Assembly (NCBI RefSeq): GCF_016865425.1
Contig: NZ_AP023355.1
Span: forward strand, 4,834,198 to 4,898,197
DNA from: Actinocatenispora thailandica
GTDB lineage: Bacteria > Actinomycetota > Actinomycetes > Mycobacteriales > Micromonosporaceae
Direction of reading: 5' to 3'
Length of the DNA stretch: 64,000 nt
Both the position numbers and the translations under genes were made by a program. Shown in pieces: positions 1 to 64,000 of this stretch (its first letter is position 1; the number at the start of each line of letters is the position of its first letter). The notes under the pieces are model-generated. The model did no database searches. It saw only the letters and a program-made list of their open reading frames with translations, and was not told the origin of the DNA.

Positions 1-358
1 TAGGTGGACAGGATCAGGTCCGGATCGAACCGCTCGACCTCGGTGGCGAGCCGCCGCCCGGCCCAGGCCGCCAGCGTCGACTTGGCGGCCGTGGCGAACC
101 AACGATGCCGCCACAGCATCGCGTAGAAGAACTCGTACAGCCAGGGCGTGGTCTGCACGTTCGCGACGTAGACACGGCGGAACAACGGACCGACCCAGCT
201 GCCCATCGTGTCCAGCGTGTCGATCCACCGGACCTCGCTGCCCGGCCAGTGCCGTTCGACGCTCTCCTCCAGCGCCCGGCCCGTCGCGTGGTGCCCCCGC
301 CCATGTCGGCCGAGACCACCAGCACTCGGCGCGGTGTCCCGTCAGCACCCGGGCCCAT
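1..358 (-). pseudogene. MGDG-synthase-like glycosyltransferase, N-terminal fragment with a frameshift
   Basis: The start lies at 358 (ATG) and the gene runs off the left edge. The protein begins MGPGADGTPRRVLVVSADMGGG; a one-base shift near 293 is then needed to read on as HHATGRALEESVERHWPG and so to the edge. The corrected N-terminus resembles the UDP-sugar:diacylglycerol glycosyltransferases of the MGDG synthase family, which begin with a hydrophobic strand, a Gly-rich loop and an early His. Family assignment rests on about 115 residues only. The missing base is one C beside a run of five G, so a sequencing error is as likely as a real mutation. Membrane glycolipid synthesis is the expected role. 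Confidence 0.55.
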
Positions 359-580
359 CCACCGTCCCCCAGCGTTCGGCGATCTTCCGCCAAACGTTAC
401 GCCGGTTTGACGCCCGCTGTGCGGCATTGTTCCGTGTCGCACAGCCGCGGCACCCGATCGCGGCGGCCACGATGGCCGGCGCACCCGTCGGCGGCCGGCC
501 GGCACGCGGCTAGTCTGACCGCGACCCGGGGTGCCGCATGGTCCGGCACCCTTCCAGCCAGCGACGACGCGGGAGACGGC

Positions 581-1861
581 GTGGATGCCACCGCACTGCT
601 CACCGACCAGTACGAGCTCACCATGGTGCGGGCCGCACTGGCCGACGGCACCGCCGACCGGCCGTGCGTGTTCGAGGTCTTCGGGCGGCGGCTGCCCAAC
701 GGGCGGCGCTACGGGGTGGTCGCCGGCACCGGACGGCTGATCGAACTGCTCCGCGAGTTCCGCTTCACCGACGAGCAGGTGGATCTGCTGCGCCGGCAGG
801 ACGTGCTCGACGACCGGACCGCCCGCTGGCTCGCCGACTACCGGTTCACCGGCGACATCGAGGGGTACGCCGAGGGCGAGCTCTACTTCCCCGGGTCGCC
901 GATCCTCACCGTCACGGCTCCCTTCGCGGTCGGGGTGCTGCTGGAGACGCTGCTGCTGTCCGTGCTCAACCACGACTGCGCGATCGCATCCGGAGCGGCC
1001 CGGATGGTCACCGCCGCGCACGGCCGGCCGATCATCGAGATGGGCTCCCGCCGCACCCACGAGCGGTCCGCGGTCGCGGCCGCCCGGGCCGCCTACCTCG
1101 CCGGCTTCGCCTCCACCTCCAACGTCGCCGCGGGGGTGCGCTACGGCGTGCCGACCGCCGGCACCGCAGCACACGCGTTCACGCTGCTGCACGACTCGGA
1201 GGCGGACGCGTTCGCCTCGCAGATCGCGGCGCTCGGTCCCGGCACGACGCTGCTGGTCGACACGTACGACATCAGCCAGGGCATCCGGACCGCCATCGAG
1301 GTGGCCGGGCCACAGCTCGGCGCGATCCGGATCGATTCGGGCGACCTGTCGGTCATGGCGGTGCAGGCTCGCGAACTGCTCGATTCGCTCGGCGCCCGGG
1401 ACACCCGCATCGTGGTCTCCGGCGACCTGGACGAACACTCCATCGCCGCGCTGGCCGCGGCGCCGGTCGACGCGTACGGTGCCGGCACCGCGGTGGTGAC
1501 CGGATCCGGCGCGCCGACCGCGCAGCTGGTGTACAAGCTGGTCGAGGTGGACGGGCGGCCGGTGGTGAAGCGCTCGGAGAACAAGAAGACGGTCGGCGGA
1601 CGCAAGTACGCGGTGCGCCGGCACAAGCCGACCGGCACCGCGGTGGAGGAGGTCGTCGCGTCGCGTTGCGAGCCGGGCGCCGAACCGCACGACCGGGCGT
1701 TGCAGCGGCCCTACCTGGTCGGCGGGGAGCCGGCCGCGGACCTGCCGGACCTCGCCAGCAGCCGCGCGCACCTCGCCGAGTGCCTGGTGTCGATCCCGTG
1801 GGACGGCTTGAAGCTCTCCGCGGGCGACCCGGCCATCCCGGTCACCATGATCAGCAACTGA
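581..1861 (+). CDS. pncB: Nicotinate phosphoribosyltransferase
   Basis: Converts nicotinate plus PRPP to nicotinate mononucleotide in the Preiss-Handler branch of NAD salvage. The 426-aa protein opens with the family signature LLTDQYELTM and carries the ASGAARMV and IEMGSRRTHE segments and GTAAHAF (His198, probably the phosphorylated active-site His of the family). Later segments VDTYD, IRIDSGDL and VVSGDLDE fit the PRPP/nucleotide-binding barrel. The GTG at 581 is chosen because the conserved N-terminus begins directly after it; the open frame extends further upstream without similarity. A nicotinamidase (pncA) lies 2.2 kb downstream, so the two salvage steps sit at one locus but are separated by clpP genes. 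Confidence 0.93.
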   Translation: MDATALLTDQYELTMVRAALADGTADRPCVFEVFGRRLPNGRRYGVVAGTGRLIELLREFRFTDEQVDLLRRQDVLDDRTARWLADYRFTGDIEGYAEGELYFPGSPILTVTAPFAVGVLLETLLLSVLNHDCAIASGAARMVTAAHGRPIIEMGSRRTHERSAVAAARAAYLAGFASTSNVAAGVRYGVPTAGTAAHAFTLLHDSEADAFASQIAALGPGTTLLVDTYDISQGIRTAIEVAGPQLGAIRIDSGDLSVMAVQARELLDSLGARDTRIVVSGDLDEHSIAALAAAPVDAYGAGTAVVTGSGAPTAQLVYKLVEVDGRPVVKRSENKKTVGGRKYAVRRHKPTGTAVEEVVASRCEPGAEPHDRALQRPYLVGGEPAADLPDLASSRAHLAECLVSIPWDGLKLSAGDPAIPVTMISN

Positions 1862-1890
1862 CCGCAGCCGGCCGCAGTGCCGGTCATTCG

Positions 1891-1907
1891 TTACGCCGGT
1901 GGCGAAA
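1891..1907. promoter_or_regulatory. ClgR/PopR-like operator upstream of the regulator gene
   Basis: Inverted repeat TTACGCC-GGT-GGCGAAA, one mismatch between arms. It has the CGC-N5-GCG core reported for ClgR and also the GCC-N3-GGC architecture of the PopR palindrome of Streptomyces. It lies about 100 bp before the regulator start, so autoregulation is plausible. This is inference from motif shape only. Confidence 0.4.
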
Positions 1908-2004
1908 TGACGCCCCGGACCGCCGCCCGGCCGGGTATAGGTGAGGGGATCGGTTTCCACCAACGCCTGTCGGGCGGCTTCGAGACAGAACCTGGGAGGC
2001 GTCG

Positions 2005-2517
2005 ATGGCCCCACCGGATGCGGTGCCGGCTCAGCGCGACCGCCCGACACCCGAGCTGCTGCGCCGGGTGCTGGGCCGCGTGTTGCGCCGGGCTCGGCAG
2101 TTCCAAGGCCGGACGCTGAGCGAGGTCGCGGGCGCGGCGCAGATCTCGATGGCCTACCTCTCCGAGCTGGAACGCGGCCGCAAGGAGGCGTCCTCGGAGG
2201 TGCTGGCCGCGGTCTGCGCCGCCCTGGGCATCGACCTGACCGAGCTGCTGGCCGAGATGCTGTGGGACCTGAGCTCCGACCGCGTCCTGCCGGGGCCGGG
2301 CTGGGCCCCGACCCGGGCCCGGCCCGAGGTCCGACTCGGGCATCGCGGCGTCCTGGACCCGCTGGGCCACGATCCGGCAGGGGCCTGGGCGGACCCGACG
2401 GCGTCCGTGGTCGCGCCGGCCCGGTTGCGGATGCTGCGGCTTTCCGGTGGCGGCGGGGCGACCGGCTCCCCGGTTGCCCCGCCGTCGACCCCGGACGCTC
2501 AGTGCCGCGCCGCGTGA
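2005..2517 (+). CDS. XRE-family regulator of the ClgR/PopR type
   Basis: 170-aa DNA-binding protein with a helix-turn-helix at about residues 28-85. The stretch [20 protein letters not shown] followed by [16 protein letters not shown] is diagnostic of ClgR/PopR proteins, which activate clpP genes in Streptomyces, Corynebacterium and Mycobacterium. GGGAGG precedes the ATG at a good distance. The gene converges on two clpP genes ending 25 bp away, as expected for a dedicated regulator. The C-terminal 80 residues are Pro/Ala-rich and not conserved. ClgR-type proteins are themselves ClpP substrates with a C-terminal degron; this one ends in CRAA, close to the Ala-Ala signal. Whether it is the global ClgR or a local PopR cannot be decided here. 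Confidence 0.82.
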
Positions 2518-2541
2518 CGGGATCGGCGCCGTGTGGCATCG

Positions 2542-3171
2542 CTACCAGCTCGTCCCTGGCGGGATGGTGCGGGTGGTGAGGATGGCGTCGGCGATGCCGT
2601 AGTCGACCGCCTGCTGCGCGGTGAACGTCTTGTTCCGGTCGATGTCCGCGGCGATCTTCTCGGGGCTGTGCCCGGTGTGCCGGGCCAGGATCGATTCCAT
2701 CTCGGCCCGCAGCCGCACGACCTCCTTCGCCTGGATGGCCAGATCCGGCAGGGTGCCCTGGGCGACGTCGAACGAGCCCTCCGCCGTGGACGGCTGGTGC
2801 AGCACCACCTTGGCGTGTTCGAGCACCGCACGCTTCCCCGGGGTACCGGCGGCGAGCAGCACGGCAGCAGCCGACGAGGCCCGGCCGACACACAGGGTGG
2901 CGATGTTGGGCCGGACGAACCGCATCGTGTCGTAGATGGCGGTCAACGCACTGAACGAGCCTCCTGGCGAGTTGATGTAGAGGTTGATCTCCAGGTCCAG
3001 GCTTTCGGCCTCCAGATGCAGCAGCTGGGCGATGACCACGTTGGCGACGCCATCGTCGATCGGGGTGCCGAGGAAGATGATCCGCTCGGACAGCAGCCGC
3101 GAGTAGATGTCGAACGCCCGCTCCCCGAGCGCGGTCTTCTCCACCACGGTCGGGATCGTGTACTGGGACAT
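2542..3171 (-). CDS. clpP: ATP-dependent Clp protease proteolytic subunit, Asn in place of catalytic Asp
   Basis: 209-aa ClpP-family serine peptidase that would form tetradecameric chambers with its partner and a Clp ATPase. Visible motifs are INSPGGS (residues 67-73), the nucleophile in GRASSAAA (Ser100) and VVLHQP (His125). The third triad position, normally Asp in an E-R-D-K/R motif, reads [10 protein letters not shown], so it is Asn180; the codon is a clear AAC. Listeria ClpP1 is a known case of Asn at this position. The start lies 2 bp after the stop of the upstream clpP, so the two subunits are co-translated, which suggests a ClpP3/ClpP4-like heterologous pair. Confidence 0.9.
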
Positions 3172-3173
3172 GA

Positions 3174-3794
3174 TCAGACTCCGATCCGCCGCTTGCCGGC
3201 CGTCGGCCGGACGTCGTCGACCTGCTCCAGGATGTGATCGATCAGGCCGTACTCGCGCGCCTCCGTGGCGGTGAACCAGCGGTCCCGCAGTCCGTCGGCG
3301 GCGATCGTGTCGGCGGTCTGGCCACTGTGCTCGGCGATCAAGCGGTGCATCAGAGCGCCCAGGCGCTCCAACTGGCCGGCGTAGATCTCCACATCGGCGG
3401 CGGTCCCGCCGAGCCCGGCCGAACCCTGATGCATCAGGATCTGCGCGTTCGGCAGCGCGTACCGCTTACCGCTGGCGCCGGCGCAGAGCAGGAACTGGGC
3501 CATGCTGCCGGCCATGCCGAGCGCCAGGGTGCTCACGTCGTTCGGGATCAGCCGCATCACGTCGTAGATCGCCAGCCCGGCGAGCACCGACCCGCCCGGT
3601 GAGTTGATGTAGAGGCTGATGTCCGCGCGTGGGTCCTCCGCCGACAGCAGCAGCAGCTGGGTGCACAGCCGGTTCGCCACCTCGTCGTCGACCTCGGTGC
3701 CGAGCACGATGATTCGCTGGGTCAACAGCCGACCGGCCAGCTGGTCGTCCATCGATCCGATGGCGGCCGCTGGCCCGCCCGTGAACGCTTTCAT
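3174..3794 (-). CDS. clpP: ATP-dependent Clp protease proteolytic subunit
   Basis: 206-aa ClpP with an intact triad: Ser97 in GMAGSMAQ, His122 in ILMHQ and Asp171 in LRDRWFTA, the same numbering as E. coli ClpP. It has INSPGGS and the EYGLIDHIL segment near the C-terminus. First gene of a two-gene operon; the second clpP follows after 2 bp. A short leader ([18 protein letters not shown]) may be processed, as in other ClpPs. The convergent ClgR/PopR-type gene next door suggests that it controls this pair. In Streptomyces the PopR-dependent genes are clpP3 and clpP4, so these two probably belong to that accessory set and not to the housekeeping clpP1P2. Confidence 0.93.
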
Positions 3795-4014
3795 GTCCGC
3801 TCCCGCTGTGGTTCCGCGCGCCGGTGCGGCGCCTCGCGACCAACGGTGCGGCGCCGCGAGCCGGGCCGACAGGGTTCTTTGCCGCCAGCAGACGGAATCA
3901 GCCGCCAGCGAAGCGGGTCAGCGCCGACTCCCCGATGTGTGCCGCCTGACCGCCGGATCGGCCGGATCGGCGCCCCGGGCGCGCAAGAATCGATACGACG
4001 AAGGAGGGAACGTC

Positions 4015-4605
4015 GTGGCAACCGGACTGATCGTGGTGGACGTACAGAACGACTTCTGCGAGGGTGGCTCGCTCGCGGTGGCGGGCGGCTCGGCGATCGC
4101 CCGGCGGCTGAGCGCGCTGTTCGCCGCCAACGAGACGGCGGGCGAGGCGGACCGCTGCTGGGCGCACATCGTCGCCACCCGCGATCACCACCTCGACCCG
4201 GGGGATCACTTCAGCGCCGACCCCGACTACGCGCACAGCTGGCCGGCGCACTGCGTGGCCGGCACGGTCGGCGCCGACCTGCATCCGGACCTCGACCGGT
4301 CCCGCCTGCGGGCGCTGTTCGACAAGGGCGCGTACGCCGCCGCGTACTCCGGCTTCGAGGGCAGGTCGCACGGCGTGCCACTGGCCGAGTGGCTGCGGCG
4401 GCACGACGTGGACGCCGTCGACGTGGTCGGCATCGCCACCGATCACTGCGTGCGCGCCACCGCGCTGGACGCGGTACGGGAGGGGTTCCGGACCCGGGTG
4501 CTGCTCGACCTGACCGCCGGGGTCGCCCAACCGACGGTGGACGCGGCGCTGACGCAGCTGCGCGACGCGGGTGTCGCCCTCACCGGCACCCCGCACGTCG
4601 AGTGA
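4015..4605 (+). CDS. pncA: Nicotinamidase
   Basis: Deamidates nicotinamide to nicotinate, feeding PncB. The 196-aa protein is an isochorismatase-fold cysteine hydrolase with an apparent triad Asp9 (IVVDVQNDF), Lys104 (FDKGAY) and Cys145 (ATDHCVRATALDAV). Metal ligands are probably Asp57, His59 (TRDHH) and His79 (WPAHCVAGT). The GTG at 4015 is chosen because GAAGGAGGG lies just upstream and the conserved strand begins there. In mycobacteria this enzyme activates pyrazinamide. It diverges from the clpP operon across 220 bp in which no convincing operator was found. Confidence 0.93.
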   Translation: MATGLIVVDVQNDFCEGGSLAVAGGSAIARRLSALFAANETAGEADRCWAHIVATRDHHLDPGDHFSADPDYAHSWPAHCVAGTVGADLHPDLDRSRLRALFDKGAYAAAYSGFEGRSHGVPLAEWLRRHDVDAVDVVGIATDHCVRATALDAVREGFRTRVLLDLTAGVAQPTVDAALTQLRDAGVALTGTPHVE

Positions 4606-4635
4606 CCGGGGCCAGCCACAGCTCGGCCGGAACGA

Positions 4636-4669
4636 CGGCGGCCCGCACCGGGATCGGTGCGGGCCGCCG
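4636..4669. terminator. Bidirectional hairpin terminator between pncA and ctaD
   Basis: Perfect 15-bp stem CGGCGGCCCGCACCG with loop GGAT and its complement, between the convergent ends of pncA (4605) and ctaD (4685). No U-tract, as is usual for actinobacterial hairpins. Confidence 0.75.
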
Positions 4670-4684
4670 GGTCGTTCGGGTCGG

Positions 4685-6445
4685 TCAGTCGTCCTTCTCC
4701 GCGGCGGCGTTGATCGCCGGCGCCGGCGAGACCGGCGCGGGCGGCAGCTTGCCGTGGTGGTCGACGCCCTCCAGCTCCGGGAACTTCAGGTCGAAGGCCG
4801 GGCGTTCGCTGCGGATGCGCACCATCCGGTCGAAGTTGCGCAGCGGCGGCGGGCAGCTGGTCGCCCACTCCAGCGAGTTGCCGTAGCCCCACGGGTCGTC
4901 GACCTCGACGACCGGACCGCTCTTGTACGACTTGTACACGTTCCACAGGAACGGCAGCGTGGACACCCCGAGGATGAACGCGCCGATCGTGGAGATCGTG
5001 TTCAGCGTGGTGAAACCGTCGCCGGCCTGGTAGTCGGCGTACCGCCGGGGCATGCCCTCGGCGCCGAGCCAGTGCTGCACCAGGAACGTCGTGTTGAAGC
5101 CGATCACGGTGAGCCAGAAGTGCAGCTTGCCGAGCCGCTCGTCCATCATCCGGCCGGTCATCTTCGGGAACCAGAAGTAGACCCCGGCGTAGACGGCGAA
5201 CACGATCGTGCCGAACAGCACGTAGTGGAAGTGCGCCACCACGAAGTACGTGTCGGACACGTGGAAGTCGATCGCCGGCGACGCCAGCAGCACGCCCGAC
5301 AGGCCGCCGAACAGGAACGTGACCAGGAAGCCGATCGAGAACAGCATCGGCGACTCGAACGTCAGCTGGCCGCGCCACATGGTGCCGATCCAGTTGAAGA
5401 ACTTCATCCCGGTCGGCACCGCGATCAGGAAGCTGAGCAGCGAGAAGAACGGCAGCAGCACCTGGCCGGTGGCGAACATGTGGTGCGCCCAGACCGTCAT
5501 CGACAGCGCCGCGATCCCCACCAGCGCGCCGACCATGCCCTTGTAGCCGAACAGCGGCTTGCGGCTGAACACCGGGATCACCTCGGAGATGATCCCGAAG
5601 AACGGCAACGCGACGATGTACACCTCGGGATGGCCGAAGAACCAGAACAGGTGCTGCCAGAGCATCGCCCCGCCGGTGGCGGAGTCGAACACGTGGGTAC
5701 CCAGCACCCGGTCGGCCACGGCGGCGGCGAGTGCCGCGGCGAGGATCGGGAACACCAGCAGCGCGAGCAGCGCGGTGACGGTGATCGCCCAGGTGAACAT
5801 CGGCAGCCGGAACATCGTCATGCCCGGCGCGCGCAGCGTCAGCACGGTGGTGACCAGGTTGACCGAGCCGAGGATGGTACCCAGGCCGGAGATCATCAGG
5901 CCGACGAACCACAGCGTGGCGCCGGCGCCCGGCGAGTTGGCCACGCCGGCGAGCGGCTGGTAGGCGAACCAGCCGAAGTCGGCCGCGCCGCCCGGGGTGA
6001 TGAAGCCGGCGACCACCAGGGTGCTGCCGAACAGGTAGAGCCAGTAGGCGAACGCGTTGAGTCGCGGGAACGCCACGTCGGGTGCGCCGATCTGCAGCGG
6101 CACGACGTAGTTGGCGAACGCGAACACGATCGGCGTCGCGAACATCAGCAGCATGATCGTGCCGTGCATGGTGAACAGCTGGTTGTACTGCTCGGGCGAC
6201 AGGAACTGCATGCCCGGCCGGGCCAGCTCAGCCCGCATCAGCAGCGCCAGCAGGCCGCCGATCAGGAAGAACGCGAAGGCGGTGACCATGTACATGATCC
6301 CGATCTGCTTCGCGTCCGTGGTCCGGATCGTGCGCGCCAGCCACGAGCCACGGGGTGTCTCGTGCACGGGCCACGGCCGGGTCACGATCGGCTTCGGTGC
6401 GCTCGGCTGCTTCGGCACCGGCGGCCTGGGAGCGACGGTGGTCAC
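4685..6445 (-). CDS. ctaD: Cytochrome c oxidase subunit I (aa3 type)
   Basis: 586-aa, twelve-helix catalytic subunit of the aerobic terminal oxidase in the plasma membrane. Haem and CuB ligands are visible: MHGTIMLLM (low-spin haem His), [14 protein letters not shown] (CuB His and the cross-linked Tyr), [10 protein letters not shown] (CuB His pair) and [10 protein letters not shown] (haem a3 and a His). The N-terminal extension with [14 protein letters not shown] and the acidic C-terminus are typical of actinobacteria. The GTG at 6445 follows AGGAGG by a proper spacing; the open frame continues upstream without similarity. It stands alone, with no other ctaC/E genes adjacent, as is common in actinomycetes. 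Confidence 0.96.
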
Positions 6446-6656
6446 GAAAGCCCTCCTGTTGCTGTCCACACCGACGGGGGGCGCCGGCGCACGTGCGGCC
6501 CGGACATTCCGGCAGTCACCTGCGCAGTCCGAGCCACACCCTTGCGCAGAATAGTCCCCCGACCGGGGCGCTTCGGCGTCGGGTGTCGCGGCCGCAATGC
6601 CTGGTCGGCGCCCGATCCGCGGCCCCCGGACGCCCATCCCGGGGCCGGCGCCGGGG

Positions 6657-7049
6657 TCAGCGAATGCCGAGGCTCTCGCGGCTGGCGGGGGCGATCAGCA
6701 GGCCGGCCACGACCAGGCCGAGCACGATGACCAGCACCCCCGCCCACACCACGCCGGCGCTGATCATGAAGTAGCCGATCGCGAGCAGCATCAGCTGCAA
6801 CACGATCGCCGGCCCCCGGGCCCAGGCGTGCCCGCCGACCAGCAGGTAGCCGAGGGCGCCGAGCAGCAGGCCGAGCACCACGGTGACGACCGCCTCGGTG
6901 ATGCTCGCGGCGCGGTCGGTCGGGTGACCGGTGAACGAGGCGATCACGAGCCAGACGCCCAGTGCGAGCAGCGCGACGCCCTGCGCCCAGAGCAGCCCGA
7001 CGGCGATCTTGAGGGTGGCCGGCAGCACCCGGCGCTCCGGTTCGGACAC
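6657..7049 (-). CDS. Small four-helix membrane protein, unknown function
   Basis: 130-aa protein with four predicted membrane segments at about residues 12-36, 48-70, 75-95 and 98-120, and a short charged N-terminus. No family recognised. GTG start at 7049 with no clear Shine-Dalgarno. It is divergent from the lipid kinase gene, with 87 bp between the starts. The C-terminus ends ASRESLGIR. Codon use matches the neighbours, so it is likely a real gene of the core region. Confidence 0.7.
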
Positions 7050-7136
7050 GCATCACAGCGTACTGAGGTGTCGGCCCGGCGACGCGGCCACGGTGAGCGC
7101 CGTGGGCCGGGCGACCGGGTTCGGTAGATTGCTGTC

Positions 7137-8060
7137 ATGCGCGCGCTGCTGGTGGTGAACCCGAACGCCACCACCACCACTGAACGCAGCCGCGACGTGC
7201 TGGCCCGGGCGCTGCGCAGCGAGGTCGATCTGGAGGTCGGCTACACCGAGGGCCGCGGGCACGCGGCCCAGCTGGCCCGGGAGGCCGCCCGCGGCGATGT
7301 CGAGGTGATCGTGACCCTCGGCGGGGACGGCACGGTCAGCGAGGTCGTCAACGGCATGCTCACCGACGGGCCGGGGGCGCAGGTGCCGGCGCTCGCGGTG
7401 GTGCCCGGCGGGTCCACGAACGTGTTCGCCCGCGCACTGGGGCTGCCGGCCGACTGGGCCGAGGGTACCGGCGTGATCCTGGAGGCGCTGCGGGAGAAGC
7501 GGACCCGCACCATCGGGCTGGGCCGGGCCGACGACCGGTGGTTCACCTGTTCGGCGGGGCTGGGATTGGACGCGGCCACGATCCAGCGGGTCGAGCAGGC
7601 GCGCACCCGCGGTCACACGGCGACCAAGGGGCTGTACGTCCGGTCGGCGATGCTGCAGTACCTCACCGGTACCGACCGGCGGACCGCGCCGATCACCCTG
7701 CGCCGGCCCGGCGCGGAACCACAGCGGCACCTGTCGCTCGCGATCGTGCAGAACACCGCGCCCTGGACGTATTTCGGGACCCATCCGGTGAATCCGAACC
7801 CGGATGCCGGGTTCGACACCGGGCTGGACGTGCTCGCGCTGCGTGGTCTTCCGCTGGCCGCATCGTTACGGGTGGTGCAGCAGACCCTGTCGCTGCGGTC
7901 CCGGCCACGGGGCAAACGGGTGGTCTCCCTGCACGATATCTCCGAATTCACTCTGAGTTGCCTCACACCCCTGGCGTTTCAGGTCGATGGTGATTACCTT
8001 GACGAGCGCGACGAAATCACGTTTCGCTCCGCACCGGAGGCTTTGCGCGTAGTCTGCTGA
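7137..8060 (+). CDS. Diacylglycerol kinase family lipid kinase
   Basis: 307-aa soluble or membrane-associated lipid kinase that would phosphorylate diacylglycerol or a related lipid with ATP. Family motifs are in order: LLVVNPNATTTT at the N-terminus, the nucleotide loop TLGGDGTVSEVVNGM at about residue 60, VPGGSTNVFARALGLP at about 89-104 and GLGLDAATIQ at about 140. The C-terminal beta-domain includes QVDGDYLDERDEITF. Length is normal for the family. A strong hairpin follows 13 bp after the stop. Homologues feed phosphatidate recycling or glycolipid synthesis. Confidence 0.9.
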   Translation: MRALLVVNPNATTTTERSRDVLARALRSEVDLEVGYTEGRGHAAQLAREAARGDVEVIVTLGGDGTVSEVVNGMLTDGPGAQVPALAVVPGGSTNVFARALGLPADWAEGTGVILEALREKRTRTIGLGRADDRWFTCSAGLGLDAATIQRVEQARTRGHTATKGLYVRSAMLQYLTGTDRRTAPITLRRPGAEPQRHLSLAIVQNTAPWTYFGTHPVNPNPDAGFDTGLDVLALRGLPLAASLRVVQQTLSLRSRPRGKRVVSLHDISEFTLSCLTPLAFQVDGDYLDERDEITFRSAPEALRVVC

Positions 8061-8073
8061 CGGTGAGACGTGA

Positions 8074-8100
8074 TGTGTGCGTGTCATGAGCACGCACACA
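8074..8100. terminator. Hairpin after the lipid kinase gene
   Basis: Perfect 10-bp inverted repeat TGTGTGCGTG / CACGCACACA around a TCATGAG loop, 13 bp past the lipid kinase stop. Probably a terminator; its GT/CA alternation is unusual and it could also be an operator. Confidence 0.55.
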
Positions 8101-8195
8101 GGGGCTACGAACAGAGCGGTTGCTTGCACCGCGGGTGCGTTTCACGGAGTCGCCAAATCAGGGCGGTAAATCCGGACAAGTGCGGACATATGTGC

Positions 8196-8211
8196 GGTGA
8201 CGTTACTCACC
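8196..8211. promoter_or_regulatory. Crp-like palindrome 1 upstream of whiB1
   Basis: GGTGA-CGTTAC-TCACC, extendable to 7-bp arms GCGGTGA/TCACCGC. It matches the Crp half-sites (TGTGA-N6-TCACA) except for the outermost bases. It lies 158 bp upstream of the whiB1 start. Mycobacterial whiB1 is controlled by a cAMP receptor protein through two such sites. Confidence 0.5.
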
Positions 8212-8237
8212 GCGTTCGACTTTCTTCCGGTTTCCCC

Positions 8238-8270
8238 TTGACATCACGTGAGTTCGTGAAAGTATTCACA
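8238..8270 (+). promoter_or_regulatory. whiB1 promoter region with Crp-like palindrome 2
   Basis: A consensus -35 hexamer TTGACA (8238-8243) is followed by CGTGA-AAGTAT-TCACA (8255-8270), a Crp-type palindrome with one outer mismatch. The palindrome covers the region where a -10 element would lie (AAGTAT or TATTCA), so binding here would be expected to repress, while the site 59 bp upstream could activate. The leader to the ATG is about 95 nt. Confidence 0.5.
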
Positions 8271-8368
8271 AGCGAGTGACACGCCTGTCGGCGCGTGCCT
8301 GGGGCGGCACGCGCGACAAACCACAAGCCATCGGTAAGCAAGTACACGACCCGAGGAGTGTTGCCCTC

Positions 8369-8623
8369 ATGGACTGGCGCCATCGTGCCGTCTGCCGCGA
8401 CGAGGACCCGGAGCTGTTCTTCCCGATCGGCACCTCCGGTCCGGCCGTGCTGCAGGTTGAGCAGGCCAAGTCGGTCTGCCGGCGTTGCCCGGTCTCCGAA
8501 GCCTGCCTGCAGTGGGCTCTGGAATCCGGCCAGGATGCCGGTGTGTGGGGCGGAATGAGCGAAGACGAGCGGCGTTCGCTGAAGCGCCGCCGCAGCCTGC
8601 ACGTGCAGGCTCGCACCGCCTGA
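8369..8623 (+). CDS. whiB1: WhiB1-type iron-sulfur transcription factor
   Basis: 84-aa Wbl protein. Cys9, Cys37, Cys40 and Cys46 (CRRCPVSEAC) ligate a nitric-oxide-sensitive [4Fe-4S] cluster in this family; the GVWGGMSEDERR turn and the basic tail KRRRSLHVQA complete it. Length and sequence (MDWRHRAVCRDEDPELFFP) match WhiB1 of Mycobacterium, an essential protein that binds the primary sigma factor region 4. Two Crp-like palindromes precede it and a strong terminator follows, so it is monocistronic. Confidence 0.95.
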   Translation: MDWRHRAVCRDEDPELFFPIGTSGPAVLQVEQAKSVCRRCPVSEACLQWALESGQDAGVWGGMSEDERRSLKRRRSLHVQARTA

Positions 8624-8645
8624 CACCCGAAGACGCAACCGCGCC

Positions 8646-8676
8646 GATGCCCCGGACCGATTCGGTCCGGGGCATC
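8646..8676 (+). terminator. whiB1 terminator
   Basis: Perfect 14-bp stem GATGCCCCGGACCG / CGGTCCGGGGCATC with ATT loop, 22 bp after the whiB1 stop. Confidence 0.85.
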
Positions 8677-8882
8677 GTGCTGTCCGCATCCTCTTGGTGC
8701 GTCGCGATCCGCCTGGTGCGTCACGCATCGCGGCGGCGGTCGTTAGCTTGGCGTAACACCAAGCTTCCGCCGGGTGCGCGATGCCCAGCCCCGCACCGCG
8801 CGGCCGGCGGCCGCCGATCCCGACGCCATGCCCGCGGCGGAACGGACCGGCCTCGGTCCATAGTGGAGGATGAGACGTTCGG

Positions 8883-9635
8883 TCAGCCGACCGACACCGA
8901 CAGCGGCGATCGCTGCGGAACAACGGGATGCCGGGCCCGACGGGCGCGCCGGAGGACGAGTTCGGCGACCGGGCCGGTGTCCGCGAACGGTGCGCTCACC
9001 GGCACCCCGCAGCCCTCGGCACCGACCACGACCCGGTCGTGCAACCGGCCCGGGGCGAGAAAGTAGGACACCACCGCGATCCGGCGCGCGCCGGTCGAGC
9101 GCAGCCGGCCCACCGCGGCCGACACGTCCGGCCCGGCGCCAGCCGCGAACGCGACACTGCCCGCGACGCCGTGCCGGGCGGCGAACTCCGCCGCCACCAT
9201 CGCGATACCGCACCGGGCCGCCGGGTCACGGGTGCCGGCCGCCGCCAGTACCAGACCGTCCACACCGGACACACCCAGTTCGGCGAGCCGGTGGTCCAGG
9301 GCCGCGAGCAACGCGCCGTCCGGCCCCAACACGGCAGTACGGGCGACCGGCCGCTGCGGCAGCGCGACCCGGATCTCGGCCGTGACCGCCGGCACGTCGA
9401 CCGTCGAGTGGTACGCCTCGGTCAGCAGCAGGGGCACCACCACGATCCCGGTGGCACCGGCGGCGGCCAGCTCCCGAGCGACCGGCACCGGGCGCCGACC
9501 GCGATGCTCCAACGACGCGGTCGCCACCGGTACCCCGGGCCGGGCCGCCGCGACCCGGCCCGCCAACGCATCGATCGCCGCACCGGACCGGCGATCCCGG
9601 CTGCCGTGCGCGACCAGCAGCAACGCGGTACTCAC
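8883..9635 (-). CDS. CbiX/SirB-type chelatase
   Basis: 250-aa two-half chelatase of the CbiX family. The N-terminal motif VAHGSRD (His10) and LLLTEAYHSTVDVP supply the metal-handling residues; the second half repeats the fold (FLAPGRLHD). In this context, after sir and cysH, it most likely inserts iron into sirohydrochlorin to make the sirohaem of sulfite reductase; a cobaltochelatase role is the alternative. The GTG start at 9635 overlaps by 4 nt (GTGA) the stop of the last of three repeat-encoded mini-ORFs, and its GGAGG Shine-Dalgarno lies inside the repeat. Last gene of the operon. Confidence 0.88.
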   Translation of the reverse strand: MSTALLLVAHGSRDRRSGAAIDALAGRVAAARPGVPVATASLEHRGRRPVPVARELAAAGATGIVVVPLLLTEAYHSTVDVPAVTAEIRVALPQRPVARTAVLGPDGALLAALDHRLAELGVSGVDGLVLAAAGTRDPAARCGIAMVAAEFAARHGVAGSVAFAAGAGPDVSAAVGRLRSTGARRIAVVSYFLAPGRLHDRVVVGAEGCGVPVSAPFADTGPVAELVLRRARRARHPVVPQRSPLSVSVG

Positions 9636-9750
9636 GCCGCCTCCGCGGGAAGAAGCACGTCGGCGGTACTCACGCCGCCTCCGCGGGAAGAAGCACGTCG
9701 GCGGTACTCACGCCGCCTCCGCGGGAAGAAGCACGTCGGCGGTACTCACG
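9631..9750. repeat. 38-bp tandem repeat, three full copies plus 6 bp, between cysH and cbiX
   Basis: Three identical 38-bp units begin at 9631, 9669 and 9707. On the coding (minus) strand each unit holds a GGAGG Shine-Dalgarno 4 nt before GTGAGTACCGC, the same string that starts cbiX. Because 38 is not a multiple of three, each unit changes frame, yet stop and start overlap (GTGA) at every joint. Copy number is expected to vary by slippage. Confidence 0.95.
9632..9749 (-). other. Chain of three 13-codon mini-ORFs linking cysH to cbiX
   Basis: Three mini-ORFs, at 9749-9708, 9711-9670 and 9673-9632, each encode MSTADVLLPAEAA and a TGA stop, and each overlaps the next start by 4 nt. The first overlaps the cysH stop and the last overlaps the cbiX start. 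The peptide is probably of no use in itself; the arrangement keeps ribosomes re-initiating from cysH to cbiX. The first four codons copy the cbiX N-terminus (MSTA), so the unit looks like a duplicated cbiX start region. Confidence 0.6.
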
Positions 9751-10444
9751 AGTGGATCCCGCACTCGACCTTGTCGAACAGCGGCCAGCGACCGGCCCGC
9801 GGGTCCTCCCCCGGCGCCGTGCGGCGGGTGCACGGCCAGCAGCCGACCGACGCGTACCCCTGCCGGATCAGCTCGTTGACCGGCACCTGGTGCCGGGCCA
9901 CGTAGGCGTCCACATCGGACTGTGTCCAGGCCGCGATCGGCGCCACCTTCACCATGTTCCGGTTCGCGTCGAAATCGACCACCCGGGTACCGGCGCGGCT
10001 CGGCGACTCGTCCCGGCGCAGGCCGGTCGCCCACGCGTCGTACGGTTCCAGCGCCTCGGCCAGCGGCTCGACCTTGCGCAGCCCGCAGCACGAGTCCGGG
10101 TCACGCTCGAACAGCCGCGGGCCGTACTCGGCGTCCTGCCGGCCGACCGTCAGCGCCGGGCGGATCGAGCGGACGTTGACCGCCATGTCCCGGGCCACCC
10201 GGTCCCGCACGTCCAGCGTCTCGGTGAAGTGCAGCCCGGTGTCCAGGAACACCACGTCGACGCCCGGCCTGACCCGGGACACCAGGTGCGCCAGCACCGC
10301 GTCGGCGAACGAGGACGTGACGCAGAACCGGTCGCCGAACTCCTCCACCGCCCAGGCCACGATCTCCTCGGCCGGCGCGCCCGCCAGGTCCCGCCCGGCT
10401 CGCAGCGCGACCTCGCGCAGCGCCGCCGGATCCCGGCCGGTCAC
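9746..10444 (-). CDS. cysH: Adenylyl-sulfate (APS) reductase, [4Fe-4S] type
   Basis: 232-aa cytosolic reductase of assimilatory sulfate reduction. An ATP-pyrophosphatase-like loop (SSFADAVLAHL) and VVFLDTGLHFTETL precede the cluster motifs CCGLRKVEPL and CWPCTR; the two Cys pairs mark an APS-using enzyme with an iron-sulfur cluster, in contrast to PAPS reductases. The catalytic Cys is in the C-terminal ECGIH. The GTG start at 10444 overlaps the stop of the 52-aa zinc-ribbon gene by 4 nt; AGAGGA lies just before it. The frame continues further upstream only because it overlaps that gene. Confidence 0.93.
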   Translation of the reverse strand: MTGRDPAALREVALRAGRDLAGAPAEEIVAWAVEEFGDRFCVTSSFADAVLAHLVSRVRPGVDVVFLDTGLHFTETLDVRDRVARDMAVNVRSIRPALTVGRQDAEYGPRLFERDPDSCCGLRKVEPLAEALEPYDAWATGLRRDESPSRAGTRVVDFDANRNMVKVAPIAAWTQSDVDAYVARHQVPVNELIRQGYASVGCWPCTRRTAPGEDPRAGRWPLFDKVECGIHS

Positions 10445-10599
10445 CGCTCGTCCTCTGCGGCGAGCAGGCCGACGAACCGCACCGCGAACACCCGGGCGCA
10501 CTCCCGGCACTCCCACTCGCCGTGCTGCGTCCCATGTGGACGGATGTGCTCGCCCGCGCAGTACGGGCAGTGGTAGGGCACGACTCGATTCGTGCTCAT
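10441..10599 (-). CDS. 52-aa zinc-ribbon protein of the sulfur operon
   Basis: Small protein MSTNRVVPYHCPYCAGEH... with two CxxC pairs (CPYC and CREC), the layout of a zinc ribbon or rubredoxin-like metal site. A similar short gene between sir and cysH occurs in Streptomyces, as far as I recall, so it is probably conserved and functional, but no activity is known to me. Its ATG overlaps the upstream 22-aa ORF stop (ATGA) and its TGA overlaps the cysH GTG. GGAGG lies 7 nt before the start. Confidence 0.75.
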   Translation of the reverse strand: MSTNRVVPYHCPYCAGEHIRPHGTQHGEWECRECARVFAVRFVGLLAAEDER

Positions 10600-10664
10600 G
10601 CCCGACCTCCGCTTCGCTCCGCCCGAACCAGAGGTACCGGGTTCGCTCGCTGCCGCTCGGTCAT
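10596..10664 (-). CDS. 22-codon linker ORF between sir and the zinc-ribbon gene
   Basis: ATG at 10664 overlaps the sir stop (ATGA); the ORF MTERQRANPVPLVRAERSGG-RA ends in TGA that overlaps the ATG of the 52-aa gene. It is basic and of low complexity, with no recognisable domain. Its main role may be translational coupling. Confidence that it is translated rests only on the perfect double overlap. Confidence 0.45.
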   Translation of the reverse strand: MTERQRANPVPLVRAERSGGRA

Positions 10665-12367
10665 GTCAGGTCCTCCTCGTCGGCGCGGACGACCCACTGG
10701 GCGAACCGCTCGTCCGGCTTGCGGCCGGACAGGTACCGGCGGGCCAGCCGCTCCACGTAGTCGGGCAGCTCGGCCGCGGTCACCTTCAGGCCCCGCAACT
10801 TGCGGCCGAACCCGGCGTCCAGGCCCAGCCCGCCGCCGAGGTGCACCTGGAAGCCACCCACCTGCCGGCCATCGGCGTCGAGGACCAGCTGGCCCTTCAG
10901 GCCGATGTCGGCGACCTGGGTCCGGGCGCACGCGTTCGGACAGCCGTTGACGTGCACGGTGATCGGTACGTCCAGTTCCGGCACCCGCCGCTCCAGCTCG
11001 GCGATCAGGTCGGCGGTGAGCTGCTTGGTCTCGACGATCGCCAGCTTGCAGAACTCGATCCCGGTGCAGGCCAGCGCGGAGCGCTTCCAGTACGACGGGG
11101 TCGCGGACATGCCCAGCTCGGCCAGCTCGGCGACCAGTCCGTCCACCTCGGCCTCCGGCACGTCCAGCACCAGCAGCTTCTGGTACGGCGTGGTGCGCAC
11201 CCGGCCCGCTCCGTGCGCGGCGACCACGTCGGCCACCCCCGCCAGCAGGGTGCCGGACACCCGGCCCACCACCGGCGACACCCCGACGTAGTAGTTGCCG
11301 TCGGCCTGCCGGTGCACGCCGATGTGGTCGATCGGCGCGGTGCGTGCCGGTTCGGGCCCGTCGGCGAGCGACCGGCCGAGGTACTCGGTCTCCAGCACCT
11401 CGCGGAACTTCGCCACCCCCCAGTCGGCGACCAGGAACTTCAGCCGCGCCCGGGTCCGCAGCCGGCGGTACCCGTAGTCGCGGAAGATGCTCGTCACGCC
11501 CCACCAGACACGCGGCACGTCGGCCAGCGGTACCCACACGCCGAGCCGCTTGGCGAGCATCGGGTTGGTGGACAGTCCGCCACCGACCCACAGGTCGAAG
11601 CCCGGCCCGTACTCCGGGTGCTCGACGCCGAGGAACGCGATGTCGTTCGCCTCGTACGGGGTGTCGGGCAGCCAGGACACCGTCGTCTTGTACTTGCGGG
11701 GCAGGTTGGAGAACTCCCTGCTGCCCAGGTACCGGTCGGTGATCTCGCGGATCGCCGGGGTGGCGTCGACCAGCTCGTCGGCGGCGACCCCCGCGACCGG
11801 GCTGCCGAGGATGACCCGCGGTACGTCGCCGCACGCCTCGGCGGTGGACAGCCCGACCGCCTCCAGCCGGCGCCAGATCTCCGGTACGTTCTCGATCTCC
11901 ACCCAGTGCAGCTGGATGTTCTGCCGGTCGGTGAGGTCCGCGGTGTCGCGGGCGAACTCCCGGGAGATGCCCGCGATGGTGCGCAGCTGGTCCAGGTCGA
12001 GCTGCCCGGAGTCGACCCGCACCCGGAGCATGAAGTACCGGTCCTCCAGCTCCTCCGGTTCCAGCACCGCGGTGCGGCCACCGTCGATGCCGGGCTTGCG
12101 CTGGGTGTACAGCCCCCACCAGCGGAACCGGCCACGCTTGTCGGCCGGGTCGATCGAGTCGAAGCCGCGGTGCGCGTAGATGTTCTCGATCCGGGCCCGG
12201 ACGTTCAGCCCGTCGTCGTCCTTCTTCTGCTGCTCGCTGCCGTTGAGCGGTTCCCGGTGCCCGTGCGCCCACTGGCCCTGCCCCTTCGGCCGGGCCGGCC
12301 GGGCGGTGCGGGACGGGCGGGCGGCGCCCGGCGTGGCGGGAGCGTTGCTGGTGGTGCTGGCCGGCAT
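10661..12367 (-). CDS. sir: Sulfite reductase (ferredoxin-type, sirohaem)
   Basis: 568-aa reductase converting sulfite to sulfide with six electrons from ferredoxin. It has two nitrite/sulfite reductase ferredoxin-like half-domains (about residues 110-180 and 345-420) and two sirohaem domains. The four cluster cysteines are visible as ACTGIEFCK and NGCPNACAR. RQNIQLHWV and GRGLSTN-like segments (VGGGLSTNPMLAKRLG) fit NirA/Sir of Mycobacterium. The first 60 residues are Ala/Pro-rich and poorly conserved. First structural gene after the cysteine leader peptide; the downstream genes overlap in series. Confidence 0.95.
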   Translation of the reverse strand: MPASTTSNAPATPGAARPSRTARPARPKGQGQWAHGHREPLNGSEQQKKDDDGLNVRARIENIYAHRGFDSIDPADKRGRFRWWGLYTQRKPGIDGGRTAVLEPEELEDRYFMLRVRVDSGQLDLDQLRTIAGISREFARDTADLTDRQNIQLHWVEIENVPEIWRRLEAVGLSTAEACGDVPRVILGSPVAGVAADELVDATPAIREITDRYLGSREFSNLPRKYKTTVSWLPDTPYEANDIAFLGVEHPEYGPGFDLWVGGGLSTNPMLAKRLGVWVPLADVPRVWWGVTSIFRDYGYRRLRTRARLKFLVADWGVAKFREVLETEYLGRSLADGPEPARTAPIDHIGVHRQADGNYYVGVSPVVGRVSGTLLAGVADVVAAHGAGRVRTTPYQKLLVLDVPEAEVDGLVAELAELGMSATPSYWKRSALACTGIEFCKLAIVETKQLTADLIAELERRVPELDVPITVHVNGCPNACARTQVADIGLKGQLVLDADGRQVGGFQVHLGGGLGLDAGFGRKLRGLKVTAAELPDYVERLARRYLSGRKPDERFAQWVVRADEEDLT

Positions 12368-12522
12368 GTCGGTCCTTTCCGGCGCGGAGTGCGGACACCC
12401 GGAGCGCCGCGCATCACCCGCGGTCGGGAGGACGACGATGTGCTCCCGGGTGGCACGGCACGGCGGATCGGATCAGATCTTCGAGATCGGCCGTACGGCG
12501 ACCGGGCGGTGCTGCTGCCGGG

Positions 12523-12590
12523 GTCGGCGTGGCCGACGGACCCGGGCACGATGCCGCCGGACGGCGGCAGCCGCGGTCGCTCAGGCGACC
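12523..12590 (-). promoter_or_regulatory. Candidate cysteine attenuator hairpins
   Basis: Three perfect hairpins follow the Cys codons of the leader peptide on the minus strand: GGTCGC-CTGA-GCGACC (12590-12575, spanning the leader stop), TGCCGCC-GTCC-GGCGGCA (12569-12552) and GTCGGC-CAC-GCCGAC (12537-12523). A ribosome stalled at the Cys codons would cover the first and let alternatives form. The regulatory logic is inference. Confidence 0.45.
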
Positions 12591-12670
12591 GGGCAACAGA
12601 TGGCGCTGTGCACGCGGCAGTGGTCGACGTGACGTCGCACCACCAACCTGCGCTGCACCGCGGCACTCAT
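12581..12670 (-). CDS. Cysteine-containing leader peptide of the sulfur operon
   Basis: 29-aa ORF with the segment RRHVDHCRVHSAICCPVA. The RRHVD-CRVHSA core followed by tandem Cys codons (TGT TGC) is the hallmark of the cysteine-responsive leader peptides found before sulfur-assimilation genes in mycobacteria and streptomycetes. It ends 213 bp before sir, and stem-loops occupy the space. The likely role is to sense charged Cys-tRNA and set expression of sir-cysH-cbiX. Confidence 0.75.
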   Translation of the reverse strand: MSAAVQRRLVVRRHVDHCRVHSAICCPVA

Positions 12671-12782
12671 AGCGCACAGCTTCCCATGCCGAACAATCCC
12701 AGGAAAGTCCGCAGTGACCTGCGTCTCTGCCGGAACCGTCGATGCCGGCCGCCGGTGCGCCGGGCTGGCCCCGGCGCGCGGC

Positions 12783-15488
12783 TCAGCCATCGGACCCACC
12801 GATGCGGCCGGCGACCTCGGTGCGCGAGGAAACCGCCAGCTTGCGCAGGATGTTCGACACGTGCACGGCCGCGGTCTTCGGCGAGATGTGCAGCGTGCCC
12901 GCCAGCTCGGCGTTGGTCAGCCCGGCCGCGATCAACCGGGCCACCTCGCGCTCCCGGCGGGTCAGCACGTCCGCGGAGTCGGCGTTGGCGGTCGCGGACC
13001 CGGTCAGGCCGAGCTCGGCACGTACCGCGGTCAGCTGGCCGACGCGCCACCCGCCCCAGCGGCACAGCTTCCGGCTCGCCGCCTCGGCCTCCCGGCGCGC
13101 CTCGTCGGTGCGGCCGAGCGCGAGCAGGCAGCGGGCCGCGCCGATGTTCGCGGTGGCGCCGACCGACGGCAGCAACAGCGGCTCGTCGGCCACCGCCCGG
13201 TAGCCGTCCAGCGCCGCCGGGTACTGCCGGTGCGCCTCGTCGACCTGCGCGTCGACCAGCCGCCGGTGTTGGGTCCACGACTTGGCGGCGAACAGGTCGG
13301 CGTGCAGCTGGTCGATCCGGGACAGCGGCAGATCCGCGAACAGCGCGGCCGAGATCAGGTCGTGTGCCTGCTCGCCGTCGCGCCAGGACTGCTTGGTCAA
13401 CGCGACCTGATACTCGTCCAGCCAGCTGTGCATGTCCGGGTCACCCCGCCGCGCGGCCAGGTGAAACGCCAGGCCCGGTATTGCGGTGGCGATGAGCTGG
13501 GGTTGCTCGCGCAGCTCGGCAAGTACCTCGGCGGCGTCGTCCAGCCGGCCCGCCTCCAGGTAGAGGCCGATCAGGAAGTGACCGTGGTAGTCGGCGCGGC
13601 GACCGCGTCGCTGCCAGCCGCGGTTCAGCCGGCGGCCGGCCTCCAGCGCATCGATCGCGGCGGCCAGGTCGCCCTCGCGGGTGGCCAGCCGGGCCCGGCC
13701 CGAGTAGTACGCGGCGACGGCCATCTGCTCGAAGCCGGCCCGTTCGGCGTCGATGCGCATCCGCTCCAGCAGCCGGCCGTGGTCGCTCGGCAACGACGGC
13801 GGCAGGTCCTGGATCAGGTAGTTGAGGGCGCGGGCGGCGAGCACCCACTCCTCCCGCTGCTCCGCCTCGTCCACCAGGTCGGCGAGGATCGCCCAGCCGT
13901 CCGGGGCGGTGTCGGCCCGGCTGGTCATCGCGGCACCCTTCTCCACCAGCGCGGTCAGCCGGAGCCCCGGCAGGTCCAGCTCGGTGGCGAGGGCGATCGC
14001 CCGGTCGGCCCACTCGACGGCCGCGGCGTCGTCCTGCACCACCGCCATCGCCTGGGCGAGCGCCGTCATCGCCCGGGCCGCCTCGGGGCCCGGCTCCAGC
14101 CCGGCGACGAGCTGCTCGACCTGGCGGGCCGCCTCCCGCGTTTCGGCGATCTCGCCGGCGTCGAACGCCGCCCGGGTCAGCAGGTGCAGCGCGTCGATCC
14201 GGTCGCTGACCGTGACAGCGTGATCCCGCCACCCCCGGGCGTACCGGACCGCCTCGTCGAGCAGGTTCGCCAGCCATGCGGCGCGGGCGGCGTAGGACAG
14301 CAGCTCGACGTCGTCGGGTACCTCGTCGAGACCGGTCTCGGCCAGCTGCAACGCCTGGTAGGCGGAGCCGATCGACAGGTAGAGGGGGGCGCCGCGGCGG
14401 GCCGCGGCGACCATGTCGTCGTAGCGGCCGGCGCCGGCTGCGTGGTGGGCGATCAGCGCCGGGTCCGCGTCGTCGTCGGCGAGCAGCACCTCCAGCGCCG
14501 ACTCGTGCATCCGGCGACGCTGCCGGGCCAGCATCGCGCCGGTGATCGACTCGCGCACCAGGGCGTGCCGGAAACTGAACTCGTCCTCGCCGGACTCGAC
14601 CAGCACACCGGACTCGACCAGCTCACGCAGCGCGGCGATCAGCGCGTCCTCGTCGGTACCGGTGACCGCGGCGAGCAGGTCGAACGGGATCCGGTAGCCG
14701 AGCACCGCAGCCGCCTCGACCAGGTGCCGGGCGTCCGCCGGGAGCGCCTCGACCTGCCGGCGCAGCGCCTCGGCGAGGCTCCACGGCAGCGGCGCGTCAC
14801 CGAGCGAGTCCACGTCGTCGGGCGCCGAGCGCAGCAGCTCCTCCAGGAAGAACGGGTTGCCGCCGGTGCGGTGGTGCAGCGCGGCGATGGTCCGGTACGA
14901 CGCGGGGCGGCCGGTGGCGGAGGCGACGAACGCGGCGGTGTCGGCCTCGGTGAGCCGACCCAGCCGGAGGTGGGTGAGGGTGTGCCGGCGCTCCATCCGG
15001 GCCAGCAGGGCGCCGATCGGTTGCCGCACCGACACCTCGTCCGGCCGGTACGTGCCGATCAGCAGCCGCGGCCCGGGCTGCTCGGCGAGCCGCTCGAACA
15101 GCGCCGCGCTCTCCGAGTCGGCCCAGTGCAGGTCCTCGAAGACGATCACGGCGGGCGCGTCGCCGATCTGGTCGGACAGCAGGGACAGGCCGGTGTGCAG
15201 CCGCTGCACCGGGCTGCGGTGCGGGTCGGTCAGCTCGTCCAGCACCGCCTCGGACACGCCCGGCCGCCCGTCGATCGCGTCCAGCAGCACCTCGTAGGGC
15301 CGGGACAACGAGCCGGGCTCGGCATGCCCGATGAAGATCTTCGTGTCGGTCGGCAGGCCGAGGGTCAACTCGGCCACCAACCGGGTCTTGCCGATGCCGG
15401 GTTCCCCGGCGACCACGACCACTTCCGGCCGGCCGGCCGCGGCCAGCTGCGCCAGTCGACGCAACTCGCCATCACGGCCGACCATCAT
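12783..15488 (-). CDS. LAL-type LuxR regulator with AAA ATPase domain
   Basis: 901-aa transcription factor. An N-terminal AAA/NACHT-like ATPase has Walker [11 protein letters not shown] at about residues 26-35 and a Walker B-like [11 protein letters not shown]; a long alpha-helical TPR-like middle follows; the last 65 residues are a LuxR helix-turn-helix ([20 protein letters not shown] and [16 protein letters not shown]). Such MalT-like proteins respond to an unidentified ligand. The ATG at 15488 is chosen because it overlaps by 4 nt (ATGA) the stop of a 63-aa gene with an excellent Shine-Dalgarno; an in-frame GTG at 15515 is the alternative. It faces away from sir; no target is evident. Confidence 0.88.
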
Positions 15489-15676
15489 CGGACCGTTACC
15501 ATCCCACCCGCGCACGGATCCACAGTAGCGGTGCCCCGCGGCGTCGCGTGCCGGCGCGTACGGCGGTGACCGCCACGCTTGCGCGCGGCGAACAACCGCG
15601 CCCGGCCGGCCGCCTCCAGATGGTCCTGCTGGTAGCCGTTGGCCAGGTCGAGCATGATTTCCGGGTTGCTGTACAT
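15485..15676 (-). CDS. 63-aa protein translationally coupled to the LAL regulator
   Basis: Starts at the ATG 15676 after GGAGGAACC. Sequence [20 protein letters not shown] then [16 protein letters not shown]: an amphipathic N-terminal helix followed by a very basic, probably disordered tail. Short MYxNPE... proteins are, as I recall, scattered in actinomycetes without known function. Its TGA overlaps the regulator ATG, so both come from one transcript. Confidence 0.6.
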
Positions 15677-15836
15677 GGTTCCTCCAAACCAGTCATCAGG
15701 TATGTGTTCATCCTGCGCTGGTAAGGGGCCACCCACATCGGCATCGATTACCTATCTTCACCGCTGCCGGATACCTAGACACACACCCAGACGCCGCCAG
15801 GCATACCTACCCGCGTACCCCGCCGGCTAGGTATAC

Positions 15837-16460
15837 CTAGCCGCCCGGGTAGAGCGTCGAGATCCAGACGTGGTGCAGCGTGTCGACCAACACCGCACGG
15901 TCGTCGAACGGCGGCACTCCGCAGGCGGCCAGGTAGTAGAGCCGCTCACCGAGCCAGGTGAGCGAGGCGGCGACGGCGGCCACGTCGGCGCCGGCGAGCC
16001 GGCGCATCGCCTCCGGATCGGCCTCGATCCGAGCGGTCGTCGCGGCCGTGAAGGTCGCCATCTGCGCCAGCCACAGCTCCCGCAGCTGCGGGTCGGAGCC
16101 CCAACTCTCGACGATCGCGCGCAGCACGCCGGCGTTGTCGAGCCACAGCGTGGCACCGGCATCGATCCCGGCGCGCAGCGCCGCAGCCGGGTCGCCCGCC
16201 GGGGTCGGCGCCGACTCCGTCCAGGGCTGCGCCGCCTGATGGCCGGCGCCGACCGCGCGGCGCACCAGCTCGGCGAGGGCGGCCTGCTTGCCGGCGAAGT
16301 AGAAGTAGAAGCTCGCCCGCGACACCCCCGCCGCGGCGATGATCTCGGCCACGCTGAGCGATTCGAAGGTGCGCTCGCGCAGCAGGGCACGGAGCGCGTC
16401 GAGCACGCGTTCGCGGAGTTCGGGCGCGTTGGCTGCGGGTTCGTCGCGTCGGGCACTCAC
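15837..16460 (-). CDS. TetR-family repressor
   Basis: 207-aa repressor with the N-terminal HTH (SLSVAEIIAAAGVSRASFYF, then YFAGKQAALAELV) at about residues 32-70 and a ligand-binding helical domain. GTG start at 16460 is preferred because the conserved helix 1 (PELRERVLDALRALL) begins 11 residues later; the open frame extends 24 codons upstream into the divergent promoter. It is divergent from a VOC protein and an aldo-keto reductase, 63 bp between starts, so it probably represses that pair and responds to their substrate. Confidence 0.88.
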   Translation of the reverse strand: MSARRDEPAANAPELRERVLDALRALLRERTFESLSVAEIIAAAGVSRASFYFYFAGKQAALAELVRRAVGAGHQAAQPWTESAPTPAGDPAAALRAGIDAGATLWLDNAGVLRAIVESWGSDPQLRELWLAQMATFTAATTARIEADPEAMRRLAGADVAAVAASLTWLGERLYYLAACGVPPFDDRAVLVDTLHHVWISTLYPGG

Positions 16461-16498
16461 TCGGGAAAGTGTACCGGATCGAGCGTCTGGACATATTG

Positions 16499-16512
16499 AC
16501 TGAACACTCTGT
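16499..16512. promoter_or_regulatory. Possible TetR operator
   Basis: Imperfect palindrome ACTGA-ACAC-TCTGT (4 of 5 arm pairs match) in the divergent TetR/VOC promoter, in the AT-richest part of the gap. It resembles the ACTGAxxx operators of several TetR proteins. Motif-based guess. Confidence 0.35.
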
Positions 16513-16523
16513 ATGGTCGGCGC

Positions 16524-16955
16524 ATGACACACCTAGCCCTGCATCTCGTGGTCGACGACCCACAGGCCGCGGCCGAGTGGTACTCGGCGGTCCTCGGCGC
16601 ACGCCAGACCAGCCGGGTCGACCTGCCCGACGGCCGGCCGCTCACCGTGGAACTGCGCCTGGGCGACACCGTCCTGGCGGTTGCCGGCGAGATGCCCGCC
16701 GCGGGCAACCGGACACCCAGGTCGCTCGGCGGCAGCCCGACCGCGTTCCACCTGCCGGTGCCCGACGTCGACGCCGCCTGGCACCGCGCGCTCGCCGCCG
16801 GCGCGACCGAGGTCGAGCCGCCGCACGACGCGTTCTGGGGCGACCGGACGGCGCAGGTCCTCGACCCTTCCGGGCACCGCTGGGCCTTCGACCAGCACCT
16901 CCGGGACGTACCGCCGGACGAGCTCGCCGCGCACGTGGCGGCGATGTTCGCGTGA
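16524..16955 (+). CDS. VOC (glyoxalase/bleomycin-resistance fold) protein
   Basis: 143-aa vicinal-oxygen-chelate protein with paired beta-alpha-beta-beta-beta modules: ALHLVVDDPQAAAEWYSAVLG in the first half and FHLPVPDVDAAWHRALAAGA in the second, ending in VLDPSGHRWAF. The substrate is unknown; the family includes isomerases, dioxygenases and antibiotic binders. The stop overlaps the GTG of the following aldo-keto reductase by 4 nt, so the two act from one transcript, probably under the divergent TetR protein. Confidence 0.85.
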   Translation: MTHLALHLVVDDPQAAAEWYSAVLGARQTSRVDLPDGRPLTVELRLGDTVLAVAGEMPAAGNRTPRSLGGSPTAFHLPVPDVDAAWHRALAAGATEVEPPHDAFWGDRTAQVLDPSGHRWAFDQHLRDVPPDELAAHVAAMFA

Positions 16956-17950
16956 AGTACCGGACCTTCGGCCCGACCGGGCTGCGCGTGTCGGAGCTCG
17001 TCCTCGGCGCGATGACGTTCGGCGAGCAGGGCGGTGTCGGTGCGCCGCTGGCGGAGTGCCGACGCATCCTCGACGCGTACGACGAGGCAGGCGGCAACGT
17101 CGTCGACACCGCGATCAACTACCGGGGCGGTGCCAGCGAGGAGATCCTCGGCGAGTTGCTGGCCGGTCGCCGGGACCGCTTCGTGCTCGCCACCAAGTAC
17201 ACGGTCACCCGCGACGCCACCGATCCCAACGGCGGCGGCAACCACCGCAAGAACCTGCGCCTGTCGCTGGAGACCAGCCTGCGTCGGCTACAGACCGACC
17301 ATGTCGACCTCTACTGGGTACATCTGTGGGACCGGCACACCCCGGTCGAGGAGACCATGCGTGCCCTCGACGACGCGGTGTCCGCGGGCAAGATCCTCTA
17401 CGTCGGTATTTCCGACTCGCCCGCGTGGGTGGTGGCGCGCGCCAACACGCTCGCCGAGTGGCGCGGCTGGACCGGCTTCGCCGGACTGCAGGTGCCCTAC
17501 AGCCTGCTGCAGCGCGACGCCGAACGCGAACTGTTGCCGATGGCCGCGGCCTTCGGGATGGCAGTGACCGCCTGGAGCCCGCTCGGCGGCGGGGTGCTCT
17601 CCGGCAAGTACACCGCGCCCGACCGGCCGGCGCAGCACCGGCTGGACCCCGACTCGATCGACCCGCACGACCTGGAGGTCGCGCGGGTGGTGCAGTCGGT
17701 GGCCGACGAGTTGGGGGCCACCCCGGCACAGGTCGCCCTGGCGTGGACCAGGGTGCGCTGGCCGGCGGTGCTGCCGATGATCGGCGCCCGCACCCGCGAT
17801 CAGGTCGCCGACAACCTCGGTTGCCTCGACGTCTCGCTCGAACCGGAGCTGGTGCGGCGGTTGGACGCCGCGACCGGGTTCACGCCCGGCTTCCCCGCCG
17901 ACTTCATCGACCAGACCGCACCCTGGGTCTTCGGTGCGGCCGCGGTCTGA
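16952..17950 (+). CDS. Aldo-keto reductase
   Basis: 332-aa NADPH-dependent oxidoreductase with a TIM barrel. The catalytic tetrad is visible: Asp52 and Tyr57 (VVDTAINYRGG), Lys82 (VLATKYT) and His124 (YWVHLWDRH). The C-terminal cofactor-binding stretch PMIGARTRDQVADNLG is canonical. Its GTG overlaps the VOC stop. Part of a TetR-controlled two-gene unit, plausibly for detoxifying a carbonyl compound. Confidence 0.92.
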   Translation: MKYRTFGPTGLRVSELVLGAMTFGEQGGVGAPLAECRRILDAYDEAGGNVVDTAINYRGGASEEILGELLAGRRDRFVLATKYTVTRDATDPNGGGNHRKNLRLSLETSLRRLQTDHVDLYWVHLWDRHTPVEETMRALDDAVSAGKILYVGISDSPAWVVARANTLAEWRGWTGFAGLQVPYSLLQRDAERELLPMAAAFGMAVTAWSPLGGGVLSGKYTAPDRPAQHRLDPDSIDPHDLEVARVVQSVADELGATPAQVALAWTRVRWPAVLPMIGARTRDQVADNLGCLDVSLEPELVRRLDAATGFTPGFPADFIDQTAPWVFGAAAV

Positions 17951-17958
17951 CGAACGCC

Positions 17959-17992
17959 GGTCCGCACGCGACGGCGCCGTCGCGTGCGGACC
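17959..17992. terminator. 34-bp perfect palindrome, bidirectional terminator
   Basis: GGTCCGCACGCGACGGC joined directly to its exact complement, 17-bp arms with no spacer, between the convergent ends of the aldo-keto reductase and the secreted protein genes. Confidence 0.75.
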
Positions 17993-18001
17993 GGGTCCCG
18001 G

Positions 18002-20272
18002 CTACCGGCCCACCCGGTACGCGTCGGTGATGGTGCGGGTGAGCGTGGAGCCCGCCGCGTCGGTCGCGGTCAGCCGCACCGAGACCACGGTGCCGCTGCC
18101 GGCGGCCGGCAGCGTGACCCGGTACCGGCCGTGGCCGAGCGCGGTGACCGGAGCCGGCCGGTACCCGCCGCCGGCGATGCTGGTCGCCGCGGTCACGCCG
18201 GTCGCCGGCACCGCGGTGACGCCGGGCAGGTGCCGCACCGTGACGACGAACCTCACCGGCCCGGCCGGTACCGTGCCGTCGGCGGACACTGGCAGCGGCG
18301 CGGTCAGTGCCAGCAGCGGCAGTACGGTCGGATCGGCGCCGGCCGCGTCGCAGGTCCAGCCGGCCGGCAGCGGTGCGCCGGCGTCGGCCGCCGAGGCCAC
18401 CGTGTACACGGTGTGCACCGTGCCGGCGGTGCGGAAACCGAGCGCCGAGCGATGCAGCGTCTGCTCGATCCGGTACCTGTGTGCCGCCGCCGGCACCGCC
18501 GCGGTCAGCCCGTCGCTGTCCGCCACGTCCGCCACCGGCGTGCCGTCCGCGGTCACCGTGACCCGCTCGTAGCCGGTACGGTCGCCGGCCGAGACCCAGC
18601 CGGCGTGGTCCGGGTCCGCGTCCAGCTCGCCGGCCAGCGACAGCGACAGCTGGCCGGCGGTGCGGCAGGCCACCGCGTACGGGTGCGGGAACGGTGTGCC
18701 GGCGGCGAACCCGGAGCCCAGCGCCGGCGCGAACCAGCCGACCCGGTAACGGTGCCCGGCGCGGTAGCGCTCCGGCGTCGAGTCCATCCCGTCGCCGGTG
18801 CCGGTCGCGGCGTCGACCGTGCGGTAGACGCTCGCCACCCAGCGCACGTCGGCCGGCCCGTACAGGTGGTCCACGTGCCGGGTGGCGGTGACCGGCGGGT
18901 CGATCTCCATCGCCCCGCGCAGGTCCGGGTAGACCGGCCCGCGACCGTAGGAGACGCCACCGGCGCTGCCGTCACCGGGCACCGTGTCGAGCACGGTGGC
19001 GAACTCGCCGCGGCCCGGCGCGCGGTGCAGGTCCGCCGGTACGCCGTGCAGCCACTCGGCGGTCAGGTGGTAGTCGTCGCCCGCGGCCCCGGTGCGGTGC
19101 TCGTACGCGTCGAGCTCCAGCACGCCGTGCACCGGCCGCGCCGTCGGCTGCACCAGCACCTGGTCCTCCGCGGCGTAGGAGTACGCGATGCCTGGCGGCG
19201 CCTCGTGCACCCCGTCGGTGACGGCCACGTCCATCCCGACCGACACCAGGGTGGAGTCGTCCGGAGTGGTGAAGCCGGCGGTGGCGGTGGCCCGGTTGGC
19301 GTCCAGCGTCACGGTCTGATCGTCGCCGGTCACCGCGTAGTCGGCGGCGATCGGCAGGTACTCCGCGCCGAACCCGCCGGACGCGTCGGCGGTCACCGCG
19401 TTCCCGACCATCAGGTAGTGGCCCGCCGGTACCGAGATCTTGGCGTAGTCGTCGGTACCGATCGGCAGGTACCGGCTGTACGCCCGGCTGTCGTCGGCGT
19501 CGGTGACCAGCACCGCCATCCCGAGCACGGTCTGCCCGGCCGGCGGCGTGAGCCGCACGGTCAGCGTGTGCATCGGGAAGTGCGGCCGTACCGTGGTGGC
19601 CGTCGCGGTCCCGAGCGCCATCCGGCGCAACCCCGGGACCGGGGTCCCGGCGGCGCGCGCGCCGGCCGGATCCCGGCGGATCGCGGCCCGCAGGGCGGCG
19701 CCGAACGCGGCCGGGGAGCGCAGCTCACCACGGGTGGCGGACTCCACCTGCACCCCGGGGACGGCGCGCCGGGTGCCCGTGAAGCGCAACGACACCGCCA
19801 GCGCCGCCGCGGGGCGGCCCCGGGACGCCAGCGCCGCCGCGGGGTGGCCCCGGGACGCCAGCGCCGCCACGTCGAACAGGCTCAGGTCGAGCGCCCCGCC
19901 CAGGTAGGGCCTGGCCTCCGGCGGCACCGCGTACACGTGGCCGCCGGCGGTGACCACCGACAGCGGGCTGTGGTCGCCGGGCAGCCTGCTCACCCGAGTC
20001 CGGCCGGCGCTGCGGCGCACCCGGACGCGTTCCCCGGTCGGTAGCTGGACGACCGTACCGGCGCGCCCCGCCCGGTCCGTGCCGGCCGCGGCCGTGGCAG
20101 CGGACCCGGCCGGAGCGGGCCCGGGGTGGCCGGGCGCCGCCACCGCCGGCCCGGCGCCGCTGCCGGCGGCCAGCATCGCCGCGGAGAGGGCGGCGAGCCG
20201 GATCGCCCCGGCGGCACCGGGTCGCCCGCGCCGGCCGGGCACCGACCCGGCCGGCGCCAGCGGGCGCATCAT
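18002..20272 (-). CDS. Large secreted protein with S8-type prodomain-like N-terminus but no protease domain
   Basis: 756-aa exported protein. A signal peptide ends near PAVAAPG (about residue 48). Residues about 72-140 (VVQLPTGERVRVRR, SVVTAGGHVYAVPPEARPYL, LSLFDVAAL) resemble the propeptide of actinobacterial subtilisins (S8). The remaining 600 residues are beta-rich, like the C-terminal part of such proteases, yet I see no Asp, His or GTSMAAP catalytic motifs. A near-duplicate ALASRG(H/R)PAAALA segment arises from a 30-bp tandem repeat at about 19,800-19,860. The ATG overlaps the upstream stop by one base; last gene of a sigma-factor operon. Confidence 0.7.
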   Translation of the reverse strand: MMRPLAPAGSVPGRRGRPGAAGAIRLAALSAAMLAAGSGAGPAVAAPGHPGPAPAGSAATAAAGTDRAGRAGTVVQLPTGERVRVRRSAGRTRVSRLPGDHSPLSVVTAGGHVYAVPPEARPYLGGALDLSLFDVAALASRGHPAAALASRGRPAAALAVSLRFTGTRRAVPGVQVESATRGELRSPAAFGAALRAAIRRDPAGARAAGTPVPGLRRMALGTATATTVRPHFPMHTLTVRLTPPAGQTVLGMAVLVTDADDSRAYSRYLPIGTDDYAKISVPAGHYLMVGNAVTADASGGFGAEYLPIAADYAVTGDDQTVTLDANRATATAGFTTPDDSTLVSVGMDVAVTDGVHEAPPGIAYSYAAEDQVLVQPTARPVHGVLELDAYEHRTGAAGDDYHLTAEWLHGVPADLHRAPGRGEFATVLDTVPGDGSAGGVSYGRGPVYPDLRGAMEIDPPVTATRHVDHLYGPADVRWVASVYRTVDAATGTGDGMDSTPERYRAGHRYRVGWFAPALGSGFAAGTPFPHPYAVACRTAGQLSLSLAGELDADPDHAGWVSAGDRTGYERVTVTADGTPVADVADSDGLTAAVPAAAHRYRIEQTLHRSALGFRTAGTVHTVYTVASAADAGAPLPAGWTCDAAGADPTVLPLLALTAPLPVSADGTVPAGPVRFVVTVRHLPGVTAVPATGVTAATSIAGGGYRPAPVTALGHGRYRVTLPAAGSGTVVSVRLTATDAAGSTLTRTITDAYRVGR

Positions 20273-21399
20273 CAGAACAACTTCGGGTTGCCGGTGACGT
20301 CGACGGTGACCGACGTCGAGCGGTACACGCTGCCGACGGGCAGGTGCGCGGCGTCCCCGATGGCCTTGGCGACGGTCTCCCGCTCACCGATGAACGCGCC
20401 GGTCTTCGCGTCGAAGACGATCTCCTGCTGCAGGATGCCGTACGGGCTGAGCTTGGACACCGAGATGCCCTTGCGGCCGCCGAGCTCGGCGGTCGTCGAG
20501 TTCAGCTTGATGCCCGGGATCAGCTTCGCCGCGCGGTAGAGCGAGGCGCGCAGGTCGGCCGGCACGTACCCGCTGCCCATCACCTGCGCGATCGACAGGA
20601 ACGCCAGCGTCGGCCGGTCGGCCTTGGTCAGCGCGCTCGGCCGCTGCGCCGCCTCGATCACGGCCAGCAGCTTCTTCGGGTCCCGGGGTTGCTTGGCCAG
20701 GAACGCCGGGGTGGGGAAGGCCCAGTCCGGCTCGCCGCTGCCGCCCGGCTGCGGGCCACCCGCGGGGGCCGCCTCCTGCCGGTCGCCGTGCCCGCTGGCG
20801 ACCGACACCTTGGTGGTGAACCAGCTCGGAGCCTTCGCACGGACCTTCCGCTCGTCGGCCTTGCTGGCGAACCTGGTGTCCAGGCAGTCGGTCTCCCGCC
20901 ACCACCAGGTGCCGTTCGAGTCGGCCGGTACCCACACCTCCTGGCGCTGCTTCGTCTGGAACGCGACGCCCTGGTCGTACTCGCCGTGCCAGGAGGTGCT
21001 CACCACGTGCCGGTACCGGCCGCGGCCGACCACCGGGTCGCCGGCCTTGGCGGTGTGGTCGGCGGCGAGGCTCAGCGCCGCCCCCGGGGTGGTCACCGCG
21101 GTACCGGTGCCGGCGGAGTGGCTGCCCGCCGCGCCCGGGGCCGGCGCGGTCGGGTGGTTCGCGGTGGCGACGACGACGCCGGCACCGACCGCCACCGCGG
21201 CGGCCCCGGCGACACCGATCGCGAGCCGCCGGGCCAGCACCGACCGCCAGGACAGCGGACGGCGCGGGCGGGCCGGCGCGGTCACCGGGTCGGCGGTGGC
21301 GATCCGGCGGGTCAGCCGGTCGCGGGCCGCGGCGAGCGCGGCCGGAGTCGGGTCGGGCAGCCCGGCACGCATCCGCCGCAGGTCGTCCATCTCGTCCAT
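20272..21399 (-). CDS. CU044_5270-family membrane-anchored protein
   Basis: 375-aa protein with a cytoplasmic N-terminus (MDEMDDLRRMRAGLPDPTPA), one membrane helix at about residues 60-85 and an extracytoplasmic domain. The family commonly follows ECF sigma factor genes in actinomycetes and may act as a partner or anti-sigma protein, though this is not established. The ATG at 21399 follows GAGGAGA and lies 1 bp past the sigma stop; the open frame extends 11 codons further. The stop overlaps the next gene start (TGATG). Confidence 0.8.
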   Translation of the reverse strand: MDEMDDLRRMRAGLPDPTPAALAAARDRLTRRIATADPVTAPARPRRPLSWRSVLARRLAIGVAGAAAVAVGAGVVVATANHPTAPAPGAAGSHSAGTGTAVTTPGAALSLAADHTAKAGDPVVGRGRYRHVVSTSWHGEYDQGVAFQTKQRQEVWVPADSNGTWWWRETDCLDTRFASKADERKVRAKAPSWFTTKVSVASGHGDRQEAAPAGGPQPGGSGEPDWAFPTPAFLAKQPRDPKKLLAVIEAAQRPSALTKADRPTLAFLSIAQVMGSGYVPADLRASLYRAAKLIPGIKLNSTTAELGGRKGISVSKLSPYGILQQEIVFDAKTGAFIGERETVAKAIGDAAHLPVGSVYRSTSVTVDVTGNPKLF

Positions 21400-21400
21400 C

Positions 21401-22000
21401 TCAGTCTCCTCGTGAAGTGGGGGCGGCGGCACGGATGCGGGCGCGGGCCCGGTGCAGCCGGGACCGCACGGTGCCGATCGGGATGTCCAGCGCGGCGGCG
21501 ACCTCGGGGTAGCTCAGCTCACCCCAGGCCACCAGCAGCAGGACCTCGCGATCGGGGTACGCCAGCGCCGCCAGCGCACCGGCCAGCCGGCCCGCGGCGA
21601 CCTGCGCGTCGACCGCGTCGGCGACCCGGCCGGCGTGGTCCGCGGCGACCGGGTCGACCCCGGTCCGCGCCCACGCCTGGTACTGCCGGACCTCGTCCCG
21701 GGACCGGCGCCGCAGCAGGTTTCCGGCGATCCCGTACAGCCAGGGCCGGGCGTCCGGCCGAGTGCGGTCGTAGGCACCGCGCCGCTCGTACGCGATCAGG
21801 AAGGTCTGCGCGAGCAGGTCGTCGGCGAGGCCGGTGCCGGCCCGGCGGGCCAGGTACCGGTGCAACGCGACGGCGTGCCGGTCGAACAGCGCGGCGAAGT
21901 CGGCCGAGACCAGCTCGGCGTCGGTACGCTCCGCTGCCGGTTCCGACACCCTCACGCCGGCATCGTGTTCCAACTCGTGTCGTGACGTCACACCCACCAT
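21401..22000 (-). CDS. ECF RNA polymerase sigma factor
   Basis: 199-aa ECF sigma. Region 2 (ADFAALFDRHAVALHRYLAR to LLAQTFLIAYERRGAY) binds the -10 element, and region 4 (REVLLLVAWGELSYPEVAAA then IGTVRSRLHRARARI) the -35. It is followed 1 bp later by a CU044_5270-family membrane protein and then a secreted protein, a common three-gene arrangement. The start is uncertain: ATG 22000 has only a weak Shine-Dalgarno, and an in-frame GTG (VSEPAAERTD) is possible. Confidence 0.88.
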   Translation of the reverse strand: MVGVTSRHELEHDAGVRVSEPAAERTDAELVSADFAALFDRHAVALHRYLARRAGTGLADDLLAQTFLIAYERRGAYDRTRPDARPWLYGIAGNLLRRRSRDEVRQYQAWARTGVDPVAADHAGRVADAVDAQVAAGRLAGALAALAYPDREVLLLVAWGELSYPEVAAALDIPIGTVRSRLHRARARIRAAAPTSRGD

Positions 22001-22045
22001 TGCCCGAACTCGCCGGAACGGTTCACGGCGGATCGGGCCGGCGGG

Positions 22046-23524
22046 TCAGCGGCGCGGCAGCGGGATGGTGAGGACCGCCTCGGTGCCGGGGCCGGGGGTG
22101 CGCGGGCGCAGCTCGATGGTGCCGCGCAGCTCGCCGGTGACCAGGGTACGGACGATCTGCAGGCCGAGCCGGTCGCTGCCGTCCAGCACGAACCCGGCGG
22201 GCAGCCCGGCGCCGGCGTCGCAGACGGTCACGTCGACCTGCCGGCGCCGGCGCCGCGCGGACACCACCACCTCGCCGGACCCGCCGGCCGGGTAGGCGTG
22301 CTCGGCGGCGTTCTGCAGCAGTTCGTTGAGCACCATCACCAGCGGCGTGGCCACCTCGGCCGGCAGCACCCCGAAGGTGCCCTCGCGGCGGAACACCACC
22401 TTGGACTCGGCGGCGGCGACCTCGCCGGCCATCGACGCGACCCGGTCGACGATGGTGTCGAACTCGACCGCCTCGTCGGAGGTGAACGACAGCGTCTCGT
22501 GCACCAGCGCGATCGAGGCGACCCGGCGTACCGACTCCTCCAGCGCGGCGCGGGCCTGCGGCACCGACCGCCGGGCCTGCAACCGCAGCAGCGCGGCGAC
22601 GGTCTGCAGGTTGTTCTTCACCCGGTGGTGGATCTCGCGGATGGTGGCGTCCTTGGTCAGCAACGCCCGGTCCCGCCGGCGCACCTCGGTGACGTCGCGG
22701 ACCAGCACCAGCGCGCCGGCCGGGCGACCCTCCGGCAGCAGCGGCAACGCCCGCATCAGCACGCTCGCGCCCCGCGCGTCGATCTCCTTGCGGGCCGGCC
22801 CCTGCCCGTCGAGCGCGGCCAGGATGCGTTCGGTGGCCTCGCTGCCCTCCAGCGGGTCATCGGCGAGCCGGCCGGTCAGCGCCGCGAGGTCCTCGCCGAT
22901 CAGGTCGCCGGGCAGCCCCATCCGGCGGTACGCGGACTGCGCGTTCGGGCTGGCGTAGACCGCCTTGCCCTGCTCGTCGAGCCGGACCAGCCCGTCCCCG
23001 ATGCGCGGCGCCGAGGTGGTCTCGCCCGGATGGTGGGTGGGCGGGAACGTGCCCTGGGTCAGCATCAGCGCCAGGTCGTCGGCCAGCCCGAGGTAGTTGA
23101 GTTCCAGCTTGCCGGGGGTACGGGCGTCGGACAGGTTGGTGTCGCGCCCGACCACCGCGATGATCTCGTCCGAGCCGAGCCGGCGGACCGGGATCGCCTC
23201 GTGCCGGGCGGGCGTGTCCCCGTACCAGACCGGGTCGCCCTCGCGCCAGATCCGCCGCTCGTCCCGGGCGATGCCCAGGTGCGCGAAGTCGGGCGCACCG
23301 GCCTCCCGCCCCACCTGGTCGTCCTGGTACGCGGTGGGCGCGGTCGTCGGCCGCACCTGCGCCACGCAGCGGAACCTGCCGTGCGCGGTCGGTACCCACA
23401 GCAGCAGGTCGGCGAAGGACAGATCGGACAGCAGCTGCCAGTCACCGGCCAGCCGGTGCAGGTGCTCGATGTCCGCCGGTCCGAGGTCGGTGTACTCCTC
23501 GACCAGGTCTCGCAGTGTCGACAC
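22046..23524 (-). CDS. pdtaS: PdtaS-type sensor histidine kinase
   Basis: 492-aa soluble histidine kinase with a GAF domain (about residues 1-150), a PAS domain (about 165-280) and a HisKA_2/HATPase module. The phosphoacceptor is in REIHHRVKNNLQTVAALLRL; ATPase boxes are LNELLQNAAEHAYP and DAGAGLPAGF. In mycobacteria PdtaS signals to the ANTAR antiterminator PdtaR; no PdtaR gene is in this window. Mycobacterial pdtaS is next to whiB1, while here about 13 kb separates them. The GTG at 23524 is chosen because the conserved STLRDLVEEYTDL begins there. Confidence 0.93.
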   Translation of the reverse strand: MSTLRDLVEEYTDLGPADIEHLHRLAGDWQLLSDLSFADLLLWVPTAHGRFRCVAQVRPTTAPTAYQDDQVGREAGAPDFAHLGIARDERRIWREGDPVWYGDTPARHEAIPVRRLGSDEIIAVVGRDTNLSDARTPGKLELNYLGLADDLALMLTQGTFPPTHHPGETTSAPRIGDGLVRLDEQGKAVYASPNAQSAYRRMGLPGDLIGEDLAALTGRLADDPLEGSEATERILAALDGQGPARKEIDARGASVLMRALPLLPEGRPAGALVLVRDVTEVRRRDRALLTKDATIREIHHRVKNNLQTVAALLRLQARRSVPQARAALEESVRRVASIALVHETLSFTSDEAVEFDTIVDRVASMAGEVAAAESKVVFRREGTFGVLPAEVATPLVMVLNELLQNAAEHAYPAGGSGEVVVSARRRRRQVDVTVCDAGAGLPAGFVLDGSDRLGLQIVRTLVTGELRGTIELRPRTPGPGTEAVLTIPLPRR

Positions 23525-23617
23525 CCGACCAGGGTAGGGCCTGCGGGCGCCGGCGAGCCGGCACCGGCGCCCGGTCGCCGGCCGAGCGGTCGCCACGCGT
23601 CCCGTAGGGTCGCGGAC

Positions 23618-24448
23618 ATGATCGATTGGGCTGCCGTGGTGACGGCCGACTTCCCGGTACCGGACGATCTCGACGGCGCCGTCGCCGAGCTGCTGGACCT
23701 GCTCACCTCCCCCGATCCGGAGGTGCGCGACGGCCAGGCGTACCCGGTGCTGGCCCGCTGGATCGAACGGGGCGTGCTGGACGACCGGCTGGCGGAGATC
23801 GGCGACGCGATGCTCGGCCGCTTCGGCCATCCCGAGGTGCAGGCGCGCACGTTCGCACCGCTGATCCTGGCCTGCGCGGTGCGCCGGGACACCGCGGCCG
23901 ACCTGCTCGACGCGCCGCGACTCGCGAGTTGGCGGTCGGCGTTCGGCACCTGGTGGCAGGCCGAGGCCGACATCCGTGGCTGGGACGACGAGCTGGGCTG
24001 GCTGCACGCGGTGGCGCACGGCGCGGACCTGGTCGGCGAGCTGGCGTCGTCGCCGCGGCTGGCGGCGCCGGACCTGACCGGCCTGCTCACCCTCACCGCG
24101 GAGCGCACCGTGGCACCGACCGGCTACCGGTACGCGCAGCAGGAGGAGGACCGGCTGGCCCTCGCACTGGCGGCGGCGCTGGCCCGGCCGGAGCTGTCGG
24201 AGGCGCAGGCGACCAGCTGGCTGGCGCCGGTCGACCGGTTGTTCGCGACCGGGGAGCCGGGCCCGGTCCCGGTCACCGCGGCGAACACGTTCGCGGTGCT
24301 GCGTGCCACCTACCTGATGGTCGACCGCAGGGCGGTGCCGCACCGCGGCGCCGTCACCGACGCGATCGCGAGCCGGATGCACGAGGTCTTTCCGCCCTAC
24401 CCGGCCGTGCGGGAGCCGCACGATCCGGGTCCGGCCGCCGGCCGGTAG
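23618..24448 (+). CDS. DUF2785-domain protein
   Basis: 276-aa, mostly helical cytosolic protein. Segments YPVLARWIERGVLDDRLAEI, GWDDELGWLHAVAHGADLV and VPVTAANTFAVLRATYLM fit the DUF2785 family, whose role is unknown. It reads divergently from pdtaS. No Shine-Dalgarno of note; the ATG start is supported by the start of similarity (MIDWAAV). Function not assigned. Confidence 0.75.
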   Translation: MIDWAAVVTADFPVPDDLDGAVAELLDLLTSPDPEVRDGQAYPVLARWIERGVLDDRLAEIGDAMLGRFGHPEVQARTFAPLILACAVRRDTAADLLDAPRLASWRSAFGTWWQAEADIRGWDDELGWLHAVAHGADLVGELASSPRLAAPDLTGLLTLTAERTVAPTGYRYAQQEEDRLALALAAALARPELSEAQATSWLAPVDRLFATGEPGPVPVTAANTFAVLRATYLMVDRRAVPHRGAVTDAIASRMHEVFPPYPAVREPHDPGPAAGR

Positions 24449-24502
24449 GGCCGAACCCGGCCACCCGGGAATAGTTGCGAGATCAACGACTTTGTTCCGG
24501 GT

Positions 24503-25282
24503 ATGAGCGAACGCATGCCCGTGCTGTACCTGGGGCACGGCGCCCCGCCGCTGGCCGACGACCCGACCTGGACCGGCCAGCTCGCCGGCTGGGCCGCCGG
24601 GCTGCCCCGGCCGACCGCGATCCTGATGGTCTCGGCGCACTGGGAGCAGGCGCCGCTGACCCTCGGCGCCACCAGCACGGTGCCGCTGACCTACGACTTC
24701 TGGGGCTTCCCGGAGCGTTACTACCAGGTGCGCTACCCGGCGCCGGGCGCGCCGCAGCTGGCCGCGACGGTACGCCGGCTGGTGGGTGCGGCGTACCCGA
24801 CCCGGGACGAGCCGGACCGCGGCCTGGACCACGGTGCCTACGTACCGCTGGTCGAGATGTACCCGAACGCCGACGTGCCGGTGCTGCAGATCTCGATGCC
24901 GACGCTGGAGCCGCGGCGGCTGTTCGAGGTGGGCCGGCTGCTCGCGCCGCTGCGCGACGAGGGCGTGCTGATCGTCGGCTCCGGGTTCCTCACCCACAAC
25001 CTGTCCTGCGTGGACTTCGGCGCCGGGGCCGACGCGCCGCCCGCGTCGTTCATGACCGAGTTCGACGACTGGGCGGCCCGCGCGCTGGCGGCCGGCGACG
25101 TCGACGGCCTGCTCGACTTCGCGCACCAGGCGCCGGCACCGCAGCTCGCTCACCCGCGCAGCGAGCACTTCGCACCGCTGTTCGTCTCGCTCGGCGCCGC
25201 CGAGGACACCGTCGCCGAGCACCGCACCCCGGTCGACGGTTTCTGGTACGGCCTGTCGAAGCGCTCCGTGCAGTTCGACTGA
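24503..25282 (+). CDS. LigB/DODA-type extradiol dioxygenase-like protein
   Basis: 259-aa protein of the class III extradiol dioxygenase superfamily. Metal-site motifs are visible: LGHGAPP (His12), VSAHWE, DHGAYVPL and SEHFAPLFV near the C-terminus. In related DODA and YgiD proteins zinc or iron is bound and catechol-type rings such as L-DOPA are cleaved; the substrate here is unknown. The gene follows the DUF2785 gene by 54 bp on the same strand, but no functional link is evident. Confidence 0.85.
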   Translation: MSERMPVLYLGHGAPPLADDPTWTGQLAGWAAGLPRPTAILMVSAHWEQAPLTLGATSTVPLTYDFWGFPERYYQVRYPAPGAPQLAATVRRLVGAAYPTRDEPDRGLDHGAYVPLVEMYPNADVPVLQISMPTLEPRRLFEVGRLLAPLRDEGVLIVGSGFLTHNLSCVDFGAGADAPPASFMTEFDDWAARALAAGDVDGLLDFAHQAPAPQLAHPRSEHFAPLFVSLGAAEDTVAEHRTPVDGFWYGLSKRSVQFD

Positions 25283-25316
25283 CGCCGGGCTTGCCCGGTC
25301 TCCGTACGCTCGGCGG

Positions 25317-26021
25317 GTGCCCGTCGCCGCCCAGTCCACGCTAGACCCGATGCTGCTCCTCAGCATGCTGTCGGGCCTGGTGCCGATCGCCGCGCTGGTC
25401 GTCGGCGTCGTCCTGTTGCGCCGGTGGGGACGACGGCGGCTGCTCCAGCGCGTCACGCAGCGCGCCGGACAGCTGGCCCCGTGGGCCCGCTCCCGCGGCT
25501 TCACCCTGGAACGGGGCCCGCGGCCGGACATACCACGCTGGTTCCCGGGCGTGCCCTACCTCGGCGACCCGCTCGCCGCCGTCTCCAACCGGGTGGCGTG
25601 GCTGCTGGTCTCCGGGCGGGTGCACGGCCAGCCGGTGCACCTGTTCGAACTGCGTTGCCGGATCTGGCACGGCACCAAGGCCCGACCGTACGTGCACGCG
25701 GTCGCGGCGCTGACGCTCACCCGGGCGATACCGACACTGGTGATCAAGCCCCGCTGGCTGCCGAACGTGCTCGGACCCGAGACACCGCTGCCGCAACGGT
25801 TCTTCGCCGCGTTCGAGGTGCAGGTGACCGACCCGGCGTTTCGCGCCCGGGTGCTCACCCCGGGCCTGATGAACTGGTTCCTCACGGCGCTGCACGCCGG
25901 CCAGGAGCCGTGGCTGCGATGCGAGTCGACCAGGCTGCTGTGCTGCGGCCTGGGCACCCTGCGGCCCGACCGAGCCGAAACGATGCTGGCCATGCTGCGC
26001 GGCGTGCACCGCAGTCTCTGA
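25317..26021 (+). CDS. Membrane-anchored protein of unknown function
   Basis: 234-aa protein with one N-terminal membrane helix (about residues 12-35, LLLSMLSGLVPIAALVVGVV) followed by an RRWGRRR stop-transfer and a soluble cytoplasmic domain. The domain contains PRWFPGVPYLGDP and a Cys pair (LLCCGLG). I do not recognise a family. GTG start; 34 bp after the dioxygenase stop, so probably co-transcribed. Confidence 0.65.
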   Translation: MPVAAQSTLDPMLLLSMLSGLVPIAALVVGVVLLRRWGRRRLLQRVTQRAGQLAPWARSRGFTLERGPRPDIPRWFPGVPYLGDPLAAVSNRVAWLLVSGRVHGQPVHLFELRCRIWHGTKARPYVHAVAALTLTRAIPTLVIKPRWLPNVLGPETPLPQRFFAAFEVQVTDPAFRARVLTPGLMNWFLTALHAGQEPWLRCESTRLLCCGLGTLRPDRAETMLAMLRGVHRSL

Positions 26022-26030
26022 GCCGGCCGC

Positions 26031-26062
26031 AGCCGGGGCGCGGGTGGGCCCGCACCCCGGCT
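26031..26062. terminator. Bidirectional terminator before the ABC transporter gene end
   Basis: AGCCGGGGCGCGGG-TGGG-CCCGCACCCCGGCT hairpin with one mismatch, between convergent genes ending at 26021 and 26067. Confidence 0.65.
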
Positions 26063-26066
26063 CCGG

Positions 26067-27038
26067 CTACTGGATGAACCCCTCGGAACGCAGCCAGTCC
26101 CGGGCGACCAGCACCGGTTCCTGGCCGTCCACGTCGACCTTGGCGTTGAGCCGGCGCATCACCGGCGTCGACAGCTTCGCCGCGATGGCCTTCTCGATCG
26201 GCAGGATCTGCGGGTACTTCTGGTACACCGAGTGCCGGATCGTCAGCGCCGGGTTGTACAGCGGTTCGGCGTGCCGGTCGTCGGCGAGTGTCGTCAGGTT
26301 CAGTGCCGGAATCCGGCCGTCGGTGTCGAACACCTCACCGAACAGGCACCCGCCGCGCGCCGTCTCGGTGTACACCACGCCGGTGTCGAGCTTCTTCACC
26401 TGCGAGTTGGGCGGCTTCGGCAGGCCGTACTTCTTCAGCAGCGGGAAGAACCCGTCCGAGCGCGAGTAGAACTCGCTCTCCACGCACCAGGTGCGCTTGT
26501 TCGCCGGCACCTTCGTCTTGATGTCCGACAGCTTCTTCAGGCCGTACTTCTTCGCGGACGCGGCGGTCACCGCGATGGCGTACGTGTTGTTGAAGTGCGC
26601 CCACGGCAACCAGTCCACGCCGTTGTCCGCGAGGTCCTTCTTCTTGACCGCCTCGTACTGCTTCTCCGAGTCGGGGATCGCGTGTTCCTGCTTCATGTAG
26701 GTGATCCAGGCGGTCCCGGTGTACTCCCACTGCATGTCCACGCCGCCCTTGAGCAGCAGGTTGCGCGCGTTGGTGCTGCCCTGCACGTTGGTCTTGTCGG
26801 TGACGTCGGCACCGGCCGCCTTGAGCGCCAGCACGGTGATCTTGCCGAGCAGGATCTGCTCGGTGAAGTCCTTCGAGGTCACCGACAGCTTCGCACCCTT
26901 GAGCGAGTCGGCCTTGATGCTCTTGCCGGTCACGTTCGGCGCGAACTGGGACGCCGGCCGCAGGCCACAGCCGGTGGTCACCAGCGCGACACCGGCCAGC
27001 ACCGCGGCCAGGATGCCGATCCTCGTACGACTACGCAT
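26067..27038 (-). CDS. Osmoprotectant ABC transporter substrate-binding lipoprotein
   Basis: 323-aa exported lipoprotein; lipobox VALVTTGCG at residues 17-25 anchors it to the membrane. The OpuAC-type domain begins LSVTSKDFTEQILLGKI, the standard motif of glycine betaine/choline/carnitine-binding proteins, with a later WEYTGTAWITYM. The start is chosen at 27038, 9 nt after AGGGG; ATGs at 27047 (overlapping the permease stop as ATGA) and 27044 are alternatives. Last gene of a permease-ATPase-permease-binding protein operon. Confidence 0.9.
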   Translation of the reverse strand: MRSRTRIGILAAVLAGVALVTTGCGLRPASQFAPNVTGKSIKADSLKGAKLSVTSKDFTEQILLGKITVLALKAAGADVTDKTNVQGSTNARNLLLKGGVDMQWEYTGTAWITYMKQEHAIPDSEKQYEAVKKKDLADNGVDWLPWAHFNNTYAIAVTAASAKKYGLKKLSDIKTKVPANKRTWCVESEFYSRSDGFFPLLKKYGLPKPPNSQVKKLDTGVVYTETARGGCLFGEVFDTDGRIPALNLTTLADDRHAEPLYNPALTIRHSVYQKYPQILPIEKAIAAKLSTPVMRRLNAKVDVDGQEPVLVARDWLRSEGFIQ

Positions 27039-27043
27039 CGGCA

Positions 27044-27841
27044 TCATCCCCTGATTCCACGCGGCGACAGGAACCGCTCGGCGAGTCCGGCCAGCCAGTC
27101 GACCAGCAGCGCCAGACAGGCCACCAGCACGCTTCCGGTCACGAGTACGTTGTAGCGCTGCAGCTTGACGCCGGTACTGATCATGTCGCCGAGGCCGCCC
27201 GCACCGATGAACGACGACAGTGCGGCCACCCCGACCAGCAACACCAGCGTGGTGCGGATGCCGGCCAGGATCACCGGTACCGCGAGCGGCAGCTCGATGC
27301 GGAACAGCACCATCATCGAGGACATGCCGATCCCCCGGCCGGCCTCCTTGAGCGCCGGGTCGACCTGCTGCAGCCCGACCATCGTGTTGCGCAGCGACGG
27401 CAGCACCGCGTAGACGATCAGCGCGATCACCGCGACCAGGAACCCGGTCTGCCACAGCACCGCCAGCAGGACCACGATGCCGATCGCGGGTGCCCCCTGA
27501 CCGATGTTCGCCAGCGCCAGCACGACCGGGGTCGCGATCCGGGCGCCCCGGCGGGTCAGCAGGATCCCCAGCGGGATCGCCAGCAGCAGCACGAAGAAGC
27601 CGGCCACCACGGTCAGCTTGGCGTGCTGCCAGGTCGCGCTCGCCATGTACGAGAACTGCAGGGTGGCGCGCGCGTTCGCGTCCGGGTGGGTGGAGGCGAC
27701 GTACGCCCAGTCGAGCAGCAACACCACCACGATCAGCACCGGCGTGCCGATCAGGTACCAGTTGCGGCGCGGCTTGGCCTTGACGGTGGCGCCGGTGGCC
27801 AGCTCGGTCGCCGCCACCTTCGTTTCTCCGGGGGCCGTCAT
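27044..27841 (-). CDS. Osmoprotectant ABC transporter permease (second)
   Basis: 265-aa integral membrane permease with about six helices; EAGRGIGMSSMMVLFRIELP is the ATPase-contacting EAA loop. N-terminal 30 residues are cytoplasmic. ProW/OpuCD-like. The ATG overlaps the ATPase stop by 4 nt. It contains ANIGQGAPAIGIVVLL, a conserved stretch in betaine permeases. Both permeases of the operon end in the same SRGIRG or PRGIRG tail, showing that they are paralogues. Confidence 0.9.
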   Translation of the reverse strand: MTAPGETKVAATELATGATVKAKPRRNWYLIGTPVLIVVVLLLDWAYVASTHPDANARATLQFSYMASATWQHAKLTVVAGFFVLLLAIPLGILLTRRGARIATPVVLALANIGQGAPAIGIVVLLAVLWQTGFLVAVIALIVYAVLPSLRNTMVGLQQVDPALKEAGRGIGMSSMMVLFRIELPLAVPVILAGIRTTLVLLVGVAALSSFIGAGGLGDMISTGVKLQRYNVLVTGSVLVACLALLVDWLAGLAERFLSPRGIRG

Positions 27842-29139
27842 GCACCGCCCTCCTTCGACGCGGGCGCGGTCGCCACCGTCTCGGCCAGGGCCGTGGTGGC
27901 ACCGTCCTTCGACGCCGCCGCCGTCTCCCTGGCCTGCTCGCGCAGCTGCTGGATCGCGCCCTGCACCGTGTTCAGCGAGACCAACCCGATGTACCGGCGG
28001 CGCCGGGTCACCGGGACGAAGTCGGTGTCGGAGCCCAGCAGCGCCTCCAGCCCGGCCTGCAGGTCGGCGCGGCCGGAGATGGTGGTGGTGATCGGGGTGC
28101 CGTAGTCGGACACCGGGCCCTGCTTGCCGGCCAGGTCCTCCACCGTCGCCCACTGCACCGGCCGCGAGTTGGCGTCCAGTACCACCGCCCACGGTTCGTC
28201 CGCCTCGGACAGCCGGGTGTGGACGGTGCCGGCGTCGTCGCCGACCTGCGCGGTGACCCCGGCGCCGAGTTCGACGTCGGCGATGCGGGTGACGTGCAGC
28301 AGCTTCATCGCCCCGCCGGTACCGATGAAGCCGCGGACGAAGTCGTTCGCCGGCCGGGCCAGGATCTCCGCCGGCTCGGCGTACTGCACGATCTGCGAAC
28401 CCTCGGCGAGCACCGCGATCCGGTCGCCGAGCTTCACCGCCTCGTCGAAGTCGTGCGTGACGAACACGATCGTCTTGTGCAGCTCGTCCTGCAGGTGCAG
28501 CAGCTCGTCCTGCAGCCGGCCGCGGGTGATCGGGTCCACCGCGCCGAACGGCTCGTCCATCAGCAACACCGGCGGGTCCGCGGCGAGCGCCCGGGCCACC
28601 CCGACACGCTGCTGCTGGCCGCCGGACAGCTGTCGCGGGTACCGGTCGCGGAACTGCGTCGGCTCCAGGCCGACCAGCTCCAGCATCTCGTCGACCCGTT
28701 CGGCGATGCGGGGCTTCGCCCACTTGAGCATCTTGGGTACCAGCGCCACGTTCTCGGCGATGGTCATGTGCGGGAACAGCCCGCCCTGCTGGATGACGTA
28801 CCCGACGTGTCGCCGCAGCTGGTCCGCCGGCTGCTTGCGGGCGTCCTCGCCGCCGATCAGGATCTCCCCGGAGGTCGGTTCGATCAGCCGGTTGATCAGC
28901 TTCATCGTGGTGGTCTTGCCGCACCCGGACGGGCCGACCAGGGCGACGATCTCACCGGCCGGGATCGTCATGGTCACGTCCTGCACCGCCGCGCGGGACT
29001 GCCCCGGGTACTTCTTCGTCAGGTTGCGCAGCTGGATCTCGACGCCGTGCGTCGCGTTGTGCAGCCCGGTGTCCTCCGCGCCGGTACCGGCCGGTGCGGC
29101 GGCATCGTTCGTGGTACCGGTCGTGATGTCGTCAGCCAC
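27838..29139 (-). CDS. Osmoprotectant ABC transporter ATP-binding protein with CBS domains
   Basis: 433-aa ATPase. Walker A GPSGCGKTT, Q-loop IQQGG, signature LSGGQQQRVGVARAL, Walker B PVLLMDEPFGAVD and H-loop VTHDFDEAV are all intact. The C-terminal 150 residues hold a tandem CBS-like region (ending TRRRRYIGLVSLNTVQGAIQ), which in OpuA-type transporters senses ionic strength. The GTG at 29139 overlaps the upstream permease by 8 bp. A 25-residue polar N-terminal extension precedes the domain. Confidence 0.92.
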   Translation of the reverse strand: MADDITTGTTNDAAAPAGTGAEDTGLHNATHGVEIQLRNLTKKYPGQSRAAVQDVTMTIPAGEIVALVGPSGCGKTTTMKLINRLIEPTSGEILIGGEDARKQPADQLRRHVGYVIQQGGLFPHMTIAENVALVPKMLKWAKPRIAERVDEMLELVGLEPTQFRDRYPRQLSGGQQQRVGVARALAADPPVLLMDEPFGAVDPITRGRLQDELLHLQDELHKTIVFVTHDFDEAVKLGDRIAVLAEGSQIVQYAEPAEILARPANDFVRGFIGTGGAMKLLHVTRIADVELGAGVTAQVGDDAGTVHTRLSEADEPWAVVLDANSRPVQWATVEDLAGKQGPVSDYGTPITTTISGRADLQAGLEALLGSDTDFVPVTRRRRYIGLVSLNTVQGAIQQLREQARETAAASKDGATTALAETVATAPASKEGGA

Positions 29140-29779
29140 GGATGCCCCTCGATGTGGTGAACCGTCCGATGAGGACGAAGAAGCCGTCGAAGATGAGCGC
29201 CAGGATGATGATCCCGACGGTGCCGGCGAGCGCCGAGTTGACCGCGTTGGCCCCACCGAGGCGGGCCAGGCCGGAGAAGATCTGGTCGCCCAGGCCCGGA
29301 CCGGACACGTACGCCGCGATCGCGGCGACACCCATGACCAGCTGGGCGGAGACCCGGATTCCGGTCAGGATCACCGGCCAGGCGAGCGGCAGCTCGACCT
29401 TGAACAGCACCCGCAGCCGGCTCATCCCCATGCCCCGCGCGGCATCCACCAGCGCAGGGTCCACATTGGACATGCCGACCACCGCGTTGCGCACGATCGG
29501 CAGCAGCGAGTACAGCACCAGTGCGATCACCGAGGGCGTCACACCCAGCCCGAAAACCGGGATGAGCAGGCCGAACAGCGCGAACGACGGGATCGTGAAC
29601 AGCACCGAGGCGATGCCGGTGGCGACCGCCGAGGCCGTCTTGCTCCGGTACGTGATGATCGCGATGATCAGGCCGATCGCGGTCGCCAGCACCAGGCACT
29701 GCAACACCATGCTGGCGTGCTGGTAGGTCTCGAACCACAGCAGTTCGTGCCGGTTGCGCACGTACTCCCAGAAGCTCAA
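29132..29779 (-). CDS. Osmoprotectant ABC transporter permease (first)
   Basis: 215-aa membrane permease, OpuCB/ProW-like, with DAARGMGMSRLRVLFKVELP as the EAA loop. The TTG start at 29779 (LSFWEYVRNRHELLW) is chosen because GAGAGGA lies upstream and this N-terminus is conserved among such permeases; the open frame continues upstream as Arg-rich sequence without similarity. First gene of the four-gene operon; a long 5' region with a Crp-like palindrome precedes it. Confidence 0.87.
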   Translation of the reverse strand: MSFWEYVRNRHELLWFETYQHASMVLQCLVLATAIGLIIAIITYRSKTASAVATGIASVLFTIPSFALFGLLIPVFGLGVTPSVIALVLYSLLPIVRNAVVGMSNVDPALVDAARGMGMSRLRVLFKVELPLAWPVILTGIRVSAQLVMGVAAIAAYVSGPGLGDQIFSGLARLGGANAVNSALAGTVGIIILALIFDGFFVLIGRFTTSRGIRG

Positions 29780-30120
29780 GCGGTCACCGTCCTCTCCCGA
29801 CGGCCGCGGCCCGCCGGACGGACCGCGGGGATCCGATGCGCGGCGCCACGGCGTCCACCGTGCGCGGCTCCGTTGCCGACGGGCCGGTCGCTTCGTCCGG
29901 CCCGGTCGCCCGCGCCCGGACCGCACCGTGGGGGTGCGGTTCGCGCTGCTGGCCGCGCCCGACGCGGCCCGGCCCAGGCTGGGCCGGTGCGGGGCGCGGC
30001 GTTCCGGCGCCGACGCCAGGGACCTTAACGGACGGCATACCGGGCATTTTTCCTATTTAACGCACTACCGCCCGGCTTCGGGCCAGGATTCGTCCCGTCA
30101 CGGGGAATTCGTTACCCCTG

Positions 30121-30136
30121 TGTGACTTGGTTCACG
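30121..30136. promoter_or_regulatory. Crp-like palindrome upstream of the osmoprotectant operon
   Basis: TGTGA-CTTGGT-TCACG, one outer mismatch from the Crp consensus, in the AT-richer stretch 30,040-30,160, about 340 bp upstream of the first permease. An inverted repeat CGGAAA-TC-TTTCCG lies just beyond. The 29,780-30,194 gap holds no convincing gene. Confidence 0.4.
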
Positions 30137-30194
30137 GATCGGAAATCTTTCCGTCTTACCCCCACCCGCCCGAAGCCAAACCGGCACCGACGAC

Positions 30195-30229
30195 GAGGGC
30201 CCGGGTCGGCGGTACCGACCCGGGCCCTC
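30195..30229 (-). terminator. Terminator of the SIS-domain gene
   Basis: Perfect 15-bp stem GAGGGCCCGGGTCGG with loop CGGTA, 20 bp after the SIS gene stop. Confidence 0.85.
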
Positions 30230-30249
30230 GCCCGCCCGCGAGCGGGAGC

Positions 30250-31326
30250 TCAGAGCGTCTCGGTGACCTTCTTCAGGCCGCGCGGCGCATCCGGGTCCTC
30301 GCCACGCGCCAGCGCCAGCGCCAGCGCCAACCGCTGCATCGGCACGATGTCCAGCAGCGGGGAGAACCGCTCGTCGATGGCGGGCGTCCCGATCCGGACC
30401 GCGTGCGCCGGCAGCTCCGCGCCGCCACCGCTGCCGACCACCAGCACGTCGGCGCGCCGCTCCGCGAGCCGGCCGAGCACCTCGGACATCGACTTGCCAC
30501 CGGGGCCGTCACCGACCATCGCGAGCACCGGGACGTCCGGGTCGGCCATCGCCAGCGGGCCGTGCAGCAGGTCGGCGCCGGAGAACGCGAGCGCGGACAG
30601 GTAGCTCGTCTCCATCAGCTTCAGCGCGGTCTCCCGCGCCGTCGGGTACGCGTAGCCGCGGCCGGTGGTCACCAACCGGTCGGCGAACCGGTACCGCGCG
30701 GCGAGCTGGGTCGGCGTCGGGTCGTCGATCAGCGTCCGGGTCAGCTCCGGCAGCCGGTCCAGCTCGGCCCGGTCGGCCGCGTCCAACTGGCCGGACCCGG
30801 TGCGCATGCCCTCGACGAGCAGCAGCAGCGCGAGCAGCTCGGCGGTGTAGGTCTTGGTGGCGGCGACGGCGCGCTCCTTGCCGGCGAGCACGTCGATGTG
30901 CAGCTGCGCCACGTCGGCCAGCGGCGAGCTGCCGTTGTTGGTGACCGCGAGGGTGTGCGCGCCCGCGTCGCGCGCCACCCGGACCACCTCGGTCAGGTCC
31001 GGTGAACCGCCGCTCTGACTGACGCCGACCACGAGCGCGTCGCGCAGGTCGGGGCGCGCCCCGTACACGGTGATCGAGGACGGGGAGGCCAGCCCGGCCG
31101 GGATGCCGAGCCGGATCTCGGTCAGGTACGCGGCGAACAGCGCGGCATGGTCGCTGGTGCCGCGCGCGGTGAACAGCACGAACCGGGGCGACAGCTCGGC
31201 CACCTGGCGCGCCACCGCCGCGATCGGGGCCAGCCCCTCGCTGAGCAACCGCTCGTACCCGGCCGCCTGCTCGGCGATGTCGGCAGCCATGCCGGCGCCG
31301 GCCTCCTGCGCGGTGTGCTCCACCAT
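30250..31326 (-). CDS. SIS-domain phosphosugar isomerase/deaminase (NagB-II/GlmS-isomerase-like)
   Basis: 358-aa cytosolic enzyme with two SIS domains, like the isomerase half of GlmS. Motifs: FTARGTSDHAALF, GVSQSGGSPDLTEV, AGKERAVAATKTYTAELLAL, and RGYAYPTARETALKLMETSY. It lacks the glutaminase domain, so a glucosamine-6-phosphate deaminase (NagB-II) or related aminosugar isomerase is the best guess. ATG at 31326 after GGAAGGAGC. Preceded by a recognisable promoter and followed by a strong terminator, so it is monocistronic. Confidence 0.83.
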   Translation of the reverse strand: MVEHTAQEAGAGMAADIAEQAAGYERLLSEGLAPIAAVARQVAELSPRFVLFTARGTSDHAALFAAYLTEIRLGIPAGLASPSSITVYGARPDLRDALVVGVSQSGGSPDLTEVVRVARDAGAHTLAVTNNGSSPLADVAQLHIDVLAGKERAVAATKTYTAELLALLLLVEGMRTGSGQLDAADRAELDRLPELTRTLIDDPTPTQLAARYRFADRLVTTGRGYAYPTARETALKLMETSYLSALAFSGADLLHGPLAMADPDVPVLAMVGDGPGGKSMSEVLGRLAERRADVLVVGSGGGAELPAHAVRIGTPAIDERFSPLLDIVPMQRLALALALARGEDPDAPRGLKKVTETL

Positions 31327-31393
31327 GTTCGCTCCTTCCGTGCCCGGTCTCCCGGTGCCGGGTCCTTCCCGCAGCACGCAGTTCCTGCCCCGA

Positions 31394-31423
31394 ATTCTGC
31401 ACGAGGCCGCTCGAAGTTGCCAA
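31394..31423 (-). promoter_or_regulatory. Promoter of the SIS-domain gene
   Basis: TTGGCA (31423-31418), 18-bp spacer and CAGAAT (31399-31394) on the minus strand, about 68 nt before the ATG. The -35 lies in a perfect palindrome AGTTG-C-CAACT that could be an operator. Confidence 0.5.
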
Positions 31424-31529
31424 CTATCGCGCTCGATCGTGCAGTGATCCTTCACCCTGTGCGCGCAGCGGCGACGCGCATTCGGCCATCGAGCGCGCAC
31501 CGCGACGCGCACGCCGGGCCCGGACACGA

Positions 31530-31560
31530 CGATGGGCCCCGCACCAGGCGGGGCCCATCG
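31530..31560 (-). terminator. Terminator of the biotinyl protein gene
   Basis: Perfect 13-bp stem CGATGGGCCCCGC with ACCAG loop, 15 bp after the stop at 31576. Confidence 0.85.
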
Positions 31561-31575
31561 CGAACGTGCCGTGCG

Positions 31576-31791
31576 CTACTCGACGATGGCGATCAGGTCG
31601 CCCTCCTGCACCACGTCGCCCTCGTTGACGTGCATGCTCGCCACCGTCCCGGCCGACTCGGCAAGCACCGGAATCTCCATCTTCATCGACTCCAGGATCA
31701 CCAGCGTGTCGCCGTCGTCCACCGCGTCGCCGGCGGCGGCGACCACCTTCCACACGTTCGCCACCATCTCGGCGCGGATCTCGTCGGCCAT
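31576..31791 (-). CDS. Small biotinyl/lipoyl attachment protein (TB7.3-like)
   Basis: 71-aa protein that is a single biotinyl domain. The modified Lys sits in ESMKMEIPV, the classic biotin-accepting hairpin; ANVWKVVAAAGDAVDDGDTL and VNEGDVVQEGDLIAIVE are the two symmetric halves. The mycobacterial counterpart TB7.3 is biotinylated and encoded beside rshA/sigH, as here. The carboxylase partner is not in the window. ATG after GGGAGG. Confidence 0.92.
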   Translation of the reverse strand: MADEIRAEMVANVWKVVAAAGDAVDDGDTLVILESMKMEIPVLAESAGTVASMHVNEGDVVQEGDLIAIVE

Positions 31792-32077
31792 CGCCAGAAC
31801 CTCCCGGTTGAACGCCCTTGTCCGACCCGCGGCGCGCGCGAGGTGCCCGCCCGCGGCGGTGCGCCTGCCGTGCTGCCCGCCCGCGGCGGTCCCTGCCGTA
31901 TCAAACCACGAGGACGGGGCACCGGCAGCACCCGGCGACCCGGCACACCCGCGCCGTACGGACCCGGAGGCGGCGAGCCCGCGCGGTCCGCCACCCGGCA
32001 CGGCGGTACGGGCATCGGCGCCGGTAGCCTTACACGCCGTACCGGTACGACGGCCGGCTCGCCGGCGAGGAGGAGAC

Positions 32078-32152
32078 ATGGCCAAGAAGGCCCGCAAGAA
32101 GAAGGCCCGCAAGAAGAGCGCCGCCAACCACGGCAAGCGCCCCAACTCCTGA
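32078..32152 (+). CDS. 50S ribosomal protein bL37
   Basis: 24-aa basic peptide, MAKKARKKKARKKSAANHGK then RPNS, after the strong site GAGGAGGAG. The AANHGKRPN ending matches bL37, the actinobacteria-specific large-subunit protein seen in mycobacterial ribosome structures, which sits against 23S rRNA. It lies between the biotinyl protein and rshA, as I recall for mycobacteria. It is easily missed because of its size; a further possible start is absent. Confidence 0.85.
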   Translation: MAKKARKKKARKKSAANHGKRPNS

Positions 32153-32290
32153 TCGGTCCGGCCCGGCGCAGCCGCGTCGGACCGGTCGAACGGCTGCGGC
32201 GACCCGGCGGGATCGACCCGCCGGTCCGGCAGCGATACCGTGCCGGCCGCCGGCCCAGGCGGCCGCCCGGTCCGGCAGCCGGGGCGCCGG

Positions 32291-32563
32291 TCAGCTGGCC
32301 GCGTCGGGCTCGACGACCAGCTCGCGCAGCCGGGTGATCAGCCGGGCCTTCAGCTCCACCGGGGCGTGCTCGCCGCCGCAGCAGCGCGCCACCAGCACCT
32401 TGACCTCCTGCTCGATGCCGTACTCCCGCAGGCAGGGCGAGCACTCGTCCAGATGCTCCCGGATCACCTCGCGGCGGTCGTCGGTGCACTCCAGGTCGAG
32501 GTAGAGATAGACCTCGTTGAGCACGTCTCGGCAGTCGGTCTCGTGCGGATCTCCGCAGCTCAC
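32291..32563 (-). CDS. rshA: Redox-sensing anti-sigma factor of SigH (ZAS family)
   Basis: 90-aa zinc-associated anti-sigma factor. The motif HLDECSPC is the H-x3-C-x2-C zinc site; oxidation of these Cys to a disulfide releases SigH in RshA/RsrA proteins. Two further Cys (ARCCGGEH) lie near residue 60. It follows sigH by 63 bp in the same direction. The pairing with the SigH gene and the length (about 100 aa in relatives) support the call. Confidence 0.93.
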   Translation of the reverse strand: MSCGDPHETDCRDVLNEVYLYLDLECTDDRREVIREHLDECSPCLREYGIEQEVKVLVARCCGGEHAPVELKARLITRLRELVVEPDAAS

Positions 32564-32626
32564 GAGCGCACCTCACTTCGCACGGTCGTCACGCTGCCCG
32601 CACCCCTCGTCGTCGCCTGCACGACG

Positions 32627-33232
32627 TCACACCTCCTGGCCGGCCGGCGCCGAGCTCGCCCGCGAGATGCCCCGGTCGTGCGCGTACGTCTCCAGCATCT
32701 GCCGCAGGTTGCGCCGACCGCGGTGCAGCCGGGACATCACCGTGCCGATCGGCGTGTCCATGATCTCCGCGATCTCCTTGTACGAGAAGCCCTCGACGTC
32801 GGCAAGGTAGACGGCCAGCCGGAACTCCTCCGGCAACTGCTGCAGCGCGTCCTTGACGTCGGAATCCGGCAGCCGGTCCAGCGCCTCGGTCTCCGCCGAG
32901 CGCAGACCGCTGGACGAGTGCGAACCCGCCTCGGCCAGCTGCCAGTCGGTGATCTCCTCCGTCGGCGCCTGCACGGGCTGCCGCTGCCGGCGCCGGTAGG
33001 AGTTGATGTACGTGTTCGTGAGGATGCGGTACAGCCAGGCCTTCAGGTTCGTACCCTGCTGGAACTGGTGGAAGGCCGCATACGCCTTCAGGTAGGTCTC
33101 CTGCACCAGGTCCTCGGCGTCCGCCGGGTTGCGGGTCATCCGCAGGGCAGCCGCGTACAACTGGTCCACGAACGGCATCGCGTCGGTTTCGAACCGGGCC
33201 CGCCGACGCTCCGGCGTCTCGGTAGGCGTCAC
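32627..33232 (-). CDS. sigH: Thiol-oxidative/heat stress sigma factor
   Basis: 201-aa ECF sigma of the SigH/SigR group. Region 2: [20 protein letters not shown] and [20 protein letters not shown]; region 4: [20 protein letters not shown] and [18 protein letters not shown]. The GTG at 33232 follows GAGGGGGA and overlaps by 4 nt the stop of an upstream 58-codon ORF. The frame is open to 33334, so a longer isoform, as known for SigR' in Streptomyces, is possible. Released from RshA under disulfide stress, it would direct thioredoxin and protease genes and itself. Confidence 0.94.
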
Positions 33233-33405
33233 GTGATCGTCCCCCTCGACCGCACCTCGGCCGAGGATACGCCGGCGGCACCCACGCCGGAGCCGGTGAC
33301 ACCCGGGGTGTCGCCCGACACGCCCGGAGTCCACTCGGGCGCCGTCAGCAGGCTGCGCAGCCGGGCCGAATCACCCGTCCTGGCGCTACGAGCCGTCACC
33401 ACCAC
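33229..33405 (-). CDS. Putative 58-aa upstream ORF coupled to sigH
   Basis: Reads [20 protein letters not shown] and on to RSRGTIT; GGAGGGAG precedes the GTG at 33405. Its TGA overlaps the sigH GTG (GTGA). Middle part is Gly/Thr/Val-rich ([17 protein letters not shown]). No known family. It could be a coupling ORF or simply part of the sigH leader. Confidence 0.4.
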
Positions 33406-33542
33406 AATCGCTCCCTCCGTCCCCGGGCGACCCCCGGGGCGCGTCAACTCGTGACAACGCACGCGGTGGTGGCGGCATTCCAGCAGGGCCCGGCTCGGCC
33501 GTGGTGCGCCGGCTCACCCCGACCTCGACGGCGTGTCGGGTG

Positions 33543-34142
33543 TCAGCGGGCCCAGCCGCGTTCGACGAACCAGTCCCGCACCACGTCGGCGACCCCGGCC
33601 GGGTCGACGCTCAGGCCGTGCCGCTCCCCCGGCCGCACCACCACCCGCACGGCGCCGGACGGCGGCGGTACGCCGAAGGGGTCACGGTCGCCGTTGACCA
33701 CCAGCGTCGGCAGCCCGGTGGCCAGCTCGGGCAGCCGGGACTTCTCCGGCCGGCCCGGCGGGTGCAGCGGGAAGGCCAGCGCGAGCACCCCGGCGGCGTC
33801 CAGCGCCCGGGCGGTACGGCAGGCGACCCGGGCACCGGAGGACCGGCCGCCGACGATCAGCGGTACCGCCGGGAACTCGGCCCGCACCGCGGTGACCGCC
33901 TCCAGGAACGCCTCGTCCAGGTGACCGGCCGGCGCCGGGGCGCGACGACCCGCCACCCGGTACGGCTGGGTGAACCGGGCGAGCGCCACCCGGCGCGGCA
34001 CCAGCGCGTCGCGCACCGCGACCAGGTCGACGGCGTCCACCCCACCGCCGGCGCCGTGGCCGAGCACCAGCAGGCTGCGCGGCGCCCGCGGCCGGTCCAG
34101 GTCGATCCGGGCCGCACCACGCGAGGTCTGCAGCGCGGTCAC
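33543..34142 (-). CDS. Alpha/beta-hydrolase of the KANL3/Tex30-like family
   Basis: 199-aa compact hydrolase. Oxyanion strand LLVLGHGAGGGVD, nucleophile elbow IVGGRSSGARVAC, acid VVNGDRDPFG and the C-terminal His in GERHGLSVD can be seen. The substrate is unknown. The GTG at 34142 is chosen at the start of similarity; upstream, a 21-bp direct repeat (34,148-34,200) encodes in the open frame the duplicate AAHLGG. Neighbours suggest no pathway. Confidence 0.82.
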   Translation of the reverse strand: MTALQTSRGAARIDLDRPRAPRSLLVLGHGAGGGVDAVDLVAVRDALVPRRVALARFTQPYRVAGRRAPAPAGHLDEAFLEAVTAVRAEFPAVPLIVGGRSSGARVACRTARALDAAGVLALAFPLHPPGRPEKSRLPELATGLPTLVVNGDRDPFGVPPPSGAVRVVVRPGERHGLSVDPAGVADVVRDWFVERGWAR

Positions 34143-34236
34143 GGCGTCACCGCCGAGGTGCGCGGCACCGGTCGCCAGGCCACCGCCGAGGTGCGCGGCA
34201 CGGTCACCGCGCCGCGGGGTGCGCCGGACGGCGCTG

Positions 34237-34584
34237 CTACGGCACCGCGGGTGCCGGTTCCGGGGTGGTGTTCTCCGACCGCCATGCCACCAGCATGGCG
34301 CGTCGCTCCCGGGGTGTGGTGCCACCCCAGACTCCGTTGCAGTCACCCTGGTCGAGGGCCCAGGCGAGGCAGGCTCCCTGCACGTCGCAGGAGCGACACA
34401 GGGCCAGCGCCACGTCGGCGGGTTCACTCGGCGCCGGGAAGAACGTCTCCGGGTCGACCGTCTGGCAGCGCCCCTGGGCACGCCAGGCGAGATCTCCCAA
34501 CCGGTCGCGCCGAGCCCTGAGCAACCGAGGGTCCCGGCATGCCGCCGCGACCTCGTGCGGGCGGGGCATCCGCGCCCGGGTCAT
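34237..34584 (-). CDS. WhiB-like (Wbl) iron-sulfur regulator
   Basis: 115-aa Wbl protein with probable cluster ligands Cys40, Cys63, Cys66 and Cys72 (CRSCDVQGAC), and the turn GVWGGTTPRERR. It has an N-terminal extension relative to WhiB1 with an extra Cys16, and a Pro-rich acidic tail without AT-hook, so it is not WhiB7. Subfamily not assigned. Divergent from aroA. Confidence 0.87.
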   Translation of the reverse strand: MTRARMPRPHEVAAACRDPRLLRARRDRLGDLAWRAQGRCQTVDPETFFPAPSEPADVALALCRSCDVQGACLAWALDQGDCNGVWGGTTPRERRAMLVAWRSENTTPEPAPAVP

Positions 34585-34934
34585 GAGCCACCTCCGAGCT
34601 GGGTGGGGCAGTGGTGGGTGGTGCGGCGTGGAGGCCGCGGGGCTGTGTTTTACCCCACCACGCAGACCACACGCAAGGGTTGTCGGCGCGCCCACCGTCA
34701 CCGTTCGCCACCAAACCGACCAATCGCCCGTGATTTCCCTGGTCGTCGCGGTAACCGTGGCAACCTCGCCCGATGCCGCCGGCCGAGCAGCGACCGGGCC
34801 CACCCGGGGCGCGTATCGTCCACAATCGATGCCCGTACCGCTCGGCGGCCACACCCTCGCCCGCCGCGGGTGCGGTCACAAACCTGCCCCGACCCGGGCA
34901 GACTGGGATGATGAGCGCGAGCGGGGGTCCGGCA

Positions 34935-36278
34935 ATGCCGGCAGCGGACAAACCGGGCAGGCGACTCCTCGGCGGCCGGCCGCCCCGCCGGCCCGGGATC
35001 GACGAGCCGACCACACCGGTGCCCTGGTCGACGCCGACCGCCACCCAGCCGGTGCACGCCACGGTGCCGGTGCCGGGCTCGAAGTCGATGACCGCCCGCG
35101 CGCTGCTGCTCGCCGCGATCTCGATGGGGCCCAGCACCCTGCAGTTCCCGTCCGAGTCGCGGGACTCGATGGTGCTGGCCCGCGGGCTGCGCGCGATGGG
35201 CTGCCACGTGTCCAGCGTCGACGACGAGCAGTGGCTGCTGCGGCCCCGGCCGCTCGCCGGACCGGTCCGGGTGGACACCGAACTGTCCGGGGCCGCGACC
35301 CGGTTCCTGCCGCCGCTGGCCGGGCTCGCCACCGGACCGGTCTCGTTCGACGGCCACCCGATCCTGCGCCGGGCCCGGCTGGAACCGCAGCTGGCCGCGA
35401 TGGCGAAGCTCGGCATCCGGGTGGACAGCGCGACCGGCGGGCTGCCGCTGACGGTGCACGGCGTCGGCCACGTGCCGGGCGGCGCGGTCAGCCTCGACTC
35501 CTCGGCGTCCAGCCAGATGGTGTCCGGCCTGCTGCTGGTGGGCGCCGACTTCGACGACGGGCTGCGGGTGCGGCACGAGGGGCCGCCGCTGACCGGTACG
35601 CCGCACGTGGAGCTGACGGTGACGATGCTGCGGGCGGCCGGCGCCGCGATCGACGCCTCGGTACCGGACAGCTGGGAACTGTGGCCGGGCCGGCTGACCG
35701 GCCGGGCCTGGACGATCGAGCCGGACCTGGTCGCGGCGGCGCCGTTTCTCGCCGCGGCGGTGGTCACCGGCGGTACGGTCCGGATCCCGCGGTGGCCGGC
35801 CCGCGCCGCGCAGCCGGCCGCCGCGCTGCACGCGGCGCTCGGCGGCTTCGGCGCCCGCTGTACGCACACCACCGCGGGGTTGCTCGTGTCGGGCTGCGAC
35901 AAGCCGCACGGGGCGGAGCTCGACGTGACCCGGCTCGGCGAGCTGGTGCCGGTGCTCGCCGCCGTCGCCGCGCTCGCCACCGCCCCGTCCCACCTGCGCG
36001 GGGTGCGCCGGTTGGCGGGCGAACCCGACCTGGTCAGCGGGGTGTGCGCGGGGTTGGCGGCGCTCGGCGGCGCGGTCGACGAGACGCCGGACGGGCTGCG
36101 GATCACGCCCCGGCCGCTGCACGGCGGCGTCTTCGACACCCGGGGCGACCACCGGCTCGCCTACGCCGGCGCGGTGCTGGGCCTCGCGGTGCCCGGCGTG
36201 CAGCTGTCCGACGTCGGTACGACCGCGAAGAGCCTGCCGGGCTTCCCCTCCCGCTGGCACCGGATGCTCGCCGGTTGA
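34935..36278 (+). CDS. aroA: EPSP synthase (AroA)-like protein with altered active-site motifs
   Basis: 447-aa inside-out alpha/beta-barrel protein homologous to 3-phosphoshikimate 1-carboxyvinyltransferase (shikimate pathway). Retained: VPGSKSMTARALLL (the Lys, Ser and Arg of GSKS-x-x-x-R), LDSSASSQMVSGLLL, DHRLAYAGAVLGL and TTAKSLPGFPS. Altered: the highly conserved HETDRL is replaced by G-E-P-D-L-V (36018-36035), losing the catalytic Glu/Arg pairing by a one-residue shift, and the R-x-R-P-I segment reads RRARLEP. By position beside rsgA it is the expected aroA locus. ATG 34935 is used; ATG 34908/34911 are alternatives. Function should be treated as doubtful. Confidence 0.8.
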   Translation: MPAADKPGRRLLGGRPPRRPGIDEPTTPVPWSTPTATQPVHATVPVPGSKSMTARALLLAAISMGPSTLQFPSESRDSMVLARGLRAMGCHVSSVDDEQWLLRPRPLAGPVRVDTELSGAATRFLPPLAGLATGPVSFDGHPILRRARLEPQLAAMAKLGIRVDSATGGLPLTVHGVGHVPGGAVSLDSSASSQMVSGLLLVGADFDDGLRVRHEGPPLTGTPHVELTVTMLRAAGAAIDASVPDSWELWPGRLTGRAWTIEPDLVAAAPFLAAAVVTGGTVRIPRWPARAAQPAAALHAALGGFGARCTHTTAGLLVSGCDKPHGAELDVTRLGELVPVLAAVAALATAPSHLRGVRRLAGEPDLVSGVCAGLAALGGAVDETPDGLRITPRPLHGGVFDTRGDHRLAYAGAVLGLAVPGVQLSDVGTTAKSLPGFPSRWHRMLAG

Positions 36279-36406
36279 CCGCGGCCAGGGCGGGTGCGCC
36301 GCGTCCGGCGGTGCCGGCCGGCGACCGCCGGATAGGGTTCGGGCAGCAGGGGTCGGTCTCGACGCCACCGGGCATCGGACGACGTGACGAGATGCCGGGT
36401 GGGTGG

Positions 36407-37413
36407 ATGGCGACGGTCAGGCGCCGGGAGTACGACGAGGACGACGTCCGGGTGCGCCCGGGTCGCGGTTCTCGCCCCCGGACCCGGATCCGTCCCCGGC
36501 ACGCCGACGCCGCCGGCGGCTTCGTGGTCGGGGTGGACCGGGGCCGCTACACCTGCGTGCTGGACGAGGGCGACACGGTGACCGCCATGCGCGCCCGGGA
36601 GCTGGGTCGCAAGTCGGTGGTGGTGGGCGACCGGGTGGCGGTGGTCGGCGACCTGAGCGGCGCGGACGGCACCCTGGCCCGCATCGTGCGGATCGAACCG
36701 CGCCGGTCGGTGCTGCGGCGCACCGCGGACGACGACGACACCACCGAGCGGGTCATCGTGGCCAACGCCGACCAGCTGGTGATCGTCTCCTCGCTGCAGG
36801 ACCCGCCGCCGCGCACCGGGTTCATCGACCGGTGCCTGGTCGCCGCGTACGACGCGGGGATCGAGCCGCTGCTGTGCCTGACCAAGGCCGACCTGCCGGC
36901 GGCCGACCAGTCCCGGGCGGAGCTGCTGGACTACTACGCGGACCTGGACCTGCCGCGGGTGGACACCCGGCCGGACCGGCCGCTGACCGAGCTGGTGGGC
37001 CGGCTCGCCGGCCAGCTGTCGGTGCTGGTGGGCCACTCCGGGGTGGGCAAGTCGACGCTGGTCAACCGGCTGGTGCCGGGTGCCGGCCGGGCGGTCGGGG
37101 TGGTCAGCGCGATCGGCAAGGGCCGGCACACCTCGACCAGCGCGGTGGTGCTGCCGCTGGCCGGCGGGGACGGCTGGCTGGTGGACACCCCGGGGTGCGG
37201 TCGTTCGGGCTCGCGCACGTGTCGGCCGAGTCGCTGCTGGCCGGGTTCCCGGAGCTCGCCGAGGGCGCCGCGGAGTGCCCGTCGGGCTGTTCGCACGGCC
37301 CGGACGCGCTGGACTGCGGGCTGGACGCGCTGGTCGCCGCGGGTCGGGCCTCCGCGCGCCGGCTCGCCTCGTACCGGCGGCTGCTCGCGTCCCGGTCCGG
37401 CCCCGACTGGTGA
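36407..37413 (+). pseudogene. rsgA: Ribosome small-subunit GTPase RsgA, single-base frameshift
   Basis: Circularly permuted GTPase that checks 30S maturation. N-terminal OB-like domain (YDEDDVRVRPGRGSRPRT, GDRVAVVGDLSGADG), G4 LTKAD, G1 GHSGVGKST, G3 VDTPG. At G3 (about 37191-37195, CCCCGGGGTGCGG) one G is missing; restoring it yields GVRSFGLAHVSAESLLAGFP and the zinc-binding CPSGCSH...DC tail ending at 37413. Uncorrected, the frame runs to 37489 as unrelated Arg-rich sequence. The GTPase core is otherwise perfect, so a sequencing error is the most likely cause. Confidence 0.85.
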
Positions 37414-37702
37414 GGCCTGCACGGCGCTCCCCGGTCCACGGTGCCGGGTGCCGATCCGCCTCCGGGACGCGATCGCTACCGACCGGTAACGAGAACGGCG
37501 GAAGTCACCACTCTGGGCGATCATTCAGAAGAATTTCTCCAGGATCTCTTGAGCTGTTCCGCACGAGGTGAGAATCTGTGCCGTATCCAGCCTGATTTGG
37601 AAGTTAGTTTCGGACTCGTACCCGATGCCGGACAGGCAACGAACGGCCCGATGCTCGCCTCCACCAACCCCCTTGTGGCTGGAACATTCGGGAGGTTCAC
37701 TC

Positions 37703-38449
37703 ATGACCGGTTCCCCAGCCCGGCGAATCAGACGCCTGGTGATCGCCGCGGTCGGCATGGTCAGCGCCGCGGTGATGAGCCTCGGCATGGCCGCCCCGGC
37801 CCACGCAGCCACCTACGTCAAAGGCATGGACGTCTCCGGCTACCAGGGCAACGTCAACTGGTCGGCCGCCTGGAACAACGGCGGCCGGTTCGCCTACGTC
37901 AAGGCGACCGAAGGCACCGGCTACACCAACCCGTACTTCGCCCAGCAGTACAACGGCTCGTACAACGTGGGCATGATCCGCGGGGCCTACCACTTCGCGC
38001 GCCCGAACATCTCCTCCGGCGCCACCCAGGCGGCGTACTTCTCCGCGCACGGTGGCGGCTGGTCGGCCGACGGCAAGACGCTGCCGCCGGCGCTCGACAT
38101 CGAGTACAACCCCTACAGCGGCGGTACCTGCTACGGGAAGTCGCACTCCGGCATGGTCAGCTGGATCCGGGACTTCTCCAACTACATGTACAACAAGTGG
38201 CACAAGTACCCGATGATCTACACGACGTTCGACTGGTGGAACACCTGCACCGGCAACTCCAGCGCGTTCGCCTCGACGAACCCGTTCTGGATCGCCATCT
38301 ACCGCTCCACCCCGCCGACGTCGATCCCGGCCGGCACCGCCACCTGGACCATGTGGCAGTACGCCGACCACGGCACGTTCCCCGGTGACCAGGACTACTT
38401 CAACGGCAGCTACACCCGGCTCCAGGTGCTCGCCACCAACCACGACTGA
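37703..38449 (+). CDS. Secreted GH25 lysozyme
   Basis: 248-aa exported muramidase. Signal peptide of about 36 residues with positively charged start (MTGSPARRIRRLVIAAVGMV) and APAHAA cleavage site. The glycoside hydrolase 25 domain begins GMDVSGYQG (Asp43) and has the catalytic pair in ALDIEYNP (Asp132, Glu134). No cell-wall-binding domain is attached. GGGAGG precedes the ATG. The 289-bp upstream gap is unusually AT-rich around 37,500-37,640 and likely holds its promoter; I see no further gene there. A strong terminator follows. Confidence 0.92.
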   Translation: MTGSPARRIRRLVIAAVGMVSAAVMSLGMAAPAHAATYVKGMDVSGYQGNVNWSAAWNNGGRFAYVKATEGTGYTNPYFAQQYNGSYNVGMIRGAYHFARPNISSGATQAAYFSAHGGGWSADGKTLPPALDIEYNPYSGGTCYGKSHSGMVSWIRDFSNYMYNKWHKYPMIYTTFDWWNTCTGNSSAFASTNPFWIAIYRSTPPTSIPAGTATWTMWQYADHGTFPGDQDYFNGSYTRLQVLATNHD

Positions 38450-38467
38450 GCCGGCCGCTTCACCCGC

Positions 38468-38501
38468 CTCGGCGCCTCTCGCCACAGCGAGGGGCGCCGA
38501 G
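38468..38501 (+). terminator. Terminator of the lysozyme gene
   Basis: CTCGGCGCCTCTCG-CCACAG-CGAGGGGCGCCGAG, 14-bp stem with one T-G pair, between the lysozyme and the convergent DUF2087 gene. Confidence 0.75.
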
Positions 38502-38532
38502 CGCCGTCGCGGCCGGGCCGCGCGTGCGGCGC

Positions 38533-39066
38533 TCAGATGTCCACCGGGCCCCCGGTCCGCCAGTAGATCCCGTGCTCGCGGGACATCAGTTCCTCGTCCA
38601 CCAGGTAGCGGCGCAACGACGCGTAGTCGTGGTACCAGGCGCGCAGCACCGCGTCGACGGCGCGCTCCGGGTACCGCACGCCGGGCTCGAAGCACGCGGC
38701 CAGGTGCTCCAGCACGACGCGCCGCTTGCCCCGCGCCACCGGGATGCTCACCAACCGCCCGTCGGTGACGAACGCGCGCAGCACCGCGTCCCGGTTGTCG
38801 TCGGGATCGAGCCGCTCGGCCGGCGCCGCCGGCAGGTTGTCCCGCACCGCGGTCTTGAACACCGACAGGTCGGCGGTGAACGCGCCGTCGCGCTCGGCCA
38901 CCAGGCCGCGGTCGGTCAGTACGCCGAGGGCCCGGACCACGTCCCGGGCGACCAGGCCGGTCGCCTCGGCCACCGCACTGGGCGAGGTGGCGCCGAGCGC
39001 GACCGCGGCGTACGTCTTGACTCGCTCCGGCTCGGCCAGCAGCCGGCAGATGGTCTCCGGGTTCAT
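38533..39066 (-). CDS. DUF2087-domain winged-helix protein
   Basis: 177-aa protein. An ArsR-like winged helix (about residues 1-65, RVKTYAAVALGATSPSAVAE, VVRALGVLTDRGLV) is followed by DUF2087 (YPERAVDAVLRAWYHDYASL, RRYLVDEELMSREHGIYWR). Such proteins are presumed transcription factors without a known ligand. Divergent from the HisN-like phosphatase gene with 108 bp between starts. Confidence 0.85.
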   Translation of the reverse strand: MNPETICRLLAEPERVKTYAAVALGATSPSAVAEATGLVARDVVRALGVLTDRGLVAERDGAFTADLSVFKTAVRDNLPAAPAERLDPDDNRDAVLRAFVTDGRLVSIPVARGKRRVVLEHLAACFEPGVRYPERAVDAVLRAWYHDYASLRRYLVDEELMSREHGIYWRTGGPVDI

Positions 39067-39174
39067 GATCCGATTATCCGTGCGGGGCGACCGGACGGCA
39101 CGCCGTCATGCGGCGCGTACCGACCGCGGGCGGCTGCGGCGCCGCGCTGGGCGGCTGGCTCTAGAGTTCTCGGC

Positions 39175-39981
39175 ATGACCCGCGCCCACGACGACCACCT
39201 CGACGACCTGTCGCTTGCGCACGTGCTCGCCGACGCGGCCGATCGCATCTCGATGGCCCGCTTTCGCGCCCTGGACCTGCGGGTCGACACCAAGCCGGAC
39301 CTGACTCCGGTGACCGACGCCGACTCGTCGGTCGAGGAGTCGATCCGGGCGTCGCTGGCCCGGGCCCGGCCACGCGACTCGGTGCTCGGCGAGGAGTTCG
39401 GCGCCAGCGACCCGGGTGACTGGCGGGGCAACCGGCAGTGGATCGTCGACCCGATCGACGGCACCAAGAACTTCGTCCGTGGGGTGCCGATCTGGGCCAC
39501 CCTGATCGCACTGTTCGCCGGTGGCCGGCCGGTGGTGGGCCTGGTCAGCGCGCCGGCGCTGGGGCGGCGCTGGTGGGCGGCACTGGGCCACGGGGCGTAC
39601 GCGGGGCGCAACGCCACGCACGCCAACCGGATCGGCGTGTCCGGGGTGAGGTCGCTGCCCGACGCGTCGTTCTGCTACTCGTCGCTGACCGGCTGGGAGC
39701 GGCGCGGCAAGCTCGACGGCATGCTGTCACTGACCCGGCGCAGCTGGCGGTCCCGGGCGTACGGCGACTTCTACGGCTACATGCTGCTCGCCGAGGGCGC
39801 GGTGGACGCGATGGTGGAGCCGGAGCTGTCGCTGTGGGACGTGGCGGCGCTGATCCCGATCGTCACCGAGGCGGGTGGCAGTTTCACCGACCTGACCGGG
39901 GCGCCGGCGCCGGGCGACGGCAGCGCGGTGGCGAGCAACGGTCCGCTGCACGGCGAGCTGCTCGCCGCGCTGGGCGACTGA
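39175..39981 (+). CDS. hisN: Histidinol-phosphatase/inositol-monophosphatase family enzyme
   Basis: 268-aa Mg-dependent phosphatase. Motif 1 is IVDPIDGTKNFVRG, with the upstream VLGEEFGA Glu pair, and motif 2 is SLWDVAALIPIVTEAGG. The opening LSLAHVLADAADRISMARFR and the KPDLTPVTDADSSVEESIR stretch match actinobacterial HisN, which removes phosphate from histidinol phosphate in histidine synthesis; an inositol phosphatase role cannot be excluded. ATG at 39175; no other his genes are nearby. Confidence 0.85.
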   Translation: MTRAHDDHLDDLSLAHVLADAADRISMARFRALDLRVDTKPDLTPVTDADSSVEESIRASLARARPRDSVLGEEFGASDPGDWRGNRQWIVDPIDGTKNFVRGVPIWATLIALFAGGRPVVGLVSAPALGRRWWAALGHGAYAGRNATHANRIGVSGVRSLPDASFCYSSLTGWERRGKLDGMLSLTRRSWRSRAYGDFYGYMLLAEGAVDAMVEPELSLWDVAALIPIVTEAGGSFTDLTGAPAPGDGSAVASNGPLHGELLAALGD

Positions 39982-40120
39982 ACGTAGGCACGGAGCGACG
40001 GTACGAACACATCTGGTCACCTTCGGCGGTCGACCGGCCACCGGTGGTCGACGCCGGTTTCCCGACCCGACAATCACTGGTGTCGATGCCGTGGCGGGTA
40101 GCGCATATCCTCGCCCCGTG

Positions 40121-40999
40121 ATGTCTGTGGGTTGGCTGAGTCTGTTCGCGATGATCGTGGCGTACGGCGTGGCCAACCTGCTGCAGTCCGTCGCGGCGAA
40201 CCGGGTGCAGGTGCACGACACGCTGCACCCCGGCCTGTTCGTGCGGCTGGCCGGCCACAAGACGTACGTGATCGGCGTGGTGCTGCAGTTCGTCGGGTTC
40301 CTGCTCGCCTTCCTGGCCCGCCGCGACCTGCCGCTCTACCTCGTCCAGGCGTCCTCGGCGGCGGGCATCGGGGTGATGGTCGTGCTCGGCGTCGTGCTGC
40401 TGCGCTGGCGCATCGTGCCGATCGAACTGGGCCTGATCCTGCTGCTGACGGTCGGCATCGCCGCCCAGGTGCTCGCCGCGAAACCCGGCCCCGCGCACCG
40501 GATCGGGGCGGTCGGCGCGATCGTGCTGCTCGCCGCGATCGGTGCCATCGGTGCGCTCGCGTTGCTCGCGGTGCGGCTGCGCGGCTCGGTCGGTTCGGTG
40601 GCGCTCGGTTCGCTGGCCGGCATGGCGTTCGGCGCCGGCGCCATCGCCTCCCGGCCGCTCGCCTCCGTCCCCAGCCTCAGCGGACTGGTCACCAGCCCCC
40701 TGCTGTACCTGCTGATCCTGCACTCGATCCTGGCCCAGTTGCTGCTCGGGCTGGCGATGCAGCGGGGCAGCGCCACCGCCGCGGTGGCGGCGATGGACGC
40801 GGCGTCGGCGATCCCGGCCGCGGTCGTCGGCCTGCTGTTCCTCGGCGACGGCATCCGCGCCGGCATGCACTGGTTGGCGCTGACCGGGTTCTGCTTCTCG
40901 CTCTGCGCGGTCCTGCTGCTCAGCCGGTACGCGGAACCGCAACCGCGCCGGGTGGCCGCCGGCCAGGTCACCACCTTCGGCCCCGCCGACGTGCACTGA
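40121..40999 (+). CDS. Multi-pass membrane protein, DMT-transporter-like
   Basis: 292-aa protein with nine or ten membrane helices and short loops, resembling EamA/DMT-type exporters in length and in the internal AAMDAASAIPAAVVGLLFLGD segment. N-terminus MSVGWLSLFAMIVAYGVANL. The transported substrate is unknown. GTG 40118 immediately before the ATG is an alternative. Alone on its strand, 139 bp after hisN. Confidence 0.75.
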   Translation: MSVGWLSLFAMIVAYGVANLLQSVAANRVQVHDTLHPGLFVRLAGHKTYVIGVVLQFVGFLLAFLARRDLPLYLVQASSAAGIGVMVVLGVVLLRWRIVPIELGLILLLTVGIAAQVLAAKPGPAHRIGAVGAIVLLAAIGAIGALALLAVRLRGSVGSVALGSLAGMAFGAGAIASRPLASVPSLSGLVTSPLLYLLILHSILAQLLLGLAMQRGSATAAVAAMDAASAIPAAVVGLLFLGDGIRAGMHWLALTGFCFSLCAVLLLSRYAEPQPRRVAAGQVTTFGPADVH

Positions 41000-41012
41000 C
41001 GCACCGGGCCGG

Positions 41013-41570
41013 TCAGGCGGCGCCGGGTGGCGCGGCGGTCTCCCGCAGGGCGCGCCGCCGGCCGTGCCGGCGCAGCGCCACCACCAGGCAGACGATGCCG
41101 GCGAACAGCAGGCCGCCGCACGGACAGGCGATCGCGGCGACGATCCCCCCGACCAGTCGCGGGCCGCTGAGCATCGCGCCGATCGCGAGCGCCTTCCGGC
41201 CCGAGGAACTGGTGCAGGTCAGCCGGTAGCTGCCGGCCCGGTCGGCGCGCAGCTGGTAGCGGGCAGACCAGGACTCGCCGCCCTGGGTCACCGTCAGCCC
41301 GGACGTCTCGGACAGCGCCAGCCCGGCCGGGCTGGCCGTACAGTGCAGGTCGCCGCCGGCGGTGTCGCCGGAGACGTACAGGGTGCGGCGCTGCCCGGCG
41401 GCCAGCGACAGCCGCACCCTCTGGCCGGTGTCGAACCGCTGCAGGTCGCCGAGCGCCGGGCGCAGCGCGAACAGGAACGCGCCGATGCCGGCGGCGACCC
41501 CGAGCACCAGCACCGCGATGGCGATGCCGTACCAGAGGCGGCGGGGGCGGATCGTCGGCTGCTCGGTCAT
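41013..41570 (-). CDS. Two-helix membrane protein with extracytoplasmic domain
   Basis: 185-aa protein. Helix 1 at about residues 12-34 (WYGIAIAVLVLGVAAGIGAF), an outside beta-rich domain with two Cys that could form a disulfide (LHCTASP, LTCTSSS), and helix 2 at about 137-165 with a cluster of Cys (IACPCGGLLFAGIVC). No family assigned. ATG chosen at 41570; the open frame extends 16 codons upstream. Confidence 0.65.
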   Translation of the reverse strand: MTEQPTIRPRRLWYGIAIAVLVLGVAAGIGAFLFALRPALGDLQRFDTGQRVRLSLAAGQRRTLYVSGDTAGGDLHCTASPAGLALSETSGLTVTQGGESWSARYQLRADRAGSYRLTCTSSSGRKALAIGAMLSGPRLVGGIVAAIACPCGGLLFAGIVCLVVALRRHGRRRALRETAAPPGAA

Positions 41571-41648
41571 CCGTTCAGCCTGCCAGGTGGCCGCCAGCCC
41601 GGTACGCCGCCACGCCAACCGGCCCCCGCCCGCCGGCGGTGCGGCCCG

Positions 41649-42080
41649 TCAGCGTTCCGCCGCGGGGCCGAGGACCGGCTTGATGTCGACGATCGGGGTG
41701 CCGTCGAGCGCCTCCAGGTCGCGGACCCGGATCCGCAGTCCGTCGATCGCGACGATCCTCACCCGGTGCAGGCCGACCGGGTTCGGCCGGTCCGGCGACC
41801 GGGTGGCGAACACGCCGGTGACCGGCCGGTCTGCGTCGCCGCGCGGATGCACGGCGAGCACCTGCCGGTCGGCCCGGTGCAGCCAGGTCAGCACCAGCAC
41901 GTCGGTACCGGCCGTCAGATCGCGCATCGCGTCGGCCACCGCGGCGTCCAGCACCAGCCAGGCATCGGGCGCGCCCTCGTCGCCCTGCCGGGGCGCCTGG
42001 TCGCGCCGGGTCAGCGGCGACTCGACCCGCCCGATCGGCCGGAGCAGGTAGCCGTCGCGGTCAGTCTCGTCGGTCGGCAA
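41649..42080 (-). CDS. TsaA/TrmO-family (YaeB) tRNA methyltransferase-like protein
   Basis: 143-aa SAM-dependent beta-barrel domain. Motifs GRVESPLTRRDQAPRQGDEG, FATRSPDRPNPVGLHRVRIV and LDGTPIVDIKPVL are those of TrmO/YaeB proteins, which methylate t6A37 in threonine tRNA to m6t6A. Only the N-terminal domain is present, as in many bacteria. The TTG start at 42080 lies within the 3' end of the NmrA-like gene (20-bp overlap), with AGGAA just upstream, so translation is coupled. Confidence 0.85.
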   Translation of the reverse strand: MPTDETDRDGYLLRPIGRVESPLTRRDQAPRQGDEGAPDAWLVLDAAVADAMRDLTAGTDVLVLTWLHRADRQVLAVHPRGDADRPVTGVFATRSPDRPNPVGLHRVRIVAIDGLRIRVRDLEALDGTPIVDIKPVLGPAAER

Positions 42081-42822
42081 GGTATTCCTCCCAGGTTCGT
42101 CCGGCCGCCACGGTGGCGCCCCGGTCGGGTAGCAGCGCGCCGGCCCGGACCGCGCCGAGGCCGGGCACCGGTACCGGCAGTACCGGCCGGCGCCGGCCCG
42201 TCACTTTCAGGTAGGTACGGATCAGGTCGGCGAAGCTGGCCTCCGCCGGCCCGCCGAGATCGGGCACCCGCCCGGCCGGCGCCCCGAGCGCCAGCTCCAC
42301 CAGGCGCTCCGCCACGTCGACCGGGTCGACCGGCCGCACCCGGAAGCCGGCCGGTACCGGCACCACCGGCAGCCGGCCGAGCGTGCCGGCGCCGCGCGCG
42401 ATCAGGTCGTAGAACTGGGTGGCCCGCAGCACCGTCCAGCCCAGCCCGGACCGCACGACGGCCTGCTCGGCGGCCAGCTTGGCCCTGAAGTACCACCAGC
42501 GGAGCCGGTCGACGCCGACGATCGAGACGTGCACCAGGTGCGGCGGGTCCGGTCGCGCCGCGGCGGCCTGCACGAGGTGCTGGGCGGCCGTGTCGTCTCC
42601 GGTGCGGTCGCTGGCGCAGTGCACGATGGTGGTGGTGCCGGCGACGGCGGCGTCGATGCCGGTGCCGGCGACGAGGTCACCGAGCACGTGCCCGACGCCG
42701 TCCCGGTCGTCGTGCCGGTGCCGGGACAGCACCCGAACCTGGTGGTCGCAGCGGCGCAGCCGGTCGACGACCAGCCGGCCGAGGGTGCCGGTGCCGCCGG
42801 TGACCAGTACGAGCGAGGACAT
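42061..42822 (-). CDS. NmrA/SDR-like NAD(P)-binding protein
   Basis: 253-aa atypical short-chain dehydrogenase. Rossmann motif LVTGGTGTLGR at residues 6-16, then VLSRHRHD; STIVGVDRLRWWYFRAKLAAE-type segment with YxxxK (YFRAK) that could be catalytic. Family members bind NADP and often act as redox sensors or ubiquinone-related reductases. Lies 8 bp after the VOC gene downstream of a SigJ-like sigma gene; such sigma factors are frequently encoded beside epimerase/oxidoreductase partners. Confidence 0.82.
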   Translation of the reverse strand: MSSLVLVTGGTGTLGRLVVDRLRRCDHQVRVLSRHRHDDRDGVGHVLGDLVAGTGIDAAVAGTTTIVHCASDRTGDDTAAQHLVQAAAARPDPPHLVHVSIVGVDRLRWWYFRAKLAAEQAVVRSGLGWTVLRATQFYDLIARGAGTLGRLPVVPVPAGFRVRPVDPVDVAERLVELALGAPAGRVPDLGGPAEASFADLIRTYLKVTGRRRPVLPVPVPGLGAVRAGALLPDRGATVAAGRTWEEYLADRRD

Positions 42823-42830
42823 CGCGGCGG

Positions 42831-43172
42831 CTACTTCTTCTCGAAGAACGCCAGTCGGTACCCGTCCGGGTCGAGCAGGTCGAACTCCCGGTTGCCGGTA
42901 CGCCCGCGCGCCGGCTTGTTCTCGGGGCGGAAGCCGGCCGCCAGCACGCCCTGGTAGTACGCGTCCAGGTCCTCCACCTTGAGGTAGGTGGTGCTGCCCG
43001 CGCCGCTGGCCGGTTCCCCGGCGACGAACGTCAACCAGAACCAGTTGACGTAACAGGTCATCCTGCCCTCCTCGGACCTACCCGGCCGGAACCCCAGCGC
43101 CTGATAGAACTCCGCGGTCCGGGCCAGGTCGGCGACCTGGTAGGTGAGGCCCGAGATGCTGCTCGGTTTCAC
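42831..43172 (-). CDS. VOC-family protein
   Basis: 113-aa single VOC domain: ISGLTYQVADLARTAEFYQA then LGFRPG, ending LLDPDGYRLAFFEKK. The GTG at 43172 is chosen because GAGAGGAGT precedes it; the open frame extends 10 codons. Between a sigma factor gene and the NmrA-like gene, probably in one operon. Substrate unknown. Confidence 0.8.
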   Translation of the reverse strand: MKPSSISGLTYQVADLARTAEFYQALGFRPGRSEEGRMTCYVNWFWLTFVAGEPASGAGSTTYLKVEDLDAYYQGVLAAGFRPENKPARGRTGNREFDLLDPDGYRLAFFEKK

Positions 43173-43247
43173 GTCGACTCCTCTCGAGGTCTGCTCCGTC
43201 ACCCACCTGACCGCCGGCGTGCCGACAATGTGACCGCGGGCCGCGAA

Positions 43248-44207
43248 TCAGTCGGGTGACACCTCGTCTCGCTCCCGCCGGGCCCCGTCCCGGTCCGGCG
43301 GGAGGGAGCCGACCCGGTCCCGCCGGGCCCCGTCCCGGTCCGGCGGGAGGGAGCCGACCCGGTCCGGCAGGACCACGTCGAGGGCGCGCAGCCGGGCCGG
43401 GTCGGCCAGGATCTCGATCTCGGTGATGCGGTCACCGACCACCGTGAGGGTGAACACGACCCGTACCTCGCCGCCGACGCTCCACACCAGCGCGGCGGCA
43501 CCGTCGACCAGCGCGAACCGGGCCGCCCGGGCCCGGCCGGCGAACTGCTCGGCGACCGCGGCGGCGCCGACCACCCCGGTACTGGCCCCGGTCGCCACCG
43601 CGGCGGCATCGGCGCGCAGCACCGCGTCGGGGTCCAGCAGCGCGAGCAGCGCGGCGAAGTCACCGTTGCGGGAGGCGGCCAGGAACGCCTGCACGACCGT
43701 ACGCTGGCGGGCCCGGTCCGGTTCGGGCCGCGCGCCGGATTCGCGTACCCGGCGGCGCGCCCGGCTGGCCAGCTGGCGGACCGCGGCCGGGGACCGGCCC
43801 GCGATGTCGGCGATCTCGTCGAACGGCACCGCGAACATGTCGTGCAGCACGAACGCCAGCCGCTCCGCCGGCGCGAGCCGGTCCAGCACGGTGGACAGGG
43901 CCAGCCCGACCGACTCGGTCAGCTCCGCCTCGGCCGCCGGATCGGCTCCGCCGGCCGGCGGTTCGTGGTCCTCCAGCGGCTGCTCCCGGCGGGTCTGCCG
44001 GGCCTGCAGCATGTTCAGGCAGATCCGCGCCACCACCGTGGTCAGCCAGGCGGGCAGGCTCCGCACGTCGCCGCGGTCGGCGCGGCTGAGCCGCAACCAC
44101 GCCTCCTGGACCGCGTCGTCGGCCTCGCTCGCCGAGCCGAGCATCCGGTACGCCACCGCGCGCAGCCGCGGTCGAGCCCGTTCGAAGCCCTCGGCCAACT
44201 CCTCCAC
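43248..44207 (-). CDS. SigJ-like ECF sigma factor with SnoaL-like C-terminal domain
   Basis: 319-aa sigma factor. Region 2 MEELAEGFERARPRLRAVAY and AVQEAWLRL, region 4 RLAFVLHDMFAVPFDEIADI then SPAAVRQLASRARRRV; residues about 165-285 form a SnoaL-like domain (VVQAFLAASRNGDFAALLAL) typical of SigJ, ECF41 or ECF56 groups, where it takes the place of an anti-sigma factor. The C-terminus carries an exact duplication RVGSLPPDRDGARRD/E from a 45-bp tandem repeat. No anti-sigma gene adjoins; VOC and NmrA-like genes follow. Confidence 0.88.
   Translation of the reverse strand: MEELAEGFERARPRLRAVAYRMLGSASEADDAVQEAWLRLSRADRGDVRSLPAWLTTVVARICLNMLQARQTRREQPLEDHEPPAGGADPAAEAELTESVGLALSTVLDRLAPAERLAFVLHDMFAVPFDEIADIAGRSPAAVRQLASRARRRVRESGARPEPDRARQRTVVQAFLAASRNGDFAALLALLDPDAVLRADAAAVATGASTGVVGAAAVAEQFAGRARAARFALVDGAAALVWSVGGEVRVVFTLTVVGDRITEIEILADPARLRALDVVLPDRVGSLPPDRDGARRDRVGSLPPDRDGARRERDEVSPD
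43276..43365. repeat. 45-bp exact tandem duplication inside the sigma factor gene
   Basis: Two identical 45-bp units, 43276-43320 and 43321-43365, adding 15 in-frame residues to the C-terminal tail. Being a multiple of three it leaves the frame intact; a recent slippage event is implied. Confidence 0.95.
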
Positions 44208-44368
44208 GTCACATTCCTTCCCGCGTGACCGTCATCAGTGGGGACACCGAACACCGACCATCACGAGGAGCTACACCACGACAGGCGTGCATCCATCATC
44301 CACCCGCGAACCCGCCCGGGCCCCGAGAGCCCGCCTCGAGGTCCGGGCCGGGGACTTCGAGGCAGCCC

Positions 44369-46042
44369 CTAGTCCAGCACCGCGGGGTCGGCTTCCAGGA
44401 GGCGCGGGCTGCCCCCGTCACGCGGGTCGAGCAGCAGGTACGCGGTGTCCGGCAGGGCGCGCAGGAACTCCGGTGTCGGCGCGTACCGGGCGGCCGCCGG
44501 CACGCCGGGCTCGGCGCCCGGGCGCCAGGGGTGCGGCGGCAGGGGCGGCACCGGCGGCGGGGCCGGCAGCCGGCCGGGCGGCTCCGGTTCCGGGCCGCCG
44601 CGCCGGGCGGCGGTGGGCTCGGCGCGGGCCATCGTACGGTCGGCGACGAGCAGCTCGATCCCGGCCGGCAGCAGCCGGGCCGCCTGCGCGGCCTGGGCGG
44701 CGCCGGGCTGGCGCATCAGTACCGTCGCGTCGGTGCCGGTGGGCGCCGTGGCGTCGCCACGCAACCGGCGGTAGAGCAGCAGCAGCCGGATGCCGCGCCG
44801 GCGGGCCAGCGTGTCGAGCCGCTCCAGCTGGGCGCGGCGCAGCCCGTCCGCACCGGCGACCACGAGCAGCCGCGCCGGGCCCGACTCCTGCGGTACCAGC
44901 CGGCGCACCTGGTGCAGCAGGGTGCCGGCGAGCACCTGCGCGAGCAGGCCGGTGGACAGATCCTCCTCGTCGCCGGCCAGCTGCATGACGCGCAGCTGGG
45001 CGTGCGGATCCCGGTACGGGCGGACCCCCGGGTCGTGCTCCTCCAGCAGCGCGAGCTGCTCGGCCGCGGCGGCCAGCCGGCGCAGTCGGGTCGCCGCGGT
45101 CTGGCTGCCGACCTGACGCAGCGCGGCGGCGAGGTTGGCGCGTTCGGCCGCGGTCAGCGCGTCGCCGTCGGCGACCACCCCGTCGAGGGCCCGCAGGGCG
45201 GCGCCGACCCGGCGGAAGGTGACCGGGCCACGCAGCGCGGTCACCGCCTGCCCGACCAGGCCGGCGTCGCCGGAGCGGTCGCCGCTGTCCGAGTCGCGGT
45301 CGACCGCGTGGACCGCCTCGGCCAGGACGGTACCGACCTGCGCGGGAGCCAGGTCGGCGAGCAGGCCGACCGACGGCAGGTGGTCGGGCAGGGTCAGCAG
45401 GTCGAGCCGGTGCCCGGCGGCGCCGGCCACCCGGACCAGGTCGCGGGCGGCACTGCTGCCGGTCAGGTCGAGGATGGTGACCGAGCCGCCGGAGCCGATC
45501 ACCGAACCGGCCACCGTGGACAGCAGCGCGGCCCAACCGCGGTCGGTCCCGCCGTACACGTCGACGTGCTCGGCGCCGGCCGGGCGCAGCGGCCGCCACC
45601 GTCCCGCCGGTGCCTCCGGCGCGGGTGCCGGGACCGGCTCGGCGTGCCGGGCACAGCGCCGCAGCCACCGCTGGTGCTCGGCGTCGGCGTACCGGGCGGC
45701 GAACCGGCGCGGCAGCACCAACCCGGCGGTGCCGGCCACCGCCAGGACCGCGCAGCCGCTCCCGATCAGCGCCAGGATGCCGTTTGCCAGCGCGGCGGCG
45801 AGCGCGAACCCGACGACCGCGAGGGCCGCGGCGGCCGCGGTCGGCCACCGGTAGCGCAGGGTCCGGCGGCCGGCGGCGGCGTACCGCTCGGCAGCCGCGT
45901 CGGCCCAGTCGGGGTCGGGTACCGACGGGGTCGCCGGCGCGGCCCGTTCCGGCGCCGCCGCCGGCAGAAGCCGGTACTCCCAGCCCCACCGCTCGCCGGG
46001 AGCGAGCAGCGCCGTCGACCGGCGCTCGCTGCCCCGGGTCAC
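44369..46042 (-). CDS. Unrecognised two-helix membrane protein
   Basis: 557-aa protein. A short N-terminus (VTRGSERRSTALLAPGERWG) is followed by a pair of membrane helices at about residues 73-120 and a long cytoplasmic part. The latter has alternating hydrophobic strands as in a P-loop-like fold (SVTILDLTGSSAARDLV, ARLLVVAGADGLRRAQLERL, RGIRLLLLYRRLRG) but no Walker A is visible. C-terminal region is Pro-rich then ends in a conserved-looking block (PDTAYLLLDPRDGGSPRLLE). The GTG overlaps the upstream gene stop by 4 nt (GTGA), so the two work together. A secretion or conjugation-like role is only a thought. Confidence 0.65.
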   Translation of the reverse strand: MTRGSERRSTALLAPGERWGWEYRLLPAAAPERAAPATPSVPDPDWADAAAERYAAAGRRTLRYRWPTAAAAALAVVGFALAAALANGILALIGSGCAVLAVAGTAGLVLPRRFAARYADAEHQRWLRRCARHAEPVPAPAPEAPAGRWRPLRPAGAEHVDVYGGTDRGWAALLSTVAGSVIGSGGSVTILDLTGSSAARDLVRVAGAAGHRLDLLTLPDHLPSVGLLADLAPAQVGTVLAEAVHAVDRDSDSGDRSGDAGLVGQAVTALRGPVTFRRVGAALRALDGVVADGDALTAAERANLAAALRQVGSQTAATRLRRLAAAAEQLALLEEHDPGVRPYRDPHAQLRVMQLAGDEEDLSTGLLAQVLAGTLLHQVRRLVPQESGPARLLVVAGADGLRRAQLERLDTLARRRGIRLLLLYRRLRGDATAPTGTDATVLMRQPGAAQAAQAARLLPAGIELLVADRTMARAEPTAARRGGPEPEPPGRLPAPPPVPPLPPHPWRPGAEPGVPAAARYAPTPEFLRALPDTAYLLLDPRDGGSPRLLEADPAVLD

Positions 46043-46998
46043 GCCGGCTCCCCCGGCCCCGGATCCGCCTCGTTCGGCCCGGCGGTCGGCGTGCCCGGCG
46101 ATGCGGCCGGCGGCGTGGCCGGTCTGGCCGGCCGGGTGGCCGGCGGCGGATCCGGCGTGGCGGCCGGCGCTGCCGGCCCGTCGCGGTCGTCGGCCGCCGC
46201 CGGTCGTCGGGCGACCGATGACCGGCCGGCCGGCTGCGGGTCGGCCGACGGTGGGCCGCCCGTCCACTCGGCCGGTGCCGGGCCGGCCGTGGGTGGGCGG
46301 GGCGGCTGCGGATCGGGCGGCGCGGCGACCGGGTCGGCGCCGGTCGCCGCCACCGGGGACGCGTCCTCGGTGCCGGCTCGCATCGGCCGGTCCCGGGCCA
46401 GCCGGTCCAGCTCGGCGGCGAGGTGGTGCAGGTGCCGCGCGGCGCCGCGGTGGTCGGCGTCGCGTCGTTCGTCGTCGGCGCCGGTGAAGCGGCGGTCGCA
46501 GCCGCCGCAGTGGGTGGCGAGCCGGTCGCTGATCGCCGGGCAGGCCGGGCAGCGCCGCCGGGTCAGGTCGAGGCGCGCCCGCGCGGCCCGCTCGTGCAGG
46601 TCGGCGGCGGCAGCACCGCGGTCGGTGGCGGCCCGCAGCCGGCCGGGCAGTTCGGCGTCGGACAGTGGCCGGCCGTCGACGGCCAGCGCGGCCTCGGTGA
46701 GCCGGCCCAGCGCACGCCGGGCGGGCCGGCCGCCGGCCGGCTCGGCGCCGACGGTGACCAGCAGCGGGTACCAGCCGAGTACCGCCAGTCGCAGCGTGCC
46801 GGCGGCCGGGCCACGGTGCCAGCGCCGGGCCCCGGCCGGGTCGGGGTCGGGGTACGGGCGCCAGCCGTCGGCCGCGGTGACCGCGTCGTCCAGGACCGCC
46901 GCGGCCGGCTCGGTCAGGTACGGGACGGGCAGCAGCAGGTGCACGTAGTGCCGTCCGGTCCAGCGTCGGCGCAGCGACACGCCGTCCGGCTCGGTCAC
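46039..46998 (-). CDS. Unrecognised protein with a zinc-ribbon-like Cys cluster
   Basis: 319-aa protein. N-terminal 170 residues are globular (RHYVHLLLPVPYLTEPAAAV, LAVLGWYPLLVTVG). Then CPACPAISDRLATHCGGC provides two CxxC pairs for zinc, and the last 120 residues are Pro/Ala-rich and disordered. GTG at 46998 is chosen because GGGAGGG precedes it; an in-frame GTG at 47016 is the alternative. Overlaps the following membrane protein gene by 4 nt. No family recognised. Confidence 0.6.
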   Translation of the reverse strand: MTEPDGVSLRRRWTGRHYVHLLLPVPYLTEPAAAVLDDAVTAADGWRPYPDPDPAGARRWHRGPAAGTLRLAVLGWYPLLVTVGAEPAGGRPARRALGRLTEAALAVDGRPLSDAELPGRLRAATDRGAAAADLHERAARARLDLTRRRCPACPAISDRLATHCGGCDRRFTGADDERRDADHRGAARHLHHLAAELDRLARDRPMRAGTEDASPVAATGADPVAAPPDPQPPRPPTAGPAPAEWTGGPPSADPQPAGRSSVARRPAAADDRDGPAAPAATPDPPPATRPARPATPPAASPGTPTAGPNEADPGPGEPA

Positions 46999-47486
46999 CT
47001 GGCCCTCCCGCGCCACCCGCCGTCGTCCTCACGCTCCGTGTGCGCAAGAAAGCACGCACCGGGTGGGAAACAGCCCATCCGGTCGGCCGCGAGCCTACCG
47101 CCACCCGTCGGATCACCGATCGAGGCCTTACCATCCACGGCAGAGGGCTACATGGGGCCTCGCGAACCTGTCGTCGAACGGTGGGCGCCGCCGACCTTCA
47201 AGGCACGGGGGCAGGCACGGTGTCGGAGGGCGCATCGCCGATGATCCTCCGTCGCGCCTACCCCGGGGCACCAGGTGTTAGCGGTGGGGTGTCCCGGCCG
47301 GCGGATCCGGTAGCGTCCCGGATCCCGGTCACCGGCCCCATACCGCTCGCATGCAGCAAAGGGTCAGTTCAGAATGGCGTCGATGGCCGGGCCCAACAGG
47401 CTCCGGCGCGCATTCCGAACCGACCTCAAAGCCGATGCGGCCAGTCACGGCCGCACATCGCCTGTCACCGGGGAGGCGCTCGTATC
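46999..47486. other. Divergent intergenic region without a convincing gene
   Basis: 488 bp between the zinc-ribbon gene and the TrmB/LuxR regulator. Open frames cross it but lack similarity and plausible ribosome sites. It contains a loose inverted repeat GTGCG-N10-CGCAC near 47,042 and probably both promoters; I could not assign them. Confidence 0.5.
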
Positions 47487-48458
47487 GTGCTGGAGGCCGT
47501 TGGACTCCGACCGTCAGAGTGGCGTGCGTACCACGTCCTGATGCGCCTGCCCACAGGCACCGCCGAGGAACTCGCGGAGCGTCTGGGGCTGGACATCGAC
47601 GAGGTCGCCGCCGCGTTGGCCGTGCTGCAGCGGCGGAAGGCGGTCACCCGGACCCCGGACGACCCGCGCCGGTTTCGGGCCGTACCCCCGGACCTCGCGT
47701 TCGGGCCCGAGCTGCGGCGCCGGCAGCGCGACCTCGCCGTGGTGGAGGAGGCCGTCGACCGGCTATCCACGGAATACCGCAACCAGCTCGCACTGCGCGG
47801 CGCCGGTGAGCTGATCGAGGTGGTCTTCGGCGAGGCGATCGGACCACGCATCGTGGAACTGGAGCGCAAGGCGCAGAAGGAGGTCTGCGGCATCATGAAG
47901 TCGCCGACCTTCGCCATGCGGCCGTCCGAGAACGTCGCCGAGATGGAGGGGCTGCGCGCCGGGATCGCCTACCGGTCGATCTACCCGCGCGAGGTGTTGA
48001 CGATCCCCGGCGACCCGTTCGAGCTGGTCAAGTCCGTGCGTCATGGCGAACAAGCACGCGTCATCGACGAGACACCACTCAAAATGATCATGGTGGACCG
48101 GGCGGTGGCGGTGGTACCGGTCCTACCGGCCGATTCGCCCGAGCCATCGGCACTACTCGTGTACCCGAGCGGCCTGCTCGATGCGCTGGTGGCGCTGTTC
48201 GAGGCGATCTGGGAGAATGCCACGCCGCTGCTCGCCACCGACGACGCGGTAGAGCCCGCCGGCGAGAACGCCCCGTCGGCTCAGGATCTGCACCTGCTGT
48301 CACTGCTGCTTGCCGGTTTGACCGACCAGGCCATCGCCGCGCAGCTCGGGCTCTCGATGCGCACCGTGCAACGCCGCGTGCACGGTCTCATCGAGCTTGC
48401 CGGGGTGCGTACCCGGTTGCAGCTGATCTGGCGGGCCGCCCACCGCAACTGGCTGTAG
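47487..48458 (+). CDS. Regulator with TrmB-like N-terminus and LuxR C-terminus
   Basis: 323-aa transcription factor. Residues 1-60 form a TrmB-like winged helix (EWRAYHVLMRLPTGTAEELA, VAAALAVLQRRKAV), the middle is a TrmB-like sensor region (KEVCGIMKSPTF, GIAYRSIYPREVL), and residues about 262-323 are a LuxR helix-turn-helix (LLSLLLAGLTDQAIAAQLGL, SMRTVQRRVHGLIELAG). This two-DNA-binding-domain form is frequent in actinomycetes. GTG at 47487 follows GGGGAGG. It converges on the S53 protease gene cluster; control of that cluster is possible but not shown. Confidence 0.85.
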   Translation: MLEAVGLRPSEWRAYHVLMRLPTGTAEELAERLGLDIDEVAAALAVLQRRKAVTRTPDDPRRFRAVPPDLAFGPELRRRQRDLAVVEEAVDRLSTEYRNQLALRGAGELIEVVFGEAIGPRIVELERKAQKEVCGIMKSPTFAMRPSENVAEMEGLRAGIAYRSIYPREVLTIPGDPFELVKSVRHGEQARVIDETPLKMIMVDRAVAVVPVLPADSPEPSALLVYPSGLLDALVALFEAIWENATPLLATDDAVEPAGENAPSAQDLHLLSLLLAGLTDQAIAAQLGLSMRTVQRRVHGLIELAGVRTRLQLIWRAAHRNWL

Positions 48459-48492
48459 CTCGGGCGCGACGACCGTCGAGGTGAAGTACGAG

Positions 48493-48529
48493 GCTGGGCC
48501 GGCCCGTGGAGGTTGCGGGCCGGCCCAGC
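48493..48529. terminator. Bidirectional terminator between the regulator and S53 gene A
   Basis: Perfect 14-bp stem GCTGGGCCGGCCCG with a 9-nt loop, between the convergent genes ending at 48458 and 48547. Confidence 0.8.
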
Positions 48530-48546
48530 GGGTCAGGGGTCGACCG

Positions 48547-51500
48547 TCACGCCTTCTTCAGCGTGACGTCGAGCCGCACCGTCTTGCCCTGCCTGATCGT
48601 CACCGACTTCACCTGCGGGTGGTACCCGGGCTTGGCGACGATGACGGTCACCGGACTGTTGCGGTAGTCCAGCCACAACGCGAAGTGGCCGTCCCCGTCG
48701 GTGGTGAGCAGGTAACCGGCGGCCCAGCCGTCGATCTCTACCTGGGCGCCGGCCAGCGGCGTTACGGCACCGCTGCCGTCATCGGCCGAGACCGTACCGG
48801 TGATCTTGCCCCAGGTCGACGGTGGCGCCACCTTCATGGTCACCGCGACCGGGGTGACCAGGTACGGCGTGTCGGTGGCGACGCTGAACTCGGCGGCGTA
48901 CTTGCCGGGCTGAGTGACCGCAGGGTCCGACGCGTCGACGGTCACCTTCACCCGCTTGCTCGCCCCCGGGGCGAGCAAGAACTTACCGGCGCTCAACGAC
49001 AGCCAGGAGACGTCCTCGCCACTGCCCTGGTCGTAGCCGGACAGCACCGACGAAGAGCCGGTCGGCGCGGTGTTGGCACCGCCCGGGTTGCCCCCGATCT
49101 GGTAGAAGCCGAGCGCGCTGCCGCCCCGGTAGATCGCGGCGTTGGCGTTCGGCAGCGCCGTCCACGAGTTGGTCTGCGGGTCGTAGGCGAACCCCTGGTT
49201 GGTCAGCGCGGCACTGCCGTTGGTGACGCCGCCGGAGACCAGCAGCAACCCGTTGGCCGCGGTGTAGGCCGAACCCCACAGGTCGGCCGGCAGGTCCGCG
49301 ATCGGTGACCAGCCGTCGGTGGCCGGGTCGTACACGTAGCCGCTGGTGCCGGCGCCGGAGCCGCCGGCGCAGTAGAGCTTCCCGGCGATCGCACCGCAGG
49401 ACTGCCAGGCGGTCGCGACCGGGTAGTCGGCGGCCTGCGACCAGGAGTCGGTGGCCGCGTCGTACACCAGGACCGTTTTGACCCCACAGGTGGAGGTGCA
49501 GCCGCCGACCGAGTACAGCTTGCCGCCCAGCACCGCGCTCCCGGCACCGGCGTACGCCTTCGGGGCGGTCGCACCGGTCGACCAGGTGTTGCTGGCCGGG
49601 TCGTAGATCTCCAGCTTCGTGTCGGTGCTACCGCTGGCGGTCCAGCCGCCCACGGCGTAGAACTTGCCGCCGATGAAACCGTGCGCCGGGGTGCCGTCGC
49701 GGGCGTCTGCGGCGCTTGCGCCCTGGGTCCAGCTGCCTGCCACCGGATCGTAGACGTACAGGTGGTTGGTCTCGCCGGTGCCGGTGAAGCCGAACGCCGA
49801 GTAGACCTTCCCGTGGTACTCGCCGGCGGCGTTGTCCTGGACGGCCAACGGCAGGTTCGCGATCGGGGTCCAGGCGTCACCCGACGCCCCGGTGTCGGGT
49901 GCGGCACCGGTCGCCGTTCCGCGATGCCGCAGCGGCGAGACGTCCGCCTTGACCACCTTCCTGGGTGCGCCGGTCTGCGTCGCCTGGATCTGGAACCCGC
50001 CGGAATGTTCGGCGAGCGACACGCTGGCCGGCTGGCCACCGGTGTTGGTGACGGTCACCGATCCGGTCGCGGTCCCGCCGTCGAGGTCCAGTGCCTTGCG
50101 GATCGACTGCTTGGACAGGCTGATGCGGCCGGCGGTCAGGGTGATGTTGGCGTGCGTGACATCGTCCGGCCGTACCGCCACGGCGGCAGTCGCATCGTGG
50201 TAGCGCGCCTTCGCGGCGGTGAACGGGTGCGAACCGGTCAGGGACGAGAACATCCAGTAGAAGCCGGTACCGGCGGCCGAGTCCGTCGTGGTGGCGGTCT
50301 CGGTCGGTGCGTCGCCGCTGGTCACCGAGGCAGACTCGACACCGGAGCCGGTGTTCGCGTCGAGCACCCGGCCGGCGACCAGCCCGCCCGGTTTCGGGGT
50401 GCAGTCGAGGTTTCCAAGGAATACGTCGTCGACTTCCCAGTAGAAGCCGGCGAGCGCGGTATAGCGGAACCGCACCTGCACCGACGCCTGGTAGGCGGCG
50501 GTGGTCAGCTGGATCTCCTGGTGCCCCTTGGTCGCCGCGGTCCGGTGCCAGACCGTGCTCCAGTTGGCACCGCCGTCGATCGACAGGTCGACATCGGCGA
50601 CCTGGGTGAGCCCACCGGAGAAATTGGTGTCGAACGCCAGCCACGGGTTGGCCTGATCGGACATGTCGACCATGGGAGTCAGCAGGCTCGCGTCCCACTT
50701 CTGGCTGGTGACCGGCCCGGTCGCCTCGAGGATGGCGAAGTTGCCGGACCCGCCGGTGCCGTTGCCGCGGTGCACCGGGTTGTCGAACACCCAGTTTCCC
50801 CGGCCAGTGGCGTCGACGTCGGTCCACCCGTCCGGGATCGTGGTGGCGTCGAACGTCTCGGTCAGGCCGTCCTTGGTCTGGGTGTATCCGGGTGCCGTAC
50901 AGGCCTGCTGGTCCACCAGCAGGGTCAGGTTCTTGTGCACGTCGGTGTCGCGGACGCTGACCGCCGCGTCGGTACCGGTGTAGCCGGGCAACTGCGCGGT
51001 CGCGTGCACGGTGTAGTCCTTGCCCGTCGGCAGGCTCAGCGAGTACTTGCCGGTGTACGGGTTGGTGTAGACCGGGCCGCCGGGCACGCCGTCCACGGTG
51101 ATCTTCGCGTACAGCGGCCAGTCGTGGCCGGAGCCGTCGGTCACCTTGCCGGTGACGGTGTGGGTGGCGATCGGGTCCAGGGTGAAGTCCGCCGTGACGC
51201 TGCCGCCATCGGCGACGGTGACCGACGCCGTGCTGCTCTGGTAGCCGTATGCCGCAGCGGTCGCCCGGTAGTCGCCCGGCGGCACCGACATCGTGTACGA
51301 GCCGTCGGCGGCCGAGGTCGCCGTGTCGGAACCGACCGAGATGGTGGCGCCGGCGATGGCCGCGCCGCTGCCGGAGCTGGTCACCGTGCCGGCGACGGTA
51401 CCGTGTGGCCCCGAACGGAACGCGCCGAGCCCGTTCGGGGTGCCGAGGCCGGTCGGGCCGTCGTAGCCGGTGCCGGCGGTGCACCAGTATGCCGGGGTGC

Positions 51501-52668
51501 AGGAACCGTTCTCCCCGTCGGTGACGTCGTTGAGCGCGCCGACCTTGGCATAGGGGTAGGCGTTCGGGTAGGAGCCCGCCACCGGCGCACCGGCGTCGGC
51601 GTAGACGCCGGCGATGATCGGCGCCGAGGCGCTGGTCCCGCCGTACTGGGCCCACCCGCTGGCCTGGTATGAGTTGTACACGGCGACACCGGTAGTGGGG
51701 TCGGCCACCGCGGACACGTCTGCCACGCTCCGCATATCGCAACCCGAGTCGTGCTGGAACGCCGGTTTCGGCTCGTACAGCGAACAGCCGGATCCAGGGC
51801 CGCCGTAGGAGTTGTGCCAGACGCTCTCCGACCAGCCGCGCGGACTACTGTCCCGGATCAGGGAGGTACCACCGACCGCGGTGACGTATTGGGAGGCGGC
51901 GGGGAACGCCACGCCGTAGGCGTCGTCACCGGTGGAGACGGTGATCGCCACGCCCGGGTGGTTGTAGTACTGCTGCTCATAGGTCAGCTCGTCAGGCGAC
52001 TCGCCGCTGCCCGGGTCGGAGCTGTAGCCGGTGCCGTACGAGTTCGACACGTACTTCGCGCCGAGTTCCACCGCGGTGTTGACCGACGTACCCAGGTCCT
52101 CGAACGACGCGGAATCGGCCTCCACCAACAGAATGTTCGCGTTCGGCGCGGCAGCCGAGACCATGTCCAGATCCAGCGAGATCTCCCCGGCCCAGCCGGC
52201 GTCGGGCGCCGGGTAGGTAGTTCCGCCGGTCTGGTCGACCTTGCTGAAGCAGCCACTCGCACTCGTACACGCCGGCAGCCCGTACTGCTGCCGGTAGACG
52301 GCCAGGTCCGCCTCGGCGTTCGGATCGTCGTAGGCGTCCACGATCGCGACAGTGGTACCCGCGCCGCCGTCGGCCGGCAGGTTGTACGCACTGCGCAGAT
52401 CACTCGGCCCAAACCCGGACGGCGTGGAGTTGGGCTGAACTCCCTTGGCGCCGACCACATCGGTGCGCCGCAACGAGAAGCAGGTGAACTCGCCGGGATC
52501 GGCGGTGCCACAGACCGGCTCCACGTTCAGTTTCGCCGTCGGCGGGTCCGGTGGCGCGGCGAATGCCGGGGCGGCCAGTCCCAGCCCGATCATGCCCACT
52601 GCGGACGCCACGGCGAGACTACGGATACCCGCTCTCGCTCGTCGACCTCCGACTCTGGTGCGTCTCAA
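48547..52668 (-). CDS. Secreted S53 sedolisin-Kelch multidomain protein, copy A
   Basis: 1373-aa exported protein. Signal peptide about residues 1-38. S53 protease domain about 85-420: Glu162 and Asp166 (AGEISLDLDM), Asp248 (VSTGDDAYG) and Ser346 (YGGTSASAP). No full-length kumamolisin-type propeptide: only about 45 residues separate signal and catalytic domain. Then two carboxypeptidase-regulatory-like beta domains (about 424-590), a jelly-roll (about 600-755), another regulatory-like domain, a BACON-like strand domain, a Kelch propeller (about 920-1230) and a C-terminal BACON/regulatory-like pair. TTG start after AGGAGG. An extracellular acid-type endopeptidase that binds surfaces or polymers is likely. 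Confidence 0.88.
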   Translation of the reverse strand: MRRTRVGGRRARAGIRSLAVASAVGMIGLGLAAPAFAAPPDPPTAKLNVEPVCGTADPGEFTCFSLRRTDVVGAKGVQPNSTPSGFGPSDLRSAYNLPADGGAGTTVAIVDAYDDPNAEADLAVYRQQYGLPACTSASGCFSKVDQTGGTTYPAPDAGWAGEISLDLDMVSAAAPNANILLVEADSASFEDLGTSVNTAVELGAKYVSNSYGTGYSSDPGSGESPDELTYEQQYYNHPGVAITVSTGDDAYGVAFPAASQYVTAVGGTSLIRDSSPRGWSESVWHNSYGGPGSGCSLYEPKPAFQHDSGCDMRSVADVSAVADPTTGVAVYNSYQASGWAQYGGTSASAPIIAGVYADAGAPVAGSYPNAYPYAKVGALNDVTDGENGSCTPAYWCTAGTGYDGPTGLGTPNGLGAFRSGPHGTVAGTVTSSGSGAAIAGATISVGSDTATSAADGSYTMSVPPGDYRATAAAYGYQSSTASVTVADGGSVTADFTLDPIATHTVTGKVTDGSGHDWPLYAKITVDGVPGGPVYTNPYTGKYSLSLPTGKDYTVHATAQLPGYTGTDAAVSVRDTDVHKNLTLLVDQQACTAPGYTQTKDGLTETFDATTIPDGWTDVDATGRGNWVFDNPVHRGNGTGGSGNFAILEATGPVTSQKWDASLLTPMVDMSDQANPWLAFDTNFSGGLTQVADVDLSIDGGANWSTVWHRTAATKGHQEIQLTTAAYQASVQVRFRYTALAGFYWEVDDVFLGNLDCTPKPGGLVAGRVLDANTGSGVESASVTSGDAPTETATTTDSAAGTGFYWMFSSLTGSHPFTAAKARYHDATAAVAVRPDDVTHANITLTAGRISLSKQSIRKALDLDGGTATGSVTVTNTGGQPASVSLAEHSGGFQIQATQTGAPRKVVKADVSPLRHRGTATGAAPDTGASGDAWTPIANLPLAVQDNAAGEYHGKVYSAFGFTGTGETNHLYVYDPVAGSWTQGASAADARDGTPAHGFIGGKFYAVGGWTASGSTDTKLEIYDPASNTWSTGATAPKAYAGAGSAVLGGKLYSVGGCTSTCGVKTVLVYDAATDSWSQAADYPVATAWQSCGAIAGKLYCAGGSGAGTSGYVYDPATDGWSPIADLPADLWGSAYTAANGLLLVSGGVTNGSAALTNQGFAYDPQTNSWTALPNANAAIYRGGSALGFYQIGGNPGGANTAPTGSSSVLSGYDQGSGEDVSWLSLSAGKFLLAPGASKRVKVTVDASDPAVTQPGKYAAEFSVATDTPYLVTPVAVTMKVAPPSTWGKITGTVSADDGSGAVTPLAGAQVEIDGWAAGYLLTTDGDGHFALWLDYRNSPVTVIVAKPGYHPQVKSVTIRQGKTVRLDVTLKKA
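51416..52391. repeat. 976-bp identity tract, copy in S53 gene A
   Basis: Matches 55918-56893 base for base at a constant offset of 4502 bp. It encodes residues 94-417 of copy A, that is nearly the whole protease domain. The bases just outside both ends differ at once. Confidence 0.97.
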
Positions 52669-53046
52669 CTCACGACCTCCTGAGGTCTTGCGCTACCGGT
52701 TGCCACCGCGAAGGCGAGCAACGGCGTGGCGACGAACCACGTCGGCGACCAGAATCCCCAGCCGGCATGGTGCGGAACAATGGGCGCGGGCTGGCGGGGT
52801 TTCGCCATGACCATGAACCGCCGTACCGAGTGCTGCCGGCGACGCGAGCCGGCGTTCGGCAGGCCCCGACTGCCGGGATGGGCCCACCGACCCGATCTCG
52901 GTGGCACGGCGGCCACGCCGACGGCCGGCCCGGGCAGGCCCGGACCGGCCGTCGATCTGTTGCATGTGCCGGAATCCAGATCGAGTTCCCGGCGGTCTGT
53001 CGCCTCGGTCGTCTCGAAGCCCGCGGCGCGACCTTCGAGGCACGCC
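52669..53046. other. Intergenic region between S53 genes A and B
   Basis: 378 bp with no supported gene. It must hold the promoter of copy A. An imperfect inverted repeat (GTCTCGAAG ... CTTCGAGGC, 53,010-53,042) near the end of copy B could be its terminator. Confidence 0.4.
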
Positions 53047-56000
53047 CTACAGTCGCAGCAGGGTGACATCGACCGTGACGGTCTTGCCCTCCTTGATCGT
53101 CGCGGTCTTGACCTGGGGGTGGTAGCCGTCCCTGGCGAAGATGACGGTCAGCGGACTGTTCCGGGAGTCCATCCACAGCGCGAAGTGGCCGTTGGAGTCG
53201 GTCTTCACCAGGTAGCCGGCCGACCAGCCGTCGATCTCCACCGAGGCGCCGGACAGTGGGGTCACGGTGCCGTGTCCGTCGTCGGCCGACACCGTACCGG
53301 TGATCTTGCCCCAGGTGCTCGGCGGAGTGGCGTGCATCGTCACACCGATCGGCGCAATGCTGTATGGCGTGTCGGTACCGACGCTGACCGCGGCGGTGTA
53401 GTCGCCGGGCTGGGCCACGGCCGGGTCGGTCGGGTCGACGGTGATCTTCAACTTCCTGCTGGCGCCCGGCGCCAGAGTGAACGTGGTTCGATTGAGCGAC
53501 AGCCAGGTCACGTCGGTGTCGCCGCCCTGGTCGTACCCGGCCAGTACCGATCCGGTCGCCACCGGCGGCGACGAGGAACTGACGCTGCCGCCGATCCGGT
53601 AAAAGCCCAGGGCGCTGCCGGAACGGTACACCGCCTCGTTGGCGTTGGGCAGCGGCGTCCAGGTGTTGTCGTCCGGGTCGTAGGCGAACCCCTGGTTGGA
53701 CACCGCCGAGCTGTTGTCCGCCACGCCACTGGACACCAGCAGCCGCCCGTTGGCCGCCGCGTACGCCGAACCCCACAGGTCCAGTGGCAGGTCCGCAATC
53801 GGCGACCAGGTGTCGGCGTTCGGGTCGTAGACGTACCCGTGTCTGGTCGACGCCGAACCGATTCCGCCGGCGCAGTAGATCTTGCCGGCGATCGCGCCGC
53901 AGGACTCCCAGGAGATGGCTTCCGGGTAGTCGGCGGCCTGCGACCACGTATCGGAGGCCGAGTCGTACACCATCACGGTCCTCTGACCGCATTCGCTGGT
54001 GCAGCCACCGATCGAGTAGAGCTTGCTGCCGAGCACCACGCTTCCGGCACCGGCGAACGCCTTCGGCGCCGTGGCACCGGTCGACCAGGTGTCCGACGAC
54101 GGGTCGTAGATCTCCAGCTTTGTGTCCGGGGTGCCGTTGTCGGCCCAACCACCGACGGCGTAGAACTTGCCGCCGATGAACCCGTGCGCCGGGTCACCGG
54201 ATCGGTTGTCCGACGCGCTGGCACCCTGGGTCCAGGTGCCGCCGGCCGGGTCGTAGATATACATGTTCTTGATGTCGCCCGAGCCGGTGAACCCGTACGC
54301 CGAGTAGAGCTTGCCGCCGTTGACGCTGACGGCGTTGTCCTGCAACGTGGTGGGCGCGTTGGCGATCGGTGTCCACGCGTCCGCGGACGGCGCGTCGTCC
54401 TGCGGAGCGGTGCCGGTCGCGGCACCGTTGTGGCGCAGCGGTGAGACGTCCGTCTTCACCAACTGCTTCGGCGCGCCGCTGGGCGTCGACTGCATCGAGA
54501 AGCCGCCGCTCTGCTCACCCAGGCGCACCGTCGCCGGCCGGCCGCCGGTGTTGGTCACGGTGACCGCGGCCGTGGCGGGAGCGCCGTCGAGGCTCACTGT
54601 CTTGCGGACCGACTGCTTCGACAGCGCGATCTGACCGGCGGTCAACGCGATGTCGGCGGGGTCAGCGCGTCCGGCGCCACCGCGACGGTGGCGGACTCGG
54701 TGTGGTAGCTGGCCTTGGTCCCGGTGAAGGTGTGCGACCCGGTCAGCGACGAGAACATCCAGTAATAGCCGGGTACACCCGCCGCGTCGGCGGTCGTCGC
54801 GGTCTCGGCCGGCTTGTCCTTGCTGACCACCGACACCGAGTCCAGGCCGTCGCCGGTGTTGGCGTCGGTCACCCGGCCGGCGACCAGTCCACCGTGTACC
54901 GGCAGGCAGGAGATGTCGCCGAAGAACACGTCGTCGACCTGCCAGTAGGAGTAGGCCGTATTGCCTGTGTAGCGGAACCGCACCCGCACGTCGGCGTGGT
55001 TCGCCGCGCCGGGCAGATCGACCTCCTGGTGGCCGCCGGCGTAGCCGGTCTTGCGCCAGGCGTTGGTCCAGGTCGAGCCGCCGTCGGTGGACACGTCGAT
55101 GTCGGCGACCTGGGAGGACCCACCGACCCGGTAGGTGTCGAAGGTCACCGTGGGGTGGTCCTTGTTGGACAGATCCACTGACGGGGAGACCATCGATGTG
55201 TCCCGAGCACCGGTACCAGTGGTCCCGTCGGCGATGGCGAAGTTGCCGGTACCGCCGGTGTAGTTGGTCTGGTGGCCGGGGTTGTCGAAGGCCCAGCCGC
55301 CGTTGCCCGTGGCGTCGGTGGTGGTCCACCCGGCCGGCGTGGTGGTGGTGTCGAACGTCTCGCTGACGCCGGTCTTGGTAATGGCGTAGCCGGGAGCGGC
55401 GCACGCCTTCTGGTCCACCACCGGCTTCAGGTTCCGCCGGATGTCCTTGTCGGCGACCTTCACCGTGGAGTCAAGCACCGTGTAGCCCGGCAGTTGCGGG
55501 GTGGCGTGCAGCGTGTAGTCGCTGCCCGTCGGCAGGCTCAGCGAGTACTTGCCGGTGAACGGGTCGGAGTAGACCGGCCCACCGGGCACGCCGTCCACGG
55601 TGATCTTCGCGTACAGCGGCCAGCCGTGGCCGGAACCGTCGGTCACCTTGCCGCTGACCGTGTGGGTGGCGAGCGGAGTGAGCGCGAGGTCGGTCGTGAC
55701 GGTGCCGCCGTCCGCGACGCTGATCGAGACGGTCTTCGGGTCGAAGCCGTACGCCGCGGCGGTCACCTGGTAGTCACCCGGCTGCACCGACATCGTGTAC
55801 GAGCCGTCCGCGCCGACGGTGGCGGTGCTGCCACCGATATTGACCGACGCGCCGGAGATCGCCGCACCGGTGCTGGCGTTGGTGACTGAACCCGACACCG
55901 TCCCGTGTGGCCCGGCCCGGAACGCGCCGAGCCCGTTCGGGGTGCCGAGGCCGGTCGGGCCGTCGTAGCCGGTGCCGGCGGTGCACCAGTATGCCGGGGT

Positions 56001-57176
56001 GCAGGAACCGTTCTCCCCGTCGGTGACGTCGTTGAGCGCGCCGACCTTGGCATAGGGGTAGGCGTTCGGGTAGGAGCCCGCCACCGGCGCACCGGCGTCG
56101 GCGTAGACGCCGGCGATGATCGGCGCCGAGGCGCTGGTCCCGCCGTACTGGGCCCACCCGCTGGCCTGGTATGAGTTGTACACGGCGACACCGGTAGTGG
56201 GGTCGGCCACCGCGGACACGTCTGCCACGCTCCGCATATCGCAACCCGAGTCGTGCTGGAACGCCGGTTTCGGCTCGTACAGCGAACAGCCGGATCCAGG
56301 GCCGCCGTAGGAGTTGTGCCAGACGCTCTCCGACCAGCCGCGCGGACTACTGTCCCGGATCAGGGAGGTACCACCGACCGCGGTGACGTATTGGGAGGCG
56401 GCGGGGAACGCCACGCCGTAGGCGTCGTCACCGGTGGAGACGGTGATCGCCACGCCCGGGTGGTTGTAGTACTGCTGCTCATAGGTCAGCTCGTCAGGCG
56501 ACTCGCCGCTGCCCGGGTCGGAGCTGTAGCCGGTGCCGTACGAGTTCGACACGTACTTCGCGCCGAGTTCCACCGCGGTGTTGACCGACGTACCCAGGTC
56601 CTCGAACGACGCGGAATCGGCCTCCACCAACAGAATGTTCGCGTTCGGCGCGGCAGCCGAGACCATGTCCAGATCCAGCGAGATCTCCCCGGCCCAGCCG
56701 GCGTCGGGCGCCGGGTAGGTAGTTCCGCCGGTCTGGTCGACCTTGCTGAAGCAGCCACTCGCACTCGTACACGCCGGCAGCCCGTACTGCTGCCGGTAGA
56801 CGGCCAGGTCCGCCTCGGCGTTCGGATCGTCGTAGGCGTCCACGATCGCGACAGTGGTACCCGCGCCGCCGTCGGCCGGCAGGTTGTACGCACCGCGCAG
56901 ATCCGCCGGACCGTAGCCTGACGGCGTAGCGTTGGGCTGGATTCCCCTGGCGCCCTTCACATCGGTGCGCCGCATCGCGAAACAGGTGAACTCACCCTTC
57001 TTCGCGGTGCCGCACACCGGTTCCACCTTCGGCGCCGTCGCGCCGGTGTCACCGACGGCGGGTGCGGCGAAGGCAGGAGCCTGCATTCCCAGCCCCGCCA
57101 ACCCGACCGCCGCGACGAGCGCCAGGCCGTACCGACCGGCCTTCGTTCGTCGACGCACCGTTTCCCTGCCGTACAC
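53047..57176 (-). pseudogene. Secreted S53 sedolisin-Kelch multidomain protein, copy B, single-base frameshift
   Basis: Same architecture as copy A, 1376 aa after correction. GTG at 57176 follows GGGAGGATC; signal peptide about residues 1-38. Catalytic residues are Glu164, Asp168, Asp250 and Ser348. Near 54,658-54,661 one C is lost from a run (reading ACCCCGCC), so the frame ends after DALTPPTSR; with one base restored it reads DALTPADIALTAGQIALSKQ and continues to 53047 through the Kelch and C-terminal domains. Whether the break is real or a sequencing slip is open. If real, a protein of 844 aa lacking the propeller would be made. Protease domain DNA is identical to copy A. Confidence 0.85.
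55918..56893. repeat. 976-bp identity tract, copy in S53 gene B
   Basis: Exact partner of 51416-52391. The remaining parts of the two genes are only moderately similar, even in the next few bases, which argues for gene conversion and against recent whole-gene duplication. Confidence 0.97.
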
Positions 57177-57245
57177 GCAGATCCTCCCTCTGGCGATTGC
57201 GCGAGTCGCACATACTGTCGACGCCGCATCGGCGCCCCACCTCGG

Positions 57246-57280
57246 GCCGGGGCAGGCCGGCGGACCGGACCTGCCCCGGC
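57246..57280 (-). terminator. Terminator of S53 gene C
   Basis: CCGGGGCAGGCCGG-CGGA-CCGGACCTGCCCCGG hairpin with one bulge, just past the gene C stop and before the leader of gene B. Confidence 0.7.
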
Positions 57281-57285
57281 GTGGA

Positions 57286-60200
57286 TCATCCCTTCGCGAG
57301 GGTCACGTCGACCTCGACCGTCTTTCCTTGCTCGATGGTCACCGTCCTGACCTGCGGTCGATAGCCATCCTTGGCATAGATGACAGTCACCGGGCTGCTT
57401 CGATAGTCCAGCCACAGCTGGTAGTGGCCGGCAGAGTCGGTGATCACGACGTAGCTGGCCGCCCAGCTGTCGATCTGCACCACCACCCCGGCGAGCGGCG
57501 TGCCGTCCGGGCCGCTGACCGTACCGCTGAACCTCCCCCACGTCGTCGGGGGCTGTACCTTCATCGCCACCGTGACGGAGGCGTCCTCGTACGGCGTGTC
57601 CGAGACGACCTCGACGGTGCCGCGGTAGGTACCGGGCTGGTTGATCTGGCCGACCGAGGCGTCGAAGGCGAGCCGCACCTTCTTGCTCTGCCCCGGCGCC
57701 AGCGTGACCCTCCCGACGCTCATCGAGAGCCAGGACACGTCGGACGCGTCGGCCTGCCCGTACCCGGGCAGCAGCGCGGCGCTCGACACCGGCGTGGGCC
57801 CGCCGGCGTTTCCACCGATGCGGTAGAGGCCGGCTGCGCTGCCACCCCGATAGGTCGCCTGGTTGGCGTTGGGCAGCGCGCTCCAGGTGTCGTCCTGCGG
57901 GTTGTAGGCGAAGCCCTGGTTGGTCACCGTGCTGGTGCTCGCGCCGCCGGAGACCAGCAGCCGCCCATTGGCCGCCGCGTACGCCGAACCGAACAGCGGG
58001 AGCGGCAGATCCGCGATCCGCGTCCACGAGTCGCTGGTCGGGTCGTACCCGTAGCTGTGGGTGGTCGGGCCCGAGCCGAGGCCGCCCGCGCAGTAGAGCT
58101 TGCCGGCGATCGAGCCGCACGACGCCCAGGAGGTGCCCTCCGGATAGTCCGCGGCCTGCGACCACGAGTTCTTCGCCGGGTCGTACACCATGACGGTGGT
58201 CTGCCCGCAGGTCGCGGAGTTGCAGCCGCCGACCGAGTACAGCTTGCCGTTCAGTACCGCACTGCCGGCGCCGGCAAACGCCTTCGGCGCGGTGGCACCG
58301 GTCGACCAGCTGTCCGTCTTCGGGTCGTAGATCTCCAGCTTCGTATCCGGGGCACCCTTGGCGCCCCACCCACCGACCGCGTAGAACTTGCCGTCGATGA
58401 ACCCGTGTGCCGGCAGGCCCTCCCGCACATCGGCGGCGCTGGCCAGTTTCCGCCAGGAACCCTGGACCGGATCGTAGGCGTACATGCTGTCGAGGTCGGC
58501 GCCGCCGCTGTACCCGAAGGCCGAGTAGACCAGGCCGTCGTATACGCCGACCGCGTTGTCCTGCACGTTGGTCGGTACGTCCGCGATCGGGGTCCAGGCG
58601 TCGCCCGCGGCCGGGGCGGCGGCCGGTGCCCCGGCAGTGAACTTGCCGGTCTTCCCGGTGTGCCGCAACGGCGAAACCGTCGCCTTCACCACCTGCTTCG
58701 GCGCCTCGGTGGTCGCCGCCTGCGGCTGGAAACCACCGGCCTGCTCACCGAGCCGAATCGTCGCCGGCTGGTCGCCGGTGTTGGTCACCGTGACCGCACC
58801 CGAGGCGCTGCCGCCCCACGCGACCGTCTTCTTCACCGACTGCTTGTCGACCGTGATCCGGCCTGCAGTCAGCGTCAGGTCGGCCCGGGTGACATCGTTC
58901 GGCGTCACCGACACCGTGTCGGTCGCGGCGTGGTAGTTGACGCGGCTCGCGCTGATCGAGTGCGATCCTGTCTGCGGGTAGTACATCCAGTAGAAGCCGG
59001 CGCCCAACCCGGGCGCATCGACGGTGCTGGCGGTCTGCGACGGCTGGTCGTCGTCCACGACCGAGGCTGAGTCGACGCCGTCGCCGGTGTTCGCGTCGAG
59101 CACCTGTCCGGCGACCAGCCCGCCGTGCTGCGGGTCGCAGTAGGCGCGGCCGAGGAAGACGTCGTCGACCTCCCACCACCAGCCGTAACTGCCCCGGAAC
59201 CGGAACCGGACCTGCACGTCGGACTGGTTCGCCGCGGTCGGCAGCAGCGCCTGCTGTCGACCGGAGACCGTACCGGTCTTCTTCTGCCAGGCAGTGGTCC
59301 AGGTCGAGCCGCCGTCGATCGACACGTCGACGGTCGCGGCCTGGGTGAAGTAGGGGCGGTAGTAGGTGTCGAACGTGATCACCGGTGAGTCGTTGCCGGA
59401 CATGTCCAGCACCGGGGAGACCAGCGCGGTGTCCTGCGTCTTCGACGAGCCGGCGTAGGCGCTGTCGATGACGGCGAACCCGCCTGAGCCGCCGGTGGTG
59501 TTGGTGCGCTTGCCCGGGTCGTCGAATCGCCAGGCGCCGCCGCCGGTGGCGTCGGTGACCGTCCACCCGTCTGGCGCGGTCGTCGCGTCGAACGTCTGGG
59601 TACTGCCGTCGTACTTCTTGGCGTATCCCGGCGCCGCGCACTGGCTCACGTCGGGCTGCACGGACAGGTCGCGGTGCACGTCGGCGTCGCCGAGCCGCAC
59701 CGCACTGGTCACCGCACGATAGCCGGTCTGCTGCGCGGCGACGTGCAGCGTGTAGTCGTGCCCGGTCGGCAGGCGGATGGAGTACTTCCCCGTGTACGGG
59801 TCGGTGTAGACCGGGCCGCCCGGCACCCCGTCGACGGTGATCTTCGCGTACAGCGGCCAGTCGTTGCCGCCGCCGTCGGTGACGGTGCCGCTGACGGTGT
59901 GCGCCGCGAGTGGCGCCAGCGCGAAGTCCGCGGTGACCGTTCCGGTGGCGGTGACGGTCACCGCAGTCGTCTTGCTCTGGTAGCCGTACGCGGCGGCCAC
60001 CGCGTCATAGCTGCCCGGTGGTACGGCCAGCGAGTAGCTGCCGTCGGCGCCACTGGTGGCCTGGTCGTCACCGACCTTGATGGTCGCGCCGGCGACGGCT
60101 GCACCGCTCTTGGCGCTGGTCACGGTGCCGGACACTGTGCCCTGCGCGCCGGACCGGAACGCGGCAAGCCCGTTCGGCGTGCCGAGCCCGGTCGGGCCGT

Positions 60201-61407
60201 CGTAGCCGGCCCCCGCCTGGCACAGGTAGTTGCTGCACGCGCCGTTGGTGCCCGTGGTCACGTCGTTCAGCGCACGGGCCTTGGCGTACGGATACGAGTT
60301 CGGGTACGAGCCCGCGACCGGGCTGCCGGCGTCGGCGTACACGCCGGCGATGATCGGCGCCGAGGCGCTCGTCCCGCCGTACTGGGCCCAACCGGCCGCC
60401 TGGTAGGAGTTGTAGACCGCCACCCCGGTCGCCGGGTCGGCCACCGCTGCCACGTCCGCAACCGTGCGCTGGTCGCACGCGGTGTCGGACTGGAAGCTCG
60501 GCTTCGGCTCGTACTGCGAGCACCCCGATCCCGCGCCGCCGTAGCTGTTGTGCCAGACACTCTCCGACCAGCCCCGGCTGCTGCTGTCTCGGGTCAGCGA
60601 CGTGCCGCCGACCGAGGTCACGTACTGCGATGCGGCCGGGAACGAGACACCGTACGAGGAGTCACCGGACGACGCGGTGATCGCGACCCCCGGATGGTTG
60701 TAATATTGCTGCTCGTAGGTCAGCTCGTCCTGCGACTCCCCGCTTCCCGGCGTGGCGTCGTAGCCAGTGCCGTAGGAGTTCGACACGTACTTGACGCCGG
60801 CCGCCACCGCGGTGTTGACGGCGGCCCCGAGGTCCTCGAACGACGCGGAGTCGGCCTCCACCAGCAGGATGTGCGCGTTCGGCGCGACGGCTGAGACCAT
60901 GTCCAGGTCCAGCGAGATCTCCCCGGCCCAGCCCGAGTCAGCCTGCGGGAGGCTCGTCCCACCTCGCTGGTCGATCTTCGAGAAGCAACCGTCGGCCGTC
61001 GTGCACGCCGGCAGCCCGTACTGCTGCCGGTAGACCGCGAGGTCGGCCTCCGCGTTCGGATCGTCGTAGGCGTCCACGATCGCGACCGTCGCTCCCGCAC
61101 CGCCGTCCGCCGGCAGCTGGTAGGCGCTGCGTAGATCGCCAGGCCCGTACCCCGACGGCGTCGCGTTCGGCTGGATGCCTTTCGCGCCGGCCACATCGGT
61201 GCGCCGCAACGAGAAGCAGGTGTACTCCCCCACCTTGGCCGGGGCGCACACCCGTTCTGTGTTCGGCTGGCTGGCGGACAGGTCGTCGGCGGGCGCCGCG
61301 AAGGACGGCGCCTGCGCCATCCCGAGTCCCGCCCCCACCGCCACCGCGAGGGCGAGCCCGTACCTGCCTGTTCTCGCCCATCGACGCAACGTTCTGGTGC
61401 CCTGCAT
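57286..61407 (-). CDS. Secreted S53 sedolisin-Kelch multidomain protein, copy C
   Basis: 1373-aa exported paralogue of A and B, intact. Signal peptide about residues 1-39. Glu163, Asp167 (AGEISLDLDM), Asp249 (ASSGDSSYG) and Ser347 (YGGTSASAP) are the protease residues. A disulfide-capable Cys pair (ACTTADGCF) is conserved in all copies. Domain order is the same, with a Kelch propeller at about 940-1230 and the C-terminal GTPLAGVVVQIDSWAASYVV domain. Its protease DNA differs from the A/B tract at many sites, so it was not part of the conversion. ATG at 61407 follows GGAGGACC. Confidence 0.9.
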   Translation of the reverse strand: MQGTRTLRRWARTGRYGLALAVAVGAGLGMAQAPSFAAPADDLSASQPNTERVCAPAKVGEYTCFSLRRTDVAGAKGIQPNATPSGYGPGDLRSAYQLPADGGAGATVAIVDAYDDPNAEADLAVYRQQYGLPACTTADGCFSKIDQRGGTSLPQADSGWAGEISLDLDMVSAVAPNAHILLVEADSASFEDLGAAVNTAVAAGVKYVSNSYGTGYDATPGSGESQDELTYEQQYYNHPGVAITASSGDSSYGVSFPAASQYVTSVGGTSLTRDSSSRGWSESVWHNSYGGAGSGCSQYEPKPSFQSDTACDQRTVADVAAVADPATGVAVYNSYQAAGWAQYGGTSASAPIIAGVYADAGSPVAGSYPNSYPYAKARALNDVTTGTNGACSNYLCQAGAGYDGPTGLGTPNGLAAFRSGAQGTVSGTVTSAKSGAAVAGATIKVGDDQATSGADGSYSLAVPPGSYDAVAAAYGYQSKTTAVTVTATGTVTADFALAPLAAHTVSGTVTDGGGNDWPLYAKITVDGVPGGPVYTDPYTGKYSIRLPTGHDYTLHVAAQQTGYRAVTSAVRLGDADVHRDLSVQPDVSQCAAPGYAKKYDGSTQTFDATTAPDGWTVTDATGGGAWRFDDPGKRTNTTGGSGGFAVIDSAYAGSSKTQDTALVSPVLDMSGNDSPVITFDTYYRPYFTQAATVDVSIDGGSTWTTAWQKKTGTVSGRQQALLPTAANQSDVQVRFRFRGSYGWWWEVDDVFLGRAYCDPQHGGLVAGQVLDANTGDGVDSASVVDDDQPSQTASTVDAPGLGAGFYWMYYPQTGSHSISASRVNYHAATDTVSVTPNDVTRADLTLTAGRITVDKQSVKKTVAWGGSASGAVTVTNTGDQPATIRLGEQAGGFQPQAATTEAPKQVVKATVSPLRHTGKTGKFTAGAPAAAPAAGDAWTPIADVPTNVQDNAVGVYDGLVYSAFGYSGGADLDSMYAYDPVQGSWRKLASAADVREGLPAHGFIDGKFYAVGGWGAKGAPDTKLEIYDPKTDSWSTGATAPKAFAGAGSAVLNGKLYSVGGCNSATCGQTTVMVYDPAKNSWSQAADYPEGTSWASCGSIAGKLYCAGGLGSGPTTHSYGYDPTSDSWTRIADLPLPLFGSAYAAANGRLLVSGGASTSTVTNQGFAYNPQDDTWSALPNANQATYRGGSAAGLYRIGGNAGGPTPVSSAALLPGYGQADASDVSWLSMSVGRVTLAPGQSKKVRLAFDASVGQINQPGTYRGTVEVVSDTPYEDASVTVAMKVQPPTTWGRFSGTVSGPDGTPLAGVVVQIDSWAASYVVITDSAGHYQLWLDYRSSPVTVIYAKDGYRPQVRTVTIEQGKTVEVDVTLAKG

Positions 61408-61867
61408 CCAGGTCCTCCAACCGTCCACCCAGTGGTGCCGAGCGCCGCCACGACGCCGAACGACAACACTTCCCAACGGGCCGGTGACCAGGCAATGTAG
61501 AGCGAATGGCGGGTACGCGACATGACGACAGCTCGTCACGCCGAACGCGACGGAACATGTGCAAATCGATCACACCCAGCGAGTGCCGCCGCTCCGGCGA
61601 CAGGCGGCCGCTCAGGCCCGCTCGACCCTGGTGGAGTAGGCCGGTTGGCGCTGGGTCGAACATGCCGGCCGGGCACGGGTGGTACAGCACTGGCCATGCT
61701 GGACAGGGTTGACCAACACCGGGTAAAGCGGGCAGGGCCGCGATGGGGGTGGCACGACGGCGGCGAGACCCGCCGCCGCAATGCGACCGGCGTCAGATCC
61801 AGTGCGGCAGAGGCGGGCAGGTCAACGAGGCACCGGGCGCGCCGGACCTGGGCCGGACGGGCTCGAG
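61408..61867. other. Intergenic region upstream of S53 gene C, downstream of purC
   Basis: 460 bp without a supported gene. It must carry the promoter of gene C (minus strand). A TGTG-N9-CACA near 61,558-61,574 is off spacing for Crp. No RNA gene seen. Confidence 0.4.
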
Positions 61868-62707
61868 TCAGGCGGTCCAGGTGTTGCCGGTGATGCGCTC
61901 GTACGCCTCCTGGTAGCGGGCCCGGGTCGTCGCCACGACCTCGGCGGGTACCTCCGGGCCCGGGTAGGTCTTGTCCCAGCCCGGCACCGCGGCGGCCCAG
62001 TCGCGGATGAACTGCTTGTCCATCGCCCGCTGCGGGCGGCCCGGCTGCCACTCCTCGACGGCCCAGAACCGGGACGAGTCGGAGGTCAGCACCTCGTCGG
62101 CGAGCACCAGCTGTCCCTCGGCGTCGATGCCGAACTCCAGCTTGGTGTCGGCGATGATGATGCCGCGCTCGCGCGCCAGTTCGGCACCGCGCCGGTACAC
62201 CTCCAGCGTCAGGTCACGGATGCGGCCGGTCAGCTCGGCACCGAACTCCTCGGTCACGTCGTCGAGGGTGATGAACTCGTCGTGCCCCTCGGTCGCCTTG
62301 GTGGTCGGCGTGAAGATCGGCTCCGGCAGCTTCGACCCCTCGACCAGCCCGGCCGGCAACTCGACACCCGACACCGCGCCCTGCTTCTCGTATTCCTGGA
62401 GACCGAGCCCGGCCAGGTAGCCGCGGGCGATGCACTCCACCGGCAGCATCTTCAGCGGCCTGCAGCGCACCGCGCGGCCCGCCCACTCCGCCGGCACGTC
62501 GGTACCGGAGATCACGTGGTTGGGCACCAGGTCGGCGAGCTGGTCGAACCACCACAGCGACAGCTGGGTCAGCAGCTTGCCCTTGTCCGGGATCGGCGTG
62601 GGCAGCACCACGTCGTAGACCGAGATCTTGTCCGAGGCGACCAGGATGATGTCGCCGTTGTCGTCCTCGTACAGGTCACGGATCTTGCCGCTGTACACGT
62701 GCTTCAC
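61868..62707 (-). CDS. purC: SAICAR synthetase
   Basis: 279-aa cytosolic enzyme joining CAIR and aspartate with ATP in purine synthesis. N-terminal YSGKIRDLYEDDNGDIILVA with the SDKISVYDVVLP loop is the ATP-binding part; MLPVECIARGYLAG, ELPEPIFTPTTKA-type (KLPEPIFTPTTKATEGHDEF) and IIADTKLEFGID with LADEVLTSDSSRFW are family signatures. The length suits the longer actinobacterial/yeast-like form. A housekeeping gene set inside an array of secreted-protease paralogues, so the fourth copy was separated from the other three by it. Confidence 0.96.
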   Translation of the reverse strand: MKHVYSGKIRDLYEDDNGDIILVASDKISVYDVVLPTPIPDKGKLLTQLSLWWFDQLADLVPNHVISGTDVPAEWAGRAVRCRPLKMLPVECIARGYLAGLGLQEYEKQGAVSGVELPAGLVEGSKLPEPIFTPTTKATEGHDEFITLDDVTEEFGAELTGRIRDLTLEVYRRGAELARERGIIIADTKLEFGIDAEGQLVLADEVLTSDSSRFWAVEEWQPGRPQRAMDKQFIRDWAAAVPGWDKTYPGPEVPAEVVATTRARYQEAYERITGNTWTA

Positions 62708-62855
62708 TGCTGCTCCTGCCCCGGTCCCGGTCCACTGCCCAGCGCGTTGCTCCTGGCCAGCCTGCCACGTCGGGTCGCGGGCGGGTTCGTGGACCCCGGC
62801 AGCACGGCCGCGGGCCCGTCCGGCGCTGGGGGCCGGGCGGACCCGCGGTGACGGT

Positions 62856-62887
62856 GGGCCGGCTCGCCGGTTGCGGCGAGCCGGCCC
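62856..62887 (-). terminator. Terminator of S53 gene D
   Basis: Perfect 14-bp stem GGGCCGGCTCGCCG with GTTG loop, 25 bp past the gene D stop. Confidence 0.85.
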
Positions 62888-62911
62888 CCTGCGTGCGTCA
62901 ACAGCCGCCGA

Positions 62912-64000
62912 TCATGCCTTCTTCAGCGTGATCGAGACCGTTACCGTCTTCCCCTCCTTGATCGTCACGCTCTTCACCTGCGGCTGGTAGCCGTCCTTGG
63001 CGTAGATGACGGTCAGCGGGTTGTTCCGGTAGTCCAGCCACAGCGCGTAGTGACCGTCCTTGTCGGTCTTCAGCGTGTAGCTGGCGGTCCAGCTGTCGAT
63101 CTGGACGGTGACGCCGGCGAGCGGGGTGACGTTGCCCTTCCCGTCGTCGCCGGACACGGTGCCGGTGATCTTGCCCCAGGTGGACGGCGGCTGCACGTGC
63201 ATCGTGACCTTCACCGGCGCCACCCCGTACGGGGTGTCCGTGCTCAGGCCGATGCCCGCGGTGTAGTCGCCGGGCTGGGTGATCTCCGGGACCGAGGCGT
63301 CCAGGCTCACCTTGATGCGCTTGCTCTCGCCCGGTGCCAGGGTGAACTGCGTGCGGTTCAGGGACATCCAGGTGACGTCCGAGTTCCCACCCTGGTCGTA
63401 GCCGCCGAGCACCTCGGAGGTGGCCACCGGCGGCACGAACGCACCGCCGGGGTTACCGCCGATCGCGTAGAACCCGATGCTGCTGCCCGACCGGTACAGC
63501 GAGGTGTTCGCGTTGGGCAGCGGGCTCCACGAGTCGTCCTGCGGGTTGTAGGCGTAGCCCTGGTTGGTGATGGCGGCACCGTTGCCGGTGACACCACCCG
63601 AGACCAGCAGCAGCCCGTTGGCCGCCGTCGAGGCCGACCCCCACAGGTCGATGGGCAGGTCCGCGACCTGGGTCCAGGTGTCCGCACCCGGGTCGTAGGC
63701 GTAGGTGTGCTTGCTCGACGAGGACGCCGAACCGCCGGCGCAGTAGATCTTGCCGGACAGCGCGCCACACGACAGCCACGAGGTGGCCTCCGGGTAGTCC
63801 GCCGCCTGCGCCCACGAGTCGCTCGCCGGGTCGTACACCGTCACGGCCTTCTGGCCGCAGGTGCTGGTGCAGCCACCGATCGAGTACAGCTTGCCGTCCA
63901 GCACCGCGCTACCCGCACCGGCGTAGATCGACGGTGCCGACGTGCCGGTGGACCAGCTGTTGCTCGCCGGGTCGTAGATCTCCAGCTTGGTGTCCGGGTT
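62912..64000 (-). CDS. Secreted S53 sedolisin-Kelch multidomain protein, copy D, C-terminal part
   Basis: 362 codons up to the right edge, frame open across it. Begins (at the edge) in a Kelch blade (NPDTKLEIYDPASNSWSTGT) and proceeds through the propeller, WMSLNRTQFTLAPGESKRIK (BACON-like) and the terminal carboxypeptidase-regulatory-like domain ending SVTIKEGKTVTVSITLKKA. It matches the last quarter of copies A-C. The protease domain lies outside the window, so it is inferred by analogy only. Confidence 0.88.
   Translation of the reverse strand, partial: NPDTKLEIYDPASNSWSTGTSAPSIYAGAGSAVLDGKLYSIGGCTSTCGQKAVTVYDPASDSWAQAADYPEATSWLSCGALSGKIYCAGGSASSSSKHTYAYDPGADTWTQVADLPIDLWGSASTAANGLLLVSGGVTGNGAAITNQGYAYNPQDDSWSPLPNANTSLYRSGSSIGFYAIGGNPGGAFVPPVATSEVLGGYDQGGNSDVTWMSLNRTQFTLAPGESKRIKVSLDASVPEITQPGDYTAGIGLSTDTPYGVAPVKVTMHVQPPSTWGKITGTVSGDDGKGNVTPLAGVTVQIDSWTASYTLKTDKDGHYALWLDYRNNPLTVIYAKDGYQPQVKSVTIKEGKTVTVSITLKKA

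Follow-up and report, generated by a model that had tools for sequence, protein, structure and literature searches.

The window, the whole 64 000-nucleotide stretch of Actinocatenispora thailandica DNA that was analysed, carries an array of four paralogous genes, here called A to D, which are predicted to encode secreted kumamolisin-like proteases of family S53. These genes, their neighbours and the two copies of an identical tract shared by A and B are listed in Table 1. A and B lie in tandem in direct orientation, with the two copies of the tract ∼4.5 kb apart. The window contains no N, and the genome is assembled as one contig of 7 426 695 bases (7.43 Mb). Comparison with A and B places the likely start of gene C near position 61407. 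A signal peptide was read by eye in the first open piece of gene B.

Table 1. Features of the protease array and adjoining genes, in positions of the window.
Feature	Position	Strand	Description	Basis
Regulator	47040..48458	+	TrmB part and weak LuxR-like part (below cut-off); at the opposite end of the array	Pfam
Gene A	48547..52668	−	Secreted kumamolisin-like S53 protease with CarboxypepD_reg, Kelch and PEGA; 1373 aa	ORF, Pfam
Identical tract in gene A (probably converted)	51416..52391	−	976 bp; touches A residues 93–418	Maximal exact match
Gene B, second open piece	53047..54636	−	In another frame; Kelch repeats and C-terminal CarboxypepD_reg	ORF, Pfam
Gene B, first open piece	54642..57176	−	844 aa; S53, CarboxypepD_reg, choice-of-anchor J	ORF, Pfam, phmmer
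Identical tract in gene B (probably converted)	55918..56893	−	976 bp; touches B residues 95–420; the same as the A copy	
Gene C	57286..61539	−	Third full-length paralogue, unconverted; 80.2% nucleotide identity to A in tract columns	
purC (SAICAR synthetase)	61868..62707	−	Between C and D	Pfam PF01259
Gene D, 3′ part	62912..64000	−	Fourth paralogue; full length in L013:610-4749; corresponds to the one copy present in each of three congeners	Repeat copies

The assignment to the kumamolisin-like S53 peptidases comes from homology and from the presence of the Ser-Glu-Asp and oxyanion Asp positions. In phmmer searches the first open piece of gene B matched kumamolisin (1t1e, E 1.4e-19) over residues 45–420 and kumamolisin-As (1sio, E 1.3e-18) over residues 83–420, ∼338 residues; the match was computed on B and carried to A as its paralogue. 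A weak Peptidase_S8 hit in the catalytic part of A agrees with the protease reading. The motifs GEISLDLD, TGDDAYG and GGTSASAP, which we take to be the Glu/Asp, oxyanion-Asp and Ser positions of S53 peptidases, start at A residues 161, 246 and 343 respectively, all within the tract. The domain shared by A and B thus keeps the Glu-x3-Asp, Asp and GTSxSxP positions of kumamolisin and sedolisin (MEROPS S53), but the array proteins differ from these enzymes in lacking a match to the Pro-kuma_activ propeptide (no Pfam match at E 1e-3 in A, B, C or D) and in carrying a long C-terminal chassis of CarboxypepD_reg and Kelch modules. Only ∼80 residues precede the S53 domain, and the full-length kumamolisin match reaches back to B residue 45. 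After the domain, Pfam places CarboxypepD_reg domains, a choice-of-anchor J domain (which passes the cut-off in B and falls slightly short of it in C), Kelch repeats and, at the C-terminus, a further CarboxypepD_reg domain, accompanied in A and C by a PEGA match. The second open piece of gene B also gave a choice-of-anchor D match below the Pfam cut-off.

The reading frame of gene B changes between ∼54640 and ∼54690, past the S53 domain and ahead of the Kelch part. As read, the gene ends after 844 residues with its catalytic domain intact. The break is either recent or a sequence error, because the second piece is still 67.7% identical to A in amino acids at saturated silent sites.

The initial annotation described a 976 bp identity between A and B at a constant offset with a sharp drop at its ends, and this description was borne out. 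The two tracts agree at 976/976 bases at an offset of 4502, and the exact match could be extended at neither end; 326 codons are touched by it and 324 are whole. Immediately below the tract, A and B mismatch at positions 51415, 51414 and 51412, while above it a mismatch at 52392 is followed by nine matches and then by dense mismatches. At the same offset, identity is 65% in the 100-base step below (51301–51400) and 75% in the step above (52401–52500), and further out it falls to chance level, the register being broken by indels. In a codon alignment, the tract accounts for 972 nt at 100% identity; the agreement between A and B is 65.9% over the 276 nt before it, 72.5% over the 1221 nt after it and 74.8% over the 1578 nt of the Kelch part. 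The flanks thus lie at 66–75% identity, and the differing signal peptides, accessory modules and Kelch parts that had been noted for the two genes were confirmed.

Fourfold degenerate sites separate the tract from its surroundings most clearly. Inside, 199/199 such sites are identical between A and B; outside, in the same three regions, the figures are 59.5% of 42, 64.0% of 161 and 58.2% of 220. We read this 58–64% agreement as saturation; outside the tract A and B are old paralogues. In the tract columns themselves, the pairs A–C, A–D, B–C, B–D and C–D are 79–81% identical in nucleotides and identical at 54–59% of fourfold sites, close to the saturation level of the other gene regions. Since the unconverted pairs of the array are 79–81% identical, ∼195 differences between A and B would be expected within the tract. 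Protein-level selection as the sole cause of the identity of the two catalytic domains has next to no probability: the three catalytic motifs do lie within the tract, but all 199 fourfold sites agree, whereas C and D, which carry this domain too, are saturated, and this rules it out. A recent unequal crossing-over or whole-gene duplication that made B from A, with the rest of the genes diverging fast, is favoured by the tandem direct arrangement; such an event would however have left identity running to one end of the gene or over the whole 4.5 kb unit, and the saturated fourfold sites on both sides of the tract rule it out, making this origin highly improbable.

A recombination test of the GENECONV type had been proposed and, when run, supported conversion between A and B. 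The pair agrees at 312 polymorphic sites without a break, a length reached in 0/500 shuffles, and at 101 successive silent sites, reached in 0/2000. Within the domain, the longest exact run of 976 compares with a shuffled 95% point of 323 (0/2000). Among the other array pairs, the longest agreeing run was 11 sites, with 32/500 the lowest value in the GENECONV-like permutation, and in the exact-run shuffle no other pair of A, B, C and D was significant in the catalytic domain (smallest value 345/2000). No array pair was significant in the Kelch part by either permutation test. After the tract, A and B share a 42 bp run (3/2000) and A and C a 31 bp run (58/2000) in the exact-run shuffle; because both lie near alignment column 1950, they were taken as a conserved patch rather than as conversion, although this is not proven.

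A different tree of A, B and C for the tract than for the remainder had also been anticipated, and was not found. Maximum-likelihood protein trees grouped A with B for the tract and for both flanking regions, the stretch that follows it and the Kelch part, with support for A+B of 98 and 92 in these two. Conflict between trees is not a strict requirement, since it is expected only when the converted pair are not sisters. As A and B are sisters everywhere, the evidence consists of branch length and silent sites and not of topology.

These data show what is characteristic of interlocus gene conversion, namely an excess of identity with sharp ends that includes synonymous sites and is clustered beyond chance, and a single recent gene-conversion event between A and B is very probably the explanation of the tract. 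The main competitor at the level of the data is an assembly artefact, in which gap filling or patching put the same copy of the domain into A and B alike. Such an error would readily occur at tandem paralogues 4.5 kb apart, a filled-in stretch would look identical, the tract was read from the assembled sequence, and the frameshift in B hints that the stretch may hold a sequence error. We nevertheless consider an artefact unlikely, given a genome in a single contig, a window without N and an expected A/B difference of ∼20%, which was judged more than an assembler or polisher would mix up across 1 kb.

The tract had been said to cover exactly the protease domain. The two are nearly coincident; exactness did not hold, as the tract starts ∼12 residues inside the S53 domain and ends at the domain edge, taking the kumamolisin-As match (83–420) as the reference. 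The next domain starts near residue 423 in the confident part of a structural model, and at 424 in Pfam (424–497). This model (AlphaFold2 on a three-row alignment) had a mean pLDDT of 37 and was confident only over approximately residues 422–502, which correspond to the first CarboxypepD_reg domain directly after the tract; because of the low mean it was used for that region only. For a 976 bp tract placed at random in a 4122 bp gene, the chance of starting no more than 36 bases from the start of the domain is ∼73/3147, or ∼2%, a figure calculated after the fact. Unconverted copies are also most alike in the S53 domain, at 79–81% against 66–74% elsewhere (for A–C, 80% in tract columns against 66–72% elsewhere in the codon alignment). 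The limits of the tract are therefore explicable by the available homology, recombination being expected where conservation is highest, and we do not read the coincidence of tract and domain as design.

The proposal that the accessory modules are left specially free to diverge was not upheld. Among A, B, C and D these modules retain 55–68% amino acid identity at saturated fourfold sites, which suggests that purifying selection acts on them too.

Three congener genomes each carry one gene of this type, 66–68% identical to A over the full length. The neighbourhood of the congener copy is alike by eye in the ORF lists, with sugar-transporter genes on one side and a TrmB-type regulator on the other, these names being taken from Pfam on the window's own copies. 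In G001 and G003 purC lies between the gene and the regulator; it was not seen there in the ORF list of G002. A, B and C fill the space between purC and the regulator, where by ORF ends the equivalent gap is 12 bases in G003 and 24 in G001. D is closest to the congener copies (96.5% identity to the copy O1 in tract columns, a 3.5% difference), and for this reason is regarded as the copy shared with the congeners. At fourfold sites, A, B and C split from D long before D split from the G001 and G003 copies; both loss in the congeners and gain by transfer here are possible explanations for the absence of A, B and C from those genomes.

The same comparison dates the tract. Zero differences in 976 positions give a 95% upper bound on A/B divergence of 3/976, or 0.3%, against 3.5% for D and O1, which places the conversion well after that species split. 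C, D and the congener copies lie at similar distances from the tract in the codon alignment, which favours neither A nor B as the donor, and separate unconverted A and B were recognised in no genome compared, the copies of G296 and G308 being left out.

To what extent such conversion recurs in the family was surveyed with 45 catalytic domains from six genomes (12 from G000, 8 from G001, 7 from G002, 11 from G003, 5 from G023 and 2 from G008), a subset of a search that listed 17, 15, 11 and 22 matches for G000, G001, G002 and G003 respectively. Pairs were counted as adjacent when they were array neighbours or lay within one locus of up to 16 kb, which applied to 9 of the 181 within-genome pairs. 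Under recurrent conversion limited to the domain, neighbouring S53 genes would repeatedly exchange the catalytic domain while the rest diverges. In its favour, the three longest exact runs of all 181 pairs (976, 80 and 74 bp; the next is 51) fall among the nine adjacent pairs. They belong to A/B, to the divergently oriented neighbours d and e of G023 and to a tandem pair on C33 of G002, and in the latter two pairs the longest run is also within the catalytic domain; the other nine G023 pairs, at 74–80% identity, have exact runs of only 20–35. Against it, six of the nine adjacent pairs, B/C included, showed nothing significant in the exact-run shuffle, and that test is lenient, 8/170 non-adjacent pairs reaching p ≤ 0.005. 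Two non-adjacent G023 pairs gave 3/500 and 8/500 in the GENECONV-like permutation, the silent-site test of G023 d/e was not significant (660/2000), and a non-adjacent G003 pair has a 55 bp run outside the catalytic domain (1/2000). The best-conserved domain would moreover be favoured by recombination without any function. Recurrence in the family is thus a weak hint and not a result, and we regard this scheme as doubtful.

Within the array itself, the initial annotation was right in seeing gene conversion of a catalytic domain between diverged paralogues, and its picture of a continuing homogenisation was not sustained: the other array pairs agree at 54–59% of fourfold sites and have no significant run in the catalytic domain. 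Nor was recurrent concerted evolution seen, the pairs A–C, A–D and C–D being saturated in the tract columns and the congeners carrying single copies.

An older modularity appeared when protein A was searched against 121 genomes of the family, with up to five candidates scored per genome. Of the 104 matches listed, 88 lay in other genera; by eye, 70 of those were counted as beginning at A residue 286–327 and running through the C-terminal part. Eleven such loci (L084–L094) each have an ORF of more than 1200 codons and a GTSM motif, the motif having been the filter by which they were chosen; HGTH is present in 11/11 and D[ST]G[IV] in 10/11. Pfam was run on one of them, L091, and identified a subtilase (Peptidase_S8, E 1.3e-43) that also carries the CarboxypepD_reg, Kelch and PEGA parts; across 1068 aligned positions its identity to A is 42%. 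This architecture implies that S53 and S8 catalytic domains have each been joined to the C-terminal chassis at some point. A scan of genome contigs listed 23 distant loci, which matched mainly in the Kelch part and were uninformative.

The event had been suggested to be a cassette-like way of diversifying a secreted protease family. There is no direct evidence for this, because the event made A and B more alike. The nearest thing to cassette use is much older, the same C-terminal chassis standing behind an S8 subtilase in related genera; it is familiar domain shuffling and gives no evidence for assigning the recent tract to a process of this sort. A broader scheme, in which the catalytic domain is a recombination cassette on short and long time scales, neighbours repeatedly converting it while an exchangeable chassis shared with S8 enzymes diverges, appears to us doubtful.

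Under the preferred reading of a single recent conversion, the four secreted kumamolisin-like genes would have arisen by old duplications, with D as the copy held in common with the congeners. Recent homologous recombination of the gene-conversion type between the tandem neighbours A and B would then have copied ∼1 kb across. The tract would have fallen in the S53 domain, probably the most similar stretch of the two genes, and ended near the domain edges, and the outcome would be the same active-site domain on two different signal peptides and sets of accessory parts. We infer that a single act of RecA-type recombination was responsible and that its ends were fixed by homology, not by selection.

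Conversion among paralogous genes of bacteria is a familiar process, tufA/tufB being one case (PMC6053082). Paralogues of one genome are there made alike, synonymous sites included, as in A and B; that study however considers conversion which spans the full gene and recurs across species, whereas here a 1 kb tract, apparently from one event, stands in a gene family that is otherwise saturated. In Trypanosoma brucei, the GAF-A domain of TbrPDEB1 and TbrPDEB2 is a closer parallel in extent, with approximately one domain replaced between close, similar genes in one lineage, but that case (PMC2689650) concerns a eukaryote and a GAF rather than a catalytic domain, and its donor and recipient are known. 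The GRINS of polyketide synthases resemble the tract in their length of ∼1 kb, their very high identity, their position in multidomain genes and the gene conversion suggested for them, and differ in lying within one synthase where the A/B tract joins two genes (PMC10394414). They are defined there by GC and TA skews above 25% over ∼1 kb (PMC10394414). The A/B tract, with a GC skew of −0.022 and a TA skew of −0.037, is not a GRINS. Sedolisin and gene conversion occur together in a fungal genome paper (PMC3158057), and no report of the A/B tract was found among the open-licence papers listed on S53/kumamolisin, gene conversion and GRINS; those on S53 peptidases included a curcumin review and a paper on the gluten protease E40.

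The A/B tract is very probably the product of a known process, ordinary in kind and an unusually clean example. As a clean and recent tract it offers a test case for recombination between ∼80%-identical neighbours in a high-GC bacterium. It also indicates that trees of the S53 catalytic domain can mislead, as A and B judged by the domain alone look like a very recent duplication. The functional consequence, as far as it can be predicted from the sequence, would be modest: two secreted-protease genes with one common active-site domain.

Genes A, B and C, the neighbouring S53-Kelch protease paralogues, are flanked by purC and a gene for a TrmB-type regulator. Three further genomes from this genus were compared (L071–L073); all three genes are absent from the corresponding site in each, and a single copy remains, the counterpart of the fourth paralogue, D. 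The locations of the features described are listed in the table.

Locations of features in the window and in the related-genus locus
Feature	Sequence	Coordinates
Genes A, B and C with flanking purC and TrmB-type regulator	window	47040-64000
S53 proteases	window	48547-61539
Frameshift in gene B, 3′ of the S53 domain	window	54640-54690
S8 subtilase	L091	190-4716

Gene B carries a frameshift, and the Kelch part downstream of it is still conserved, therefore the frameshift is either a recent event or a sequencing error. A Pro-kuma_activ propeptide is usual in kumamolisin-type enzymes; none was recognized by Pfam in the S53 proteases of the window, in which only ∼80 residues precede the catalytic domain.

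Paired S53 genes were also found in other genomes. In L101 (congener G002, contig C33) two genes with Ig-like (He_PIG) tails lie in tandem, their catalytic domains are 79% identical and share an exact run of 74 bp, possibly a short conversion tract. The adjacent, divergently oriented S53-Kelch genes d and e of L098 (genome G023, contig C38) have an exact run of 80 bp in common, and close to where the catalytic domain begins their identity is raised across ∼230 bp. This shared stretch may be an older conversion tract; a silent-site test on the pair gave no support for one.

The CarboxypepD_reg/Kelch/PEGA chassis behind the S53 catalytic domain also occurs behind an S8 subtilase in a related genus (L091), and ten further loci within L084–L094 resemble L091 by motif comparison. 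The L091 subtilase and the gene A protease are 42% identical across 1068 positions.
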